DNA of 64,000 bases from Halobacteriales archaeon YIM A00013 (GTDB lineage: Archaea; Halobacteriota; Halobacteria; Halobacteriales; Haloarculaceae), in assembly GCA_025041195.1 (NCBI GenBank), contig JAKCFM010000002.1:62001-126000 (forward strand), read 5' to 3'. This document shows positions 1 to 64,000 of the stretch, one piece after another; position 1 is the stretch's first letter, and every line of letters starts with the position of its first letter. The notes below the pieces were generated by a model that was not told the origin of the DNA, made no database searches, and worked only from the letters and a program-made list of their open reading frames with translations. The position numbers and the translations under genes were made by a program.

Positions 1-1
1 G

Positions 2-535
2 GCAGTTCCAATCGTGATTCAGGGGATGATCTTTCTCCTCATGTTTCAGCCGAGTATTGGATTTGCGGTCGAGCCGCTGCAACAGCTGGGTGTGATTTCA
101 TCAGCACCGCTGTCCGACAGCGCATCTGTACTCTTCATCGTCATAATTGCTGACGTGTGGAAGGAATCAGCGTTCATGGCGTTGCTCATCCTCGCTGGAC
201 TCCAGAGTATCGATCGAGATCTGTATAAGGTCGGAGACGTCGTTGGGGCATCAAAATGGCAACAGTTCAAAACGATAACGTTCCCGCTCGTTCTGCCGGC
301 CGTGTTGGTTGCCCTGCTCTTTCGAACGATCGCAGCGATGAAGGTGTACGGTCAGGTGGAGACGATTTCCAACTGCAACACGCTCCCAACCATGTCGTGT
401 TTGGTTGTTTCGACGTTCAATATGGGTAGATACGCGTCGGCTGCGACCATTGCATTCATCACTGCAGCGATTATCGGGGTCGTACTCAGTGTGTATATCG
501 TGCAGTTCGCGCGGATGGACCGGGGAGGCCTGTAA
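2..535 (+). CDS. CUT1-type sugar ABC transporter permease (MalF-like), 5' end outside window
   Basis: This is the C-terminal part of an inner-membrane permease of a carbohydrate-uptake (CUT1) ABC transporter; the frame is open to the left edge, so the start lies outside the window. About 175 residues are visible. They contain several hydrophobic segments and the cytoplasmic EAA loop, recognisable as DLYKVGDVVGASKWQQF followed by a hydrophobic stretch, which docks on the ATPase. The stop is 2 nt before the ATG of the next permease, so the two are surely co-transcribed. A solute-binding gene is expected further left but cannot be seen. The family is clear; the substrate is not. The neighbouring oxidoreductase and pectate lyase suggest a plant-polymer sugar or uronide. 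Confidence 0.9.
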   Translation, partial: AVPIVIQGMIFLLMFQPSIGFAVEPLQQLGVISSAPLSDSASVLFIVIIADVWKESAFMALLILAGLQSIDRDLYKVGDVVGASKWQQFKTITFPLVLPAVLVALLFRTIAAMKVYGQVETISNCNTLPTMSCLVVSTFNMGRYASAATIAFITAAIIGVVLSVYIVQFARMDRGGL

Positions 536-537
536 CC

Positions 538-1467
538 ATGAGCCAACAGCCCACATCAGATCAACGGACTGAAACCAATCGAGTCGAGGATGTAGCACAG
601 CGAATGATCCAGCGGCCACAGTCCGTGTACCGCATTCTGTTTTACGTTGCGACTGGGTTTTTCCTGGTCATTGCGCTTTTCCCGATCTATTGGCTCACAA
701 TCTTGGCCCTGACACCGAGCGAACAGATAACGAATCTCGGTCTGTTGCCGAACGGGTTCAATCCTGGCGCATTCATACGAGTGTTCGAACTGGTACCGTT
801 CCACCTCTACATGCTGAATAGCATCCTGCTCGCCACGATGGCAACGATAATCGTGTTGCTAGTCGGGAGTCTTGCTGGCTACGCATTCGGTCGATTCGAC
901 TTTCCAGGACGGACGGTAATTCTACTGGGAGTGCTGGTAATATCGTATTTTCCATCTGTTACGTTTTTCATTCCACTGTTTCAGTTATTCACCGGCAATG
1001 TGTCCGTGCTGGGAGTTTCGTCGCCAGAGTTGTTCAACACAGCAGGAGCCGTTTCGCTCCCACTCAGTGCACTGACGTTACCACTGGCGATCTACTTCCT
1101 GGCAACGTTCTATCGACAGATCCCGGACGGTCTGGAGGATGCGGCGAGAGTCGAAGGATCGACCCGAATCGGCGCGCTATTCAAGGTGATCATGCCCCTT
1201 TCGGCTCCCGGCGTCGCAACGATTGCTGTGGTGACGTTCATTATCACCTACAATGAGTTCTTCTTCTCGTATCTGATGGTTGAAGGGATGGCGAATCAGT
1301 GGGCTCCGATCGTTCACGGCCTGTTTCGGTTTCAGAATGCGAGACATGTCTTCTATAATCTCATAGCGGCTGCGAGTATCATTGGTGTAATTCCAATGGC
1401 TATCTTGGTGGCAGTAGCACAAAACAAGATCGTCAGTGGATTAACTAGCGGCGCGCTCAAAGAGTAA
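538..1467 (+). CDS. CUT1-type sugar ABC transporter permease (MalG-like)
   Basis: This is the second permease of the CUT1 transporter, 309 residues. A hydrophilic N-terminal tail of about 30 residues is followed by six predicted membrane segments. The EAA loop reads DGLEDAARVEGSTRIGALF near residues 195-215, which is typical of MalG/UgpE proteins. The start is 2 nt after the stop of the upstream permease and the stop is 22 nt before the ATPase gene, giving an operon of permease, permease, ATPase. It would form a heterodimer with the upstream permease and move a sugar delivered by an extracellular lipoprotein that is not in this window. Family assignment is secure and the substrate is unknown. 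Confidence 0.92.
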   Translation: MSQQPTSDQRTETNRVEDVAQRMIQRPQSVYRILFYVATGFFLVIALFPIYWLTILALTPSEQITNLGLLPNGFNPGAFIRVFELVPFHLYMLNSILLATMATIIVLLVGSLAGYAFGRFDFPGRTVILLGVLVISYFPSVTFFIPLFQLFTGNVSVLGVSSPELFNTAGAVSLPLSALTLPLAIYFLATFYRQIPDGLEDAARVEGSTRIGALFKVIMPLSAPGVATIAVVTFIITYNEFFFSYLMVEGMANQWAPIVHGLFRFQNARHVFYNLIAAASIIGVIPMAILVAVAQNKIVSGLTSGALKE

Positions 1468-1489
1468 CTCAATAACAAGGTGAATACAA

Positions 1490-2677
1490 ATGGGTAATGT
1501 TCAACTCACGAACGTAACGAAACGATACAGCGACCTCCTGGCCGTCGATGGAATGGACCTCGATGTCAAGGATGGAGAGTTCATGACGTTTGTTGGTCCC
1601 TCCGGCTGTGGGAAATCAACCACGCTGGAGATGGTGGCGGGCCTCACCAAGCCGAGCAACGGCACGATTGAAATCGACGGAAGCGATGTGACTGATCTTC
1701 CACCGAAGGATCGAGGTATCGCGATGGTCTTTCAGAACATCGCGTTGTTCCCGCACATGGATGTCTATGATAACATCAGCTATGGACTCAACGTGCGCAA
1801 CGTCGACAAAGAAACAAAGGATGAGCAAGTCGATCGGGCGGCCGAAATCCTTCAGCTCGATGGGATGTTGGAGCGAATGCCAAGCGAGCTTTCGGGGGGA
1901 CAACGCCAGCGCGTAGGGATCGGACGGGCGATTGTTCGCAATCCTGCTGTCTTCTTGATGGACGAACCGCTCGCAAATCTCGATGCAAAACTCCGTATGC
2001 ACATGCGGACTGAGCTTCAACGCATCCAGCGGGACCTGGATGTGACGACGATTTATGTCACTCACGATCAGGAAGAGGCGATGACCATGTCGGACCGCAT
2101 CGCCGTAATCAATGATGGTGAGCTGCAACAGGTAGCACCGCCGCTCGACTGTTACAACAAGCCAGCCAACGTCTTCGTTGCCGGCTTTATTGGCAGTCCA
2201 TCAATGAACTTCATCAATGGAACGATCAGTGATGGAGCGTTCACTACTGAGGCGTTTGATCTCGACATCAGCTCATCCAGTATACGTACCATGGGCGACA
2301 ATGACGCGGTGATAGTTGGGATTCGTCCTGAAGACGTAGCACTAGCTGGGACGACTGGGAAACCCACTATGAGCCGACCGATAACTGCGACAGTCGATGT
2401 TCTCGAACCAATTGGTGAACAGATTCTCGTCTATCTCAGGACCGAACACGACGACAGCAAGGTCCCGACTGGGCTGTCGGATGCCACCGAGGCGGTCAAC
2501 CGTACCACAGCAGACGAACTGTTGATGAGCGTTGCCCCTGATAGCGATATCACGGAGGAGCAAGAAGTGGACATTGCGTTCGATAGACGAAACCTCCACT
2601 TCTTCGATGCAGTGTCGGGCGACGCAATCCACCATGGGCTTGCTCCGGCTGGGGATACGACCGCTGAAACCGGATAA
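1490..2677 (+). CDS. sugar ABC transporter ATP-binding protein (UgpC/MalK type)
   Basis: This 395-residue ATPase energises the CUT1 transporter. Visible motifs are Walker A GPSGCGKST near residue 37, the signature LSGGQRQRVGIGRAI near 135, Walker B VFLMDEPLANLD near 155 and the switch histidine in VTHDQEEAM. The C-terminal third (about residues 235-385) is the regulatory OB-fold (TOBE) region found in MalK/UgpC proteins, which allows one ATPase to serve several permease pairs. Its stop overlaps the start of the next gene (TAATG), implying translational coupling. A second UgpC-type ATPase (28327-29520) lies in the window, so sharing of subunits between transporters is possible but not shown. 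Confidence 0.93.
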   Translation: MGNVQLTNVTKRYSDLLAVDGMDLDVKDGEFMTFVGPSGCGKSTTLEMVAGLTKPSNGTIEIDGSDVTDLPPKDRGIAMVFQNIALFPHMDVYDNISYGLNVRNVDKETKDEQVDRAAEILQLDGMLERMPSELSGGQRQRVGIGRAIVRNPAVFLMDEPLANLDAKLRMHMRTELQRIQRDLDVTTIYVTHDQEEAMTMSDRIAVINDGELQQVAPPLDCYNKPANVFVAGFIGSPSMNFINGTISDGAFTTEAFDLDISSSSIRTMGDNDAVIVGIRPEDVALAGTTGKPTMSRPITATVDVLEPIGEQILVYLRTEHDDSKVPTGLSDATEAVNRTTADELLMSVAPDSDITEEQEVDIAFDRRNLHFFDAVSGDAIHHGLAPAGDTTAETG

Positions 2678-3507
2678 TGGTGTCCCTCGATACGCTCCGG
2701 TCGCAGGCGTATACGGGCCCCCACCGGTGCTTGCCATGCACCATTGTCAACATCGTCATCCTGGGGGTAGTCACTGCTTCGGTTGGATACGTACTGGGAC
2801 CGGTTGTCGCCGTTCCGCTTGCAGTCGTGGGAGGAGCAGTCATCTGGCTTCGCGGCTACCTCCTCCCCGGAACGCCGTATTTCGGGGCGCACATTGTAGC
2901 ACGCGTTCCGCTTGACGCGTTTCACACCGAGAAACCGATTGCCACTCCCGAGCCGAGTCCATCACGCAACGACATCGATCCGCCAGCGTTCGTCGATAGC
3001 TGCATCACCCACGGCATCGTACGCGAGGGTGATGGTCATATCGGCCTTGTTCGAGCATTTCGCAAACAATGGCGACGCGAGATCCGTACCGTTCGTGGAT
3101 TCTCGGATGCTGCGCTGAAAACGAATCTGGAAACTGCCCTCCCGTGGGTCTCCGAGAGTGAACTCATCGAACACCAGGGGAGTTCGTGGATCGTCCTCTC
3201 CGATGAGAGCGAACGAGTCGAAAATGAATCCTGGCTCCCCGTCGCGATAGCAATCGCTGACCTGGCGGCCATACGGGTGCTTCGAAACTACGCCTCCGAC
3301 ATGGATCACGGTCGACGGATCGTCGCTGTTGGACCGCTCCGATCGTTTCTAGAGCGCTGTCCGCTGTGCGAAACACCAGTCGAAGCAACGTCGGTAGACT
3401 CGTGTTGTGGGAGTCCACACCGAATCGAGACGGAATCAGACCGCGTACTTGCGTGTCCGGAATGCGACGAGATCATCGCAGAGTCAACACATATGGCTGA
3501 AAGGTGA
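2677..3507 (+). CDS. hypothetical membrane-anchored Cys-rich protein
   Basis: A 276-residue protein that I do not recognise. The start overlaps the ATPase stop by one base (TAATG), so it is translated with the transporter. Residues about 22-65 are hydrophobic and could make one or two membrane segments; they are preceded by a CLPC pair. The middle (about 90-215) is soluble and acidic. The end carries two CxxC pairs, CPLCETPVEA and CPECDEI, separated by a cysteine-rich loop, which looks like a zinc ribbon. Tight coupling to a sugar importer suggests an accessory or regulatory role, but this is only inferred from position. Confidence 0.7.
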   Translation: MVSLDTLRSQAYTGPHRCLPCTIVNIVILGVVTASVGYVLGPVVAVPLAVVGGAVIWLRGYLLPGTPYFGAHIVARVPLDAFHTEKPIATPEPSPSRNDIDPPAFVDSCITHGIVREGDGHIGLVRAFRKQWRREIRTVRGFSDAALKTNLETALPWVSESELIEHQGSSWIVLSDESERVENESWLPVAIAIADLAAIRVLRNYASDMDHGRRIVAVGPLRSFLERCPLCETPVEATSVDSCCGSPHRIETESDRVLACPECDEIIAESTHMAER

Positions 3508-3588
3508 GTTTCAGATGGCAAATATATCAGCTGATAGTCAACAAGAGTTATTACAGATCTACTGAATGTTGTACGTGAGTAGTATATC

Positions 3589-4671
3589 GTGACATATCGA
3601 GTCATACAGATCGGAACAGGCGGCCAGGGTGAGCGCTGGTGTTCTACGTACCTGCCGCCAAACGTAGCGGATGGATCGATCGAGGTCGTTGCCGCGGTCG
3701 ATGTTGATCCCGAACAGCACGAGAACGCCCAGAATCACTTACAGCTGGATGAAAGCCAGTGTTATACGGACGTGGAAACAGCGTTCGAAGCGCACGAGGC
3801 GGATCTCTGCACCATTGTCGTCCCGCCCTGGATTCACGAAGCAATCGTCGACGTGGCGCTCGAACACGACGTACATATCCTTTCGGAGAAGCCCATAGCG
3901 GATACCCTCGAAGCGTCCGTACGGATCGCGAAGAAAGTCGAGCAAGCAGGCGTGAAGATGGGAGTAACGATGAGCCATCGGTTTGACCGGGATAAAACGA
4001 CGTTCCGTCGGTACTTGCGTTCTGGAGATCCCGGTTCCATCGATTATCTCGTCGGTCGCTTCACGTGTAACGCCCGATCGTACGGAGCCTGGGGTGCGTT
4101 CCGTCACGAGATGGCGGATGTGCTCTTGATTGAAGGTGCCGTTCACCAGCTTGACTTCATTGCAGCTATGGCGGACAGCCCCTGTAAGACGATCTATGCT
4201 GACACCTGGTTACCAGAGTGGGCAGAGTATGAGGGTGATGTGCAGGCGCTCGTCCAGATGCGCTTCGAAGACGGGACGCGTGCGACGTGGGAGGGTGCAA
4301 AAGCCAACGCAGTCACACTGAACGGCTGGGGCAGCGATTACCTCCGGGCTGAGTGTCGCGATGAAACAGTAGTGCTTGATGACCGAACGATCGCACGGTA
4401 TCCGTATACCCCAGAGATGGAAACTGTCGTCGGTCAGGACACGGACACCGCTGAAACGGTTTCACTCGATTCGCAGGATAAATGGGGTAACACGTGGCTA
4501 GTCGAACAGTGTATCGAGTGGCTCGATGGTGGTGCGAAAATGGCGACGAACGTTCAGGATAACCTGCAATCGATAGCGCTGATTGAGGCAGCTAGACGGA
4601 GTAGCCAGACCAACGAACCAATTGCTGTTCAAGAATTACTTACCAAGACACTAAATTCTATCGAAATATAA
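3589..4671 (+). CDS. Gfo/Idh/MocA family NAD(P)-dependent oxidoreductase
   Basis: A 360-residue oxidoreductase with an N-terminal Rossmann fold that opens with the dinucleotide motif VIQIGTGGQGERW. The family signature region is ILSEKPIADTLEAS near residues 98-112, whose EKP is typical of Gfo/Idh/MocA enzymes, and the C-terminal part is the usual alpha/beta substrate domain. Such enzymes oxidise or reduce sugars, inositols or sugar acids. The start is a GTG (the only one giving the full Rossmann strand), 81 nt after the Cys-rich gene. Placed behind a sugar transporter and opposite a pectate lyase, it probably processes the imported sugar or uronide. The exact substrate cannot be read from the sequence. 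Confidence 0.88.
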   Translation: MTYRVIQIGTGGQGERWCSTYLPPNVADGSIEVVAAVDVDPEQHENAQNHLQLDESQCYTDVETAFEAHEADLCTIVVPPWIHEAIVDVALEHDVHILSEKPIADTLEASVRIAKKVEQAGVKMGVTMSHRFDRDKTTFRRYLRSGDPGSIDYLVGRFTCNARSYGAWGAFRHEMADVLLIEGAVHQLDFIAAMADSPCKTIYADTWLPEWAEYEGDVQALVQMRFEDGTRATWEGAKANAVTLNGWGSDYLRAECRDETVVLDDRTIARYPYTPEMETVVGQDTDTAETVSLDSQDKWGNTWLVEQCIEWLDGGAKMATNVQDNLQSIALIEAARRSSQTNEPIAVQELLTKTLNSIEI

Positions 4672-5298
4672 GTAAAACGGTGGATATAACACCGCATAGT
4701 AGGATCGTTCCCTGTTCGAGAACATGGCTCTGACGTTAGCAGCCACGCGTTGTTGCGAGGAATATCTCCCGGCTCGAAGCGATTCCTTCTCGACGACGGC
4801 TTCGAATTCCAGGTGGAGAAGGATTACAGCCATACACTTGTAACGGCCACGTCTGTTTTTCAAACAGAACTTTTCGCCGGTCCATCACGGCATTAGATCG
4901 ACCGAATTCCATTCACTGGTGGTGGCGCTCGTTGAATCACCCATCGCTGCTCTGTGGAACGTCCAAACGCGACACTGTTTTCCTGTAGGGAACTGAGTTT
5001 GTTCACCGTCGGTGCGTCGAGACGAACGCAACCCGCAGTGGGCCGAATGCTGGGTGAGAGATGGCTCGCACCGGGTAGGTGGAGCATTGCGCTCGGCGTT
5101 CCGATTCATGTCGGCAACCCCCCATCGAGCGACGGCGCCCACCCCATGAAGTGCTGAGGACTAGCAGCCCTGGTCGGTCGACCCACGCGATCCGATAGTC
5201 CGCAATTCTGGTGAACCGTTTCAAAAAGCCACCGTCCGGATCAGTCCAGACGGCGTTGCTCGTACAGCGATGCGTTCGGTCGAGAGACTCAGGGACGA
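4672..5298. other. gene-free spacer between convergent genes
   Basis: This 627-base stretch lies between the 3' ends of the oxidoreductase and the pectate lyase. It holds several overlapping short frames, the longest on the minus strand overlapping the lyase end, but none has a recognisable domain. I see no convincing gene, RNA or repeat; it may be degraded coding DNA. Confidence 0.4.
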
Positions 5299-7446
5299 TT
5301 AGGGTGGGCTTGCACTCGCGTTTTCGACGGACCGAGCCCACTGTTCGAGCCAATCACGGAGTCCAACGCTGGGCACCGACAGCGAGTGTGTGTTCTCTGG
5401 GAGGCTTGGATAACCACCAACAGCGTTGTGATCGGGGATCCAGTACTGGTACGGTGAATCGAGTCGATCGTTCCCTGCTCGGTCTGTGATCTCTTGGGTG
5501 ATGCGCTCATCGTTCTCAGTCCGGTCGGCTGGCCGTGCGCCGGCAGTGGCGAGGTTGTGACCCTCCACCTCAGACGATGGCATGGCAGTCAATCCGTTCG
5601 GCCACAGCGGTCTCGACGCTGTCGTATCTTCTTCGACGAACGGAACGTCCGCGTCGATGGGTGGATCAGCCGTGATGTTGTCCTCACTGTACACTGTTCC
5701 ACTGCCTTCGACGATCGATTCGCCCGTGGCGGTAACGCCGGTGTACTTGTTTCCGACCCAGGCCGTCTCGGCCGATCCGTCAGTGTTTGTGGCTTCATCG
5801 AAGAAGTAACAGAGATTGTTGGCGACAACGGTTCGTGTGTCGCTTTTGAGTCGTGGGATCCGGCTCCGTGCCTTCGCCCAGACGTTGCCGAGCAGTGCGA
5901 CCCGGTCGGCCCCATCTCCGATGAGCGTACAGTAATTATGGTCGGATCCATCGCCGTACGGATCGTACAGTCCCTCGTAGATCAGGTTGTTCGAATACGT
6001 CGTCTGGTCGGTGTCATATCCGACCGACATGCATTCGTCGACCCCCCATGAAGCTGTACAGTGATCGATGACGTTGTTGACGGTTTCGTCCTGGGTACTG
6101 ATCGCGTCGTTGCCCTGAATGTTACCGTCCGGCCCAGGACCAACGCGGGAACGGATGTGCTGGACGACGCAGTTGTTCGCATCGATCTGTACCATCCCCT
6201 TGATGAACGTGATCCCCGGCGAGGGTGCGGTCTGGCCTGCCACCCAGCAGTTATCCTCCGTGATTTGGAGCGTCTCCCCGCCCAGATCAATCGTGCCGCT
6301 GGTTTCGAACACTACCACGCGGGAACCACTCGCGTGGAACGCACTTTCGATGGCGCTACGGGTCGGCTCGGTCACCTTGATGACCTGGGTGCTGTCATCG
6401 AGCCACGTGCCCATCGATGCGAAGCCGTCACTGCCATCGAAATACGATCTATCGCCAGTTCCATCGCCATCATCTTCCGAGGTTGTGAACGTGTTTATCG
6501 ACCCGGTATCGGATTCGTCATCGCTGGCGTCCGTTAGGGCTCGGAATTCGTAGTCCACTCCAGGAGAGAGCCCCGATACGCGATGGCCGAATGAATCCGT
6601 TGTAGTGCGTGTCTCCCTGGCTGTCGTGGTCCATGCACTCGTCTCAGACGCTCGCCATTCGAAGTAGACGTCGGCTGAAGATGCCCCGCCCAATTCATCG
6701 AGGGCTCCATTCAGCGTCGCCGCCGTATCGGTTACGTTCGACGCCGACCCTGTCGATACGATCGGCGCAGTGTCGCCACCGCCTCCCTCGGTTGAGACGC
6801 TGCCTGCCACTTCAACGGCCCCGATATCCTGGTTGTTGCTTGGGGCAATCCCTGAAAGGTTCGAGAATGTCCCGGTACAGAGCGTGCCCACGTCGTGACT
6901 ACAAACGGCCAGTCCGACGTAGGCGCTGGCCGCCAAATCGATCTGACTCGGTGAGATGTCGGCGATGAGCGTCCAGGTGCTGCCGTCGCTCGACCCGTAC
7001 GCCGAAACCGTATCACCGGATCGCGTTAATCGCAACCAATCGGCCACCATCGTCCCCCCGGAGAGTTCGCTTTCACCTTCTCCCTCATCCGATGTCGTGC
7101 TTTTTGCTGCAGTGCCGTTGTCGGAGCGCCACTGAAACGATGTCTCGTTTCCCGGCGTCTTCCGAACCATCGCGTGCTCGGCATCATCGTTTAGCGTCTG
7201 GCGAACCATGATGCCCGCCCGTGCCCACGCATCTGTGTCCGTTATGCTATCAACCCGAACGGTAACGTCGAAGTCGCCCGCAAGCTCCTCGTAGTAGTAG
7301 TGGAATTCATCTGCCTGGTTCCAGATGTCCGCTCCACCCCCTTCGATGGTGATCGTGGGTGCTGCCGTGGCCGTCCCACCCAGCACGGCCGTTCCGATAC
7401 TCCCCGCTGCGATCGCACGCAAAAACGTGCGTCTGTCGTGTGTCAT
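5299..7446 (-). CDS. secreted pectate lyase with DUF1349-like and fibronectin III domains
   Basis: A 715-residue exported enzyme. The ATG at 7446 is preferred over an in-frame TTG one codon upstream. The N-terminus has a Tat signal (DRRTFLRAIAAGS, then TATAAP). Residues about 30-205 resemble the DUF1349/laminin-G-like sandwich found in glycan enzymes. About 220-325 is a fibronectin type III domain (YEFRALTDAS). About 335-710 is a right-handed parallel beta-helix pectate lyase of the PL1 type, with repeating segments such as CVVQHIRSRVGPGPDG and VIDHCTASWGVDECMS, then RIPRLKSDTR near the expected catalytic arginine region. It would cleave polygalacturonate outside the cell, and the uptake operon to its left could import products. 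The fold is strongly supported; exact specificity is inferred. Confidence 0.85.
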   Translation of the reverse strand: MTHDRRTFLRAIAAGSIGTAVLGGTATAAPTITIEGGGADIWNQADEFHYYYEELAGDFDVTVRVDSITDTDAWARAGIMVRQTLNDDAEHAMVRKTPGNETSFQWRSDNGTAAKSTTSDEGEGESELSGGTMVADWLRLTRSGDTVSAYGSSDGSTWTLIADISPSQIDLAASAYVGLAVCSHDVGTLCTGTFSNLSGIAPSNNQDIGAVEVAGSVSTEGGGGDTAPIVSTGSASNVTDTAATLNGALDELGGASSADVYFEWRASETSAWTTTARETRTTTDSFGHRVSGLSPGVDYEFRALTDASDDESDTGSINTFTTSEDDGDGTGDRSYFDGSDGFASMGTWLDDSTQVIKVTEPTRSAIESAFHASGSRVVVFETSGTIDLGGETLQITEDNCWVAGQTAPSPGITFIKGMVQIDANNCVVQHIRSRVGPGPDGNIQGNDAISTQDETVNNVIDHCTASWGVDECMSVGYDTDQTTYSNNLIYEGLYDPYGDGSDHNYCTLIGDGADRVALLGNVWAKARSRIPRLKSDTRTVVANNLCYFFDEATNTDGSAETAWVGNKYTGVTATGESIVEGSGTVYSEDNITADPPIDADVPFVEEDTTASRPLWPNGLTAMPSSEVEGHNLATAGARPADRTENDERITQEITDRAGNDRLDSPYQYWIPDHNAVGGYPSLPENTHSLSVPSVGLRDWLEQWARSVENASASPP

Positions 7447-7480
7447 CAATAGACACCATTATGCCAATATACAAGTCAGA

Positions 7481-7505
7481 TAATAAAATTATTCTAGTAT
7501 AAATT
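7481..7505 (-). promoter_or_regulatory. putative promoter with conserved CTAGAATAA-type motif
   Basis: AT-rich block about 35-60 bases upstream of the pectate lyase start. On the minus strand it reads ATACTAGAATAATTTTATT. Similar CTAGA(A/T) motifs embedded in AT-rich DNA lie upstream of the GH15, GH97 and protease genes in this window. CTAG is normally rare in haloarchaeal DNA, so the recurrence may mark a shared promoter or operator. Confidence 0.35.
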
Positions 7506-7666
7506 ATCATTTGTTGCGTATGTGGGTGAGTATCCATCTCTGGGAGGTTTCACTGGTGGGTTTCGACGATGACTGCCTGTGAGCTACGCAGGGGTGAAAT
7601 TGGGTTCCCAAGACGGGAACGCCATCTTGCTACTGGAGACTCTACAGTTCGACGAGGGGAGGATGG

Positions 7667-7870
7667 TCATTCAGGACGAACGATCAGTTCCTGTTCGACA
7701 GCACCGACGGACTCCACGCACGAAAGCATGGGTCCATGACTCTCCAGACACTCACTGAGCGAAATATCACCGTTCAGTGCGGTGGCACCGACCGTGGTTC
7801 GCTGTGTTCCCCCATGGTCACTATCGTGTGTTACGGGTGCCCATTCGGTGTCAGAGCAAGCGTCAACCAC
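7667..7870 (-). CDS. doubtful small ORF in a 650-base gene-poor stretch
   Basis: A 67-residue frame with a GTG start and no recognisable domain. It contains three cysteines and an acidic composition but no signal or membrane segment. It is the only minus-strand frame of interest between the pectate lyase promoter and the GNAT gene. The rest of 7506-8101 shows only a small hairpin (GTTCCC/GGGAAC near 7608-7624). It could be the remnant of a longer gene; I would not rely on it. Confidence 0.2.
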   Translation of the reverse strand: MVDACSDTEWAPVTHDSDHGGTQRTTVGATALNGDISLSECLESHGPMLSCVESVGAVEQELIVRPE

Positions 7871-8101
7871 AAGATCGGCCGGCTGAATCCTACCACTGTT
7901 TATTCAGTCTGCCATGTGGATTATTACAAGTGTACCATTGTAACGGTAGGTCGACTCTGCTCTCGTAGTGTTCGTAATCGCGAGCAGTGTGGGGATGGTG
8001 TCACCCACCGTAATGCCGACACAGGCGGCCTCCACGTCAGATCGACCATCCATCGCTTCAAACCCATCCCGTTGTTGGCCTCTAATTTCCGTTTCAGTTG
8101 C

Positions 8102-8644
8102 TTACCATTCTTGGCGGAGCAGACCGTATTGAACTGTGTCGCGGTATTTCCCGTTGATAAAGCGATCCTTCCGGATACGTCCTTCTTCTGTGAATCCGAG
8201 CGATTCTACGAGACCACGGGAGGCGTCATTGAAGGCGTAGACTTTCGCCCCCACTGCAGGGGTGGCGTACACCCGGAAAACGTAGTCGATGACCAAGGAC
8301 ACCGACTCTTTGCCGTACCCTTCGCCGTGGACCTCCGGAATCAGCCAGTACGAGAGTTCGGGTCGTCGCCAGGTAGCATTCTGCAGCGAAATTGCGCCGA
8401 TCGATCGGACGTGGTCGTCATCGGGTTGACCCGGGCCAGCATCATCCTCGTCGAGACAGACGAGGAACTGGTCTCCGCTCTTGTCCTCATACCATGCTTC
8501 AAGTTCCTCCTGATCCTGAAGCGGGACGCCTCCGGGGTAGCGAATCTCGGGGTTAGCGTACGCGCGCTGGACAAACGGTATGTCTTCGTGTTCAACTGTC
8601 CGAAGTGTGACTCGCTCGCCGTTCTCGATGCGGGCTCCTGGCAT
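8102..8644 (-). CDS. GNAT family N-acetyltransferase (RimJ/RimL-like)
   Basis: A 180-residue acetyltransferase of the RimJ/RimL type. The fold order is visible: an N-terminal substrate strand RVTLRTVEHEDIPF, a central IGAISLQNATWRRPELSYWL, and the acetyl-CoA loop in IPEVHGEGYGKESVSLVID near residues 115-133 (the Q/RxxGxG/A-like motif). The end NDASRGLVESLGFTEEGR is the typical last helix and strand. It would transfer an acetyl group from acetyl-CoA to a protein N-terminus or small amine; the acceptor is unknown. It is isolated, with gene-poor DNA on both sides. A long frame on the opposite strand (7736-8659) is its shadow. Confidence 0.88.
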   Translation of the reverse strand: MPGARIENGERVTLRTVEHEDIPFVQRAYANPEIRYPGGVPLQDQEELEAWYEDKSGDQFLVCLDEDDAGPGQPDDDHVRSIGAISLQNATWRRPELSYWLIPEVHGEGYGKESVSLVIDYVFRVYATPAVGAKVYAFNDASRGLVESLGFTEEGRIRKDRFINGKYRDTVQYGLLRQEW

Positions 8645-8906
8645 GATTGGTCACTGTGAAGTTCGGTGGAAGAATAAATGTTTGCAGAATACAGACACTG
8701 CTCGTTGATATGTCGAATCGCGGTTTAATTCTGAGAACGACATTCGGCGCACCATATGTTCGAGGATCTACGGGTTGTTCACTGTGAGACTGTTTATTCC
8801 AATACATAGGTCTGATTTTTATTCTCCCGTACGAAATGCAATAGTCCAAATCCTTACATGGCAATCGGTGGGCGCTCACACGAACGTCTAACGCGTTCCC
8901 TCGATT

Positions 8907-9227
8907 CTACCTGGGTGGGGCAGTGTCATCCCCGAAGCCACTCCCATACGTTTCGAGCACTTCTGTAACCCTGACTTCATAGGCGTCATACCACTCCATC
9001 CATCGCTGCTTTGCCCGTTTGTGGTCTGCATTTTCCCCGAACGAACTGAGCGCGTCTAGCGACTCCCAGTAGTAGACGACGAGCATCTCGTCACTCTCCG
9101 GTGCATTCCACGTGCGTTTGCCCCGATATCCATCAGTGTTTTCAGCAGCTGTCTGTATCACGTCGTTTAACTCGTGAAATTCACTGTCGTACTCTCCCGG
9201 GTCGAGGCGAAATGTAACGAGATACAT
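8907..9227 (-). CDS. antibiotic-biosynthesis-monooxygenase-like (dimeric alpha/beta barrel) protein
   Basis: A protein of about 106 residues resembling the ABM/heme-oxygenase-like dimeric barrel family: MYLVTFRLDPGEYDSEF is the first strand, DEMLVVYYWESLDAL the central strand and HKRAKQRWMEWYDAYEVRV the helix and last strand. Such proteins are small oxygenases, isomerases or stress proteins. I start it at 9227 rather than at the ATG at 9248, because a perfect 16-bp palindrome occupies the bases between and a second, truncated copy of this gene (43453-43589) keeps a palindrome at the same place with different bases. That makes the upstream stretch an operator rather than coding DNA. Confidence 0.7.
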   Translation of the reverse strand: MYLVTFRLDPGEYDSEFHELNDVIQTAAENTDGYRGKRTWNAPESDEMLVVYYWESLDALSSFGENADHKRAKQRWMEWYDAYEVRVTEVLETYGSGFGDDTAPPR

Positions 9228-9230
9228 TGC

Positions 9231-9246
9231 GATGCGTATACGCATC
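9231..9246. promoter_or_regulatory. perfect 16-bp palindrome, putative operator
   Basis: GATGCGTATACGCATC reads the same on both strands and ends 3 bases before the proposed start of the monooxygenase-like gene. The truncated duplicate at 43594-43607 has ATGAGTATACTCAT in the same position: two bases changed, and both changes are compensated so symmetry is preserved. This is what a binding site for a dimeric repressor would look like. Confidence 0.6.
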
Positions 9247-9366
9247 ACGAGGGTAAGACGATTTGCTTGTGCATCGAACCAGTGATGGCAACGAATTTGA
9301 GTCCCCCCACTGAAACCGTTTGATCCATCCTGCCCACTCTACAGCTGGCTTGTTTCTGACGAGCTG

Positions 9367-9744
9367 TCAGTTTTCGGCTGCATAGGTACCGGCCCAGTCG
9401 TAGAGATCCTCGAAAATGTCCGTCAGCGCATGGGTCTTCTCCGTGGCGACGTACTCCACCCGTGGTGGCACTTCGTCGTAGGAGTGGCGCTCGACGTACC
9501 CCGACTCTGTGAGTTCAGCCAGTCGGTTCGACAGCGTGGTCGAAGAGATCTCCAGGCGCTCGTCAAGGTCCTTGAATCGGAGGCCCCCCTCACTGAACGC
9601 GAATTCATACATAATGGCGAGGGTGTATTTTTTCCCGAACAGCGAGAGGACGTCTCGGACGGCGCGCTCTTCTTGAAGGTCCTCCAGATGCCCGCAGTCG
9701 TCGTCTGCGTGCGCCAGTTCCGCGACGTCGGTGGGCTCAGCCAT
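9367..9744 (-). CDS. HxlR family winged-helix transcriptional regulator
   Basis: A 125-residue HxlR/DUF24 regulator. The core DVLSLFGKKYTLAIMYEF, the recognition region ISSTTLSNRLAELTESGYV and the wing SYDEVPPRVEYVATEK are all present. The N-terminus holds a DDCGH motif, since haloarchaeal and bacterial HxlR proteins often carry a sensing cysteine there. It is transcribed divergently from a saccharopine-dehydrogenase-like reductase, and the 226-base spacer is rich in TTACTCC boxes and dyads. It is therefore likely a local regulator, possibly autoregulated, of the reductase gene. Confidence 0.88.
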   Translation of the reverse strand: MAEPTDVAELAHADDDCGHLEDLQEERAVRDVLSLFGKKYTLAIMYEFAFSEGGLRFKDLDERLEISSTTLSNRLAELTESGYVERHSYDEVPPRVEYVATEKTHALTDIFEDLYDWAGTYAAEN

Positions 9745-9798
9745 GACAACACTTCTACTTCTGGAGCAATAACACTTTCTTCAATGGATCGTTGGGTC

Positions 9799-9868
9799 TT
9801 ACTCCGGGAAACTGGAGTTACTCCAACACTCTAAACTCGATAGCTTATAGCTTTAGAGAGTGGAGTAA
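9799..9868. promoter_or_regulatory. HxlR-associated operator region with repeated TTACTCC boxes
   Basis: Three copies of the box occur: TTACTCC at 9799-9805 and 9818-9824, and its complement GGAGTAA at 9862-9868. Two dyads are formed: TGGAGT-T-ACTCCA at 9813-9825 is a perfect odd palindrome, and 9818-9835 pairs with 9852-9868 with one gap. A TATA-like CTTATAG lies at 9844-9850, between the arms. The layout fits a dimeric HxlR protein binding across the promoter of the divergent genes. Confidence 0.6.
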
Positions 9869-9978
9869 TGGATATGATGCGATCCACAGTTCACGGGGTA
9901 CCGATCGTCAAGAACGCCATCGACAGAATCGACGCAGAGCGTTCTTCCTGCTCCAGTATGGTGGTAGCAGATGAATAG
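9868..9978 (+). CDS. possible 36-codon leader ORF overlapping the reductase start
   Basis: A short frame begins with three in-frame ATGs (9868, 9874, 9877) about 25 bases downstream of the TATA-like box, where a leaderless transcript would start. It ends at TAG 9976-9978, overlapping the next start (9971) by 8 bases. It contains an 8-bp stem (9910-9917 with 9939-9946). If translated, it would couple to the reductase. No homology is recognised, so it may simply be 5' leader. Confidence 0.3.
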   Translation: MDMMRSTVHGVPIVKNAIDRIDAERSSCSSMVVADE

Positions 9979-11023
9979 CGACCACATCCTCATTTACGGC
10001 GCGTACGGCTACACCGGGAGGCTCGTAACCAAGCAAGCCGTCGCGGACGGTCTTGATCCCATCGTAGCCGGTCGTTCCGCCGAGAAGGTCGAATCGCTGG
10101 CGGACACCCACGGAATCGACTGCCGCGTTTTCACCGTGGACGATCCGCGAGAAGTCGCGGACGCGCTTGCGGACGTGGCGGTTATCATCAACTGTGCCGG
10201 ACCGTTTGATCGAACCAGCATCCCGCTGGTCGACGCCTGCATCGAGACTGGTACCCACTACCTCGACATCACTGGCGAAATAGCAGTGTTTGAGGCCATT
10301 GCTGCACGCGATAGCGAGGCCGAAGCCGCTGGTGTGACGCTTCTGCCTGGCGTTGGCTTCGACGTGGTGCCAACCGACAGCCTTGCCGCCCACCTCGCCG
10401 AGCGGCTCCCCGATGCGACCCATCTTGAGCTGGGCTTCCAGGGGCTTGACGAACTCTCGCCTGGCACTGCTCACACGGTCGTCGATTCGCTTGACGACAG
10501 CGGCACGGTCCGCCGGGATGGCAATCTCGTTGACGTGCCGGTCGCACATGATGTCCGAACCATTGACTTTGGTGACGGCCCGACGACTGCCGCGGCCATC
10601 CATTGGGGCGATGTCTCCACGGCATACCACACGACTGGCATCCCGAACGTGACTGTCTACGCCGACCAGCCGGCGATGACCATCCGATTCCTCCGGCTGT
10701 CTAACCGTCTGCGATGGCTGCTCGGGAGCGATCCGTTGCAGTCCGTGTTGCACGGTCTCGTCGACCGATTCGTTGACGGGCCGAGCGAGGCCACCCGCCG
10801 TGAGGAGTCAATGTACGTCTGGGGACGGGCGACCAACGGCGAGGAATCGGTCGTATCGCGGCTCGTGACACCGGAGTCGTATCTGTTTACGAGTCACAGC
10901 GCCCCACACCTGGCCGCCCGCGTTCGCGACGGCGAGGCACCCGTTGGCTTCCAGACGCCAGCCAGTGCGTTCGGTCCGGATGCCGTCCTCGATATCGACG
11001 GGGTGGAGCGAACGGACGAGTGA
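9971..11023 (+). CDS. saccharopine dehydrogenase-like NAD(P)-binding reductase
   Basis: A 350-residue protein with an N-terminal Rossmann fold (ILIYGAYGYTGRLVTKQAV) typical of the saccharopine dehydrogenase NADP-binding family, including the trans-acting enoyl reductase type. Further family motifs are INCAGPFDRTSIPLVDACI near residue 75 and GTHYLDITGE near 95, with LLPGVGFDVVPTD near 128. The substrate cannot be assigned, since the family ranges from amino-acid to lipid metabolism. It is divergent from an HxlR regulator and probably controlled by it. No Shine-Dalgarno sequence is evident; translation could be coupled to the short frame that overlaps the start. Confidence 0.85.
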   Translation: MNSDHILIYGAYGYTGRLVTKQAVADGLDPIVAGRSAEKVESLADTHGIDCRVFTVDDPREVADALADVAVIINCAGPFDRTSIPLVDACIETGTHYLDITGEIAVFEAIAARDSEAEAAGVTLLPGVGFDVVPTDSLAAHLAERLPDATHLELGFQGLDELSPGTAHTVVDSLDDSGTVRRDGNLVDVPVAHDVRTIDFGDGPTTAAAIHWGDVSTAYHTTGIPNVTVYADQPAMTIRFLRLSNRLRWLLGSDPLQSVLHGLVDRFVDGPSEATRREESMYVWGRATNGEESVVSRLVTPESYLFTSHSAPHLAARVRDGEAPVGFQTPASAFGPDAVLDIDGVERTDE

Positions 11024-11356
11024 GAAGGCCCGAGTAAGCCGGCTGGAGATCTACGGCGTGAAAACGACAGTTACAGTTCGCTTTCACCCCCCGTGATGAA
11101 CAGCAGTTGGAACGGCTGTGCAGTCGCTCCAGGAAATCGAGAAGTGGCCCGCGTCCCCGAAGACGAACCCAAGTAGTCGATGTTTTAGAGTTGTGATACT
11201 GCTCGTGGCGCTCCTCGTATTGTTCGTTCACACCGACATCGGCACGGAGCCACATGGGGTTGCGGATTGTCCCCGTGGGGTGCTAATCATGTTGTAGTGG
11301 ATATAGGTCGATAATGGATCGGGAGGAATTTTAGCTACACCTGCCAGTAGTACATT
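11024..11356. other. gene-free spacer
   Basis: 333 bases with no frame that I can support, no recognised RNA and no repeat. It separates the reductase from the interrupted membrane gene. Confidence 0.4.
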
Positions 11357-11728
11357 ATGTCTCGTATTCAATCGGCAGTCCGTATTATACTCCTGTTTGT
11401 GGTATGGTGTTTGATTGTATTTCCAGCATTTTCCACCATTGGGGCATTTCTCATGTTTTCGAATGCATTCATGGTATTTTTCATATGGGGGACGACTATC
11501 ATCTGAGGAATCATAGGGGCGATCATTTCCAGCTCTCGATCTGGGACATTCCGTCAACTAAAACAATTCGCTATTGCCGTCTCTGCTGTCTTCCTCGTAG
11601 TGGGATTACTACTAAGCGAACTGGCTACTATGTTCGATATGCACGGGTGGCCCGTAGGGATGATTCCAGGGGTACTCATTATTGGCATCACGTATCCAAT
11701 TGGATATAATCTCACGAATTGGGAATAG
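11357..11728 (+). pseudogene. small membrane protein gene interrupted by an in-frame TGA
   Basis: A continuous reading frame of 123 codons from ATG 11357 to TAG 11726, broken only by a TGA at 11504-11506 (codon 50). Read through, it gives a protein with about four hydrophobic segments: IILLFVVWCLIVFPAF and FLMFSNAFMVFFIWGTTII before the stop, FAIAVSAVFLVVGLLL and MIPGVLIIGITYPIGYNL after it. The hydrophobic pattern continues smoothly across the TGA, so this is a recent nonsense mutation or, less likely, a recoded codon. The family is not recognised. A GTG or ATG restart after the TGA could express a half-length product. Confidence 0.65.
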
Positions 11729-12026
11729 TTGTAATCAAGTGAATGGGTCAGTATCGAGTGCATCTCTAATCACGTATCGATATCGTCGATTCGACCGGAT
11801 CTGTCCCGCTCGATACCGTATCTATGTTGGAGATGCCAAAATTAAACGACCGATTCACTCGGCGTTGCGCCACTTATGAATTCCATTTGAATTGGAGTGT
11901 AACTCAGAAAGGACGTGACCGATAGCGGAGATATATACTCAATTGAAATAATTCAAAGAATATAATGAGCTGTTCATAGCGGTACAGATGTAGTGCAATG
12001 GACGTTGCTGTTGACGCAATCAAGCA
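11729..12026. other. gene-poor stretch before the double-hairpin repeat
   Basis: About 300 bases without a supported gene. A short frame starting at ATG 11998 runs 12 codons into the first hairpin of the repeat at 12027-12074 and stops there; reading on past the hairpins gives an open stretch to about 12160. This suggests, weakly, a small gene interrupted by the repeat. Confidence 0.3.
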
Positions 12027-12074
12027 GTGCTCGTAGCGGTATGCTACGAACGACCCGTGAGATCACGGCAAAAC
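12027..12074 (+). repeat. double-hairpin element, copy A (weakest copy)
   Basis: Two adjacent perfect hairpins: TCGTAGC (12031-12037) pairs with GCTACGA (12043-12049) around a 5-base loop, then CCGTGA (12055-12060) pairs with TCACGG (12063-12068) around a 2-base loop. Architecture matches copies B to E although the stems share no sequence with them. The GTC/GAC ends seen in other copies are only approximate here (GTG and AAC). Confidence 0.45.
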
Positions 12075-12180
12075 TACGACCAAACAGCGGGTCCACGACG
12101 CGACGGTATTGATAGGAGCATCGGAGGGAAGCCAGGCGGGTGGACCGCGAGCTAATTCAAAGTATAAGAATATGCAGATT

Positions 12181-12420
12181 TCACCGAACGTCTGTGGCAT
12201 ATTTCACAGCTGATTTCTGAATCAGCTGCTTGAGTAACGCAACTAGAGCTGAGTCCTCGTTCAATTGGTAGATACACCAATTCTTCAGCTGCTGTATCCC
12301 GAATCGAAGATGAAAATTGATTTCTGACTCACTCCATTCTAATGGATCCACGATTTCCGCAATCCCACTCCGGGTTTCAGTAGCATCATCGGGGATAGCT
12401 GACTCATCTGGCGTTGACAT
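12181..12420 (-). CDS. hypothetical small acidic protein
   Basis: A protein of 79 residues starting MSTPDESAIPDD. A longer start at 12441 is rejected because it would run into the terminal hairpin of the neighbouring transposon. The body, with SESEINFHLRFGIQQLKNW and LVALLKQLIQKSAVKYATD, looks helical and soluble. I do not recognise the family. It is transcribed away from tnpB and toward gene-poor DNA, and codon usage looks genuinely haloarchaeal in its acidic N-terminus. Confidence 0.5.
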   Translation of the reverse strand: MSTPDESAIPDDATETRSGIAEIVDPLEWSESEINFHLRFGIQQLKNWCIYQLNEDSALVALLKQLIQKSAVKYATDVR

Positions 12421-12440
12421 ACACAATACCATTTGGGACA

Positions 12441-12457
12441 CGGGGTGAATTACCCCG
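12441..12457. mobile_element. right-end hairpin of the IS1341-type element
   Basis: CGGGGT (12441-12446) and ACCCCG (12452-12457) form a 6-bp hairpin with a 5-base loop, directly after the ancestral stop of tnpB (12460-12462). In IS200/IS605 elements the right end carries such a hairpin and also forms the 3' part of the guide-scaffold (omega) RNA, so the element boundary is probably here. Confidence 0.55.
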
Positions 12458-12501
12458 CCCTACTCACTCGCCGCAGACACGGCTCGTTCCTTGAGGACGG
12501 G

Positions 12502-12556
12502 GTCTCGCAAATCGCGAAGCGATTTGCTGGGTACGGGAAATCTACGATTTCCCTTG
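12502..12556 (+). repeat. double-hairpin element, copy B (in the 3' end of tnpB)
   Basis: A 55-base insertion bounded by GACGGG and ACTTCC of the tnpB coding sequence. Stem 1: GCAAATCGC (12507-12515), loop GAA, GCGATTTGC (12519-12527). Spacer TGGGTAC. Stem 2: GGGAAATC (12535-12542), loop TAC, GATTTCCC (12546-12553). It opens with GTC and its last base joins AC to give GAC. Confidence 0.8.
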
Positions 12557-12682
12557 ACTTCCTGTTTCAATGACGTACTTTGCAGATACAGGCGTATCTA
12601 CAGGGAGCGCAGTCTCCACAGGCATTGATTCGGAGTATCCCACTCCTACGTCTTCGAGTCCGCTTGAAAGAATGTTCCAGGC

Positions 12683-12734
12683 CGTCACCAGAAGCCTGCG
12701 GCTTCTGGTTGCCCGCCAGATGTAATCTGGCGAC
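12683..12734 (+). repeat. double-hairpin element, copy C (inside tnpB)
   Basis: A 52-base insertion between the GCC codons of the restored DTNAAWNIL stretch. It opens CGTCAC and closes GGCGAC. Stem 1: CCAGAAGCC, loop TGC, GGCTTCTGG. Stem 2: CGCCAGAT, loop GTA, ATCTGGCG. Length is not a multiple of three, so it shifts the frame of tnpB. Confidence 0.8.
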
Positions 12735-13987
12735 GGCGTTCGTGTCTCTGTCCGCCGTGAAGCCACACGCTGGACAGGAGTGTTCGCGGACCCACAACTG
12801 TTTGTTGGTTTTCACACCACACGCCGCACACTCTTTGGTGGTATCTTTCGGCTCAACCGGAACGTAGTGCGTTCCTTCGCGTTCGCACTTATACTCAAGC
12901 ATCCTGAGAAAAGTCCCCCATGCGGCGGATGCGCGGTTTCGTGAGTTCGAGTCAAACTGCATCATCCCCGCGACGTTTAAGTCTTCGACAGCGACGAGAT
13001 CGTATTCAGTGGCGTAGTAGTTCGACAGTTTGTGTAAGAAGTCGCGGCGCTTTCGCTTGAGGTCAGCGTGGCGTTCGGCCACAACCTGCCGTTGTTTCTC
13101 CCAGTTGTTAGAGCCATGTTCCTTCCGCGAGAGGCTACGCTGTGCACGTACCAACCGTTCACGTTCGTCCGAGAGATCGAGCGACCTGACAGCCGTACCG
13201 TCGGTATCGTGAGCATACTTGAGAATCCCCACGTCGATACCGACGCACTTCTCAGGGGTTTCAGGTTTTTCTGTTGGAGCTTCGGACGTTTCGACGCCGA
13301 ATATGGCGAACCACTCGCCCGTTTGTTCCTTTTTCACCGTAACCTGTTTGATAGTCGCATTCTCGGGGATCTCTCGGTGGAAATGAACCGGTATTGTTCC
13401 GATCTTTGAAAGCCGTAGGACGGTCTGGCCACTCGTGTTCTTGAGCTCGAACCCAGACTGTCGGTAGGTGAACGATCGGTACTCAGTCGGCGCTTTCCAT
13501 TTGAGCAGGCCAACCGCACGACCATTATCCTTCGCGTCTTTGAGCCGTGAGAGGTTGGTGTACAATCTCTCAACGACGTTCTGAAGGGTGCGAGAATACA
13601 GATCAGTGAGGTCGTCCCACCACTGCTTTATCGACGGGAGTTGATTGATTTCACCGTATTTCGTCGTCTCGTCTTCTCGGTTGAGTCGGTGGAGGAAGTG
13701 GTTATACACTTGCCGATACAGATCCCGATGCCGGTCCAACGTCTCTCGGTGACTGTCGGACGGGTCGAGCCTATACCGGTAGTTGTAGTTCATCTATGAG
13801 TTCGTCCAATTAATCGCGGTTGAATGAAGAGAGATGCAGACGATTCCCCTGAATCCACTCGTCCTGGTCACCGCTGATGTTGATTGGCTTCCGCTTCACT
13901 ATATGTATGTACCGAATGGAATATGTATTAAGTACTTCGATTATGGGGGGCCGAGCGTCGTACGTGTCAGGGAACTATGCGGAACTG

Positions 13988-14040
13988 TATCCCCTCCCTA
14001 CTCACTCACTCCGTTCATTCGTTGAGGAAGGGGGCTTAGG
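13988..14040 (-). mobile_element. relic of a second IS1341-type tnpB 3' end
   Basis: On the minus strand this reads like the last codons and right end of the neighbouring tnpB: a CCTCAACGAATGAACGG stretch, then GTGAGTGAGTAGGGAGGGG, against CCTCAAGGAACGAGCCG and GCGAGTGAGTAGGGCGGGG at 12460-12500. The rest of that tnpB is gone. It lies in the 430-base gap between tnpB and trmB-like gene 1, in the same orientation as the larger copy. Confidence 0.6.
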
Positions 14041-14124
14041 TCCTATCTCCAAATAACACGCAGGCACAAATGTGATAGTCAACAATTAATATCTGCAATT
14101 TCCGAAGTAATTACAGATCGAATG

Positions 14125-14199
14125 CCTCGGAGTCGCACAAATCGCGGAGCGATTTGCTGGAGACATGAAATCTTCGATTTCCATTGCCTTGCCCCGAGG
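14125..14199 (+). repeat. double-hairpin element, copy D, with an outer stem
   Basis: Stem 1: CAAATCGC (14138-14145), loop GGA, GCGATTTG (14149-14156). Stem 2: GAAATC (14167-14172), loop TTC, GATTTC (14176-14181). The core runs about 14132-14187 and is the closest relative of copy B. CCTCGG (14125-14130) and CCGAGG (14194-14199) flank it and can pair, which would enclose the two hairpins. It lies just downstream of the TrmB-like gene and could also act as its terminator. Confidence 0.7.
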
Positions 14200-14222
14200 G
14201 TGTCGTCAGAACTCTTCGCGTC

Positions 14223-15275
14223 CTATTCGTCAGGCAGCAACTCAGTCGTCGTGGCTCCGAAATCTTCAACGAACGCACCATAGCCACCGACGCTGTATCG
14301 GCTGTCGGAAGTTTCGAGAATGAGCGTCATTTCTACAGGGAATTCATTCGTTTCTGGATGAATAAGTCCCTGGCGGGTTTCGACGATATTACCCGCTAGC
14401 TCTGTCGTCTCGACGCCATCTCGGAGTGGTTCGCCACTGACTCGGGCACGGACGTCGTTGCCTGCCCGGAGATGAAGCGTTGCCTGGAACACGGCGTGCC
14501 GGAAGTGCTGGTAAGTTCTGGGGAGATCGGACGGCGGGGCAGTGTACACTTCGGTCCCCATCGGCAGATAGTTACCGAGAAAGGAGCCGACGAGAACGGG
14601 GCCAATCTGTTCCTGTGCAAAGATGATGGCCTGGGTATTGCTGTCGGGCTTTGTAAGAATCTCGTTTGGTGCGACGAGACCGACATTCTTATCGACGGTC
14701 ACCATCGTCGGCATCGGCTGCTCCCACGCGCGAACCACCGATGCAACGCCATCAAACTCGAAACGGCTGTCTGTGTCGACACCACTGACGAGCAACACGA
14801 CGAGCACACCACGATCGACAGCAGCGCGGAGGTCCGCTGCCACCTCATCGAGCAATCGATAGGGGATCGCGAGTGCTATCTCGGCATTCGCGCGTTCGAT
14901 CAGTTCGGCAAGGCGCTTTAGAACGGTGACTCGGGACTTGACCACCTCGAAGCGTTCTGAACGGGGCGCGGCACGCGAAAAACGGGTTTCCAGTGCCGGA
15001 CGCATCTGATCAATATCACCTGTCAGTTTGTCAAGAACCTCTTGTGGTGGATTTGCCCGTATCGTGGTTGGAACTGCGTGGTCATTGACGCCAACAAACC
15101 CGCGTTCTTCGAGTGTCTCGGCAATGCTGTAGACGTATCGTTTCGAGACACCGGCCTCGTTAGCGATAGTGCTTGCCTTTGCCTCACCAAGTTCCAGTAT
15201 CGTGAGGTATGTATCGACTTCCTTGTCCGAGAACCCAAACCGCTGGAGCAAGTCCTCGAGCGACGCATCATCCAT
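14223..15275 (-). CDS. TrmB family sugar-responsive transcriptional regulator (paralog 1)
   Basis: A 350-residue TrmB-type regulator. The N-terminal winged helix spans about residues 1-75 (DLLQRFGFSDKEVDTYLTI, then ASTIANEAGVSKRYVYSIAE), followed by a coiled linker and the sugar-sensing phospholipase-D-like/beta C-terminal domain (EIALAIPYRLLDEVAADLR; GNYLPMGTEVYTAPP). The ATG at 15275 is chosen over an upstream TTG because it aligns with paralog 2 (MDDASLEDLLQRFGF against MNDSDLEAILGRFGF). It is divergent from the GH15 gene, and a perfect TACTAT-G-ATAGTA palindrome lies in the spacer. It probably controls the GH15 and transporter genes in response to maltodextrin or glucose. Confidence 0.92.
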   Translation of the reverse strand: MDDASLEDLLQRFGFSDKEVDTYLTILELGEAKASTIANEAGVSKRYVYSIAETLEERGFVGVNDHAVPTTIRANPPQEVLDKLTGDIDQMRPALETRFSRAAPRSERFEVVKSRVTVLKRLAELIERANAEIALAIPYRLLDEVAADLRAAVDRGVLVVLLVSGVDTDSRFEFDGVASVVRAWEQPMPTMVTVDKNVGLVAPNEILTKPDSNTQAIIFAQEQIGPVLVGSFLGNYLPMGTEVYTAPPSDLPRTYQHFRHAVFQATLHLRAGNDVRARVSGEPLRDGVETTELAGNIVETRQGLIHPETNEFPVEMTLILETSDSRYSVGGYGAFVEDFGATTTELLPDE

Positions 15276-15339
15276 GGTGAGCAATTGCAAAGGGGTGATA
15301 CTTACATTAACCGGTATGTCGTGTAGCGATTATAGAATT

Positions 15340-15425
15340 TAACGGTTACTACCCACGGCGTTAGCCGTCCGAATATTTCCACGTTAGAGATTCCTACATC
15401 GTTAGGCGTGGGGGGATGTCAAGAA
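15340..15425 (+). mobile_element. solo IS1341-like right-end relic
   Basis: Contains a perfect ACGGC-gtta-GCCGT hairpin (about 15345-15358) and then TTAGGCGTGGGGGGATGTCA, the sequence style that ends many haloarchaeal IS200/IS605-family elements. A matching end, AGGCGTTGGAGGATGTCA, is found on the minus strand near 62088-62107. No transposase coding remains. It sits inside the regulatory spacer between the TrmB-like and GH15 genes. Confidence 0.5.
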
Positions 15426-15467
15426 CGATGCAGCTGCTACGATACAAAGGGCTCCTGATTGATATTC

Positions 15468-15503
15468 TACTATGATAGTATTAAAACTTTTCTAGAATAA
15501 ATT
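15468..15503 (+). promoter_or_regulatory. palindrome and CTAG motif upstream of the GH15 gene
   Basis: TACTATGATAGTA (15468-15480) is a perfect 6+1+6 palindrome, close to the TACT...AGTA half-sites described for haloarchaeal TrmB. CTAGAATAAATT follows at 15492-15503. The GH15 start is 150 bases further on, with a TATA-like AACTTAAC about 30 bases before its ATG, so this could be a distal operator or the control region of the divergent regulator. Confidence 0.5.
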
Positions 15504-15654
15504 GGAATTGCTCTGCGGTGGGACGGTCACATCGATAGGATCTGTCGCCTTCGATCGCGGAAACCGTTCGGGTGATCTAAATAGTCCAAATGATACGATC
15601 TACGAACTACAATTACAACAAACTTAACACAGCGGCGAATCCCACTACTCTACA

Positions 15655-17679
15655 ATGCAAAGTCGTGATGCTCTCGAAGACTACAAGCGAAATCAGGACG
15701 CTACCACGCGATTTCCCGGCGAATGGAGAACGACAAGCGGTCGGTTTTCCGGACGTAACGGGCGACTCGTCCACGTTGGAGAAGACGGGAGCCTCTGTGA
15801 GTTCAGCTATTCGCTCGTTGGGCTGTCCGGTATCGTTCGGTCACGGCTCGGCGTGCGCCCCGCAGACGACGCCGACGCCCAAACGGCGTGGTTCGACGCG
15901 ACCGCAAGTGAGCAGACCTACTACGGCGAAACTGCGCTCGTGATCACGGTCCATGACACTCCCTGGGGACCAGTCACCCAGTTCGATCTAACGCTTGCGG
16001 ACAGCCACGTCACGCATATCGATGCGGGCGAAGCGACTACATCACTCGGTGTCGTCGCCTGTGTCGGGTTCGCGCCGGACGGACGCGACAAACGCATCGC
16101 ACAGCTCCACCACGAAGACGTCGTTGAGGTGTATCACGCCGAGGAGACGGACTACATCGCCAGTGCCACCGGCTTCGAGAGCGTCCGTGGCGAGTCCTTC
16201 GTGGGATTCGAAACGCTCCTGTCGTCGGCCGCCATTGATTATCCCCGAGAACGCCCAGAGAATCCCTACGACGAGGATCTGCTCAGCGGCGATGTCATCA
16301 CTGTCGCACCCACCGACGGTGGCACCACAACGATTTCGACATTGTTGACCACCCGATCGGCCGAGTCGCGACAGGACGCACTTGAACGCGTCCGGTCTGT
16401 GGGATCGATCCACGACGCCGATGTGCTCCGACATAGTGCGACAGACCAGGTCGAGACATCCATCGACGATTCGGTTCCGTATGCTGGGGCCATCGCTGCT
16501 GATCTCAGGGTGCTCTCGATGCTTACCGGAGAAACCGGGCTGCGCATCGCGGGACCCGACTTCGATCACTACTATGCCAACTCTGGAGGGTATGGATATG
16601 CGTGGTTTCGTGACGACTCCGAGATATCTCGCTTCCTGAAAGCGGCTGACGATCACTTTGCCCTCGGGCTTGCGGACTGGCACGACCGCAGTGTGGCTGC
16701 CTACAGTGACACACAGCTAGACGATGGCTCGTGGCCCCACCGCGTCTGGCCGTTCGACGGATCGCTGGCCCCCGGCTGGGCAAACGCCCGCCTGGAGGCA
16801 GGCAACGGCGTCAACTACCAGGCAGACCAGACCGGCAGCGTCGCCGCGTTCCTCGCAATAGCCGACGCATCCGAAGATAATGTCATAGAACGGGCGCTTG
16901 ACGCACTCGACGCATCACTGGCTGAGGATGGTCGTCCCGTCACCTGCCAGAACGCCTGGGAAGACATGACGGGGCGCTTCACCCACACGGCAGCGACGTT
17001 TTTGGAGGCCTATGCAACCCTCGCAGCGAATGGTCCGGAGACGATCACTGAGCATGCGGGCGAACGAGCAGCCGAGGTCTATGACGCGCTCGATGATCTC
17101 TGGGTTGCAGAACGCGGCTGCTACGCGCTGAGAGAATACGCCGATGACCACGGCGAAAGCGGCCTCGATCCCCGAGCTGATTCGGCGACGCTCGCGCTCG
17201 CAAACGCCCACCGCGCGTACGCCGAAATTGGACAACTCGACGAACAACGGATCGAAAGACTCGTTTCACACGTCACGACCGTTATCGACGAACTCACCCA
17301 CCAGACGGATGCAGTGACCGGACTTGTCCGCTATGAGGGCGACGACTGGCGAACGCGAGAGCAAGACCACGAGAAGATCTGGACGGTTTCGACCGCCTGG
17401 GGTGCCCACGCTGCGGCGGCGCTTGCTGCCCTTCTGATCGACCGTAACGACCCGCGAGCGAACGAGATGGCCGAAACAGCCCGCAAACTGCTCGGGCTGG
17501 TCCTCCCAGATGGACCACTCTGCCAGCCAACCGGATATCTCTCAGAACAGGTGTTCGATGACGGAACTCCAGACAGCGCGACACCGCTAGGCTGGCCCCA
17601 TGCGCTCCGACTGGCGACGATCACGCTGATGGACAAGCACGAACTGCTCGAAACGCGGTCGGTTGCAGCGGACGACTGA
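15655..17679 (+). CDS. glycoside hydrolase family 15 glucoamylase-like enzyme
   Basis: A 674-residue GH15 protein that releases glucose from the non-reducing ends of alpha-glucans. Residues about 1-255 are the N-terminal beta-sandwich; the rest is the (alpha/alpha)6 barrel. The substrate-binding GYGYAWFRDDSEISRFL is near residue 313. CQNAWEDMTGRFTHTAA holds the general-acid Glu, and LSEQVFDDGTPDSATPLGW holds the general-base Glu, as in prokaryotic glucoamylases. There is no signal peptide, so it works in the cytoplasm on imported oligosaccharides. It lies 106 bases upstream of an oligopeptide-family ABC transporter, which is probably its substrate supplier. Glucoamylase and glucodextranase activities cannot be told apart here. 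Confidence 0.92.
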   Translation: MQSRDALEDYKRNQDATTRFPGEWRTTSGRFSGRNGRLVHVGEDGSLCEFSYSLVGLSGIVRSRLGVRPADDADAQTAWFDATASEQTYYGETALVITVHDTPWGPVTQFDLTLADSHVTHIDAGEATTSLGVVACVGFAPDGRDKRIAQLHHEDVVEVYHAEETDYIASATGFESVRGESFVGFETLLSSAAIDYPRERPENPYDEDLLSGDVITVAPTDGGTTTISTLLTTRSAESRQDALERVRSVGSIHDADVLRHSATDQVETSIDDSVPYAGAIAADLRVLSMLTGETGLRIAGPDFDHYYANSGGYGYAWFRDDSEISRFLKAADDHFALGLADWHDRSVAAYSDTQLDDGSWPHRVWPFDGSLAPGWANARLEAGNGVNYQADQTGSVAAFLAIADASEDNVIERALDALDASLAEDGRPVTCQNAWEDMTGRFTHTAATFLEAYATLAANGPETITEHAGERAAEVYDALDDLWVAERGCYALREYADDHGESGLDPRADSATLALANAHRAYAEIGQLDEQRIERLVSHVTTVIDELTHQTDAVTGLVRYEGDDWRTREQDHEKIWTVSTAWGAHAAAALAALLIDRNDPRANEMAETARKLLGLVLPDGPLCQPTGYLSEQVFDDGTPDSATPLGWPHALRLATITLMDKHELLETRSVAADD

Positions 17680-17785
17680 CCAACCAAGTGCCGACACAAC
17701 GAATGGACGACCAATAATTAGAATCTGTGAAGGAGTTTTTCACCAACACTTTTATTTGGTGGTGGTTCACAATCGCATACGAACT

Positions 17786-19639
17786 ATGGCAAAAAATCAC
17801 GGAGAACGTCAGAGTCGGGTGCCGCTCTCTCGCCGTCGGTTCGTAAAAACGATCGGTGCAGTGGGTGTTGCGGGTGGACTCGCCGGCTGTGGTGGCCAGC
17901 AGGCAGGCTCTACCTCCACTCCGACCGGTGGGGTGGATGCACCGACGCCAGCAGCGGTAGACAAAAAGACGCTACGGAAGATCCAGGAGCTCGCCTACGT
18001 CACCAACCAGACGCTGCCGGCCATGCCGCTCCTGGAAAAGCTCGCCCAGTCGTTTCAGACGACTGACGACTGGAACGTTCCTGCCAAGGATAGCCCCAAA
18101 GCTCAGCTCTACTGGCCGACCGAGTGGCTTCCTCGGTCGGGAGCGTGGACCAGAACTGACGAGGCGTCCGACGAGCGGCTGACCTTCGCGCAGTGGGCGG
18201 TGCCAAAGGATTCACAGTACAACACCTGGAACGGCAAGAACTTCGGCGAGGCGCGGCGGATGCTGTTCGATCGGTTCATGAAGTACAACCTCGCGGATAG
18301 AGAGTATACAGGCTATGTCGTCAGCGACTGGACGCTTGACGGCACGACCCTTACTCTGTCCATCCGCGAGGGCCAGGCCTGGCACAACGGTGATCCGGTC
18401 ACTGCAACCGACGTTGCAAACCAGATCAAACTTGACTGTTACAACGGCGAAAGCCTCAACACGTTCATCGCACCGGAGGACAAGGGAACGCTCTCCGAGA
18501 AGATCACCGCAACCGATACGACGACCGTCGAGCTGTCGCTCGTTAAAGCTGTCAATGAGGAGATCCTACTCGCATACCTCCAGCCGACGTATCTCGTTGC
18601 CCACGACGATACCTACGGCACGTTCGTCACGAAGCTCGATGAAGCAGGCTCCACGGACGAACGATCGAGTGCGTTGGGCGAGCTTACAAGCCACACCAAG
18701 TCCGAACCGATCGGCTCAGGGCCCTTCCAGTTCGAGGATGCAGACACTCGGCGGACGCTCCTGAAGAAATTTGAAGACCACCCAGATGCGGACGCGATGA
18801 ACTACTCCGAGGTGGAGTACCTGTACAAGCCCGAAAATCAGGGCCGTTGGGACTCGCTCATCAACGGAGAGACCGACGGCTCTGCGACGCTGTTTATGCC
18901 GTCGAACAAACTCAACCAGCTCCCGGACACTGTCCAGGTCAGCCTCATTCCGCGTCACTGGGGCCTGGGCCTCGTGTTCAATTTCGACGAGAAACCGGTC
19001 GATGATCCGAGGATCCGCAAGGCAATCGCTCACGTCATCAATCGGAAAGCGGTCGCGAATAACTCCGGTGCCGGCACAAATTCGAAAATAGCAGTCACCT
19101 ATCCCAGCGGTCTGACCGGCGAGTTCACCGGCCAGATCGAAGGGACCTGGCTCGAAGGCGTTACCGAAGCGTTTCAGACGTACGGCCGCGGGATGTCTCA
19201 GTCCGAGGAGGCCGCTGCACTCCTCGAAAAAGCGGGCTATCAGAAGCAAAATGGCACCTGGAAGAAAGACGGCGAGCCGCTGTCTCTCCCGATCAAAGGG
19301 CCGTCTGGCTTTTCCGACTGGGTGTCGGGCGCCCAAACCATTGTTTCCCAGCTCAAGCAGTTCGGTATTGAGGCAGAAGCCGTAATGAAAGACACCTCGA
19401 CGTACTGGGGAAAAGATTACACCAACGGTGACTTCGTTGTCGGACTACAGGGATGGGCCTCCTATGACTACTCCCATCCGTTCTTCCACTTCCAGTGGTT
19501 GTTCGACAGCTGGGACGCCAAAAACGCCTGGAACCTTCCGAGCGACTTTACGTCGCCAGTGTTACACGACCAGGAGCGTGACGGCGAGACCGTCACTCCA
19601 GCGAGGCTCGTCTCAGAGCTCTCCACATCCGAGGAGTAA
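17786..19639 (+). CDS. oligopeptide-family (SBP_bac_5) ABC transporter substrate-binding lipoprotein
   Basis: A 617-residue extracellular binding protein of cluster C (peptide, nickel or oligosaccharide). The frame is open further upstream, but the ATG at 17786 gives the proper export signal: Tat motif SRRRFVKTIGAVGV and lipobox LAGC near residue 36. The binding fold includes GQAWHNGDPVTATDVANQIK and LGLVFNFDEKPVDDPRIRKA, both hallmarks of the family. A CACCAA/TTGGTG hairpin (17741-17761) lies 25 bases before the start. Although the family is named for peptides, its position behind a GH15 glucoamylase argues for import of malto- or isomalto-oligosaccharides. Confidence 0.9.
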   Translation: MAKNHGERQSRVPLSRRRFVKTIGAVGVAGGLAGCGGQQAGSTSTPTGGVDAPTPAAVDKKTLRKIQELAYVTNQTLPAMPLLEKLAQSFQTTDDWNVPAKDSPKAQLYWPTEWLPRSGAWTRTDEASDERLTFAQWAVPKDSQYNTWNGKNFGEARRMLFDRFMKYNLADREYTGYVVSDWTLDGTTLTLSIREGQAWHNGDPVTATDVANQIKLDCYNGESLNTFIAPEDKGTLSEKITATDTTTVELSLVKAVNEEILLAYLQPTYLVAHDDTYGTFVTKLDEAGSTDERSSALGELTSHTKSEPIGSGPFQFEDADTRRTLLKKFEDHPDADAMNYSEVEYLYKPENQGRWDSLINGETDGSATLFMPSNKLNQLPDTVQVSLIPRHWGLGLVFNFDEKPVDDPRIRKAIAHVINRKAVANNSGAGTNSKIAVTYPSGLTGEFTGQIEGTWLEGVTEAFQTYGRGMSQSEEAAALLEKAGYQKQNGTWKKDGEPLSLPIKGPSGFSDWVSGAQTIVSQLKQFGIEAEAVMKDTSTYWGKDYTNGDFVVGLQGWASYDYSHPFFHFQWLFDSWDAKNAWNLPSDFTSPVLHDQERDGETVTPARLVSELSTSEE

Positions 19640-19648
19640 CCATCGTCC

Positions 19649-20659
19649 ATGAGATACGCACTGAAGCGACTCGTACAATCGGTTCTCACTGTCTTCGTGG
19701 TGGTCTCGGCCAGTTTCGGGTTGGTCCGACTCCTCCCGGGTGGGCCCCTGGATTATCTGCGGGCACAGGCGATCCAGCAAGGTGGAAGCGACCTGTCGGT
19801 GACCGAGATCAACCGCCGGATCGCTGCACAGACGAACATCGCCGTCGAGGAGCCGCTGTACGTCCAGTATCTCGAATACATGGGCGCAATATTCCGGGGC
19901 GACTTTGGTCGGTCAATCTGGTATGAAGCGCCAGTTACCGAAATCATCGGCCCAGCCATCCCGTGGACGGTGTTTCTGACCGGGTCAGCGCTGTTTCTTG
20001 CCTTTACCGTCGGCGTATCGCTGGGCGCGTTCATGGCATACAGGGAGGGTTCCCGGTTCGATGTCGCGAGCACAGGAATCGGTCTCGTGCTCAACTCGAC
20101 GCCTGGCTACGTGGTTGGGTTGCTGTTCGTCGCATTCCTCGGGTATCGCTTGGAACTATTCCCGACTGGTGGGCGGTATGCGTCCGCGCTGACACCCGGA
20201 TTCAGTCTCCCTTTTCTAACCAGTGTTCTCCATCACGGCGCATTGCCGATCCTGTCGATGGCTGTTGTCGGCTTTGGTGGCTGGGCGCTTTCGATGCGCG
20301 GCAACGCCGTTCGCGTGCTCGGGGAGGATTATCTCCGGAGCGCACGACTTCGCGGTCTTTCGACCCGCCGGATCGCGATGCGCTATGTTGCCCGCAACGC
20401 CATCCTGCCAATGTACACTGGACTGATGATCGCGATCGGAACCGTCTTCGGCGGCGCAGTTATCATCGAGAATATTTTTGCGTATCCAGGGATCGGGTTT
20501 TACCTGATCCAGGCGATAAACGCCCGTGACTATCCGTTGATGATGGGCGGATTCATCCTGATCACGGTCGCGATGGTGATCGGCATCACTATCGCAGACC
20601 TGACGTATGGGTGGCTTGACCCCCGCGCGAAAGGAGGTGACGCACGTGAGTCCTACTGA
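19649..20659 (+). CDS. oligopeptide-family ABC transporter permease (DppB/OppB type)
   Basis: A 336-residue permease with six predicted membrane helices. It opens with MRYALKRLVQSVLTVFVVV, the typical first helix of DppB proteins, and the long periplasmic-side loop after helix 1 is present. The conserved cytoplasmic loop is DYLRSARLRGLSTRRIAMRY near residue 230. It starts 9 bases after the binding-protein gene and its end overlaps the next permease gene by 14 bases. It forms the transmembrane channel together with that second permease. Confidence 0.93.
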   Translation: MRYALKRLVQSVLTVFVVVSASFGLVRLLPGGPLDYLRAQAIQQGGSDLSVTEINRRIAAQTNIAVEEPLYVQYLEYMGAIFRGDFGRSIWYEAPVTEIIGPAIPWTVFLTGSALFLAFTVGVSLGAFMAYREGSRFDVASTGIGLVLNSTPGYVVGLLFVAFLGYRLELFPTGGRYASALTPGFSLPFLTSVLHHGALPILSMAVVGFGGWALSMRGNAVRVLGEDYLRSARLRGLSTRRIAMRYVARNAILPMYTGLMIAIGTVFGGAVIIENIFAYPGIGFYLIQAINARDYPLMMGGFILITVAMVIGITIADLTYGWLDPRAKGGDARESY

Positions 20660-21788
20660 GATACCCGACGAGGCTGACGACGCAAGCACCGAGGCCGTCG
20701 AGAGCGAACCGTCCGTCAACAACGAAGCGCGGTCGGCCATCACCGGCCACGCACATACTGGACGAACGCCAGCCGATGGCTCTGCTGTCTCGGCGTTCGA
20801 GCAGGTGGCCCACGTATCGATGACCGAGGGCGAGCGTCGGCGACAGTGGTTCGAAGAGCGAGTGCTGGCACCAGCACGAATCGTCTGGAACGACTGGCGC
20901 GCCCGGACAGGGTTCATCATCGTGGTGAGCTATCTGCTGATGGGCACTGTCGGGACTGTACTCGTCACTGCACCCCAGCCCAACCAGGGCGAGTTGCTTA
21001 TTGGTGCGTTCAGAACGCTCGAATTTCCGCTCGGAACGACTGCCTCGGGGACGAGCATCCTCTCGCAACTGGTGTATGCCACCCCATCCATGCTCATCAT
21101 GATCGGTTCGGGAGCGGTGTTCACAGTCGCCCTCGGCACGGCCGTCGGCACGCTCGCCGGCTACAAAGGAGGACGGTTGGACAGCGTACTGATGACGATA
21201 ACGGATATCATGATGACCATCCCCGGACTCCCTCTGACAATCGTCCTCGCAACAGTCCTCCAGATTAAGGGCAACCCCGCAGTCATTGGTATCCTCATCA
21301 CGATAAACGCCTGGGCCGGGCTTGGTCGGGCCATCCGATCACAGGCACTCACGCTCCGCGATGCCGAATACGTTGAAGCCTCGCGCATCATGGGAATGAA
21401 GACCCCAACGATACTCTGGGGAGATATCATCCCCAATCTGATGCCGTACATCACGATGAGCTTCGTCCAGCAGGCACGAGCCGTGATTTTCGGCTCCGTT
21501 GGCCTCTACTTCCTGGGCGTGTTGCCCTACAGCAGCATCAACTGGGGTGTGATGATGAACGCAGCCGTCAACAGGGCTGGTGCGACGTCGTCTCCAGCGG
21601 CGTTGCACTGGCTATTGCTGCCGATGCTGACGATCATCGTCCTCGCGCTTGGATTGACGTTGCTTGCCCAGGGTGCAGACCGCATCTTCAACCCGCGCGT
21701 CCGCGCACGACACGCAAAGACCATTGGTGACGGCGAAGATGACGAACCAGACGACCCAACGACGACCACAACAACTGGAGGATTCTGA
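20646..21788 (+). CDS. oligopeptide-family ABC transporter permease (DppC/OppC type)
   Basis: A 380-residue permease. The GTG at 20646 is chosen because a strong Shine-Dalgarno sequence, GGAGGTGA (20633-20640), sits 5 bases before it; the same frame is open to 20607. A hydrophilic N-terminal extension of about 90 residues precedes the first helix (GFIIVVSYLLMGTVGTVL), longer than in most DppC proteins. The cytoplasmic loop DAEYVEASRIMGMKTPTILW is near residue 240. It overlaps the upstream permease and is followed directly by the first ATPase gene. Confidence 0.92.
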   Translation: MSPTEIPDEADDASTEAVESEPSVNNEARSAITGHAHTGRTPADGSAVSAFEQVAHVSMTEGERRRQWFEERVLAPARIVWNDWRARTGFIIVVSYLLMGTVGTVLVTAPQPNQGELLIGAFRTLEFPLGTTASGTSILSQLVYATPSMLIMIGSGAVFTVALGTAVGTLAGYKGGRLDSVLMTITDIMMTIPGLPLTIVLATVLQIKGNPAVIGILITINAWAGLGRAIRSQALTLRDAEYVEASRIMGMKTPTILWGDIIPNLMPYITMSFVQQARAVIFGSVGLYFLGVLPYSSINWGVMMNAAVNRAGATSSPAALHWLLLPMLTIIVLALGLTLLAQGADRIFNPRVRARHAKTIGDGEDDEPDDPTTTTTTGGF

Positions 21789-21789
21789 C

Positions 21790-22830
21790 GTGCAACAAGC
21801 CAGAAACGATACACCGAATGCGATTGTGGCGGTCCGTAACGGCAGCGTCACCTACGACCTGGAGAACCGCGATGCAATGGTCCTTGATGACGTGAGTATT
21901 GATCTCAAACGGGGAGAGATACTCGGCGTCGTCGGTGAATCGGGATCGGGAAAATCGATGCTCGCAAACGCCATGATGGATGCCGTCGAGGAGCCAGGAA
22001 TCACCACCGGGAGTGTGCGCTACTACCCCGAATCGGACGGCAATCCCGTGAACGTCCTCGAACTCAGCCGCGGAGAGCTACAGAGCGTCCGATGGGAAGA
22101 GATTTCGATGGTATTCCAGGGCGCGCTCTCGTCGTTCAATCCCACCATGGACATCAGGGGTCACTTCGAAGAGACTCTCACCGCCCACGACTACGACGTC
22201 GAAGCGGGAATGAAACGGGCCCGCCAGTTGCTATCGGATCTCCATCTCGATCCCGACCGGATACTTGAGTCGTATGCTCACGAGCTTTCGGGCGGGATGA
22301 GCCAGCGAGCACTCATCGCACTCTCGCTGATCCTCGAACCAACGGTGCTCCTGATGGACGAACCAACGGCTGCCCTGGACCTGTTGATGCAGCGGTCGAT
22401 TCTGAGCCTGCTCGACGACATCAAGGAAAAATACGAGCTCTCGATCCTTTTCATCACGCATGACCTCCCGCTCGTAGCCGGGCTAGCCGACCGGCTCGCA
22501 ATTCTCTATGCGTTCGAGATAGCAGAGGTTGGGCCGAGCGAGGAGATCATCGGTAACTCACACCATCCATACACCAGAGCGCTGTTGAAGGCAGTTCCGA
22601 CACTCGAAACACCGCCGGCTTCGATGGAACCAATTGAAGGAACAGCGCCGAATCCAGCACACACTCCCGCCGGCTGTCACTACGCCCCGCGGTGTCCGCT
22701 CGCGACCGATGCGTGTCGCACAGAGACGCCGCCCTGGGACGACGTGAATCCAGGCCACCGGACGGCCTGCTTCCATCCCGAGAAAGTACCAGAAGCCATT
22801 CGTTTCGATGGAGGAGAGAACGGTTCATGA
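21790..22830 (+). CDS. oligopeptide-family ABC transporter ATP-binding protein (DppD/OppD type)
   Basis: A 346-residue ATPase. The GTG at 21790 starts one base after the permease stop and has GGAGGA at 21777-21782; the frame is open further upstream but would overlap the permease. Walker A GESGSGKS, signature LSGGMSQRALIAL and Walker B VLLMDEPTAALD are complete. The C-terminus carries the oligopeptide-transporter extension with four cysteines (GCHYAPRCPLATDAC and TACFHPE), which binds an iron-sulfur cluster in some homologs. It overlaps the next ATPase (ATGA). Confidence 0.93.
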   Translation: MQQARNDTPNAIVAVRNGSVTYDLENRDAMVLDDVSIDLKRGEILGVVGESGSGKSMLANAMMDAVEEPGITTGSVRYYPESDGNPVNVLELSRGELQSVRWEEISMVFQGALSSFNPTMDIRGHFEETLTAHDYDVEAGMKRARQLLSDLHLDPDRILESYAHELSGGMSQRALIALSLILEPTVLLMDEPTAALDLLMQRSILSLLDDIKEKYELSILFITHDLPLVAGLADRLAILYAFEIAEVGPSEEIIGNSHHPYTRALLKAVPTLETPPASMEPIEGTAPNPAHTPAGCHYAPRCPLATDACRTETPPWDDVNPGHRTACFHPEKVPEAIRFDGGENGS

Positions 22831-23945
22831 GCGATACCGAATCCATCGACGACGATGTCGTGTTATCCGTTGAAGACGTCTCTGTCCACTTCGAGCCCCA
22901 GCAAGGGTTCATCGATTCGCTGCTGTCGGAGCCCCAGACGGTACGGGCTGTTGATGGCGTCTCGCTCGATATCGCCGAAAACGATGTGCTTGCCCTCGTC
23001 GGCGAGTCCGGTTGTGGCAAGACGACGCTCGGCAAGACCATCATCGGTGCCCAGCGCCCAACCGATGGGAGCGTTACCTACCGCAATCAGGATATCTGGG
23101 ACGCCAAGGACGACCAGGGAGACGTAGTGATTCCCTTTGGTGAGGTCCGGCGGGCGCTTCAGATAATTCACCAGGATCCCGGCGCTTCGCTCAACCCCAA
23201 CAAGAAGGTCATCACGTCGCTCGAAGCGCCGCTGAAGCGGTGGGAACCCGAGATGAATACCGAGGATCGCCGGGCTCGCATCCTCGCGTTGCTCGAACGC
23301 GTCGGAATGGTGCCGCCCGCAGACTACGCTCACCGCTTTCCCCACCAGCTGAGCGGCGGCGAACAACAGCGAGTCGCCCTCGTTCGAGCACTGTTGATGA
23401 ATCCGGATGTCATCCTCGCCGACGAGGCAGTCTCTGCGTTGGATGTCTCCCTGCGCGTGGAGACGATGGATCTATTGCTCGAACTACAGAAACAGTTCAA
23501 CACCTCTTTCGTCTTCATCTCGCACAATCTCTCGAACGCTCGCTATCTCGCGGAGGAGGCTGGCGGTCGCGTCGCCATCATGTATCTCGGCGAGATCGTT
23601 GAGATCGGGGCGCCCGAGGCGGTACTCAACGACCCACAGCATCCGTATACGAAGGTGTTGCGCTGGGCGACTGCGGATCTGGATCCGAGTGCTGAGGAGA
23701 TGGTCGATCCACCGGTTCGATCGATCGACGTTCCCGACCCTGTAAATCCGCCCGCTGGCTGTCGATTCCACACCCGGTGTCCCGAGGCTCGGGAGGTGTG
23801 TACAAACGATACCCCAGAGCTCGGAGCGACCGATCAGAAGACGCGGTGTGCGGCCTGTCACCGAACGGATCCGGACCACGAGTACTGGGAGAGCAACCTT
23901 CTCAAGGGCGTCGAGACCACAAACCCATCCACAGCAGATGATTGA
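22827..23945 (+). CDS. oligopeptide-family ABC transporter ATP-binding protein (DppF/OppF type)
   Basis: A 372-residue second ATPase of the same transporter. The ATG overlaps the stop of the first ATPase as ATGA, which fixes the start at MSDTESIDDD. Walker A GESGCGKTT, signature LSGGEQQRVALVRALL and Walker B VILADEAVSALD are intact. The C-terminal cysteine extension (GCRFHTRCPEAREVC and CAACHRT) is also present. A 14-residue stretch before the first core strand (PQQGFIDSLLSEPQ) is longer than in many homologs. It pairs with the preceding ATPase as a heterodimer. Confidence 0.93.
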   Translation: MSDTESIDDDVVLSVEDVSVHFEPQQGFIDSLLSEPQTVRAVDGVSLDIAENDVLALVGESGCGKTTLGKTIIGAQRPTDGSVTYRNQDIWDAKDDQGDVVIPFGEVRRALQIIHQDPGASLNPNKKVITSLEAPLKRWEPEMNTEDRRARILALLERVGMVPPADYAHRFPHQLSGGEQQRVALVRALLMNPDVILADEAVSALDVSLRVETMDLLLELQKQFNTSFVFISHNLSNARYLAEEAGGRVAIMYLGEIVEIGAPEAVLNDPQHPYTKVLRWATADLDPSAEEMVDPPVRSIDVPDPVNPPAGCRFHTRCPEAREVCTNDTPELGATDQKTRCAACHRTDPDHEYWESNLLKGVETTNPSTADD

Positions 23946-24035
23946 AGCTATGCTATGTGAGTGGACAGCCGTTGGAAATGGGCCGGTATGGTGGATCCCT
24001 TCTACTCACACGGATTGCAGGCGGGGGGAGATTCA

Positions 24036-24242
24036 ATGAAAGCCGTCTGGCGTGCCTTCTTCGTATCGAGCGTCATCTTGCTCGTCTTGCTCGGGTTCTC
24101 GATGCCATACGTTGAACCAGGTACCGCGACGTACGTCATTTCGGTGGTGAGCTTCGCGATGGTGAGTGTAATACTGGTCGGGTCGGCCGCCTTCATCTAC
24201 TTCGATTGGAATCCATTCGACGAACTGTTCGTAAATAACTAA
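24036..24242 (+). CDS. small two-helix membrane protein
   Basis: A 68-residue protein, 90 bases after the transporter ATPase. A purine-rich GGGGGAG lies just upstream of the ATG at 24036, and the protein opens MKAVWRAFFVSSVILLVLL. Two hydrophobic helices (about residues 8-27 and 35-55) are joined by a short polar loop, and the C-terminus is acidic (DWNPFDELF). A longer reading from 23961 is possible but adds an uncharacteristic extension. The family is not recognised. Position suggests an accessory subunit of, or passenger with, the oligosaccharide transporter. Confidence 0.6.
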   Translation: MKAVWRAFFVSSVILLVLLGFSMPYVEPGTATYVISVVSFAMVSVILVGSAAFIYFDWNPFDELFVNN

Positions 24243-24267
24243 GAGCCAGTCAATACTGTCGACTCGC

Positions 24268-25329
24268 TCACTGGTTTGCTTCCATTTCGGGGCTCCACAG
24301 TCGGACTAGTTTCGCTTCGTACTCTTCGATAAAGGCTCCTGGACCCCCGATGGAATGTATGTCATCACCGATTTGGACGAGAAGCGTATTTTCGATCGGA
24401 AGGGAGCTTGAACGGGGTTCGATAATCGACTGTCGTGTCTCTACGACCTGGCCACGTATCGTTTCGAAGCCGCTACTAGTGGCGGTCGATCGGACTTTGA
24501 TCTCTGCGTGGAGATCGACACCCTGCTTCAGAAGGCAGGTCCCATCAAAGACTGCATGGCGAAAGCTGGTGTATTCGTGCGGAAGGTCATGCGGCCGGGT
24601 GAGTGATATTTCTGCCCCACACCGCCAATAATAGCCCAGAAACGCTTCGATGAACGTCGGGATGAGGTGATATTCGTGAATATATATAGATATTTTATGC
24701 GAATGTGATTTATGGATGGTCTCCCCTGGCGAAAGCAGCCCTTTCCATCCATCGACAGCCATCACGGTGGGTACATTTTCGTCCCAGGTACAAACGACGG
24801 ACGCAATCGTAGCTTCGGTAGTGACCGCTGTCTGTGATCCGGTCAGTAACAGAAGGATGAACACACCACGATCGAGTGCATTTCGTAGCTCCGCTGCGAT
24901 GTCAGGCACTGCTTGGGCTGGGATCGACAGGATGATTTCGGTTTCTGCTGTTCGAATGGTTTCACGGATCCGTTTGAAGAGCGTCGATTGGGTTTTTAGC
25001 ACCTCAACCTGGTGTTCGAACTGATTTTCCACAAAGCGCGTATTGAGTTCGGACTCGACCATGGAAAGATCGTCCTTTAGATCGGCGATCGACTCGGACG
25101 GAGAGACTGCACGTACCACCGTTGGTGTGATGTAATTATCGACCAGTACGAGACCCTGCTCCTCAAGCCGCTCTGAAACGTTATACGCGTACCGAACCGA
25201 AACCTCTGCTTTTTCGGCTAGCGAACTGATTTGGATTTCACCATGATCGATGACGACGAGATAGGTCGCGACTTCCTTTGCTGAAAATCCGAACCGTCCG
25301 AGTATGGCTTCGAGATCGCTGTCGTTCAT
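24268..25329 (-). CDS. TrmB family sugar-responsive transcriptional regulator (paralog 2)
   Basis: A 353-residue TrmB protein clearly related to paralog 1 over its whole length (winged helix EAILGRFGFSAKEVATYLVV, then ISSLAEKAEVSVRYAYNVSE; sensor domain EIILSIPAQAVPDIAAELRN). The start at 25329 aligns with paralog 1. It lies 59 bases downstream of GH97 enzyme 1 on the same strand and could be the last gene of the operon that begins at the CUT1 binding protein. It is convergent with the oligopeptide-type transporter genes. It probably regulates the CUT1/GH97 half of the island. Confidence 0.9.
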   Translation of the reverse strand: MNDSDLEAILGRFGFSAKEVATYLVVIDHGEIQISSLAEKAEVSVRYAYNVSERLEEQGLVLVDNYITPTVVRAVSPSESIADLKDDLSMVESELNTRFVENQFEHQVEVLKTQSTLFKRIRETIRTAETEIILSIPAQAVPDIAAELRNALDRGVFILLLLTGSQTAVTTEATIASVVCTWDENVPTVMAVDGWKGLLSPGETIHKSHSHKISIYIHEYHLIPTFIEAFLGYYWRCGAEISLTRPHDLPHEYTSFRHAVFDGTCLLKQGVDLHAEIKVRSTATSSGFETIRGQVVETRQSIIEPRSSSLPIENTLLVQIGDDIHSIGGPGAFIEEYEAKLVRLWSPEMEANQ

Positions 25330-25388
25330 ACCCACCATAGAAGCGATACGGATTATAGATGGGTGATAACGGCAAATATATAAGTGCG

Positions 25389-28190
25389 TCAAACAGGCCA
25401 CAATCGTATCGCCGTCCCACCGCTTGCAGGGAGTGACAGTGTCAGGGTATCGCTGTTCTGGACGGTTGTCTGGGTGATCGATACCGCAGTCGGATTGGTG
25501 GTAACGTCGGTTCCCTCGGCGTCTTCGTACAGCTCGGCGTTCCAGCCGTTGGGTTTTGCGGAGAGGAAATCGAACGGCACAGCGATGTCACGCGGCTCGC
25601 CGTTCGTCATCGCGCCAACGTACCACTCAGCGCCGTTGCGCTTTGCAGAGACGCTGTATTCGCCGATCTGTCCTGTGACATGGACGGTTTCGTCCCAGCT
25701 CGATGGGACGCTCTCTAGAAACGCGAACTCGGTCTCGGTTCCGAAATTCTCGACGGCGGCGTTGGTTTCGTCGTAGCTGGTAAAGTCGGCCGGGAATGGA
25801 ACAGCGCTTGCCTGTTCGATGACGCCGATTGTGTTGAGGTTGAATCCACCGACATCACCGCTCCAGTCAGTTCCCCTCGAATCGTAGTGGAGTTCAATGG
25901 CGATCTCGTTGTCGCCGGCAGCCAGCGAGACGGATTCTGTATGGATATCCCAGTCGTCCCAGTAGCGAGTCCAGGCCGGAGTGAGCTTCGAGGTGTGACT
26001 GTTGATGCGGAGTGTGGCCTCAGGACCGCCGTTGTTCTGAACGCGGCTACTGTTATTCTCCTCGTCGGCAGCATACCGGAGGCACAAATCGTACTCATCC
26101 GCCGCAGGGACACGCACCGTGAAGATTACGCTGGCACCCGATGGCTCACGGTTGGGATCGATCGGCACATAGTGTCCACCGAAGCAGTTTCGCCACTTGT
26201 CCGCTGTGATCATCCCATCGAGCTGCCCCGACTGGGCCTGAATGAACTCTCCGACACCGAACTCGTTGTCGACATATGCCTCCATCCGATCAGCGATCAT
26301 CTGGTTGCCAGCGAGGTACGTCGGATACATCGCCAGCTGCTTTGCCCGGGTGGTCTGGATCTGGTCACTCGAATTGTCGTTGAACGTGATGTCGAATATT
26401 CCTGGCTGATAACTGGTCGGACCGGCGAGCATCCGGGTGTATGGAAGCGTGACGTGGTGGGCGCGGCCTACGTCGGATCCCAGCTCGTCAAAGCCATCGA
26501 ACTCTTGGGCCGTTAGGACCTCGCGGGCGATCACGTTGGGGTACGTCCGAATCTCCCCAGTTGGCGGAATGGCCTCGTGGCATTCTACCAGCTGCTCGTT
26601 CGCGCCAGCCGCCTGGTAGACGAGTCGGTTGTGATTTACGGCTTCCTGACAGAAATTGTTATGATCTGCCGTCGAGTCATCGCCGTCAATGGCAAGACCC
26701 TGGTCACAGACGTAGCCGTTTTTGATGGTGTGGATGTCGTTGTCGTTGTATGCTGCGAACAGCCCGTCGTGTATTTCGCTCTCGTAGTTGGGAACGTTCC
26801 CAGACGTTTCGTTGTGCATCGTCATCTCAACCGGATTTGAGAGGCGTTGTCCGTAGTCGATGACGGACTTCACGTCGAAATCGGGAGTCGACTCCGTAAT
26901 CCCGAACTCGAAGCCGGATCCGTCGCAAGGAAAGTCGCTCCAGCCCGTGTTCCAGCCTTCAGCGAGCACAGAATCGATCCCGTGCTCGCTCGCAAACCGC
27001 ATGTACCGCAACATCCGTTGGGTACGAGCCCCGTGGATGTACTGCGCTGGATCGGTGCCATCGTTTTCGATCTCAGCATCGGTTTTGTACTCCCAGTGGG
27101 CGCTTCCAGCGATCATCATCCACCAGATGCCCGCATATTTACGGCCGCTGATCCAGCTAGTGTCGCCGTCTGGGAACACAGAAGTGTCGAGTGGCTCGGC
27201 CAAAAGCGCAATGAGCTGGGATTCGACGAGCGCACCCGGTGTGTCGCCGATCTGGAACGTCCTCCAGGGCGTGACGTGCGGTGCCGTCGCCGTTACCTTC
27301 GTGCCATCCGAGTCCGGAGCCAGCTCGACGAAGAAATTCGTGGTACTGGCACCCGAGTCAGAGCTCGCATGACCCACCGTCATCTTGGCGTAGTCGGCAA
27401 GATTGGACTCGTGAACGCTCAGGTACGTTCCATCTGCAGCCGCCATGGTCAGTGGTGTGTGGGCACCCTGCTGGATTGAGTTACCGTGATCACTGGTCCG
27501 TTCACCGTCAGGGATGTCAGACAGATTCGTTTTCGTGTATTCCTGTTCGTAGCGCGGATTGGTGAGGTGATTCTCGATGTACCAGCACGTGTAATCCGAA
27601 CTGAACCGCAATTCCGTGTTCTCGGACGTGATAGTGAACGCACCGAAATCATCGCCGAAAACGACCCTGAATCCAAGCCCGTCGTCGAACACAGTGACTT
27701 CGAGATTCGCAGAACGCGTGGGACTGGTGGTTTCCTCAAGTCCGAGACGCAAGCGGGTGTACGGTTCGGAAACGCTATTGAAATCGCCCCACACGGGATC
27801 CCACGTCTCGGTCTCAGAGACGCGCTCACTGCCCGTAACAGTAATATCCGGCCCTGAACCACTGATACCCGTCCCGAAAATTTCCTGGTTCGCAAAATTG
27901 AATCCGAGCGGCGAACGATCCACGTACGTCGTATCGTTGTAATCGATACTGTACGTAGGCACCCCGCTGGAAACGTCGATCGTAACGGTGATCGAGCCAT
28001 CTGGCGAGCTCACGTTCTGGATGGTAGCGTCGCTGCCGGACGTAACCGGTGCCGCAACGGTCTCCGGCACTTCGAGAGAGCATGCACCCGCCACAAGCAG
28101 CCCAGCCATCCTAGCAAGGAACTTTCGGCGATCAGTTGTGCTAGCATCCCATCTTGACGGCTTGTATCTCTCCATGTCATGATTCGACAT
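25389..28190 (-). CDS. exported glycoside hydrolase family 97 enzyme with inserted carbohydrate-binding domain (paralog 1)
   Basis: A 933-residue GH97 enzyme. A Tat signal (TDRRKFLARMAGLLVAG) is followed by the N-terminal beta-super-sandwich (about 55-330), the (beta/alpha)8 barrel (about 345-650; GIDSVLAEGWNTGW, MTMHNETSGNVPNYE, PTGEIRTYPNVIAREVLTAQ) and a C-terminal beta domain (about 790-933). NETSG matches the Glu-containing motif of inverting GH97 alpha-glucosidases such as SusB. About 120 residues (near 660-780; ASVIFTVRVPAADEYDLCLR) form a CBM35/CBM6-like domain inserted between barrel and C-terminal domain, which is absent from typical bacterial GH97. It would act on alpha-glucan at the cell surface. 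Paralog 2 is at 33139-36990. Confidence 0.9.
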   Translation of the reverse strand: MSNHDMERYKPSRWDASTTDRRKFLARMAGLLVAGACSLEVPETVAAPVTSGSDATIQNVSSPDGSITVTIDVSSGVPTYSIDYNDTTYVDRSPLGFNFANQEIFGTGISGSGPDITVTGSERVSETETWDPVWGDFNSVSEPYTRLRLGLEETTSPTRSANLEVTVFDDGLGFRVVFGDDFGAFTITSENTELRFSSDYTCWYIENHLTNPRYEQEYTKTNLSDIPDGERTSDHGNSIQQGAHTPLTMAAADGTYLSVHESNLADYAKMTVGHASSDSGASTTNFFVELAPDSDGTKVTATAPHVTPWRTFQIGDTPGALVESQLIALLAEPLDTSVFPDGDTSWISGRKYAGIWWMMIAGSAHWEYKTDAEIENDGTDPAQYIHGARTQRMLRYMRFASEHGIDSVLAEGWNTGWSDFPCDGSGFEFGITESTPDFDVKSVIDYGQRLSNPVEMTMHNETSGNVPNYESEIHDGLFAAYNDNDIHTIKNGYVCDQGLAIDGDDSTADHNNFCQEAVNHNRLVYQAAGANEQLVECHEAIPPTGEIRTYPNVIAREVLTAQEFDGFDELGSDVGRAHHVTLPYTRMLAGPTSYQPGIFDITFNDNSSDQIQTTRAKQLAMYPTYLAGNQMIADRMEAYVDNEFGVGEFIQAQSGQLDGMITADKWRNCFGGHYVPIDPNREPSGASVIFTVRVPAADEYDLCLRYAADEENNSSRVQNNGGPEATLRINSHTSKLTPAWTRYWDDWDIHTESVSLAAGDNEIAIELHYDSRGTDWSGDVGGFNLNTIGVIEQASAVPFPADFTSYDETNAAVENFGTETEFAFLESVPSSWDETVHVTGQIGEYSVSAKRNGAEWYVGAMTNGEPRDIAVPFDFLSAKPNGWNAELYEDAEGTDVTTNPTAVSITQTTVQNSDTLTLSLPASGGTAIRLWPV

Positions 28191-28326
28191 AGCAAATACA
28201 GTATTTGGAACACGGCTAATAAAGATAATTCATTAAATATTAAATATAGTATATAAAATAAATTTATCTAGAATAGAATTAATTTATAAGTAGTAGATAT
28301 TTGAATTGGATATGATAAACGAGGGG
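28191..28326 (-). promoter_or_regulatory. AT-rich promoter region of GH97 enzyme 1
   Basis: A 136-base, very AT-rich spacer. On the minus strand it contains CTAGATAAATTTAT (around 28261-28271), related to the motif upstream of the GH15 and pectate lyase genes, and several TATA-like stretches nearer the gene. GH97 enzyme 1 may therefore have its own promoter besides read-through from the transporter operon. Confidence 0.4.
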
Positions 28327-29520
28327 TTATTGGACTGACTCGACTGCCTCGGTGTCGGTATGCGATCGGTTGTACAGTGCCTCCCCGGTGTCGCCATCGA
28401 AGAGATGGATCGCTGATTCAGGAATATGCGCGATGACCGACTGTCCTGTTGCTACGTTCGACTCACCGTCGGTTGTTGCGACAAACGTGGTGTGATTTTT
28501 CTCACTGAACGACAGATGGACGTTGTTTTCGTTGCCCATTGGCTCGACAACGTCGACCACCGCCTCGAAGTCGTGATCAGCCGATACCTTCGAGACGAAC
28601 TCGACGGGCCCTGGAGCCTGGGTCACCTCAATTGACGCCGGGCGAACGCCAAGCGTCACCTGCGTCCCATCAGCAACTGCGTGTCGGGCGTCCTGTGGTA
28701 GCGGATAGGTAACGGTGTCCTCGTGTGGCTGTGATTGTGTGGTGGAATGTATCAGCTGCTCACCCTGGACATCCATCTCGAAGAAGTTCATCGACGGCTC
28801 ACCGATGAATCCTGCGACAAAACGGTTCGCTGGCCGATGATATGCCTCCAGTGGTGTTGCGACCTGCTGGAGGCGTCCATCATTGAGGATCGCGATGCGG
28901 TCACCCATCGTCATTGCCTCAGTCTGGTCGTGGGTAACGTAGACAGTGGTGGTGCCAAGATCCTCTTGCAGTCGCTGGAGCTCCGTCCGCATGTCTGACC
29001 GGAGTTTTGCGTCCAGATTCGACAGGGGCTCATCCATCAAGAACACCTGTGGGTCACGGACAATCGCGCGACCGAGCGCCACGCGCTGTTGCTGGCCGCC
29101 AGATAGCTCAGCAGGCTTGCGATCAAGCAATGCATCGATGTCAAGCAATGCTGCCGTCTCAGTAACGCGCGATTGAATCCGTTCGTCGGACATGTCTGTG
29201 GATTCTTCCAGTCCAAAGCGCATGTTCCCGCTGACGGTCATGTGTGGGTAGAGTGCGTAGGACTGGAACACCATTGCAACTTCTCTGTCTTTTGGTTTGA
29301 CATCGTTTATTACCTCGTCATCAAGGCGGAGCGCGCCGGTAGAGACCGTTTCTAGTCCAGCCATCATTCGGAGTGTGGTAGACTTCCCACATCCGGACGG
29401 TCCGACGAGGACGAGAAACTCGCCGTCGTCGATGGTCATACTGACATCGTCGACAGCAATGATCGTCTCATCGCCATCGTCGAAACCTTTCGTCACGTGG
29501 TCGAGTTCGAGGGTAGCCAT
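28327..29520 (-). CDS. sugar ABC transporter ATP-binding protein (UgpC/MalK type)
   Basis: A 397-residue ATPase. The ATG at 29520 (MATLELDHVTKGF) is chosen; the frame runs further upstream but overlaps the permease gene. Walker A GPSGCGKST, signature LSGGQQQRVALGRAI, Walker B VFLMDEPLSNLD and switch VTHDQTEAM are intact. The C-terminal regulatory (TOBE) domain is complete. It is the last transporter gene of an operon that begins with the binding protein at 32719, and it starts 28 bases after the second permease. Confidence 0.93.
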   Translation of the reverse strand: MATLELDHVTKGFDDGDETIIAVDDVSMTIDDGEFLVLVGPSGCGKSTTLRMMAGLETVSTGALRLDDEVINDVKPKDREVAMVFQSYALYPHMTVSGNMRFGLEESTDMSDERIQSRVTETAALLDIDALLDRKPAELSGGQQQRVALGRAIVRDPQVFLMDEPLSNLDAKLRSDMRTELQRLQEDLGTTTVYVTHDQTEAMTMGDRIAILNDGRLQQVATPLEAYHRPANRFVAGFIGEPSMNFFEMDVQGEQLIHSTTQSQPHEDTVTYPLPQDARHAVADGTQVTLGVRPASIEVTQAPGPVEFVSKVSADHDFEAVVDVVEPMGNENNVHLSFSEKNHTTFVATTDGESNVATGQSVIAHIPESAIHLFDGDTGEALYNRSHTDTEAVESVQ

Positions 29521-29548
29521 GGTTCTATTGGAATGGAAGTTGATCGTC

Positions 29549-30424
29549 TCACGTTGCAACACCTTTTGCGAACTGTTCACCGAATATGATGTAGACGATA
29601 ATGGTCGGCAGTGCGGCGATGAACGCACCCGCCATTCGGACGCCAAACCCAATTTCTGAGAGGCTAGCGCCGAGCTGTGACAGGGGAACGGTCACCGGCG
29701 CGCCCTCGCTTGGACCCATCACCACCAGTGCGAACAGCAGGTCGTTCCAGACCTGTGTGAACTGGTAGATAAGCGTGACGGCGAACATCGGTACGGACAG
29801 TGGCAGCATGATACGCCAGTAGATCCGAGCCGGTGTTGCCCCGTCGAGCTGGGCGGCCGCTATCATCTCTTCAGAGAAGTTTCGATAATACGTCCGAAAC
29901 AGGAGCGTCGTGATGGGAATGCCGTAGGCTACGTGCGAGATGATGAGAGCCAGCAAGTCGCCGTGATACGGTTCGAGCAACGGCAACCCCCAGAGCGCTG
30001 CCAGGAGTTCATCAAGCGGAACGTACACCGCCCAGAACTTCGACAACGGGATGAGCACCGCCTGATACGGGATAAAGATTCCCGCGATGAATAACACCAG
30101 AATGGGGAGCTGTCCCCGCCAGTTCAACGTCGTCAGGCCGTAGGCGGCCATACTTCCGAACAGTGCCGAAAAAACTGTTGCCGGCACGGCTAGGACAATA
30201 CTGTTTATCAAGCCGGTGGAAAGCTGTGAAAATGCTGTGTTCCACTTGTCAAGCGTCAACCCATCCGGTCCAGGCGGTAAAAATGGCGCTGTTGAGAGTG
30301 GATTCGTCTTTATCGAGGTCATCAGCCCCGTCTCGATGGGAAGAAGATAGAATCCGGCGAGTGCCACGAGCATACCGTACAGTAGCAGCCGTTGCGTGCC
30401 AATCGATCGGTTGAGCACCAACAT
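29549..30424 (-). CDS. CUT1-type sugar ABC transporter permease (MalG-like)
   Basis: A 291-residue permease with six membrane segments. The EAA loop reads EEMIAAAQLDGATPARIYWR near residue 190, and the C-terminus VYIIFGEQFAKGVAT is typical of MalG-type proteins. Its ATG overlaps the stop of the upstream permease as ATGA, so the two are translationally coupled. It works with the permease at 30424-31422. Confidence 0.93.
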   Translation of the reverse strand: MLVLNRSIGTQRLLLYGMLVALAGFYLLPIETGLMTSIKTNPLSTAPFLPPGPDGLTLDKWNTAFSQLSTGLINSIVLAVPATVFSALFGSMAAYGLTTLNWRGQLPILVLFIAGIFIPYQAVLIPLSKFWAVYVPLDELLAALWGLPLLEPYHGDLLALIISHVAYGIPITTLLFRTYYRNFSEEMIAAAQLDGATPARIYWRIMLPLSVPMFAVTLIYQFTQVWNDLLFALVVMGPSEGAPVTVPLSQLGASLSEIGFGVRMAGAFIAALPTIIVYIIFGEQFAKGVAT

Positions 30425-31422
30425 CAGAGTTCACCCTGCTTGTGCTGGTAGGTGAGATACGGCGCAATGACGGCAATAGCGAGCACAAACAGCATGATAC
30501 CGATCGCCGCAGCGTACGCCTGGTTGTTGAGCCGAAACGCCTGACGCACCATCATCGTTGCAAGGATGTCGGATCCCTCTGGTGGGATGTAGCTTCCAGT
30601 CAACGAGTATAGAAAGTCAAAGGCTTTGAGTGCGAACACCATCAGCACGACGGCCGCGCTGATGGTCGCTCCTTTCAACTGTGGTATGATAACCCGTCGA
30701 TACAGCCCGAACGTGGTTGCCCCGTCGGTTCGAGCCGCCTCGTAGTGATCGGTTGGAATTGCACGCAAGCCAGCGAGATAGACAACCATCGCATAGCCAC
30801 TGAACTGCCAGATGAGTGCGAAGACAACCGCTGGTAACACCAGTTCTGGATCGCTTATCCATCGATATCTCCCAAGCCCCAGCGTGCTCGTGATGCTGTT
30901 GATGAGACCATTGTTGTAGTTGTACATCCAGAGCCAGAACTGGGCAGTCACGACAAAAGAAAGACTCATCGGCAACAGGTAGATCGTTCGAAACCCGTTA
31001 TCGAAGCGAAGCTTGCGGTCCATCAGGATTGCCAGGAGGAGACCAATCCCCAGACAGACCGTCGTGAACGCAACGAGAAGACCGAACGTGTTTGTCGTCG
31101 CTTCGATGAAGGTCGGATCTCCGAGCGCTCGGGTGTACTGCTCACCGTCAAGCTGGCTATAATCGACTGCGCCGAATCCGGACGTTTCAGTCAGCGAAAT
31201 GACGAAGTTCCAGCCGATAGCACCGTAAACAAAAAATCCCATCAGCAAGAACGGTGGGAGCCAAAACGGAAGCGATCCGAAGAACGCACCGCTGGGACGC
31301 GGCAGCAGCGCCGACTCGTCGCCTCCGTCTTGCACTGTACCACCGTCTGCAAACAACGCTTTGGACCGCCGAGTGATCGTTTTCGTAAAACGTGTGAGTT
31401 TGTCGATCATGGAATGGAACAT
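30424..31422 (-). CDS. CUT1-type sugar ABC transporter permease (MalF-like)
   Basis: A 332-residue permease. The frame is open upstream into the binding-protein gene; the ATG at 31422 (MFHSMIDKLTRF), 7 bases after that gene's stop, is the sensible start, with ATG 31410 as an alternative. An N-terminal cytoplasmic tail of about 50 residues precedes six hydrophobic segments. The cytoplasmic loop is DHYEAARTDGATTFGLYRRV near residue 230. It pairs with the MalG-like permease that it overlaps. Confidence 0.92.
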   Translation of the reverse strand: MFHSMIDKLTRFTKTITRRSKALFADGGTVQDGGDESALLPRPSGAFFGSLPFWLPPFLLMGFFVYGAIGWNFVISLTETSGFGAVDYSQLDGEQYTRALGDPTFIEATTNTFGLLVAFTTVCLGIGLLLAILMDRKLRFDNGFRTIYLLPMSLSFVVTAQFWLWMYNYNNGLINSITSTLGLGRYRWISDPELVLPAVVFALIWQFSGYAMVVYLAGLRAIPTDHYEAARTDGATTFGLYRRVIIPQLKGATISAAVVLMVFALKAFDFLYSLTGSYIPPEGSDILATMMVRQAFRLNNQAYAAAIGIMLFVLAIAVIAPYLTYQHKQGEL

Positions 31423-31429
31423 CACGGCG

Positions 31430-32719
31430 CTAGTTGAACACATCCATGAACGCCTGGGCGGTCTCGTCCGCGGACCCTTTTGTAAAGGAGAACGCTCCAA
31501 CGGCCTGTTTCAGCTTGGTAAGGACTTCAGGGGTGACCCCAAGTCCGTGTGCAATTGAGGGTGGTTGCAGCTCCGAGTCCTGGAGGGACGACATCTGTGC
31601 GGCCTGGAACGGGCCAAACTTCTCCGTAGAGACATCGGTACGCGGCGGAACGGACCCTTTTTTCGTGTTAAAGCGGACCTGTGCGTCTTTCGTCCCAACG
31701 TACTGGAGCCACTGTTTCGCCGCTTCGGACGACGGGCCTTCCCGTGGAAACACCCACGCATCCATATTGAGCGCGTACTGTCCCTTCGTTCCAGGGAACG
31801 CGACGTGATTCCATTCCGATTCAAAGGCAAATTCAGGGCCGTAGGCACCAACAGCCCAGTCGCCCTGGTGAAAAAAGCCAGCAGCGCCTTCCACAAGCAT
31901 GGTATTGGCCTCTTTCCAGCCGATGGTAGAGGCGTCTTCAGGAAACTGCTCACTGTAGGCGGCGACGGTCTTGAAGGCGTCTGCGACGGCAGCCCTGTCA
32001 CCGTTCCCGCTGATAAACGCGTCGTAAGCCGCAGCACCTGCCTGTCCGAGGAATACAGTTGCCCACAACTGGAGAGTCGTCCATGGCGACTTCGTCGAGT
32101 GAGCCATGCCCACAGCGTCCGTGTTCTCGCTGACCGTCTCTAGCGCAGCGACCAACGATGTTGGAGTTGTGATGTTCGATAGGTCCACGCCAGCCGTTTC
32201 GATGACCGCTGTATTATAAAAGAGATTGTTTATTCGGTGGATGTTGGTGGGCACACAGACGAACGATCCCCCCGACGTTGCGGCTTGTTTTGGTCCGTCG
32301 AGGTAGGCGTTTTGCATGCCGTTGTTCGACCATACTGACTCACCGATGTCGGCAAGGAGATCCGCGCTTGTGAACTGTTCGAGATTCTTCCCCGGCCATT
32401 CGGTCCACGAACCGGGCGGATTCTGGTTGGTAAGTCGAGTGTTGATACGTGCGTCAAGGCTCGTGTTTCCACCACCACCGATGGCCTTTGCGTTCACATC
32501 TATATCTGTGTGTTTTGCTTCAAAACCCTCCAACATACTGTCAAAGGCGGCCTGTCCATCACCACCGCTCCATCCATGAAGGAGTTCGAGGGAGGCGCCA
32601 CCGCTGCTATCGCTGCCACCGGTACAGCCCGAGAGCCCTGTCAGTACCGCGGTCCCAGCGAAACCAATACCTTTGAGATACGTTCGTCGCCGAAGATCGT
32701 GCGTGGATTGCTGTGTCAT
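31430..32719 (-). CDS. CUT1-type sugar ABC transporter substrate-binding lipoprotein
   Basis: A 429-residue extracellular binding protein. The signal is Tat plus lipobox: LRRRTYLKGIGFAGTAV then LSGC. The mature start ASLELLHGWSGGDGQAAFDS and the later MLVEGAAGFFHQGDWAVGAY are typical of haloarchaeal glucose/sugar-binding proteins of the SBP_bac_1 family. It is the first gene of the operon binding protein, permease, permease, ATPase, then GH97 and TrmB. The likely cargo is glucose or a short oligosaccharide made by the GH97 enzymes. A candidate operator lies 63 bases upstream. Confidence 0.9.
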   Translation of the reverse strand: MTQQSTHDLRRRTYLKGIGFAGTAVLTGLSGCTGGSDSSGGASLELLHGWSGGDGQAAFDSMLEGFEAKHTDIDVNAKAIGGGGNTSLDARINTRLTNQNPPGSWTEWPGKNLEQFTSADLLADIGESVWSNNGMQNAYLDGPKQAATSGGSFVCVPTNIHRINNLFYNTAVIETAGVDLSNITTPTSLVAALETVSENTDAVGMAHSTKSPWTTLQLWATVFLGQAGAAAYDAFISGNGDRAAVADAFKTVAAYSEQFPEDASTIGWKEANTMLVEGAAGFFHQGDWAVGAYGPEFAFESEWNHVAFPGTKGQYALNMDAWVFPREGPSSEAAKQWLQYVGTKDAQVRFNTKKGSVPPRTDVSTEKFGPFQAAQMSSLQDSELQPPSIAHGLGVTPEVLTKLKQAVGAFSFTKGSADETAQAFMDVFN

Positions 32720-32781
32720 GAATGACTGGTACGAGTTGCGTTACCAAGAGGTTGGCAGCGCTTCTTAAAGGTTGCTAATTT

Positions 32782-32799
32782 TAACTCTATTCCGAGTAA
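32782..32799. promoter_or_regulatory. candidate TrmB-type operator between the CUT1 operon and GH97 enzyme 2
   Basis: TAACTC-TATTCC-GAGTAA forms a dyad with ACTC/GAGT arms. It lies 63 bases upstream of the binding-protein gene and 340 bases upstream of the divergent GH97 gene. It resembles the TACT...GAGTA elements reported for haloarchaeal TrmB, but with shorter spacing. The rest of 32800-33138 shows nothing I can name. Confidence 0.4.
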
Positions 32800-33138
32800 G
32801 TATTTTGAAACAGGAATTCAATCAGCCAACAAATGGGCGTCGTCGATCAAGCGTGCGTTGTATCGGGTTGCACTCGCTCACTGACGTTCTCTTGTTCATT
32901 CGTTGAGTACGGATCTCTCGGTATAATTGCAGCTACAATCGTTCTGGTCGGTCTAACGCCGTCGTACGCTGGCAGATCGTTACGAACGTACGGGTGTAAA
33001 GTGAATCTTTGTCTCAAAAATTTATTCGGAAGAGACACAAATTGTGCACATCGCTCTCGATGAGTTGTCGGTCGGTTGCTGGAGCGTATACTACTCATCT
33101 GCACCGGTATCTTTATTAGTAATTGATTAACAAATAGC

Positions 33139-36100
33139 GTGTTGATGGCGAAGCAAAACACTACTGGGGGAGATAGCACATCGGTAGCTGCTGAGTATCA
33201 TCGCCGTGGATTTCTGGGGGGATTGACCGGTCTGCTCGCGGCCGCTTACACCATGTCGGTTCCAGAAACGGTTGCCGCGACGATTTCGAACGAGGATGAC
33301 ACGGACACACAAACCATCAGTTCCCCTGACGGGCGCATTCGTGTCACGATCGATGTGGCTGACGGTGTCCCGTCGTATACGGTTACGTACGATGGAGAGA
33401 TCTACATCACCAGTTCGACCCTGGGATTTGATTTTCAGAACCAGCCGTCGTTCGGTGTCGCGGCTGACGGGACGATCGGTACAGAGCTCACTGTGACGGG
33501 CAGTGAGACCGAAACCACCACGGAAACCTGGGAGCCGGTCTGGGGCCAGTTTGCAACCGTTTCTGAGCCGTACACCGTCCTCCGTCTCGGGCTCGTCGAA
33601 ACGAGACAACCGGGTCGCACGGCGAACCTTGAGCTCCGTGTGTTCAATGACGGTCTCGGGTTCCGGGTCGTTCTCAGCGACGATTTTGCTAGCAACGGTG
33701 GAAACACGGTCATCAGTTCGGAGAACACCCAATTCAATTTTGCAGACGATTACACCGCGTGGTGGATCAAAAACGAGATGGTCAACCCGCGCTTCGAACA
33801 GGAGTACGAAACAACCCCTCTCAGTGGAGTTTCTTCGGGCACTCGTACCATTCGTCCGAACGATAACACGCTCAGAAACGGCGCACACACCCCGCTCACT
33901 CTTGAGGCCAGTGATGATGCGTATTTGAGCATCCACGAGGCGGCACTCACCGACTACGCGACGATGTCGCTTGCGCCACAGTCCGATGACGGTGGGACGG
34001 AGTTTGCTGTCGAGCTCGCTCCGCTTCCCGATGGGACGAAGGTGTCATCCACACCACCGATCATGACGCCCTGGCGAACCGTACAGCTCGGTGATCGCCC
34101 GGGCGACCTCGTCGAATCGTCGCTCATCGCGCTTCTCAACGACGACCTTGAGAAATCCGTCCTCCCGACTGTGGATGGAAAGCCGGACACCGACTGGATA
34201 ACACCTCGGAAGTACATCGGGATCTGGTGGACGATGATCGCAGGAAACGCCAACTGGGAGTACAAGTCCGATGTCGACATTGAGGACAGCGGTGGTAATC
34301 CCGCGGCGTACATCCACGGTGCACGCACCGAACGGATGAAGCGCTATATGAAGTTTGCCAGCGAAAACGGGATCGACAGCGTTCTGGTCGAGGGCTGGAA
34401 TCAGGGCTGGGACAGCTATCCCGGCTCCGGCGTCTCGATGGACTTTGACACCACGTATCCGGATTTCGATATCAAAGAGACAACCGAGTACGGTCAATCG
34501 CTCACTCCAAGCGTGGAGATGACTGCCCACAACGAAACGGCAGGGAACCTCATCAACTACGAAGAACAGATTCAGAACGGCGGAATCTTCGAATTCTACG
34601 AGGACAACCACATCAGATCGATCAAAAACGGGTACGTCTCTGATCCTGGGATGGGACATACTGGCGATGGTGGGACCGCAACGATGAACCATCACTGCCA
34701 AATCGCTGTCAACCACCACGAGCTGGTTGCCAGGGCGGCGGCGGCCAATCGACAGCTCCTAGAACGACACGAGGCTGACAAGCCGACGGGCAAACGGCGG
34801 ACGTATCCGAATTTGGCATCGACAGAGACCGTAAAGGCACAGGAGTATGACGGGTTCGGCGCCCTTGCTTCCGATGTCGGCCGTGCTCATCATGTCACGC
34901 TTCCATTTACCAGAATGCTCGCCGGGCCGGCCAGCTACCAACCTGGAATTTTTGACATCACGTTCAACGACGAGACGGGTGGGCAGATACAGACCACTCG
35001 AGCCAAGCAACTCGCGATGTATCCGTCGTACAACGCCGGGCTGCAGATGGCTGCAGACCGCGTCGAGGCCTACATCGATGAGCAGTTCGCGGTCGGTGAG
35101 TACGTCCAGGCCGCTTCTGGTGTGTTCGATGGAATGATTACGGCCGACGAGTGGCGAGGGGCGTTTGGAACTACCTACGTACCCATCGATCCCAACCGAG
35201 AACCCTCCGGGTCGTCGGTCTCGTTTGTTGTTTCGAACGTTCCGAGCGCAGGAATGTACGACTTGCACCTTCGCTATGCCAGCGCACCGGAGGACAATTC
35301 CCAGCGAGTGATAGATGCCGGGGGGCCACAGGCCACGCTGGTCGTCGGCGAGGGTGACGCTGCGACAACAAAGTCCATCACCCCCGATTTCACTACCAGC
35401 TGGGACGACTGGCAGCTCTTCACCACACAGATCGACCTTCAGCAGGGTGAAAACATCGTCGCCATCGAACTCAATTACGATGATTCGGAGGGCTTTACGG
35501 GGGATGTTGGTGGGTTCAATTTGAACACTATCGGCGTCACGCAGCCGGGGGTAGGCGCACCGTTCCCCGCAGGGTACACCGACCTGGCCACAGACCACAT
35601 CGAAAACGAGAATGCAAGCCCGAAATCGGCGTTCGAATTCATCGAATCCGTTCCGGCTGGTGGGTGGGATGATACCACAGTCATCGATGCAGAGATTGGC
35701 GACTACACCGTCATTGCACGCAAGAAAGGCAAAGAGTGGTACGTTGGCGCGATGACAGGAGCTGACGGCCAGGCGATTGACGTGCCGATGGACTTTCTTG
35801 GTTCTGGCAACAGCAACTCCGAAGGTCATGGACCGCGTGGGCCAAAATACGTCGCGGAGATCTACACCGACGGTGTCGGCGGCGGTGTCGATGCCGACCC
35901 GGAAACCGTCCACACCGCCACCGTACTAATCGATCCAAGCAAGACAGTGCTTGCGTCGATGGCTCGAAGCGGCGGAACTGCCATCCACCTCCGGCCTGCC
36001 CGGGGACGTGAAATACACGAGCTTCCGGAGTACGAACGACCAACACAGGATCTAGCGGTCACGATCGAGACGGAGCCATCGTTCAACGAGCCATTCATCA

Positions 36101-36990
36101 CCGCGACGGGATCCAACGACGGCAACTTCATCGGTGGACGAACGGTCGATATTGCGGTTGATGGCACCGTTGTGGCGACTGACAACGTTCGTCTCAGCCC
36201 GAACGCCACGGATGAGACGTTCGAATTCGGCTATACCATCGCTTCGTGGGGAACCCACGATGTCGTGGTGCGCGACGCAGATGACGATCGTATCCTCGCG
36301 TCGGCCACGGTCACCGTTCGCCCCGGCGATCTCATCGCCGAGTTTAGCGATCCAACCGGCGACGACAACGGTCCCGGTGAGTACATCTACCCGACGAATA
36401 GCGCATTCAGAGCGGGTGCATTCGACCTGCGATCGTTTGTGGTCTACGAATCCGAGACCGCGTATCGCTTTGTGTTCGAAGTGGCGAACCTGTATGATGT
36501 CTTCGGAGGGGAATTCTCGCCACACTATTTTGTCGTCTATCTCAGCGCCTCGGACCAATCTGGCGGCCAGACCACAGAGCTGGGTGATTTGAACGTTCGA
36601 ACAGAGTTCGAAACTGGGTGGCAGTACCGCATCGCAGCGAGCGGATTTGCCCAGAGCGTTGTAGATAAAAATGGCACTGATCTAGGGACTCCCGACACCC
36701 TTGTCGACTTTGACAGAAATATGGTAGTGGTCTCAGTCGAAAAGCAGACACTGAGCAACGTCGATATCGGCACACTATCGGTTGCACCCATCGTTGGGTC
36801 CGAAGAACACGGCGCCTTTCGTCGGATCCAGGAACATGCTGGCAGCTATGCATTTGGTGGGGCAAAAAAGGGAGCAGTCGAGAATGCACCTCGAATCCTC
36901 GACTTGTTGACATCAGAGGGCATCGAACAGGTTGACGCGCTTGACTACGACGCAGAACAACTTGCAACAGTGCCATTCGTTTCTCTCTGA
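33139..36990 (+). CDS. exported GH97 enzyme with inserted carbohydrate-binding domain and glucodextranase-type C-terminal module (paralog 2)
   Basis: A 1283-residue exported enzyme, one of the largest proteins here. The start is GTG 33139 or ATG 33145. The signal YHRRGFLGGLTGLLAAAY is Tat-like. The GH97 sandwich, barrel (GIDSVLVEGWNQGW, MTAHNETAGNLINYE, KPTGKRRTYPNLASTETVK) and inserted CBM35/6-like domain (about 690-810) match paralog 1. After the GH97 C-terminal domain come about 300 extra residues: an Ig-like segment (about 970-1060), then a module starting DLIAEFSDPTGDDNGPGEY that resembles the SLH-like C-terminal binding module of glucodextranases and archaeal pullulanases. That module suggests attachment to the cell envelope or to insoluble glucan. 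It is divergent from the CUT1 operon. Confidence 0.9.
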   Translation: MLMAKQNTTGGDSTSVAAEYHRRGFLGGLTGLLAAAYTMSVPETVAATISNEDDTDTQTISSPDGRIRVTIDVADGVPSYTVTYDGEIYITSSTLGFDFQNQPSFGVAADGTIGTELTVTGSETETTTETWEPVWGQFATVSEPYTVLRLGLVETRQPGRTANLELRVFNDGLGFRVVLSDDFASNGGNTVISSENTQFNFADDYTAWWIKNEMVNPRFEQEYETTPLSGVSSGTRTIRPNDNTLRNGAHTPLTLEASDDAYLSIHEAALTDYATMSLAPQSDDGGTEFAVELAPLPDGTKVSSTPPIMTPWRTVQLGDRPGDLVESSLIALLNDDLEKSVLPTVDGKPDTDWITPRKYIGIWWTMIAGNANWEYKSDVDIEDSGGNPAAYIHGARTERMKRYMKFASENGIDSVLVEGWNQGWDSYPGSGVSMDFDTTYPDFDIKETTEYGQSLTPSVEMTAHNETAGNLINYEEQIQNGGIFEFYEDNHIRSIKNGYVSDPGMGHTGDGGTATMNHHCQIAVNHHELVARAAAANRQLLERHEADKPTGKRRTYPNLASTETVKAQEYDGFGALASDVGRAHHVTLPFTRMLAGPASYQPGIFDITFNDETGGQIQTTRAKQLAMYPSYNAGLQMAADRVEAYIDEQFAVGEYVQAASGVFDGMITADEWRGAFGTTYVPIDPNREPSGSSVSFVVSNVPSAGMYDLHLRYASAPEDNSQRVIDAGGPQATLVVGEGDAATTKSITPDFTTSWDDWQLFTTQIDLQQGENIVAIELNYDDSEGFTGDVGGFNLNTIGVTQPGVGAPFPAGYTDLATDHIENENASPKSAFEFIESVPAGGWDDTTVIDAEIGDYTVIARKKGKEWYVGAMTGADGQAIDVPMDFLGSGNSNSEGHGPRGPKYVAEIYTDGVGGGVDADPETVHTATVLIDPSKTVLASMARSGGTAIHLRPARGREIHELPEYERPTQDLAVTIETEPSFNEPFITATGSNDGNFIGGRTVDIAVDGTVVATDNVRLSPNATDETFEFGYTIASWGTHDVVVRDADDDRILASATVTVRPGDLIAEFSDPTGDDNGPGEYIYPTNSAFRAGAFDLRSFVVYESETAYRFVFEVANLYDVFGGEFSPHYFVVYLSASDQSGGQTTELGDLNVRTEFETGWQYRIAASGFAQSVVDKNGTDLGTPDTLVDFDRNMVVVSVEKQTLSNVDIGTLSVAPIVGSEEHGAFRRIQEHAGSYAFGGAKKGAVENAPRILDLLTSEGIEQVDALDYDAEQLATVPFVSL

Positions 36991-37014
36991 GGATCAAGTC
37001 GAAGAACACTACGT

Positions 37015-37079
37015 ACCGTTGGAGGAGCCAGAAGATCGATCCACCAAACGAGAGATTCTTCACGAGCAGATGAACTCCC
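37015..37079 (+). pseudogene. internal fragment of the IS4-like transposase
   Basis: About 65 bases that translate to PLEEPEDRSTKREIL, matching PLEESDDGPTQREIL of the intact transposase at 49868-51583 (DNA around 50417-50475). Only this internal slice remains, 25 bases after the GH97 stop. Confidence 0.65.
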
Positions 37080-37097
37080 ACCGAGGCGACCGGATCG

Positions 37098-38084
37098 TTA
37101 CTCGCCGGTCCATTCGTAACCCTCCGGTGTCTCACGGAGCGTGTTATCGTTGACCCATGTTTCAACGACCTGTTGTAAGCCCTCTCTGAACGTCGGATAC
37201 ATCGGCTCCCATCCGATTTCGCGCTCAAACATATCGTTCGCTGTCGCCATTGAGTGCGTCAGTAGGCGAACAGCGTCCTTCCCAGCGAGTGGACGTCCGA
37301 GCCACGCTGGAATCCGAAACGGTTTGGGAGCATCCAACTCCTCGGCAAAGGTGCGAATGAACTCTGCGACGGTGACGGGTTCGTTATCGACGACGTGCCA
37401 ACAGCCGGTCACATCTGTCTCGGCGGCATCCGCGAATGCCCGCGCCGCATCGTCTGCATGGAGCAAGGAGAGCTTTGCGTCTTGTCGTCCGAACACGCCC
37501 CCACCGACGATAGGCAGTCTGCGCGACAACAAATTCTGTGCGAACTGGCGAGTTTGTGCGGAATCCGGCGCATAGAAGAACCCACACCGAAGGATACCGA
37601 TATCGAGACCGTGCGTCTGGGCAGCATCGTGAAAAACGTCTTCAGCGTCGGCTGCCGACTGGGTTGTCCGGTCAGGATGACGAGCTGCGTTTTCATCGAA
37701 GAATGAGCCGTCTGGTTGGCGAGCGACCCATACGACACTCGGAAACAGCACTCGTGTCGCACCGGTGTCAACGGCTGCAGCCACGATGTTTCGGCCACCT
37801 TCCACCCGAATACGAGCGTTCTGCTCCCAATCGTCCGCAGTGGGCTTCATCTTTGTGGGGATTTTCGTTGCGGCATGGACGACGACATCCGCATCATCTA
37901 CTGCTACCGATAGCGACTCCTGTTCAAGAACATTGCCACGTCGGGGGATTCCCCCCTGACGCTCTACGAGGTCGTCACCCTTTTCATCGCGGGTGAGGCC
38001 AATGACTTCGTGTCCACGGTCGCAAAGTCGTTCAACGAGTCGGTGGCCGAGCACGCCGGTCGCCCCGGTAATGAATACCTTCAT
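37098..38084 (-). CDS. NAD(P)-dependent epimerase/dehydratase (extended SDR)
   Basis: A 328-residue extended short-chain dehydrogenase. The nucleotide-binding motif KVFITGATGVLGHRLVERL is at the N-terminus, DADVVVHAATKIPTK follows near residue 65, and the C-terminal part carries the substrate region with EPVTVAEFIRTFAEEL. The usual YxxxK catalytic pair is not evident at its expected place; VWVARQPDGSFFDENAA occupies that region, as in atypical SDRs. The substrate is therefore uncertain (sugar nucleotide, or a small ketone). It is convergent with GH97 enzyme 2, separated from it by a transposase fragment. Confidence 0.85.
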   Translation of the reverse strand: MKVFITGATGVLGHRLVERLCDRGHEVIGLTRDEKGDDLVERQGGIPRRGNVLEQESLSVAVDDADVVVHAATKIPTKMKPTADDWEQNARIRVEGGRNIVAAAVDTGATRVLFPSVVWVARQPDGSFFDENAARHPDRTTQSAADAEDVFHDAAQTHGLDIGILRCGFFYAPDSAQTRQFAQNLLSRRLPIVGGGVFGRQDAKLSLLHADDAARAFADAAETDVTGCWHVVDNEPVTVAEFIRTFAEELDAPKPFRIPAWLGRPLAGKDAVRLLTHSMATANDMFEREIGWEPMYPTFREGLQQVVETWVNDNTLRETPEGYEWTGE

Positions 38085-38173
38085 TTCAGTCGTCTGTATG
38101 AGGCTGCCACCTGAACCGTATCTGCAGGCTATATATGGAGGATTTATACCATCGCGCGTGCATCCGCCGAAAT

Positions 38174-38830
38174 ATGAAGCGTGTTCGGCTGACGATTCGG
38201 CCCGCTGAGACAGCTATTCATCCGGGATATGCTCTTAGCGCAGGCGGGGCGGAGTATCTCTCAACTGTCGAGTTAATAAACTGGAATCTGACAAATACAC
38301 CGATAGGACTCTTGTTTCGCATTGAAGGGGATCGAGAGGCGTACACGGCCGACCTTGATGAGCTTTCGCAGGTCGTCAGCTACGATGTCACACCCATCGA
38401 CGAGACTACTTTCTATATCTACATTCGGGATTCCACTACACCGACAACAAAGCAACTGATTGAGACATTGTTTACCCGGGGGAGCCTCATCATGGTATCT
38501 CCTATTGAGTTTCTTCGAGACGGGAGACTCGCTATAACGGTCGTTGGACCTGCATCGGAGATTCAGGCTGCAGTAGAAGCGGTTCCGACTGGTATCGAAT
38601 CAGAAATTGCAGAAGTTGGTGGATCGCAGGTGAGTCAAGAGGCCGTTGCTGCGCAGTTGAGTGACCGTCAGCATGCGGCTATCGTGGCTGGAATCAATGC
38701 GGGATATTACGAAATTCCACGTCAGGCGACCCATGCGGACGTGGCTGCGGCGATCGGCTGTGCATCCAGTACCGCTTCAGAGCATCTGAGAAAGGCCGAA
38801 TCAAAACTTATTACAGCGTTGTTCTCATAA
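38174..38830 (+). CDS. bacterio-opsin activator-like HTH-10 transcriptional regulator
   Basis: A 218-residue haloarchaeal regulator of the Bat/HTH-10 type. The frame opens earlier at 38135, but ATG 38174 (MKRVRLTIRPAE) gives the usual start. The N-terminal part is the Bat-type sensory domain; the C-terminal HTH is QLSDRQHAAIVAGINAGYY, then THADVAAAIGCASSTASEHL and RKAESKLI. It is divergent from the epimerase, with 89 bases between, and may regulate it. A 60-base remnant of a similar HTH end is found at 60411-60473. Confidence 0.88.
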   Translation: MKRVRLTIRPAETAIHPGYALSAGGAEYLSTVELINWNLTNTPIGLLFRIEGDREAYTADLDELSQVVSYDVTPIDETTFYIYIRDSTTPTTKQLIETLFTRGSLIMVSPIEFLRDGRLAITVVGPASEIQAAVEAVPTGIESEIAEVGGSQVSQEAVAAQLSDRQHAAIVAGINAGYYEIPRQATHADVAAAIGCASSTASEHLRKAESKLITALFS

Positions 38831-38927
38831 TATTTCAATCAATTGCAATGTGTGATTGATAACTTAATTTCGTGCATACAAAATCCATCTGCCTGACTTC
38901 AGGTAGTGACCGTCAAGAGATCTAGGG

Positions 38928-39125
38928 AGGCTACAAACAGAGCAAGCGGTTCATGACGAAAACAACATTGAAGGACTTTGTGTTGCGGTTTTTCCACTTC
39001 ACGTTCGCTTGCTTGCTGTACTCGCACTAGTGATTGACCAATCACCTGGTACAGGTGTTTGTTACGGACTCCCCCGGCGATGACCCGTGAGTGACGATGC
39101 ACAATTTGCTGACGTCGATGGAAAA
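38928..39125 (+). pseudogene. C-terminal fragment of the IS4-like transposase, with right-end DNA
   Basis: Matches the last 65 codons of the intact transposase: AGCGGTTCATGACGAAAAC... corresponds to 51379-51570. The reading frame is lost (stops and a shortened tryptophan-rich stretch). Some similarity to the intact element's 3' flank continues past the end. Nothing else is supported in 38831-39336. Confidence 0.75.
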
Positions 39126-39336
39126 GTGCACTGGGATTGGGTAGTTACGTTGTTCACTCCACATTCGAGCGCTCGGGGAGCTACAGGTCTCTCCCTCAAA
39201 CTCCGAAATAATACTATTTTGATTAATATGGCTAGAATATGAGTGAATTATTACTAACTTGGCCAGAATTGAGTGGGTATCACGCATTGATTGAGAAAAT
39301 AAGACGATGATTCTCAACTTCACTTGAATTATGACA

Positions 39337-39744
39337 CTATTCACAAATTGGGAGGAGCTCCGGCCAGTTGGTCCACACGACGACACAGCTCAATGACAGT
39401 GCTGCGATCCAGCTAAGGCTAGCTTTCACGGTGTAATAGATCGTCCCACCTGTTCGGCCATCTATCATCACCGGATTGAGAAGTGTCAGTCCAAAGAATA
39501 CGAGTAACATTGTGAGGGCAAATGCCCAGACCGTACGCAATCGAACGTCGGGATACCACCACTGCACAATGTAGGTCGCACCAACTGCGACAAGCATACT
39601 GATCCCGCTTACTGGCTGATTGGGAAGGGCTACATCGAGGACCATTGCAACTCCATTTCCCAGCGAGTATTCGAACGCGAACCAGAGTGCGAGGACCCGG
39701 CCAAAGCCATTGAATTCGTTCTGCAGGCGGTTGAGCACACTCAT
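39337..39744 (-). CDS. hypothetical four-helix membrane protein
   Basis: A 135-residue protein with about four hydrophobic segments (VLALWFAFEYSLGNGV, MLVAVGATYIVQWWY, VWAFALTMLLVFFGLTLL, ASLSWIAALSLSCVVVW). The start ATG overlaps the stop of the PQQ-propeller gene as ATGA, so the pair is translationally coupled and may act together at the membrane. The family is not recognised. Confidence 0.7.
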   Translation of the reverse strand: MSVLNRLQNEFNGFGRVLALWFAFEYSLGNGVAMVLDVALPNQPVSGISMLVAVGATYIVQWWYPDVRLRTVWAFALTMLLVFFGLTLLNPVMIDGRTGGTIYYTVKASLSWIAALSLSCVVVWTNWPELLPICE

Positions 39745-40943
39745 TGGGACGTGAGGGCGTAGAGTGTCTGGTCGACAGCGAGATACACAGTTCCACCAGC
39801 AATAATCGGTGAAGTACTTACTGTCCCTGGGTTGGATATTGTCACTCGGAACCGTTCGTTCCCAGTTGTACTGTCGAGTGCGGCGAGTCCATCTTCGAGC
39901 CCAACGTAGAGCGTTCTATCGGTGAGTGTCGGTATACCCACAACGCCGGAAAGATTGACACGCCACCGTAACTCGCCGCTTTCTGCATCAAGCGCATGGA
40001 CGCTGTCATTGCGCACAAAATACACTATTGACCCATCGGATACCGGTTCAATGTTGGCGTTATTGGTCCCGAGTGGGTACGACCAGCGGGTGCTCCCGTC
40101 CGTAAGATTCAGCGCATACAGTGGTCCGGTCCCACAGTAGACGATCCCATTCGCGATACACAGGCTGGGCCGATAAAGGGGATTACTGATCTCAATCGAT
40201 CGTTTCCACTCTCTCGCTCCGGTGGAAACATCAATAGCACCGATCGACTGATCGTGGTCAATGACCTGCCCAACGACGTACTCTTGGGCGTAGGCATATG
40301 GGCGAATCCCCTGGCTCGGCTCTGTTTTCCAGCGTTTGAGTCCCGAGTTGACATCGATGGCTATGAGGCTGCCGTTGTCACCGATCCCTGTGACGGCGTA
40401 CACGGCATTGCCGACAAGGAGTATCGATCTAACATTGCCTCTCAATGTAAGCTTCCATCGTGCACTCCCATCTGTCTGATCGACAGCATACAGATTTGGG
40501 AAGGAGCCAAGGAGCAACTGCCCGCCTCCGAGGCTAGGGCCGGCCTTGACCACGAGTGGCTTATCGTAGTCGAGCAACGTTCCGAAGCTCTCCGTTTGCC
40601 AGCGTCGCTTTCCCGTTTCAGCAGTGACTGCGGTCAGCGTGTGTTCGGTTGCGGCGTACACTGTCTCCGTTGAACAGACAAGCTGTGACACATATTCGTC
40701 CCCGACAGCGACCGTAGCTTGCCATGAGATGTCTGGTGTCTGTATCGGTCCGTCTACATCTGGCGCGTAGCCTGTTCGTGCTGGGTCATACCGGTCCATC
40801 GGCCATGATCCGGCGGAGGTCTGTGTGGGTAGATTGGGAGCACTTTTGAACCATTGTTTTGGAAGCGTAACACTACCGATCGTTGCGCCAACACCGACAG
40901 CGAGTGCTTGCCGGCGGGTGATGGGGGACCTGTTTCGAGACAT
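39741..40943 (-). CDS. exported PQQ-like beta-propeller repeat protein
   Basis: A 400-residue protein with a Tat-type N-terminus (SPITRRQALAVGVGATIGS). The ATG at 40943 is chosen over 40982, which only adds a non-signal leader. The rest is a series of blades of the PQQ-enzyme/WD-like type, each with a pattern such as VYAATEHTLTAVTAETGKRRW, AVDQTDGSARWKL and YALNLTDGSTRWSYPL, about seven in all. There are no obvious catalytic residues of quinoprotein dehydrogenases, so it is more likely a binding or assembly scaffold outside the cell. It is coupled to the membrane protein that follows. Confidence 0.85.
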   Translation of the reverse strand: MSRNRSPITRRQALAVGVGATIGSVTLPKQWFKSAPNLPTQTSAGSWPMDRYDPARTGYAPDVDGPIQTPDISWQATVAVGDEYVSQLVCSTETVYAATEHTLTAVTAETGKRRWQTESFGTLLDYDKPLVVKAGPSLGGGQLLLGSFPNLYAVDQTDGSARWKLTLRGNVRSILLVGNAVYAVTGIGDNGSLIAIDVNSGLKRWKTEPSQGIRPYAYAQEYVVGQVIDHDQSIGAIDVSTGAREWKRSIEISNPLYRPSLCIANGIVYCGTGPLYALNLTDGSTRWSYPLGTNNANIEPVSDGSIVYFVRNDSVHALDAESGELRWRVNLSGVVGIPTLTDRTLYVGLEDGLAALDSTTGNERFRVTISNPGTVSTSPIIAGGTVYLAVDQTLYALTSQ

Positions 40944-41182
40944 TATGAAATGCGCCCGTTGCGATGTGAGATGGTTGTACATTTAGGTGTTCGTGGTACA
41001 GGTACGGACGTCTCCTCGTCACGACAACCACACGGATGTGGGGGCAATGCGGTAGGATTCGGTTGTCTGGAATCCGTTTGAGGTATCGAGTTCAAAATGA
41101 CGAACAACTACATACTCCACAACTTCTACTTCCCGTTTCGATCATCTGTGTTATAGTGACTGACAAGAAATTGAAGTTGGGT

Positions 41183-41365
41183 ACAAACAGAGCAAGCGGT
41201 TCATGGCGAAAACGACTTCAAAAGACTTCGTCCTTCGATTTTTCCACTTCGCATTCGACTGCTTGCTACTCTCTATGGCGATTGATCGATCACCTGGTAC
41301 AGGTGTTCTTTACGGACTCCTCCGGCGATGACCCGTGGGTGACGATGCATGATGTGCTTACCTCA
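41183..41365 (+). pseudogene. C-terminal fragment of the IS4-like transposase (second copy)
   Basis: Matches 51374-51560 of the intact copy: KRFMAKTTSKDFVLRFFHFA can be read, followed by a frameshift in the YSLWRLIDH region. It begins in the same place as the fragment at 38928 but is less decayed. The remaining DNA of 40944-41522 holds no other gene; a minus-strand open stretch near 41372-41522 is noted in the findings. Confidence 0.78.
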
Positions 41366-41522
41366 CTGAAAATATACTTTGGACGTGCCCATCCATCTTT
41401 GACACGACACCGCCCCGCCAGGGCTGCTAATTGTGACTGATCATTCTCTATCCGACCGAAAATCTGAATGGCATCTATGATATCACCCTCCATTTTGAGC
41501 GAGAATCTCACGATTTGGTTGT

Positions 41523-42659
41523 CTACCTCTTTAGCGACCGGAAGAAGGTGTGGATGTCGTCGGCAACCAATTCGGGGGCTTCCCATTCCAAAAAGTGACC
41601 GCCTTGAGATGTCTCCGTCCACTGTTCCACTTGGTAGAACCGCTCACTCCACTCACGAGGGTTTGGGAGAATATCATTCTGAGCCATCAGTATCCCAGTA
41701 GGTACTTCAACACGTCCCTGGTTTCCTGGGTTGTGGAGTGACTCATAATATAAACGAATCGACGAATTGATTGTTTCAGTCGTCCAGTATATTGTTAGGT
41801 TGGTGAGCATTTCGTCCTTAGTGAACGCATTCTCTACGTCACCGCCGCAGTCGCTCCAGGCCCGAAACTTCTCGACGATCCACGCTGCAAGTCCTGCCGG
41901 GGAATCATTCAACCCGTAGGCAAGAGTTTGCGGTTTCGTTGCGTGTTCCAGTGCATATGCACCTTCTTGTTCTAACCAACGCTGGTTGTCCTCTACGTGT
42001 TCTTGCTCTTTCTCCGTCAAGTTCTCGGGCTCTTCACCCAAATACGGGCTTGTTCCAGCCAAGTGGATCCCGATTACCGATTCTGGATTGCTCAATCCAA
42101 GTTGCTGACTCACGCTGGCACCAAGGTCGCTGCCACGTAGTGCATAGCGATCATAGCCAAGTTCATCAGCCATCAGTGTGGAAAATAAATCTGCGATACG
42201 ACTGGCGCTCATGCCGCGCTCGGTTGGTCGATCCGAAAAGCCATACCCTGGCAGTGACGGGATGACAACATCAAACGAACTAGTTTCCTCATTACCATCC
42301 GTTTCAGGATTAGTCAGTAATGGAATGATGTCCAGCATTTGGATGAACGAGCTGGGCCAACCATGATTAAGAAGAAGCGGAGTGGAGTTATCACCACTCC
42401 CGTGTTCATGAATAAAATGAATGCCGAACCCATCAACTTCGGCGCGATAGTGGTCAAACTGATTGATTGATCTCTCCTGTTCACGCCAGTCGAAATCATT
42501 CTGCCAGTATTCTATCAACTCCTTCATGTAGCTTAGATTCGTACCGTACTCCCACTCTGCCCCCGATATCTCATCTGGCCACCGAGTATTCGCGAGGTGC
42601 GCTTGCATATCGTCAAGCGTTTCCTGTGGAACGTGCACGTCAAAGGGGGTTACAGTCAT
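41523..42659 (-). CDS. epoxide hydrolase (alpha/beta-hydrolase fold)
   Basis: A 378-residue epoxide hydrolase. The N-terminal family domain (PFDVHVPQETLDDMQAHLAN) precedes the alpha/beta-hydrolase core. The oxyanion motif is LLLNHGWPSSF near residue 97. The nucleophile is the Asp of YALRGSDLGASVSQQ near residue 177, and the catalytic His lies in TSQGGHFLEWEAPE near the end. Lid tyrosines are available in the middle region. It would hydrate an epoxide or a similar strained ring to a diol; the natural substrate is unknown. The protein appears complete, although both flanks are mobile-element debris. Confidence 0.9.
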   Translation of the reverse strand: MTVTPFDVHVPQETLDDMQAHLANTRWPDEISGAEWEYGTNLSYMKELIEYWQNDFDWREQERSINQFDHYRAEVDGFGIHFIHEHGSGDNSTPLLLNHGWPSSFIQMLDIIPLLTNPETDGNEETSSFDVVIPSLPGYGFSDRPTERGMSASRIADLFSTLMADELGYDRYALRGSDLGASVSQQLGLSNPESVIGIHLAGTSPYLGEEPENLTEKEQEHVEDNQRWLEQEGAYALEHATKPQTLAYGLNDSPAGLAAWIVEKFRAWSDCGGDVENAFTKDEMLTNLTIYWTTETINSSIRLYYESLHNPGNQGRVEVPTGILMAQNDILPNPREWSERFYQVEQWTETSQGGHFLEWEAPELVADDIHTFFRSLKR

Positions 42660-43117
42660 GTTGGAATCACCGAAAGGGTCTCAAGTTTCTCATTTTCACG
42701 GAACTGAATGTTGGCCAATGGTAGTGTACTGAATTGTGGCGCGTTGACGCTCTAACCTGGTAACTCCGGTTTTTTTTAAATCGCTTCGAGTTGAGTCTTT
42801 CTCGGGTAATTGTTTCTCCATAGCTACTAGTAAGGGAGTCTCCCGGGCATAAATATTAGCTAAAATATGTTTTTAATAGCTGTCAAAGAGCAATCGTTCA
42901 TCGAGTGTGTTCGTATTGTAGTATTACATTCATATAACCGGTGGTGCAACGGGGTCAGTTTATGTCCTCTGTTGAACGGCGAACAGCGATGCTCTTCGTC
43001 CTTGCGGGTTTTCATCATGTAGGCGATTGTGTCACTCGCGCCACCAGCTTAAGTTGTGAGCGTCAATTGTTGAGAATCGAGTATCAGATACACTGATCAC
43101 CTAGAAACCACCAAGAG
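42660..43117. other. spacer with one doubtful 44-codon ORF
   Basis: 458 bases. A run of eight T at about 42770 could end transcription. A short plus-strand frame (42962-43096) begins MSSVERRTAMLFVLAGFHHV, which resembles the start of a small membrane protein, but it lacks a full domain and may be a remnant. Nothing else is seen. Confidence 0.3.
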
Positions 43118-43331
43118 ATGAACCGAACACCCGTCTCCTCCAGCAACCTTCGAAGTGTCGGCTACGACTCCGCAACAAGTACCCTGGAAATCGAGTTTCA
43201 CAGTGGGGCGCGTGTACCAGTACTTCAGCGTCCCCGAATCGGTCTACAACGGTTTGATGAACGCCGCATCACACGGCAAATACCATCACCGACGCATCAA
43301 GGACAAGTTTCCGTATGAGCGGCTCCGATAA
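43118..43331 (+). pseudogene. KTSC-domain small protein with one-base frameshift
   Basis: Starts MNRTPVSSSNLRSVGYDSAT, the typical opening of KTSC proteins. After EIEFHSG the frame is shifted; the rest (VYQYFSVPESVYNGLMNAAS, ending KDKFPYERLR) continues in another frame to TAA 43329-43331. The break is a run of four G near 43205-43208. Deleting one G gives HSGRVYQYFSVP, so this is a one-base insertion or a sequencing error. KTSC domains are small RNA- or protein-binding modules. Confidence 0.75.
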
Positions 43332-43452
43332 CACTGACCCGTTCGGATTTGAGCAGCCGGAATTTGATCCCTCAGAAGCGTCATACGGATCGAAAACGAG
43401 GAACTCGCTGATCTTTCAGACCAAGAGTTAAATCGTCTTGAACGAGACTTTG
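43315..43452 (+). pseudogene. truncated small acidic protein overlapping the KTSC gene end
   Basis: Begins MSGSDNTDPFGFEQPEFDPS, overlapping the KTSC stop. After SEAS the expected continuation (RIENEELADLSDQELNRLER) lies in another frame, so there is a frameshift near 43385. At about 43452 it runs into the inverted monooxygenase-like remnant and is cut off. The family is not recognised. Confidence 0.5.
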
Positions 43453-43589
43453 TCACCCTCAGGAGTGTTCCACGTTCGATTGCCCAGATACCCATCAGTG
43501 TTCTCGGCAGCCGTCTGTATCACGTCGTTTAACTCGTGGAATTCACTGTCGTATTCCCCTGGATCAAGGCCAAATGTAACGAGATACAT
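43453..43589 (-). pseudogene. truncated duplicate of the monooxygenase-like gene at 8907-9227
   Basis: Encodes MYLVTFGLDPGEYDSEF and AENTDGYLGNRTWNTPEGD, nearly identical to the first 45 residues of the gene at 8907-9227, then breaks off. The upstream palindrome and about 20 further bases of flank are also duplicated, so the copied segment runs to about 43630. Confidence 0.85.
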
Positions 43590-43593
43590 TGAT

Positions 43594-43607
43594 ATGAGTA
43601 TACTCAT
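43594..43607. promoter_or_regulatory. compensated palindrome upstream of the truncated duplicate
   Basis: ATGAGTATACTCAT is a perfect 14-bp palindrome. The counterpart at 9231-9246 reads ATGCGTATACGCAT in its core. Both differences are complementary, keeping the symmetry. Confidence 0.6.
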
Positions 43608-43860
43608 CACGAGGATAAGACGATTCTCTTCTAGGTATGGGGTGACCCGAAACGAATGTCCGATGGTTCGGTCTCATCGTCGTCTACTACTATCTGGCCG
43701 TTGCTAGATACAACGTAAGCCATCTCTTGCGCCGTTTGATTGTATAACCCTACCAAAATCTGCAGATCTAAGTATCGGTGCTGGGAATTCTTGTTATGGG
43801 CGCTTCGATTGTATTGCCGATAAGCGATGTAACGAAACTGTGTTTCACGGTGATCCGCCA

Positions 43861-45024
43861 ATGACGAACCACGATAATCCATTCCAGGATGCCGGCTTTG
43901 AGACTCTTGCAGTCGGGGCAGTCGCGACGAACGGAGAAACGAGCGACGTTATTCCGCCTGTCCATCTCTCGAGTACATTCGAATGGAGTAGTGGTGGAAT
44001 TGAGCACGAATACTCTCGTGAGAGCAACCCGACGCGAGTTGCTCTTGAGGAACAGTTAGCTCGTCTCGAAGGCGGCGAGCACGGGTTGGCATTCGCTTCG
44101 GGGATGGCAGCCATCTCGACGACAATGTTGTCGTTTGTTCCGCCGGGAGGTCACCTCGTCTCCGCAGAGTCGCTCTACAGTGGAACGGAGAAATTGCTCA
44201 CGAAGTTCGTTGCCGGTCACCTCGGCGTCGATGTCGAGTTCGTCGATGCTCGCGATCCTGAAAACGTCGCCGCGGCGGTCGATTCGGAGACGGACCTGAT
44301 CTGGGCAGAAACACCGACGAATCCACTGATGCGTCTGTGTGATATCCGTGCGATTTCCGATATCGCCACCGATCACGGCGTTCCATTCGGTGTCGACAGT
44401 ACGTTCGCGAGCCCGTATTTCCAGGCACCGCTCGAACTGGGTGCTGATATTGCCGTCCACAGCACGACCAAGTACCTCAACGGACACTCTGACTCGATCG
44501 GTGGTGCTGTCATCACCGACGACGATGGGATCTACGAAGACCTGGCGTTTTCCCAGCAAATCGGGCTCGGGAATATGCTCTCCCCGTTCGACTGTTATCT
44601 CGTCGGCCGAGGAATCAAGACACTTCCGGCACGGATGGAACACCACGAGGAGAACGCGATGGCAGTCGCTCGTTTCCTCGAATCCCACGACCGGGTTGAC
44701 AGCGTTTACTATCCGGGTCTCGAAAGTCACCCACAACACGAGCTTGCGACCGAACAGATGTCGGGATACAGCGGAATGCTTTCCTTCGAGTTTGACGGGA
44801 CGGCCACTGAACTTGAGGCGTTCATCAATGGGCTCAAGATGTTTACTCCTGGAGCAAGCCTTGGTGGTGTCGAGAGTCTCATTGAAGCTCCGTCGCTGAT
44901 GATCCCCGACCAGGTCAGCCACGAGGCAGCCACCGCGGAGATTCCTGATTCATTGGTTAGGATTTCTGTTGGTATCGAAGATGTCGATGATCTCTGTGAA
45001 GACCTCCAATCAGCGCTACCGTAG
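43861..45024 (+). CDS. trans-sulfuration PLP enzyme (cystathionine gamma-synthase/lyase type)
   Basis: A 387-residue Cys/Met-metabolism PLP enzyme. ATG 43861 is preferred over an in-frame start 7 codons earlier. Family marks are PPVHLSSTFEW near the N-terminus, YSRESNPTRVALEEQLARLE, the PLP-phosphate region FASGMAAISTTML, and the PLP lysine in HSTTKYLNGHSDSIGG near residue 200. The strand before it reads GVDSTFASPYFQAPLELGAD, where many homologs have DNTFATP. The end PSLMIPDQVSHE and LVRISVGIEDVDDL is intact. It would act in methionine/cysteine interconversion; synthase, lyase and sulfhydrylase cannot be separated by eye. Confidence 0.9.
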   Translation: MTNHDNPFQDAGFETLAVGAVATNGETSDVIPPVHLSSTFEWSSGGIEHEYSRESNPTRVALEEQLARLEGGEHGLAFASGMAAISTTMLSFVPPGGHLVSAESLYSGTEKLLTKFVAGHLGVDVEFVDARDPENVAAAVDSETDLIWAETPTNPLMRLCDIRAISDIATDHGVPFGVDSTFASPYFQAPLELGADIAVHSTTKYLNGHSDSIGGAVITDDDGIYEDLAFSQQIGLGNMLSPFDCYLVGRGIKTLPARMEHHEENAMAVARFLESHDRVDSVYYPGLESHPQHELATEQMSGYSGMLSFEFDGTATELEAFINGLKMFTPGASLGGVESLIEAPSLMIPDQVSHEAATAEIPDSLVRISVGIEDVDDLCEDLQSALP

Positions 45025-45162
45025 GTGTGTTTCCCTTTCTGACCATCTGTTTTGATGCTACGTTTTCTAACCCCTGCTATATCATTCTATAATATTTGAT
45101 TCTTTTCGCGAGGCTTCCCCTGATCTGCAGACGCGTGGTTATTTTTCACTACGTCATATTAT

Positions 45163-45225
45163 CCTATAAATAACCACAGTCTGTACCAATTTTGCTCAAG
45201 AAGCGGTTATGCTCAAGTTGAGAAG
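45163..45225 (+). mobile_element. solo left end of the IS4-like element
   Basis: ATAAATAACCACAGTCTGTA and the following bases up to GCGGTTATG match the DNA just upstream of the intact transposase (49825-49870: AAAATAGCCACAATCTACAC to GTGATTATG) and of the fragment at 46656. The coding sequence that follows is unrelated, so only the end remains. The rest of 45025-45267 has no gene. Confidence 0.6.
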
Positions 45226-45267
45226 GTCAGTTCCAATGCATGGATTGGGCTTCTATTCAGATCTCGT

Positions 45268-46173
45268 TTAGAGAGTCTGTATCTCTTCTCTTATCTCGTC
45301 ATATTTTACCAATGAGAATCCAACTATAATAGCCAGGAAACCAAAAAGTACAGACACTGTAATTTGTTCGTGTAGCAGTATCCATCCGTTTACCGCAGCG
45401 AAGACAGGAGCAACGTACCCAATGAGATTGATCTGAACGGGACCGATACGATCGAGGAGGGTAAAATAGATTAGATATCCTACACCGGTGGCAACCACTG
45501 ACAAGTAGCCTAGTGCAGCGAGTGCAACGGGTGACCAGACGACTGTCCCCAGAGATTCTTCGTGAAGACCAGCACTCGTTGCGTGAAGTATGACTGTCCC
45601 AATGAGCATCATCCACGCTTGCATCGACTGAACCGGAATTGATGTACGATAGCGCTTGGTAAGGACCGCCCCGAGAGCAAACGCCTCAGCAGCAAGAAAC
45701 ACCAACCCAACTCCTCGAATATCAGCAGTGACGAGCGTTTGCGATGTGGGATTAGCAATGAGCGTCGTTCCAAAGACACCAAAACAGATCCCAGCGAGCT
45801 CGTTCCGGGAGAGATCGTCTGTCGATAATAAAAGACTCGAAAAAACGGCGGCAAGCACTGGATCGAGACTGACGATAATACTCGCAACCGCGCTGGTAAC
45901 ATATTGTTGGCCAATAAATAGCAGTGCATGATGAGCAGCGACAAATAGTATACCTCCAATGAAAACTTCGACTCATCCTGCCCGTGACGATGGGCACCAC
46001 TGATTGGTTGAGACGATGGCATAGCCGAGCATTATCACTCCAGCAATATCGAAGCGAACAGCTGCGAGTAACACTGGCGGAACATACGGGAGTGCAGCTC
46101 GAGTAGCAACGAACGAACTCCCCCAGAGCATCGCCAGTAGGATGAACAGTCCCGCTGTACGATACCGAGCCAT
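45268..46173 (-). pseudogene. EamA/DMT family transporter gene interrupted by an in-frame TGA
   Basis: A single frame of 301 sense codons from ATG 46173 to the stop at 45268, broken only by TGA at 45973-45975 (codon 67). Both EamA repeats are complete when read through: the first from GLFILLAMLWGSSFVATRAA to GQQYVTSAVASIIVSLDPVL, the second from LVFLAAEAFALGAVLTKRY to VSVLFGFLAIIVGFSLVKY, giving about ten helices. Around the stop it reads WCPSSRAG, stop, VEVFIGGILFVAAHHALLFI. In homologs an ordinary residue sits here. The protein would export small metabolites or amino acids. It is a recent pseudogene or a read-through case. Confidence 0.8.
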
Positions 46174-46237
46174 TGGGGATCTAATCTCTATTATGGGTTT
46201 AACCGAGCTATTAAATGGAATATGGTGGCCTTGAGGA

Positions 46238-46498
46238 TCAGTCTACCAGAAGAGTAAGCGAAAGTTGATCAGCACCATGATTTTCCTCAACCGCTTGGAC
46301 GAGTTTTCCAACCCCCGTCGTAATCCCGTAGATCACGTGCCCCTCATTAAGCCAATCTCCTACCTGTTTATAAGATCTCTTAATACTACGCTTGGCTTCT
46401 GCAGTTAGCTCAACACTAGTATTCTTTCTTCCTAGTGCATGTACTTCATTACATCCTAACTGCGGGTCTGTACCGAGATCGATTAGCATACAAAACAT
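46238..46498 (-). pseudogene. N-terminal fragment of a histidine/aromatic amino acid ammonia-lyase
   Basis: 86 codons that match the start of HAL/PAL-type lyases: a dv-like segment CNEVHALGRKNTSVELTAEA, then HVIYGITTGVGKLVQAVEEN with the conserved YGxxTGxG motif, ending DQLSLTLLVD and a stop where homologs continue QxNLLxSH. The MIO-forming Ala-Ser-Gly catalytic region is missing, so the product is not functional. It is flanked by a transporter pseudogene and an AT-rich stretch. Confidence 0.75.
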
Positions 46499-46655
46499 AT
46501 ATTTATAATATCATGTAAATGTAATTGTTATATTGGTGGGGATCAACATGATCGATTCAATTTCTTATTATATTAATAACATTGAACCTTCACTCATGAT
46601 CATTCCTCTCTATTGGATATTATAGCGAATTTATGATACTTATATTTTATATTAA

Positions 46656-46840
46656 TATAAATGACTACAGTCTAAACTTACTTTGATGATATGGTTGCTA
46701 TGCCGGCGACAATTACCTCCAAACGCGCTGTTTTTCAGACCACTGCTGACCACTCGGAGTATCACTGGCCGTACTACCGCAATCCAGATACTGAATACAC
46801 CACAGCATATAATATTACTATATATTATAATTCGAAATAG
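46656..46840 (+). pseudogene. left end and N-terminal fragment of the IS4-like transposase
   Basis: The left end ATAAATGACTACAGTCTAAA is followed by ATG 46691 and 49 codons: ITSKRAVFQTTADHSEYHWP then YYRNPDTEYT, matching VASKRVVFQTITDASDFYWP then YYRDPEIELT of the intact copy. Homology ends after about 40 codons and a stop follows in AT-rich DNA. Confidence 0.8.
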
Positions 46841-47174
46841 TCAGGCCACTAGCAAGAGTGACCAACAAAAGACCATATAGAAGGAGATGGACAGGGCTGG
46901 TTGGGTTGATCTCCATCTCAATCATCCACATTCCGATAAGATATACAATTATACTACCAGATATGAAATTGAATAGTTGGATATCGGTCACCTTTCCAAA
47001 TATGAAACCAAAGATTATAGATAAAATGAAAACTGTAATTATTATTATTATCCCCCATTCGCCACCCAACCTTTCATTTACTGTCATCCAATAGTTACTA
47101 CGTGGTGGCCACAAAATGAATCCAGTAATGAACGCGAATATACCACTGAACACGATCTCTTTTAAATCCAGCAT
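46818..47174 (-). CDS. hypothetical membrane protein in an AT-rich patch
   Basis: A protein of about 118 residues if started at ATG 47174 (MLDLKEIVFSGIFAFITGF); the frame is open to 47252. Four hydrophobic segments are visible (IVFSGIFAFITGFILW, WGIIIIITVFILSIIFGFIF, FNFISGSIIVYLIGMWMI, VHLLLYGLLLVTLASGL). The DNA is markedly AT-rich and the protein unusually rich in isoleucine for this genome, suggesting foreign or low-expression origin. The family is not recognised. It lies between two transposase remnants. Confidence 0.55.
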   Translation of the reverse strand: MLDLKEIVFSGIFAFITGFILWPPRSNYWMTVNERLGGEWGIIIIITVFILSIIFGFIFGKVTDIQLFNFISGSIIVYLIGMWMIEMEINPTSPVHLLLYGLLLVTLASGLTISNYNI

Positions 47175-47233
47175 TATAATATAGTACTTATGTTGTCTAT
47201 TAAAAAGTGTTTTGTACATTATTAGGTTAGTGT

Positions 47234-47850
47234 TCAGATAAGCAGATTCCATTCGAATGACTGTAACAAATTGTCGGCAGTTTTGGTTTTGTGTTGCTGA
47301 AGCAGTTTGAGAGCGAAGAAGTTTTTCTTTTTAGCTCGAAAGACACGCTCAACGCTATTTCGATCTCCATGCTGTTCGTATCTGAAATCGAAGCTTTGCC
47401 GACGACACGCATTTTATAACGAATGTGAACCATCAACGAGAATCACAGCCGTTTCAACGTCATGTTTCTCGGCAAGTTCTATAAGAAACGATTGAGCAAG
47501 AACGGTGTTCGTTGTTGGTTCAAGACTTATATATGGGAATCCATTTATTTTAGGGTTGACTGCCGTCACGAGAGTAAGCTCTCGTGGGTTAACCAGAAAT
47601 CAAGATTTCTAGTCACCGCATACAGTCAATACCGCTCACTGTTAAGTCGGACCACGGTCTCGTCAACCGCAAGGTGATCTGGACTTCGGCCATCCCCTGG
47701 CTGTAAATCGGCTTTGTAAACCAGATATGGACGGTTAAACGTACTCGTTTGTCACCAAAGACTTCGAGGATGGAAACAGTATTTGAAATCAATAGTCCAG
47801 CACGAGCAGTTCCGTGTTGACCCCGTATAATCTTGTGTGATTGGGACGAT
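47234..47850 (-). pseudogene. IS6-family transposase pseudogene
   Basis: The reading frame of an IS6-type DDE transposase can be followed in pieces: LLISNTVSILEVFGDKRVRL; YKADLQPGDGRSPDHLAVDE with the first catalytic Asp, then TVVRLNSERY, a TGA where homologs have Trp, LYA; then after a double-hairpin insert (47564-47616) AVNPKINGFPYISLEPTTNT, AEKHDVETAVILVDGSHSL with the second Asp, a TAA, and FRYEQHGDRNSVERVFRAKK with the Glu region. It has at least two nonsense codons, one insertion and an upstream frameshift. Confidence 0.8.
47564..47616 (+). repeat. double-hairpin element, copy E (inside IS6 transposase remnant)
   Basis: A 53-base insertion that separates LYA from AVNP in the IS6 remnant. 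It opens CGTCAC and closes AGTCAC. Stem 1: CACGAGAG (47567-47574), loop TAAG, CTCTCGTG (47579-47586). Spacer GGTTAACC. Stem 2: AGAAATC (47595-47601), loop AA, GATTTCT (47604-47610). It shares its ends and spacer style with copy C. Confidence 0.75.
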
Positions 47851-48036
47851 TCGTAAGGTTTTCCGCTGCAGCATTCCCATTCATCAAGGAATTTGAAGCG
47901 GTCACCCGTGGAGACCCCAGAGAAATTTCGACTCAGTGAGCGTCTACGGTGATCGATTCCAAATTGTTGTCGAATTGATGGATTCTGAGCTAGTTTCTCT
48001 CAGCCATGACAGAAGTAACCTGAAACAGATGTGGCC

Positions 48037-48978
48037 TCATAGGCTTGAGTAGAGATGAGAAACGTATCCTCCGTGATCTAAGTATCCGCCATTATTGAAG
48101 TTATAGCGATTTTTGATAGCATTGGCAATTCCACGGCTGTTGAAAATATTCACTATCTGGAATTCTGCAGAGTTATATGAAACAGCTTCATGGGGGACCC
48201 AGTTATCCTCGTGGGCTGTCCCTGTAATGTAGTTATTACCAGTTGCCCAGAACTTCGCATGTTTGCCACCATCTACGCGGGCCGGATCGGTTGCGACAGA
48301 CTTGTGCTGCATCTCGAACTGAGATCTCTGAGGGACCCAGGCAAATCGGTTGTGCTGCAAGACAACGTCAGACCAGCCCTGGGAGACAAGAATATCTGTT
48401 ATTGCGCTAACGTTTTTTGACTGGGTTAGACCTGCAAGATTCATGGGTCCCTTGCGTTCGAAGCCGCCGTCAACATTCTCGTAATACCATTTCGGGCAAT
48501 CAATAGGCTTGTCTAACGCATTGGTTTCGATTGAGGAGGCTTCTTTATCCCGCTTAGCGAGGTGTTCAGCCCATTCATCGTCTTTCGCGTAGTAGGTATC
48601 CCACGGACGGCGAATTGTCCGTGTATTACGTTTTGGGAGTCCGTCATCTTGATTTTCCGGCCGGGGATGCGTTTCTGTAGACACTATCGCTTGCTGTCCG
48701 TAGCGCTCTTTAAGATCAGTGCTAACACATCGTCGACGTACGCGTACTTCGTCGGGTTTGATATGAGTGGTCACGATCTCTGTCCCCTGAACTCGGAAGG
48801 ATTCGGGAGCGTCTGGGACAGGATTCGCGTTTGCTTCCCGCGTACTAACACCTAGCCCTGCTAGCATTCCAGCAGTTGTACCAATCGACTGCAGAACCAT
48901 ACGACGTGTTTGTCCGCAGTCATTCTGTTCCTTTTGACCATTCGAGCTCTCTTCAGTAATCTTACTCATATGCAACAA
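48037..48978 (-). CDS. hypothetical exported protein (Tat signal)
   Basis: A protein of 313 residues (310 if started at the fourth codon, MSKITEESSN). The signal is Tat-like: TRRMVLQSIGTTAGMLAGL followed by an Ala-rich site. The mature part has three visible parts: a beta-rich segment with VTTHIKPDEVRVRRRCV, a basic linker (LPKRNTRTIRRPWDTYYAKD) and a C-terminal region, VDGGKHAKFWATGNNYITGT then AHEDNWVPHEAVSYNSAEFQ, ending in glycine/tyrosine-rich sequence. I do not recognise the family. The surroundings are transposon remnants on both sides, with a long AT-rich upstream region (48979-49159). Confidence 0.7.
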   Translation of the reverse strand: MLHMSKITEESSNGQKEQNDCGQTRRMVLQSIGTTAGMLAGLGVSTREANANPVPDAPESFRVQGTEIVTTHIKPDEVRVRRRCVSTDLKERYGQQAIVSTETHPRPENQDDGLPKRNTRTIRRPWDTYYAKDDEWAEHLAKRDKEASSIETNALDKPIDCPKWYYENVDGGFERKGPMNLAGLTQSKNVSAITDILVSQGWSDVVLQHNRFAWVPQRSQFEMQHKSVATDPARVDGGKHAKFWATGNNYITGTAHEDNWVPHEAVSYNSAEFQIVNIFNSRGIANAIKNRYNFNNGGYLDHGGYVSHLYSSL

Positions 48979-49159
48979 AATTTCATTCTAATAAGATTAT
49001 ATTAAATGTATTTTAATTTTTCTATCATTAAAAACAGAATATTTGTCTCCCAATGATTTTTCATTATATACTAAATAATGAAAAACCATTTATATAACTC
49101 AGTTAGTACTATTAGATTAATCGGCTAGAGTAGGTGGAGTTCCTCCATATATAATATAC

Positions 49160-49712
49160 TCAGAAACAGAGATATTGATAGACTCCTGGTGGACTGATTG
49201 ATTCAAGTACTGTCAAGACTGCTGATCTGATCTCGGCACAACTACCGAAGTGGCGGGTTCCTAAGACGAATTTGAGCCGTCGCAGTACTCTTCGGTTGGA
49301 TCAAGTTTGACGACCCGTCCGGAAATACACCAGTTCGATCGGTTCATCAGCGGCGATGTGCTTCACCGTTGCGGTGGTGAAGTACGTCGCCTGATCCAAC
49401 AGTACGACAACTTTCTCGCCGACTTTCGCTTGGAGATGCTCTAGGAAACGAATCGTCACCTCTACGGTGAACGATCCGCCACACTCCAGCGCCGTCGGAT
49501 CCCAGTACTCAGTGAATGCTCCTACAGATTCATTAGCCAACCGGATACCACGCCGCATACAACTCCGCCCCGACCGCTTTCCGCGCCTGATCGATGGCGA
49601 CAACAATGGCGTCCTTCTCTAAGATGAGGCTGTTAATTCCGATGTATGGGTTCGTCTGGATAGAGCCCGATTGACCATCTATTGTGATTTGGATCTCGAC
49701 TCGGCTACTGTC
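49160..49712 (-). pseudogene. IS630-family transposase pseudogene
   Basis: Pieces of an IS630-type transposase in three frames: AIDQARKAVGAELYAAWYPV; then SFTVEVTIRFLEHLQAKVGE, KVVVLLDQATYFTTATVKHI and ADEPIELVYFRTGRQT; then, after another shift, LDPTEEY and RRLKFVLGTRHFGSCAEIRS followed by LTVLESISPPGVYQYLCF. The second Asp (VLLDQA) and the Glu (PTEE) of the DDE triad are visible, but at least two frameshifts make it inactive. It lies just before the intact IS4-like transposase. Confidence 0.75.
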
Positions 49713-49867
49713 CATCTCGAACAGAGCAATTTGATTCTGACTGTGAACTCAGTCCGTTGTGAGAGGAGACAGCAGATACTTCGCTACGAAAGAAATATTT
49801 TCTTCTGATTAGCTCTATAGTGTTAAAAATAGCCACAATCTACACATTTTTTGTTGAAAGAGTGATT

Positions 49868-51583
49868 ATGTCGTCAACGGTCGCCTCGAAACGGGTTGTG
49901 TTTCAAACGATAACAGACGCTTCTGATTTTTACTGGCCATACTACCGTGATCCAGAGATCGAGCTCACGAGTAGCGACCTTGAAGCGTTCGAACACGACG
50001 TACACCGACTTGCTTGCGAGTGGTTCAAGCACGACGCCCATGATGACGTAGAAGCATTCATCAGCTGGTGTCCGCTGTACCACCTCGATTTCAGTCCTCA
50101 TGACGCCTATCCATCGTGGCATGCGAAGACGAAGCCTGCAGTCCCGATGATTCGTGCACTGATGGTGCTGGAGCTACACGACTGGAAACACGAGACAGCT
50201 CTTATAGAGTATCTCGGCGATCACCCTGACCTGGTCGATGCACTCGGTTTTGAAACGACACCTGACCAGTCGACGATTTGGCGGGCTCGCCACGAGCGAT
50301 TTGGCGACGAGCTGCTCCAATCGATCGAGGAGTGTGTCGCCTCCCTCTGTCTACTTGCGGCAGAGAACGGTGTGTCCGTTCCGGTGAGCAACTCCAGTTC
50401 GCTTAAGACCGATCTCCAACCGTTGGAGGAATCAGACGATGGTCCCACCCAACGAGAGATTCTGCAGCGGGCAGACGAACTCACAGCGGAGGCCCAGCGT
50501 CGCATTTTTCCAGCGTTTTCGCTTAATCGTGCCGAACAGGCATCGATTCCGGAGGATGCGTTCTGGGAGCTACAGACGTACCTTGGGCTGGGCGAGAACC
50601 TGTGTGCAAACGAGGGCGCACGGAGTTTTCTCACCGAATCAACGCGCAGGCAGACCCCACTCGGCCACAATCATCGTCATCATATCCGCCAATTTTCGAT
50701 CGAAGCGATTCGGGAGATGTATCATGCAGCCATGCAGCGACTTTTGGCTGAAACAACGAGTCGGTCCCACTTTCTTGGAGCTGCGTCGGTCGCGATCGAT
50801 ACAACCGAAGCAAGTCCGTTCACTGGCGATCGGATGGGCCACGAGGACGAAATCATCGGGACAAAGAAGGATACCAACGAGTACGCGTATCAGTGGGCCT
50901 CGATTCAGACGGTTGGACGAGGCCCACGGGTGATGCTTGACGCTCGGCCAGTGAGAAAGGGCGATACACTAGTGGAGATTGTGGCGGATCTCCTCGAGTC
51001 GGCCGAAGATCTGGTTCAGATTGAATGTGTGCTAATGGACCGTGAGTTCGACAGCCAGCACGTCCTGGAGAAGATCGTCGAGCGTGGTCACGAGTACCTC
51101 GTTCCGAAGCGTAAACAGACGAGTGAGAAAGCCGTTGCATGCCGGATGGAGAAACATGGAGTAGAGACGACGGTCAACAAACGTGGGCTCCACCTTGGAA
51201 AGAACGAATGGCACGAGACCTATCTGCTGTATTTGCCAAAGCAAGAGTACACCGGCCCGATTGAGAAAGGGCACGAACGATACGTGGTGTTCATGTCCTC
51301 AGAACCGGTGACGGGGACGGTTGAAGGCCGAGTTAGCTTCTATAGTAACCGTTGGGAGATTGAGATCGGCTACAAACAAATCAAGCGGTTCATGGCGAAA
51401 ACGACCTCGAAGGACTTTGTGCTACGGTTTTTCTACTTCGCATTTGGCTGTCTTCTATATTCGCTGTGGCGACTGATCGATCATCTGGTGCAGGTGTTCT
51501 TCACGGATACCTACGGCGATGATCCGTGGGTGACGATGCACGATGTGCTTACGTCGCTGAAAAAGCGCACTGGAGTAGGATAG
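49868..51583 (+). CDS. IS4-like (DDE) transposase, intact
   Basis: A 571-residue DDE transposase. ATG 49868 (MSSTVASKRVVFQTI) is chosen; the frame opens at 49820 inside the left-end DNA. DDE residues are in SVAIDTTEASPFTG (Asp), IECVLMDREFDSQHV (Asp) and SNRWEIEIGYKQIKRFMAKT (Glu, in the Y/R-W-E-K pattern of IS4-type enzymes). The N-terminal 130 residues are an HTH-like region with IEYLGDHPDLVDALGFETTP. Left-end DNA is recognisable at 49825. No perfect terminal inverted repeats were found by eye. It is probably the source or a sibling of the five fragments at 37015, 38928, 41183, 45163 and 46656. Confidence 0.88.
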   Translation: MSSTVASKRVVFQTITDASDFYWPYYRDPEIELTSSDLEAFEHDVHRLACEWFKHDAHDDVEAFISWCPLYHLDFSPHDAYPSWHAKTKPAVPMIRALMVLELHDWKHETALIEYLGDHPDLVDALGFETTPDQSTIWRARHERFGDELLQSIEECVASLCLLAAENGVSVPVSNSSSLKTDLQPLEESDDGPTQREILQRADELTAEAQRRIFPAFSLNRAEQASIPEDAFWELQTYLGLGENLCANEGARSFLTESTRRQTPLGHNHRHHIRQFSIEAIREMYHAAMQRLLAETTSRSHFLGAASVAIDTTEASPFTGDRMGHEDEIIGTKKDTNEYAYQWASIQTVGRGPRVMLDARPVRKGDTLVEIVADLLESAEDLVQIECVLMDREFDSQHVLEKIVERGHEYLVPKRKQTSEKAVACRMEKHGVETTVNKRGLHLGKNEWHETYLLYLPKQEYTGPIEKGHERYVVFMSSEPVTGTVEGRVSFYSNRWEIEIGYKQIKRFMAKTTSKDFVLRFFYFAFGCLLYSLWRLIDHLVQVFFTDTYGDDPWVTMHDVLTSLKKRTGVG

Positions 51584-52462
51584 CGTCCCGTTCGTTCCGT
51601 GATTTCCTGGTAGAGAGAGCGGCTGGGCTATTCCTATTTTTCAAAATAGTACAATTGGAGAATATTCTCAGCTATTCTCGCCCAATTAGATTCAAAATGA
51701 TGGATATTAGCACTTGATTCGATCACTAAATACGCGAATAATACAGTGATCAACAGAAATTCTCAACTAGTGGTGCATGGATTTGCTATAGCGATATGCA
51801 GTTTATGGATGGTGGTCTGGGGATGTAGATGGGCTGAGGGTGGTGAAAATTGGCGAATCGGGGGCAAACCGAATCACTTCGTTTTAGCCCAGTAATACGC
51901 AGTGAAATACTGCACTCCCACGCCCTCCGACAAGCACGAAACGTGAATCCAACAGAGACCGGTGCTACCCCCAGAATTTCGGACTCCAAACCGCAACGAC
52001 CAGGCGGTGGTCATGTGGAGCGGTGTATCTCAAAAAAATCGGAGAACGATGCGTAGGCCGAGCACAATGCAGTGATCAAACGATGCTGCTTGAAAACAAG
52101 GGCTGACTCGAGTCGAGGACACCATCGAACGACCAAGCGTGCGCTCGATCGGTGGTGGGGTGATGGTCAGAACTGTTCTACAACCGAACGATCTGCAATA
52201 TGGCGTTCATAGCCTGAGAATCGGTTGAATAGGTGTGGTTCGAATGAAATTGGCTCCGATGGTCAGTATTTCTATAGTCATGTATCGCGTAGCATGCTTG
52301 TGGGTCTCTTCGCCACCAACGAGTATCACAGTCGCGCAGTTCGGAGACCTAGCCTACATCTCGGCCGAGAGCGACTCACGCTCACACTATTCGCCGATAG
52401 GCTCGATAACCGACAGATGGACTAACTGGCTACGGAGTGACACCACGTCAGGAGACACTCGT
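51584..52462. other. gene-free stretch downstream of the transposase
   Basis: 879 bases. The first 120 contain A/T-rich right-end DNA of the IS4-like element, resembling the flank of the fragment at 38928. After that no frame has domain support. The frame leading into the DUF899 gene is open from 52235 but has no sensible upstream extension. A GACTCGAGTC palindrome is near 52105. Confidence 0.4.
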
Positions 52463-53191
52463 ATGACACAACCAAAATCAGACCTCCCGACGGTCGTCTC
52501 ACGCGATGAATGGCGAGAAGCACGCACCGAACTCCTCGAAAAGGAGAAGGAACTCACCCAAAAGCGCGACGAACTCAACGCCGAGCGCCGGCAGTTGCCG
52601 ATGGTCGAGATCGACGAGGACTACGTCTTTGAGGGTCCTGACGGAGAAGTGAGCCTGCTCGATCTGTTCGAAGGGCGTCGACAGCTTATCGTCTATCACT
52701 TCATGTTCGACCCGGAGTGGGATGCGGGCTGCAAAGTCTGTTCGCTCCTGGCGGACAACATCGGACACCTCTCACACCTGCACGCCCTGGATACGTCGTT
52801 GGTGATGGTGTCTCGTGCCCCCTACGACAAACTCGAACAGTACCGTTCACGTATGGGCTGGTCCATCCCTTGGTACTCTTCGTACGGCACCGATTTCAAC
52901 TACGACTTTCACGTGACTCTCGACGCGTCACGCGGCTCTGTTGAGCACAACTATCGAGATTTCACCGAGCTCGCCAGCAATGGAGCGACCGAAGCTCACG
53001 GGACGAGTGTCTTTCTTCGTGATGGTGACGACATCTACCACACGTATTCGTCGTACGAACGGGGGAATGGACTGCTAGTCGGCACCTTCAACTACCTCGA
53101 CCTAACACCGCTTGGTCGACACGAGCATCGGGCAGCTGAGCAGGATACAGACGGGAACTGGCTCCGTCGGCACGACGAGTACGACGAGTGA
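52463..53191 (+). CDS. DUF899 family thioredoxin-like protein
   Basis: A 242-residue protein of the DUF899 family. The start ATG 52463 (MTQPKSDLPTVVSRDEWREA) gives the normal N-terminal helix. Residues about 75-170 are a thioredoxin-like fold: RQLIVYHFMFDPEWDAGCKV and CSLLADNI, with a GCKVC pair at the active-site position, then LVMVSRAPYDKLEQYRSRMG. The C-terminal GTSVFLRDGDDIYHTYSSYE and LVGTFNYLDLTPLGRHEH are characteristic. The family is thought to have a redox-related role, but the reaction is not established. It is a solitary gene. Confidence 0.88.
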   Translation: MTQPKSDLPTVVSRDEWREARTELLEKEKELTQKRDELNAERRQLPMVEIDEDYVFEGPDGEVSLLDLFEGRRQLIVYHFMFDPEWDAGCKVCSLLADNIGHLSHLHALDTSLVMVSRAPYDKLEQYRSRMGWSIPWYSSYGTDFNYDFHVTLDASRGSVEHNYRDFTELASNGATEAHGTSVFLRDGDDIYHTYSSYERGNGLLVGTFNYLDLTPLGRHEHRAAEQDTDGNWLRRHDEYDE

Positions 53192-53623
53192 AAATATGCG
53201 GTAGACCATCTCCACATCCGTCGGTTACAGCCGTCTGTTTGCGGGCTGCCAACCGCCGCCTCTCGCTGAAATGGGCTCGATTGCAATCCGATCGGCGAAC
53301 CTGTAGAAGTCACTACATCAGAGCTCCTGCAGTGCTCGCAATGACGGCTTTGCTGGAGAGTGCTGCTTCCTGTGCTTGCATCCCAATCGTCGTATGGAGT
53401 ACGGTAGTGAACCCGAATGAATGGTGTATAAACAATATATCGCTATATCATTTTGCTTGATCGATGCTCCCCTTACTTCGGAGTCTGGATTTCTGTAAAT
53501 GGGTTCTATTCAGATAGGTGGTGTCGGAACTTGCGAATTCTTCGCACGAGAAGGCCTCTATCGGTGTGCTACTAGCTCTGAAAAACTGACCATCTATGCT
53601 AGTGATGAACTGGAAAATCCGAT
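53192..53623. other. gene-free spacer
   Basis: 432 bases between the DUF899 gene and the recombinase remnant. Short frames only; I see no domain, repeat or RNA. Confidence 0.4.
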
Positions 53624-54390
53624 CTAGTTAGAATTCTGATCGGCAAGCGGTCGAAGGTTTTTCTTCCCAGCCTCAACCTGAGCCCGCTCAATCCGCCACT
53701 GATCGTTATTGAACGGGATGTCGTAGTTTTCTTCTGCTCGGTGGAGGATACTGCGCATTTTTGACGGTGGGATCTCGAAAAATCTCGCAGTAGATCGCTT
53801 CTCACGGCCCTTTCGAACCTCCCGAATGAAATTCTGAGCACGAACGTATTCACTCGGCACTTGCTGCAAAAAGCCGTCTTCAACAGTGTAGCCGAACGGT
53901 GGCCGTCCAACTCGCTTGCCTTCGGCAATTGCCCCGTCAATACCCTCTTGAACCCGTGAGCGGATCATTTTCCGCTCTGCGTCAGCGAACACCATCATCA
54001 TGTTCAGCATCATCTCAGCCATCCAATCGTCTTGGTCAACCGTCCCGATCGGTTGGTTCACAAGATCAATATCGACATCGTGTTCTCGCAACTCTTCAAC
54101 GAAGCCTGCGAGATCTGCGAACGACCGTCCGAGACGATCGAGCTCGTGGGCGACCACGAGGTAATGGTTGACGAGGGGTGCTGCCTCTTCGTACTCGGCG
54201 AGTCTCGTCTCCTCCTCACCCAAACGCTCGAAAGCTTTGCCAAATCGTCCCAGCATCTCGATCATATCGCGGACTGCACCAAGCCACGATACAGCCCAAG
54301 CACCGCTTTGAACCACTCGCGTGCAGTCTCTTCGTTCTCTCGGTCCTGAACGAGATCGCCCCACCTGGATACGGATAGGAAGCTGAAATG
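53624..54390 (-). pseudogene. serine recombinase (resolvase/invertase type), N-terminus frameshifted
   Basis: The main frame (53624-54364) keeps most of a resolvase: LVVAHELDRLGRSFADLAGF (the RxxR region), then MMMVFADAERKMIRSRVQEG and AEGKRVGRPPFGYTV at the end of the catalytic domain, and a C-terminal HTH (RFFEIPPSKMRSILHRAEEN). The catalytic start YxRVS is not in this frame; in the next frame FLSVSRWGDLVQDRENEETA looks like its decayed form, with the Tyr and Arg replaced. It is probably inactive. A separate resolvase N-terminal fragment is at 58570-58752. Confidence 0.7.
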
Positions 54391-54425
54391 ATTGGAACGA
54401 CAGCCACTGCGAATTCGTACAATAA

Positions 54426-54881
54426 ATGCAGGCGTTCTACCTCGCCGAGCTCGAAATTCTCGATCTATACGCAGATCTTGCAGCGTCTGTGGCAAGTGAA
54501 GAAGTCCAGGCGCTTTTCACTGGGTATGAAGAAGATACTGTCAAACTAATTCACCGACTAGAGCGAATCTTCGAAACACGTGAAGAACCTCCCCATGCAG
54601 ATGGAAGTCCGGTAATGGAAGGAATCCTTGCCAAGAAAGACACCCTTGTATCTGCACCCAGTTCGGACGACTGCCGAGATTTGGACGTGCTGAGTACAGG
54701 ATTAATGGTGATCGTCGAACGTAGACGAACTGAACCAGTGCTAGACTTTGGAACAATAATACTTTCGCAGCAATCCTTCGAACTTCTGATTAGTAAGAGC
54801 TATCTTACAAATTCTGCTGCCACTAAGTCGCCTGAATCTTGGGGTGGATCATCCACCAGCTTTCTGCGAGGATCCAATTGA
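54426..54881 (+). pseudogene. DUF892 (YciE-like ferritin-fold) protein, C-terminus lost
   Basis: The first 100 codons match the YciE/DUF892 ferritin-like family: ILDLYADLAASVASEEVQAL, then EEDTVKLIHRLERIFETREE and ILAKKDTLVSAPSSDD. After LDVLSTG the expected helices (an Eh.ei..Y-type motif) are not found, and the sequence turns into an unrelated Ser-rich end, consistent with a frameshift near 54690. These proteins are stress-induced and of unknown reaction. The start lacks the usual first helix. Confidence 0.55.
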
Positions 54882-54975
54882 TGATACTTACGCAACACCT
54901 GATTAAAGCTATTATAAATAATATCTTACATGTTCTAAATTGAAGGAATGGGCATTTGGATACGTGATCTAATTA

Positions 54976-55551
54976 GTGCATGCCACCTTAGACGAGACGG
55001 ACTTCGAAATCCGTCGGCTCTTAATCGACGATGCATGCCGGCCCTACCGTGAAATCTCTTGCACCGTCAATCTCAGTTCACCGTTGGTTCACGCTGGACA
55101 TCAAACGCTCAAAACTTTGTGGCGGTGTTTCCGGTTTTATGAAACTCTGTCTGTAAGATCTGACTCCGTTAGCGGACCACTCTCTCGTTGGATAGCCTGT
55201 GCCTCCGAATACGGCCCGTATGCTTTTCTCACAGGAGGTGCGTTGATGGGAATTGCGTTCCTGATCAAACCCACTCCAGATCCAACGTTTCTATGGGCGA
55301 CGTTGCCGGAGTCGTTTCGATTATCGCACACACAGCCACGGATAGGACATTGGCCGGTCACATACACTATCGGTTTGTGGCTGATCTTCTTCACCCTGCC
55401 CCTCATGATATTGCAGGCGTATCAGCGGTGTGGATCTGTATCCAGGCTCTCGGCAGGCAGTTGGCTCACAGCTGCCCCGGTCGCAATCATGGTAGTACTC
55501 ACAACGTACTGCCGGTTTTTCTGGCCGAATCTGCATCCTGTAATCACCTAA
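54976..55551 (+). CDS. chimeric ORF: AsnC/Lrp-type HTH fragment fused to a membrane protein part
   Basis: A 191-residue frame starting at GTG. Residues about 4-36 (LDETDFEIRRLLIDDACRPY then REISCTVNLSSP) are the first helices of an Lrp/AsnC winged helix, but the recognition helix and ligand domain are missing. From about residue 65 the protein has three hydrophobic segments (YAFLTGGALMGIAFLI, TYTIGLWLIFFTLPLMILQA, LTAAPVAIMVVLTTYC) typical of a different, membrane protein. This looks like two broken genes joined in frame. Neither half is likely to work as in its parent. Confidence 0.5.
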   Translation: MHATLDETDFEIRRLLIDDACRPYREISCTVNLSSPLVHAGHQTLKTLWRCFRFYETLSVRSDSVSGPLSRWIACASEYGPYAFLTGGALMGIAFLIKPTPDPTFLWATLPESFRLSHTQPRIGHWPVTYTIGLWLIFFTLPLMILQAYQRCGSVSRLSAGSWLTAAPVAIMVVLTTYCRFFWPNLHPVIT

Positions 55552-55594
55552 TCACGTCCCTCCTTGGTTCAGATCACCACCACATACCGTGCCC

Positions 55595-57292
55595 TCAGCA
55601 GTCATGAATCTTCTTCCAGTAGTGGTTCCCTGCACTCGGTGGATTAGCCATCGTGAGAAGCGTGGCTTCCCAGAGAGCACCCTGGTAGGTGACACGGTCG
55701 CCGGGGCGGTAAACCGTGGTGTTGCTGTACGCTGGTGCATCGCAACCTCCCCCTCCATCACCGACAGTGATGACGACGGAGTCGTCGTCGGTAGCACCAT
55801 CGTCGTCGGTGACTGTAACAGTCGACGTATAATCACCTGGTGACGAATAGCTATGGCTGACGGTCTGTCCAGTAGCTGAATCGCCGTCACCAAAGGACCA
55901 ACTATACGAGCTGACCGAACCGTCAGTATCGGACGATCCGCTTGCGTCAAACGTAACTTCCTGCCCAATATCAACGTTGCTTGAGGACGCGTTCGCCGAC
56001 GCATTCGGCGCGGTATTACCGTCGCCCCCGTCATCAGCAGCCGCAACCAACGCCGCGGCGTCTACTAATCCGGATCCCTGGTGCTCCTGGGAGAGACCAA
56101 TATCGCGAGCAGTGTCCTTTAGGAGCTGTCGTAGCGCTTCAGGAGACAGGCTCGGGTCAGCTGCCAGTCCCAGTGCAGCAACGCCGACAGCCGCTGGACA
56201 GGCCATTGATGTCCCGGACAACTCCTGATACTGGACCGGTTGTCCAATATCGTTTGGCACTGTCGAGAGCACGTTGACACCAGGGGCCGTTACTTCGATC
56301 GACGGGCCGTACTGTGAGAAACTGGCTAGCTGTTCACTCGAGTCGACTGCGGAAACGGCAACCACGGAGTCGAATTTAGCTGGATAGGAAACGCCTCGTG
56401 TGCCGTTGTTTCCAGCGGCGGCGATCGGGAGGGCACCATTGGAGTGAGCGTACTCACAGGCATTCTGGAGCGTCTGGGAGGGCTCCCCACCACCGAGCGA
56501 CATATTTATTAGATCAGATCCTTGGTCAGTGCACCACGTGATCCCGTCAGCGATTGCTCCCACGGATCCTCCACCGACGGAGAGACACCGTGCGCTCAAG
56601 ATGGTAGAGTTCGACATTCCTGCAATACCCGTCGCGTTGTCAGTCGTTGCCGAAGCGATTCCCGCAACATGCGTACCGTGGATCTCTGATTGTCGCTGGT
56701 TTGGTGCTGGCTCTGGTGCTGGATCGCTGTCACCATCGACGAAATCTCGGCCGTTATCTGCCCCAAACTGTCCCTCTAAATCCTCGTGCGTGTAATCGAT
56801 CCCCTGATCGATGATGCCGATCGTTACGGACGCCGACCCGTCAGTTTCTTCCCAGGCTTCGGGTGCATTGGCCAGCTGGGGTGCGTACTGTTGCTCGAAC
56901 TGTGGATCCGACGGATTGATCTGCTGTGGATAGTACGATTTATTCTCCTCAACGTAGGTTACGTCGTTACGACTCTGCAGCGTAGATTCAATTGCGCTTT
57001 TGGATGGCGAACTGGCTTTTTCCGGTACGTGAACCTCTAGGAAGCCGATGGCTTCGTTGCTTCGGACGATTCGCGATTTGCTCGGTAAATCCGCCCGAAT
57101 CGCTGCTTTTGCATCAGTAATACTAACCCGCTGATCGATGCCGACAATCAGCTCCGTTTCGTTAGCACTGTCACTCGATTCTGGGGTGTTATCTGCTTTG
57201 GCCCCTCCAAAGGTGGCTGAACTCCCCAATACGCCTATTATGTACAGGAATGTGCGTCTGCTCGTTGCTCCTGTGTACTTACCATTTGACAT
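55595..57292 (-). CDS. exported subtilisin-like serine protease with PKD and chitin-binding-like domains
   Basis: A 565-residue halolysin-like protease (S8). A Tat signal ([19 protein letters not shown]) is followed by an inhibitor-I9-type propeptide (about 45-115), the catalytic domain (about 125-400; Asp in [15 protein letters not shown], His in [13 protein letters not shown], Ser in [15 protein letters not shown]), a PKD domain (about 420-505; [20 protein letters not shown]) and a C-terminal module of about 50 residues ([16 protein letters not shown]) resembling CBM5/12 chitin-binding domains. It digests protein outside the cell, and the last domain may tether it to chitin or a similar polymer. 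The promoter side has a CTAGAATTATTAAATA block (about 57328-57346, minus strand). Confidence 0.93.
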
Positions 57293-58569
57293 GGTACACT
57301 ACTCACATTTGACTCTATAATACTTAATATTTATTTAATAATTCTAGATAATTAACTCGAATATAACGATTATAACTCGATCGGAAAGTGGATATCGACC
57401 GGGATCATATCCTGATCATCCTCTCAATCGATTGCGTTGATGATTGCCTGTACAACGTCTCTCAGGATATCAGCTGGCTCTAGAAGCAAATTCTCACAAC
57501 CACATACAATGAATATATTGTGGACTTGAGCCAGGAGAATAAAATAATTCACATAATATGAACATATTTGGCCAATCAAATTGAATCACATAGTAATATT
57601 TTCGACTATATTTGAATATTTATATCAAATTAATATTGTCTCAAATATCATTGACTCAGAATACTAATCTCATTACCGATATGTTCACACTATCGAAACA
57701 ATGGCATAAAAACGGATATTATTTGCACTGTTCATGGCTTTCTCCAACCAGAGATACGGCAATATTCACAAGGGCCATTAAATCCGGTAAATCAACATTC
57801 GTCCCCCAAGGTTCTGTGATTCCACTAGTGATAGGTCTTTTAACGAAATGATCTCCGTATGGAGGCCCAGCGTGCGAGTTCCAAAAGGTCTTTGTTGGAA
57901 AGTATTTATCTTGTATTGGCTGTTCTGTAGCGAGATTACAGTCCTCCGCTACTCTTGGCAGATTAGCATTACTTATAGTAATGCATTCGCGAATTCTTAT
58001 ATCTAACTGCCTGGTCGAATTGGTGACCGATCATTGCCCAATACAAGTCTGCTGTAGTTTTCTGATTACAAGAGTACGTCCGTAATGTTTGCCGTCAGAA
58101 GATTATCTCCCAATTACAGCCGTGTTGACAAATGCGTCACCGCTGCACTTTCAGCGTCCGCATCATTTCCCTTGCATACGCGTTAGCAACAAGAGTGAGA
58201 AGTTCATTCATCGTGTATCTCTTTTGTCATCTCCTTGATTATCAGAACACTACTAAATGATCTCGCTTTTGCCTACTCGGTGAGTGTAGTGCCGATTCTC
58301 GATGGTTGGCATGCTGATCTTGCTCGTTGGCGGCCAATAGAAGGACGTTTCCGAACGACGTTTCTCATGGCGGAGGTCGTCCACCTGCTTGGGACTACTG
58401 GGGTTACAGCGAAAATCCTCATTCCGAAGAATAACTATATCGAAACATGGTTGTTGAGTCGCTGCCAGACGACTGGTGGAAGATGCGATCGCAATGGACG
58501 CGATAGAGCCATATACGGGCGACAGTTGTCTTCATCTCATTTGTCCTATCCCTCGTTGTAACAGTACTA
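57293..58569. other. long AT-rich gene-poor stretch
   Basis: About 1.3 kb. The first 80 bases are the protease promoter. The rest is AT-rich with only short frames, the longest being 79 codons at 57612-57851 and 108 codons at 58235-58561, neither with recognisable domains. It may hold degraded genes; I can support nothing specific. Confidence 0.4.
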
Positions 58570-58752
58570 GTTGGATGATTTGAAGGTGTAAATACCGACG
58601 CCAAACAGCTGATCTCTTGAGGTGCCATTATCGCAGTATCGATCGAGTTCAGAGTCCGCCACCGTTCCTCCGTACACCCCGCGAATTACGTGCATTTGTC
58701 GCTCCTTCTGATGGTCATCAGAAGAAACTCGGACGTAAGAACTAATCTTCAT
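58570..58752 (-). pseudogene. N-terminal fragment of a serine recombinase
   Basis: MKISSYVRVSSDDHQKERQM is the catalytic start of a resolvase (Y-V-R-V-S with the nucleophilic Ser). About 25 residues later SELDRYCDNGTSRDQLFG continues the family pattern, with some loss in between, and then it stops. The remaining catalytic domain is absent. It may be the missing part of a relative of the recombinase at 53624-54390. Confidence 0.65.
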
Positions 58753-58770
58753 GGATTAACTGGATGCCCA

Positions 58771-59334
58771 TCACGACTCGCGTTCGGAAACGAGAAATGC
58801 CACAACCGTGTACAGGTCATCATCGAACTCGAATTCGGTTACCTGAGTCATGCCGAGTCCGTCGGTGTGAGCAGCATAAGACGCCTGATTTTCGTTTGCA
58901 ATCCATGCTAGTCCAACATCGTATTCCTCGGAAACGATCTCGACGAGAAACTCGAACATGTCTGATAGAACTCCGTTGCCGCGGTAACCACGGGCAACCA
59001 CAGCCGGTCCGTAGAGAAACGTCCGATACGCAGACAGGGAATCACCGCGGAAATTCGCCTCAGAGCAGGCATCCGCCATCGTCTCGACTATCGATTGTCC
59101 CTCGTGCTGGTCAAACGTAGACGCGCCGATGCAACCGATCATCTCGTCTCCATCGGTGGCAACAGCAAATCCGGGGAACTCGGCCATCGCTGCGAGTGCG
59201 TCCTCTGGAGGACCACCACCAGTGATGTATCCTTCGTCACATTCCTCTGCTGTCAGGTTCTCCTTGGTATTTGCTTCTAGGAGTTGGGAAAGCGGGTGAG
59301 CGTCTCCGGATCTCGCGTGACGAATAGTGACCAT
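58771..59334 (-). CDS. GNAT family N-acetyltransferase
   Basis: A 187-residue GNAT protein. It opens MVTIRHARSGDAHPLSQLLE, the typical first strand and helix; DEMIGCIGASTFDQHEG is the central hairpin, and FLYGPAVVARGYRGNGVLSD near residues 107-126 is the acetyl-CoA loop (RGxGxL-type). The last part (GLAWIANENQASYAAHTDGL) is the expected helix and strand. The acceptor is unknown. It appears intact in a region of pseudogenes. Confidence 0.88.
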   Translation of the reverse strand: MVTIRHARSGDAHPLSQLLEANTKENLTAEECDEGYITGGGPPEDALAAMAEFPGFAVATDGDEMIGCIGASTFDQHEGQSIVETMADACSEANFRGDSLSAYRTFLYGPAVVARGYRGNGVLSDMFEFLVEIVSEEYDVGLAWIANENQASYAAHTDGLGMTQVTEFEFDDDLYTVVAFLVSERES

Positions 59335-59380
59335 GATTCCGGATACGGGACCACAAAACTAAATTCATCGGCTACGGTGT

Positions 59381-60158
59381 CTACCCTGGAATCTCATTGC
59401 CATTGCTCAGCTGAGTTAGGTAATATAGTATGACAACCATCTCTTGGTTTGCCATATTGGGACTGCGATTTCGAGAGCACCTTCGATAACAGCGAGCTAG
59501 CGTTGCCCGACTTTCCTCGCCGACGAACACCAATGTCGGGATATCGATCTCAGGGAGGAACGACCGCCAATCGAGATTGAGGAGATCTCGCATTAGCTCG
59601 ATTTTCGCCGTCTTCGAACAGTCCACCATTTCGTCAACAAACCCGAATTCTCCAAGAGTTATTGAATCGTACCGGCCAGCCATGCGGCTGAAGACCTCCT
59701 CTTCAGCGTACTCAATATCCTTTGTGAGTGTGGTGAATGCTTCGACGTCGAAGCAACTCTGCTGGTCCCACCTGTGGGACAAGGTCTTCTTTCGGAGATT
59801 GATCGTCACAGACGAGTTTAGAAATGCGATCACTGCCAAACATCTCCAGATACGACCACAGCATAGCAACTCCCATTGACCACCCCACCGCGGTGACGCC
59901 TGTGAGTTCCAAGCGTTCTATCAGCTCTTTGAGATCCATCGCAAGTCGAGAAATACGGTATCCGTGTCCTGGGTTCTCCGATTTGCCGTGGCCACGATGA
60001 TCGAATGCGATTATTTGGTAGTTCTCAGCGAGGTCGGGAATGTTCTTCTCGAAGAAATGTAATGTACTGGACCACGCAGTGACGAACACTATCGATTTCC
60101 CCTCCCCGTGTGTTTCGTAGTACAGTTCGACGCCATCGTTTGTTGTGATGGACGACAT
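59381..60158 (-). pseudogene. alpha/beta-hydrolase pseudogene
   Basis: The first part (59712-60158, from MSSITTNDGVELYYETHGEG) has the oxyanion region IVFVTAWSSTLHFFE and IIAFDHRGHGKSENPGHGYR, and the nucleophile elbow GVTAVGWSMGVAMLWSYLEM. After DLVPQVGPAEL the rest lies in another frame: VEAFTTLTKDIEYAEEEVFS, then SFLPEIDIPTLVFVGEESRA with the acid strand. The final His-containing segment is further decayed. So it has one clear frameshift near 59755 and a damaged end. The intact form would be a haloperoxidase-like or esterase-type hydrolase. Confidence 0.75.
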
Positions 60159-60410
60159 CAGAACTGTCTTCGACCGGAACCAGCAAGATTTTGTACAGGA
60201 AAAGAGTTCTATCTTTAAAAGGGTCGAATCACTACCACGCCACTGCAAGATAGTGAGGAATGATAACCCACTAGTACGATTTCTTCTGTACCAGCCCATC
60301 CAGTGTGAATATCCCAGATGCCGATGGGGAGTTATTTCCCAACGATCCAACATCATCTATAATGATTTATTTGCAACACCCACATAAAAATATTCCAGTA
60401 ACATCACTAG

Positions 60411-60473
60411 ATGGTCCACCGAGCATTTGAGAAAGGCTGAAGCGGTTATTAAGCACCATTTGATTGGGCATTG
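60411..60473 (+). pseudogene. tail fragment of a bacterio-opsin-activator-like HTH regulator
   Basis: WSTEHLRKAEAVIKHHLIGH followed by TGA matches the last helix of HTH-10 regulators (ASEHLRKAESKLITALFS in the intact gene at 38174-38830). Only about 20 codons are left. Confidence 0.55.
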
Positions 60474-60537
60474 ATCATCTTCGATTCGGACTCATCGAAC
60501 GTATTGATTTGTGTATTTCTCATCATCGGAAGTTTTC

Positions 60538-60693
60538 ATGCGATACCGTTGGGTAGTCGTGATCGACTACCATCTTTCTGATCGGCTTGCAGCCGCCTCG
60601 GACCGTGAATTCACGGAGCGTTTGTCACACAACAGAAATATTGCACTTTTAGAATATCCTAAAACGGGTGAAGAAGTACTCAAACAGAACTGA
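60538..60693 (+). CDS. possible small protein
   Basis: A 51-residue frame, MRYRWVVVIDYHLSDRLAAA then SDREFTERLSHNRNIALLEY. The alternation of strand-like and charged helical sequence looks like real protein, but it is short, has no recognised family and ends in AT-rich DNA. It could be the tail or head of a lost gene. Confidence 0.35.
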   Translation: MRYRWVVVIDYHLSDRLAAASDREFTERLSHNRNIALLEYPKTGEEVLKQN

Positions 60694-60829
60694 TTCTACA
60701 TAAATTGTGGACGGGTCATGGGCTAGCATATCATTTGGCATCAATAGACATTTATATTCTACCCACCTATCTTCCTTATTATATAGATGTAATAGTTAAA
60801 TTATTAGTTGCGCATCAATTAATTTTATA

Positions 60830-61729
60830 ATGATTGAATTGCATAATCAAATATTAATGTCCGGTAATGATATGGGTAGTGGAGAGGAGAGCGGATCGGG
60901 ATCGCCGACATCGGCCTCGGTGAGTAGGCGTTGGCTTTTGAAGACCGTTGGGGCAACAGTCGTCGGGACGGCCGGTGTGGCTGCAATGAGTAGTCCAGCA
61001 GCAGCAGGCGACGGTGAGTGTCCGTACTCGTATCCAAGTTGTCCGTCGTGGTTTGGAGAGGTAGAGCCGGAGAATTGGAACTTCCACAACTGGCCGTGGA
61101 ATGCTGACAACCTGACTATTTTCATTCACGGCTTCACGAATCAGAATGGCGGTCGTGACTACGCGTATGAAATCTACAGAAATCTCACAGATAATGGATA
61201 CGATGGTAACGTCGTTGCGTGCGATTGGAACGCTGGTGACTCGTGGGACGATTGGTACTCGGCGAAAAATCACGCAATTGAGGCCGGTCAGAATCTCGCT
61301 GAGATACTGGACTATTATGGCTTTACGGAGGACCATGGCGTCACGGTGAACCTTGTTGCTCACTCACTCGGCGGAAAGATGGCGCTCGAGTGCGTTCGGG
61401 GCCTCCAGGGTACATACGGTAACTCCATCAACTCGGTCAACCTGTTTGGTGCTGCCGTGTGGGACGAACAGCCCAGTGACCGATTTTACGACGGAATCTT
61501 GTACGGCACTAACGAGACACACAACTACTACAGCGAGAACGATGATACTCTCGGAGACATCTATCAGGCCGCCGAGTTCGGACGACACGCGTGTGGATAT
61601 ACCGGCGGAACGGGCGGCGAGCCCTGGAATTGGTACGAGCACGATATGACGTCTCGAATTCAACATCACTGCGAGTATATGGACTATAACGCCGGCTGTG
61701 TCTGGTACATCGACGACGATCTCAGCTAA
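60830..61729 (+). CDS. exported lipase-like alpha/beta-hydrolase
   Basis: A protein of 299 residues (290 if started at ATG 60857, MSGNDMGSGEESG). The Tat signal is SRRWLLKTVGATVVGTAGV followed by AAAG. The hydrolase core has LTIFIHGFTNQNGGRDYAYE (oxyanion HG) near residue 95, VVACDWNAGDSWDDWYSAK, and the nucleophile VNLVAHSLGGKMALECVRG (GxSxG variant AHSLGG) near residue 180. A late His in GRHACGYTGG or in YEHDMTSRIQHHCEYM could complete the triad. Eight or so cysteines suggest disulfides. It would hydrolyse esters or lipids outside the cell. The DNA is unusually AT-rich just upstream. Confidence 0.85.
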   Translation: MIELHNQILMSGNDMGSGEESGSGSPTSASVSRRWLLKTVGATVVGTAGVAAMSSPAAAGDGECPYSYPSCPSWFGEVEPENWNFHNWPWNADNLTIFIHGFTNQNGGRDYAYEIYRNLTDNGYDGNVVACDWNAGDSWDDWYSAKNHAIEAGQNLAEILDYYGFTEDHGVTVNLVAHSLGGKMALECVRGLQGTYGNSINSVNLFGAAVWDEQPSDRFYDGILYGTNETHNYYSENDDTLGDIYQAAEFGRHACGYTGGTGGEPWNWYEHDMTSRIQHHCEYMDYNAGCVWYIDDDLS

Positions 61730-61928
61730 GCTAGACACGCCCGGCTGCCAGAACCGAAGCCATTTCACCTTTCGACAAGCAGGACCACCCGCTCCTTGGG
61801 ATATGGAGGAATGCAACACTTGACGTCTGTCCAACTACTGCGTTTTGTCGGTATCAAGTGTGCGGTAGCCTTCGAGAAGAAGGCCCTTTCCAAGTGTACC
61901 CGCGCCGCTCTTTGAATCATTTCATATC

Positions 61929-62064
61929 TTAGATAGTAGAGACGAGGTAGGTTTCGTCTCCATCGCTGTTGACGGAGAGGATTGTATCCATCTCGGTCAG
62001 GAACGTCCCGATACGTTCCCCCGCGGGAGTAAGGGTATACTCCTTCCGTGGTGGTGTCGAAGGG
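61929..62064 (-). pseudogene. C-terminal fragment of an HxlR family regulator
   Basis: On the minus strand TPPRKEYTLTPAGERIGTFL then TEMDTILSVNSDGDETYLVS reads through to a stop at 61929. This is the wing and last helix of HxlR regulators (compare PPRVEYVATEKTHALTDIFE at 9367-9744). The N-terminal half is missing; just beyond the break lies an IS1341-type right end. Confidence 0.65.
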
Positions 62065-62074
62065 ATGCGCTGGG

Positions 62075-62230
62075 CTCAATGAACCTCGTTGACATCCTCC
62101 AACGCCTGAGGTAGCAAGAACGCTCCGTGTTCTTGCTGATCATCCTCCCCTTCAGTCGGGGCAAGTAGTGGGCTTGTCAGTGGCTCCCCTTCTGCCGTCG
62201 AAGTGACGGAGGCGTTGAAATCGCCCTGTT
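62075..62230 (-). mobile_element. IS1341-type right-end relic
   Basis: GTTGACATCCTCCAACGCCT (62089-62108) is the complement of the AGGCGTTGGAGGATGTCAAC end, like the relic at 15340-15425. Next to it AGCAAGAAC and GTTCTTGCT form a perfect 9-bp hairpin (62114-62138), followed by CCCC/GGGG pairing around 62150-62165. No transposase coding is recognisable. It marks the point where the HxlR gene was cut. Confidence 0.55.
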
Positions 62231-62348
62231 ATTGTGTCATCTTCAACAACAACAGGCCATGAAACAATGAATCACTCCTCCATATGGCGATTCAATATGG
62301 CCGTTCGTCTCGGAGAATCCACTGAATCGACGTCTCATTGCGGGCGTC

Positions 62349-63554
62349 TCATTCGACGTGCAGCGCCAACGATTCTAGTCCATACACGACCGGACTGCTC
62401 ACCGCTTGGAGTGGGGCATCGGTCATTTCGATGGTCTCGTAACGGTCGAACAGCGCCGCAAGCGCGACGTCGGCCTCCAGCCGGGCGAGTGGCGCACCGA
62501 GACAGTAGTGGATGCCACTTCCGAATGCGATGTGGCGGTTCGGCGATCGTTCGGGCCGGAATTCGTCGGGAGCATCGAACACGCTTGCATCACGGTTGGC
62601 CGAACCGATCCACGCGGTGACGCGCTCGCCCGCTTCGATCTCTTCACCGCCGAGTTTGGTGTCCTCGGTTGCGACGCGGGACATCGCCTGAACGGGCGAG
62701 CGAAACCGAAGCGCCTCTTCAATCGCTGCTTCGCGGTCAATGGCACCCGACGCAACGGCATCGAGGATATCCTGTTCGGCAAAGCTCCAGATGGCGTTCG
62801 TGATGAGGTTGGTTGTTGTGATATTTCCAGCGATGAGCAACAAGATGCAGAATCCGAGTTGCTCGGTTGGAGAGAGAACTTCGGCGTTCGCGGCGAGCGT
62901 GACGAGATCGTCACCATCACTCCCACGACGGTTCTCCAGGATATCTCTGAAGAACGACGTCATCGCTATCATCGACTGCGTCCGCTGCTGTTCATTCTCT
63001 TGGAGGGTTTCCGTTGTCTGCTCTCGTGGGGCAGCGACCAGTGCATCGGACCACTGTTTGAACTCGTTGCGGCGTTCGGCGGGGATATCTAGCAGGTCTG
63101 CGATAACGACGACTGGGAGCGGAAACGAATACGCCGAGACGAGGTCGAAGGTGTCCCCTTCGACATCCTCAAGCAACGATTTAGCGACTGTTTCGACGGA
63201 CGGACGTCGGTCACGGATAGTGCCCGGACGGAAACGGTCGTCAACAAACTGCCGGAGTCGTTCGTGCTCCGGCGGATCCACGCTGATCATGGATTCCGAA
63301 AGCGGATTTGGACCATCCCCCGCCAGAGCGTCTTCGGGGGTTGTCGCCGACGAAAACGTCTCGTAATCCGAGATGACAGTTTTAACGTCGTCGTACCGGA
63401 AAACATCCCACGCATCTCTCTCTTCGTCATACGAAACCGGATTCTCGGCACGCATCTCACGGTACCAGTTGAAGGGATGGAGTCGTCCTTCACGGTTCTG
63501 TAGCGCGGAAGGTTCCTGCGCAAATTCTCCACGTGAGTTTGATTCATCACTCAT
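62349..63554 (-). CDS. cytochrome P450
   Basis: A 401-residue soluble P450. The heme-binding loop is IAFGSGIHYCLGAPLARLEA near residue 345, with the Cys thiolate. The K-helix ExxR is in EEALRFRSPVQAMSR, and the I-helix in FCILLLIAGNITTTNLITNA near residue 240, where homologs have AGxxTT. There is no membrane anchor, so it is of the prokaryotic soluble type (CYP109/CYP107-like). It hydroxylates a hydrophobic compound using electrons from a ferredoxin that is not encoded nearby. The start ATG is 63554. Confidence 0.93.
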   Translation of the reverse strand: MSDESNSRGEFAQEPSALQNREGRLHPFNWYREMRAENPVSYDEERDAWDVFRYDDVKTVISDYETFSSATTPEDALAGDGPNPLSESMISVDPPEHERLRQFVDDRFRPGTIRDRRPSVETVAKSLLEDVEGDTFDLVSAYSFPLPVVVIADLLDIPAERRNEFKQWSDALVAAPREQTTETLQENEQQRTQSMIAMTSFFRDILENRRGSDGDDLVTLAANAEVLSPTEQLGFCILLLIAGNITTTNLITNAIWSFAEQDILDAVASGAIDREAAIEEALRFRSPVQAMSRVATEDTKLGGEEIEAGERVTAWIGSANRDASVFDAPDEFRPERSPNRHIAFGSGIHYCLGAPLARLEADVALAALFDRYETIEMTDAPLQAVSSPVVYGLESLALHVE

Positions 63555-63925
63555 AATTATTCATTTGGATACGAAATGATGAAAACCTTCCTCCTCAGTA
63601 TATCGAATTTATATGTTTTGTGGGAGATTGTTGATGGTGTGTAGCAGTGGCTCTGGAATCGATCGTACTGGATCCGCTGGAACTGGTCCGCGGTGTGATG
63701 GCGTTCAATACCCCGATTGCCGTTCTGATTGGACGATCAAGAAGGTAGGTGATCCATTGTTCACCCCCCGTCGCGTCAGTCGGGTGCTCGGAGAGCTATG
63801 GAACAAGAGAATATTCAACGGAATCTCATACAAGAAGTGCAAGTTTTTCGTATAAATATATTAGAATAAAAGTTGCAGTTGATCTTCCCCCATAATGATT
63901 AAGCCGACTATGTCTGCTAGATGAT
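63555..63925. other. gene-poor stretch
   Basis: About 370 bases with an AT-rich promoter side toward the P450. A 34-codon plus-strand open stretch near 63640-63748 has a hydrophobic pattern but no start or domain. Nothing is supported. Confidence 0.35.
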
Positions 63926-64000
63926 TTAGAAGAGTACCGACGACGGGTCGGCAACCACGACCTGCTCTCTCTTCGTCAGCGTGCCCGTCTTGTGGAAGAT
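63926..64000 (-). pseudogene. P-type ATPase fragment with altered phosphorylation motif, running out of the window
   Basis: On the minus strand IFHKTGTLTKREQVVVADPS and SVLF then TAA are read. This is the phosphorylation loop of P-type cation ATPases (normally DKTGT), with His in place of the phosphorylated Asp, and it stops about 17 codons later. The rest would lie beyond 64000. It is probably a degraded gene, but the upstream part cannot be seen. Confidence 0.45.

Follow-up and report, generated by a model that had tools for sequence, protein, structure and literature searches.

Two double-hairpin insertions in a haloarchaeal tnpB gene, probable copies of small palindromic mobile elements that favour IS200/IS605-type DNA

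The 64-kb window, the whole stretch of DNA analysed here, carries an insertion sequence of the IS1341 type whose tnpB gene, a relative of the CRISPR nucleases borne by mobile DNA, is interrupted twice (Table 1). The interrupted gene retains the Pfam domains OrfB_IS605, Cas12f1-like_TNB and HTH_OrfB_IS605. When the flanks of both inserts are joined, tnpB reads as a 408-aa open reading frame ending PVLKERAVSAASE and followed by TAG at 12460, and its product aligns with that of the intact paralog L014 without gaps (363/408 identical).

Table 1. Features of the insertion sequence, its two inserts and related elements in the window (a caret marks the insertion point)
Feature	Position	Strand	Basis or remark
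IS1341-type insertion sequence (IS200/IS605, tnpB only)	12445..14052	(-)	paralog homology ends there
IS left end	after TTAT (14056-14053), ~14052		paralog comparison; boundary good to a few bases
IS right end, ...GTAATTCAC	12445		paralog comparison
tnpB, twice interrupted	12460..13793	(-)	Pfam and joined-flank alignment
Insert 1, family A double-hairpin element, 52 nt, GTC...GACG	12683..12734	(-)	none in five paralogs
Insert 1 site (site I)			behind the NA codons of DRDTNA^A
Insert 1 hairpin 1	12714..12732	(-)	ssDNA fold
Insert 1 hairpin 2	12687..12709	(-)	ssDNA fold
Insert 2, family B double-hairpin element, 55 nt	12502..12556	(-)	L002 filled, L013-L016 empty
Insert 2 site (site III)			within the codons of ETGS^P
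Insert 2 hairpin 1	12535..12553	(-)	ssDNA fold
Insert 2 hairpin 2	12507..12527	(-)	ssDNA fold
Second family B copy, 83% identical	14128..14190	(-)	between trmB and IS left end
Third double-hairpin element, diverged, intergenic	47565..47616	(+)	model R1, 36.1 bits, E 4.6e-7

Read on the minus strand, insert 1 is GTCGCCAGATTACATCTGGCGGGCAACCAGAAGCCGCAGGCTTCTGGTGACG (52 nt) and insert 2 is CAAGGGAAATCGTAGATTTCCCGTACCCAGCAAATCGCTTCGCGATTTGCGAGAC (55 nt). They differ in sequence, falling into families A and B, and share the same architecture. Folded as single-stranded DNA they reach z scores of -6.36 and -6.33, with no shuffle equally good, and they are the top two double hairpins of the window. 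Insert 1 matches covariance model R1 at 75.3 bits (E 7e-17). The third element in the window folds with a z of -5.26. The second family B copy sits within a GCCTCGG.../...CCCCGAGG palindrome, and the family B copies L003, L004 and L005 are nested in a longer palindrome, GCCTCGGGGTC...GACCCCGAGGC, an arrangement that recalls H. neapolitanus, where CGTC dimers lie in palindromes (PMC3733652).

We compared the six close copies of the insertion sequence in the source genome: the window copy, L002, L013, L014, L015 and L016. Site I is filled in the window copy only and empty in the other five, whereas site III is filled in both the window copy and L002 and empty in L013-L016. Family A elements also occupy a further position, site II, in L013 and L016, where they face opposite ways. 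The coding region is uninterrupted in two of the six, L014 and L015, and a double-hairpin-like insertion lies near the left end of L014. Because L013-L016 are empty at both sites, and L002 at site I, the length differences at sites I and III are read as insertions, not as deletions elsewhere. Likewise, since L002 has insert 2 without insert 1, the two are read as separate events. A sequence-only reading had placed inserts of 52 and 55 bases at these coordinates, each shifting the frame, and held that they were independent and that removing both restores the TnpB C-terminus up to the TAG. All of this is borne out by the paralogs and by the two lengths, both one more than a multiple of three. 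The finding named there as fatal to it, homologous TnpBs that naturally contain the extra residues, does not apply to the window gene, whose close homologues lack them.

Insert 2 alone, the state of L002, ends the protein at ...ETGSQGKS (399 aa), so that this older and shared insertion would have trimmed the tail. With insert 1 left in, the frame of the window gene continues to 12567, giving 408 aa of which the 40-aa tail is foreign. Insert 1 cuts the predicted protein after the NA of RuvC-III, and the rest is lost, which likely entails loss of nuclease activity. Because this separate event would cut TnpB just past its last catalytic aspartate and shift the frame, the window TnpB is probably inactive.

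Family A elements are laid out as GTC, hairpin, GGGCA[A/G], hairpin, GAC(G), with stems that mostly begin [GA][CT]CAGA and loops mostly of 3. In an alignment of 23 seeds, 98.2% of stem cells are paired, 14 of 20 pairs are changed on both sides, and the 62 double-sided changes were equalled in 0 of 500 shuffles. Among 117 distinct matches, in an alignment that was fitted to the model and so leans towards it, the hairpin stems (helices 2-3) hold more than 400 double-sided cells versus about 14 one-sided (G-U) cells. The stems vary yet stay paired, with almost no G-T pairs, and the near-lack of G-U intermediates favours a DNA palindrome over an RNA. At 66 sites other than site I, a G follows the 3' GAC in 82%, which is CGTC on the opposite strand, and the base preceding the 5' GTC is not fixed; this G probably belongs to the element. 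A strict target motif outside tnpB was considered and set aside, as these 66 sites give weak preferences, mainly that G.

The elements are widespread in haloarchaea. Within the family to which the source genome belongs, model R1 has matches in 93 of 146 genomes and 21 of 22 genera; with 40 candidates scored per genome, such counts are lower bounds. In the source genome itself, 27 distinct matches occur, and some of these stand in tandem. An exact scan of 84,980 species with a 29-base degenerate pattern gave 44 matches, in Haloferax, Halorubrum, Haloquadratum, Natrialba, Natronorubrum, Natronomonas, Haloarcula and other haloarchaea; the title of one record gives just 'uncultured archaeon', and the remainder name haloarchaea.

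Several single loci merit mention. Directly left of the window, a double-hairpin unit of 55 bp is repeated about four times in tandem, with 99% identity between the units (L109, G000:C2:59739-59958). One element with equal flanks is present in two species, in the source genome (L096, where it overlaps an ABC transporter ATPase gene) and in genome G039 (L165), and therefore some copies have been inherited for long. Two copies (L102, C2:321569, and L005, C1:1544502) lie near a Cas6-like gene and one of the RAMP family, possibly by coincidence.

In the source genome, 17 of the 27 R1 matches lie within or adjoin IS200/IS605-type elements, which by a rough estimate make up about 1% of that genome; model R1 was seeded in part with tnpB-borne copies, so this enrichment may be overstated. 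Across many genomes, 65 of 122 sampled elements have a TnpB match no more than 400 nt away, a fraction that may be biased upward by sampling that started from a tnpB-borne query. The degenerate pattern contains no flanking sequence, and for 35 of its 44 matches the distance to a TnpB match is at most 60 nt; by eye, most of the remainder have flanks like site I or like a right-end hairpin. Besides site I, recurrent positions in tnpB are just before RuvC-I, YRQSG^FELK, SES^PVETA, sites II and III, and the end hairpins. Two single tnpB genes, L097 (C1:813878-814891) and L121, carry four double-hairpin copies each.

The sequence-only reading had suggested a preference for tnpB 3' ends, which double as guide-RNA scaffold. 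Other tnpB genes do bear similar inserts near their 3' ends, and the preference is real, but it is wider than suggested and covers IS200/IS605-type elements as a whole, with copies at left-end and right-end hairpins, before RuvC-I, at YRQSG^FELK and at DxNA^A, as well as in ordinary genes. Insert 2 lies where we take omega RNA scaffolds usually to be, and site I presumably falls at or past the edge of the usual guide-RNA scaffold. The copies at the left end and near RuvC-I speak against the scaffold as the sole reason for targeting. Among ordinary genes, an in-frame copy lies in a low-molecular-weight phosphatase gene of the source genome (L095), and further in-frame copies lie in genes for an alpha/beta hydrolase, an NAD-binding epimerase-like protein and a nitrite/sulfite reductase; in this they resemble the Rickettsia palindromic elements, which also sit in frame within genes. 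At two loci (L161, L172) in-frame elements lie, by eye, in the N-box LFRNA^VEH of a putative histidine kinase, and their hairpin 1 is in part a repeat of the host's AVEHG codons, which looks as though the target had supplied the copy for one arm.

Site I is a precise hotspot in the RuvC-III motif DxNA^A, directly behind the first A codon, and DRDANAA aligns on DRDENAA of a TnpB-type PDB chain; the aspartate of this motif is presumably catalytic, as judged by ISDra2 TnpB. Among all fetched sequences, 42 distinct tnpB genes are filled at site I, with inserts of 48 (7 genes), 51 (12), 52 (22) and 54 nt (1). Thirty-eight inserts face one way, 3 are reversed (L034, L035, L049) and 1 is unclear. Twenty-two shift the frame by one, and the other 20 keep it, all of them stop-free. 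Of the 109 top TnpB matches fetched, only 3 are filled at this site. A TnpB tree (FastTree, 136 rows, the site left out) requires 15 changes of state, at least 10 of them on well-supported branches, with gains and losses taken together and filled rows added deliberately. Across haloarchaea, site I thus appears to have received such elements in at least about ten independent events, and this pattern suggests very small mobile DNAs that are strongly drawn to tnpB. We found no report of a codon-precise tnpB hotspot in the openly accessible literature searched.

We consider it probable that haloarchaea harbour palindromic, non-autonomous mobile elements which prefer IS200/IS605-type elements, and that both inserts are copies of them. 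The unit would measure about 48-58 bp and consist of two short hairpins with about 4-7 bases between them; in the main family it begins 5' with GTC and ends 3' with GACG. Both hairpins would move together by means of an enzyme supplied in trans, probably in the form of single-stranded DNA or of extruded hairpins. IS200/IS605-type DNA and certain G+C-rich motifs would be chosen, without target duplication; the targets would include the RuvC-III DNA (GAY NNN AAY GC[G/C] ^ GCN) and also end palindromes. By analogy with inteins and homing introns, a subfamily of about 50-bp palindromes might even act as a homing-like parasite specialised on tnpB and aimed at the conserved RuvC-III DNA, its 48- and 51-nt frame-preserving variants keeping the host nuclease gene open; we put this combined reading forward with considerable reserve.

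The elements could be miniature IS200/IS605 derivatives, akin to palindrome-associated transposable elements (PATEs) with fused end hairpins, that are moved by the Y1 transposase TnpA. Their two hairpins, the lack of any target duplication seen and their position inside other IS605 elements all fit, and there is a precedent in Haloquadratum, where ISHwa23 is reduced to a 52-bp PATE (PMC3119063). Yet a comparison of Y1 transposase with the elements over genomes (61/95 versus 32/51, p = 0.86) gave no co-occurrence, and for this reason Y1 transposase was rejected as the motor. Element-rich genomes without a Y1 match include G051, G053, G124, G055 and G039. The source genome has two Y1 loci only and no transposase linked to the elements, and a non-exhaustive search found no tnpA flanked by such hairpins. 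By eye, moreover, the hairpins are unlike the IS end hairpins here, which are of the CCTCGCCC...GGGCGGGG type. We therefore regard a miniature insertion sequence as a doubtful account, though past or horizontally supplied enzymes may have served as the motor.

For part of the pattern, the main rival is recombination between tnpB genes, by which one or a few insertions at site I would have spread through gene conversion. This would explain why a single junction is filled mostly in one orientation (38 to 3) across many tnpB genes, and why 48-nt variants are identical in different tnpB genes. Insert 2 is also identical in two diverged paralogs: 69 nt are the same in two tnpB genes that are about 88-92% identical around it, an identity that may leave room for gene conversion. 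Against this, site I is filled in genes whose TnpB proteins are about 25% identical, too diverged for easy recombination, the lengths and hairpins of the inserts differ, reversed copies occur at site I as do opposite orientations at site II, and unrelated genes also host the family. As a general explanation recombination thus seems unlikely.

It seems more unlikely still that there is no targeting at all, and that insertions merely survive in tnpB as it is dispensable. Most ordinary genes would not tolerate frameshifts, and degenerate tnpB genes hold up to four copies, as would be expected if survival alone were at work. The repeated changes that the tree needs at one junction and the orientation bias argue otherwise, as do the large open reading frames by six non-tnpB copies and two other repeat matches, among which there is no other transposase family.

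Finally, it is very improbable that TnpB or the omega RNA scaffold natively includes the double hairpin: the position of insert 2 and, in a sense other than that foreseen by the sequence-only reading, the 20 of 42 in-frame site-I copies would suit it, but the insert is absent from nearly every top TnpB match and from the closest paralogs, which rule out native TnpB sequence, the elements occupy many positions and unrelated genes with almost no G-U pairs in their stems, and the sole Rfam hit in the window, a sub-threshold match to RAGATH-18 (E 0.44), is missing from the paralogs and was taken as chance.

Together, probable copies of non-autonomous palindromic elements such as these would represent a widespread archaeal miniature mobile DNA in clear view, and RNA-guided TnpB genes would be hit repeatedly, and with codon precision, by a further selfish element. 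With so many filled and empty pairs, the motor of the elements, their rule of target choice and their effect on TnpB are open to direct tests in haloarchaea amenable to cultivation and manipulation.

Small mobile repeats have been described in Haloquadratum walsbyi, among them SMR-A (HqIRS42, 43 and 55; Dyall-Smith et al. 2011, PMC3119063), and these repeats attack IS605-type elements in 104 of 192 element-in-element events, for which a role in defence was proposed. Like the elements here, SMR-A has inverted ends, carries no transposase, causes no target duplication (seen here at filled versus empty junctions) and prefers IS605-type transposons and PATEs, lying in their near-terminal palindromes. 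SMR-A is about 110 bp long, has conspicuous inverted repeats at its ends and occurs in copies that are commonly more than 95% identical, whereas the elements here measure 48-58 bp, have two separate hairpins with widely varying stems, and are set apart from it by that description. They also differ in their codon-precise hotspot inside tnpB and their in-frame copies in ordinary genes. PATEs (PMC3119063) are likewise short, have near-terminal palindromes and make no target duplication; their palindromes match those of IS605-type transposons, while the hairpins here look different by eye.

Next to SMR-A, two further kinds of repeat are the nearest known systems. REPINs, as defined by Bertels and Rainey 2011 (PMC3116915), also join two inverted palindromes and a spacer in one unit, with compensatory changes and tandem clusters; they are built of GTAG-type REPs, extragenic and tied to a RAYT transposase, whereas the elements here have GTC/GACG ends without GTAG, are often intragenic and have no linked transposase found. 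CGTC-tagged REP dimers, which include the Rickettsia palindromic elements, were reported from five bacterial phyla and no archaea (Di Nocera et al. 2013, PMC3733652). They share with the elements here the dimers of hairpins, intragenic copies, nesting in palindromes, the lack of a dedicated transposase and perhaps the CGTC/GACG tag, but they have stems of 8-9 bp starting with AT, loops of 4-5 and CCA tails, which the elements here lack. Because a common logic runs through SMR-A, REPINs and CGTC-tagged REPs, while at least one tested defining feature fails for each, we file the elements as a variant and not as a member of these kinds. The puzzle of small palindromes without a transposase, posed by all three, now reaches intragenic sites across haloarchaea.
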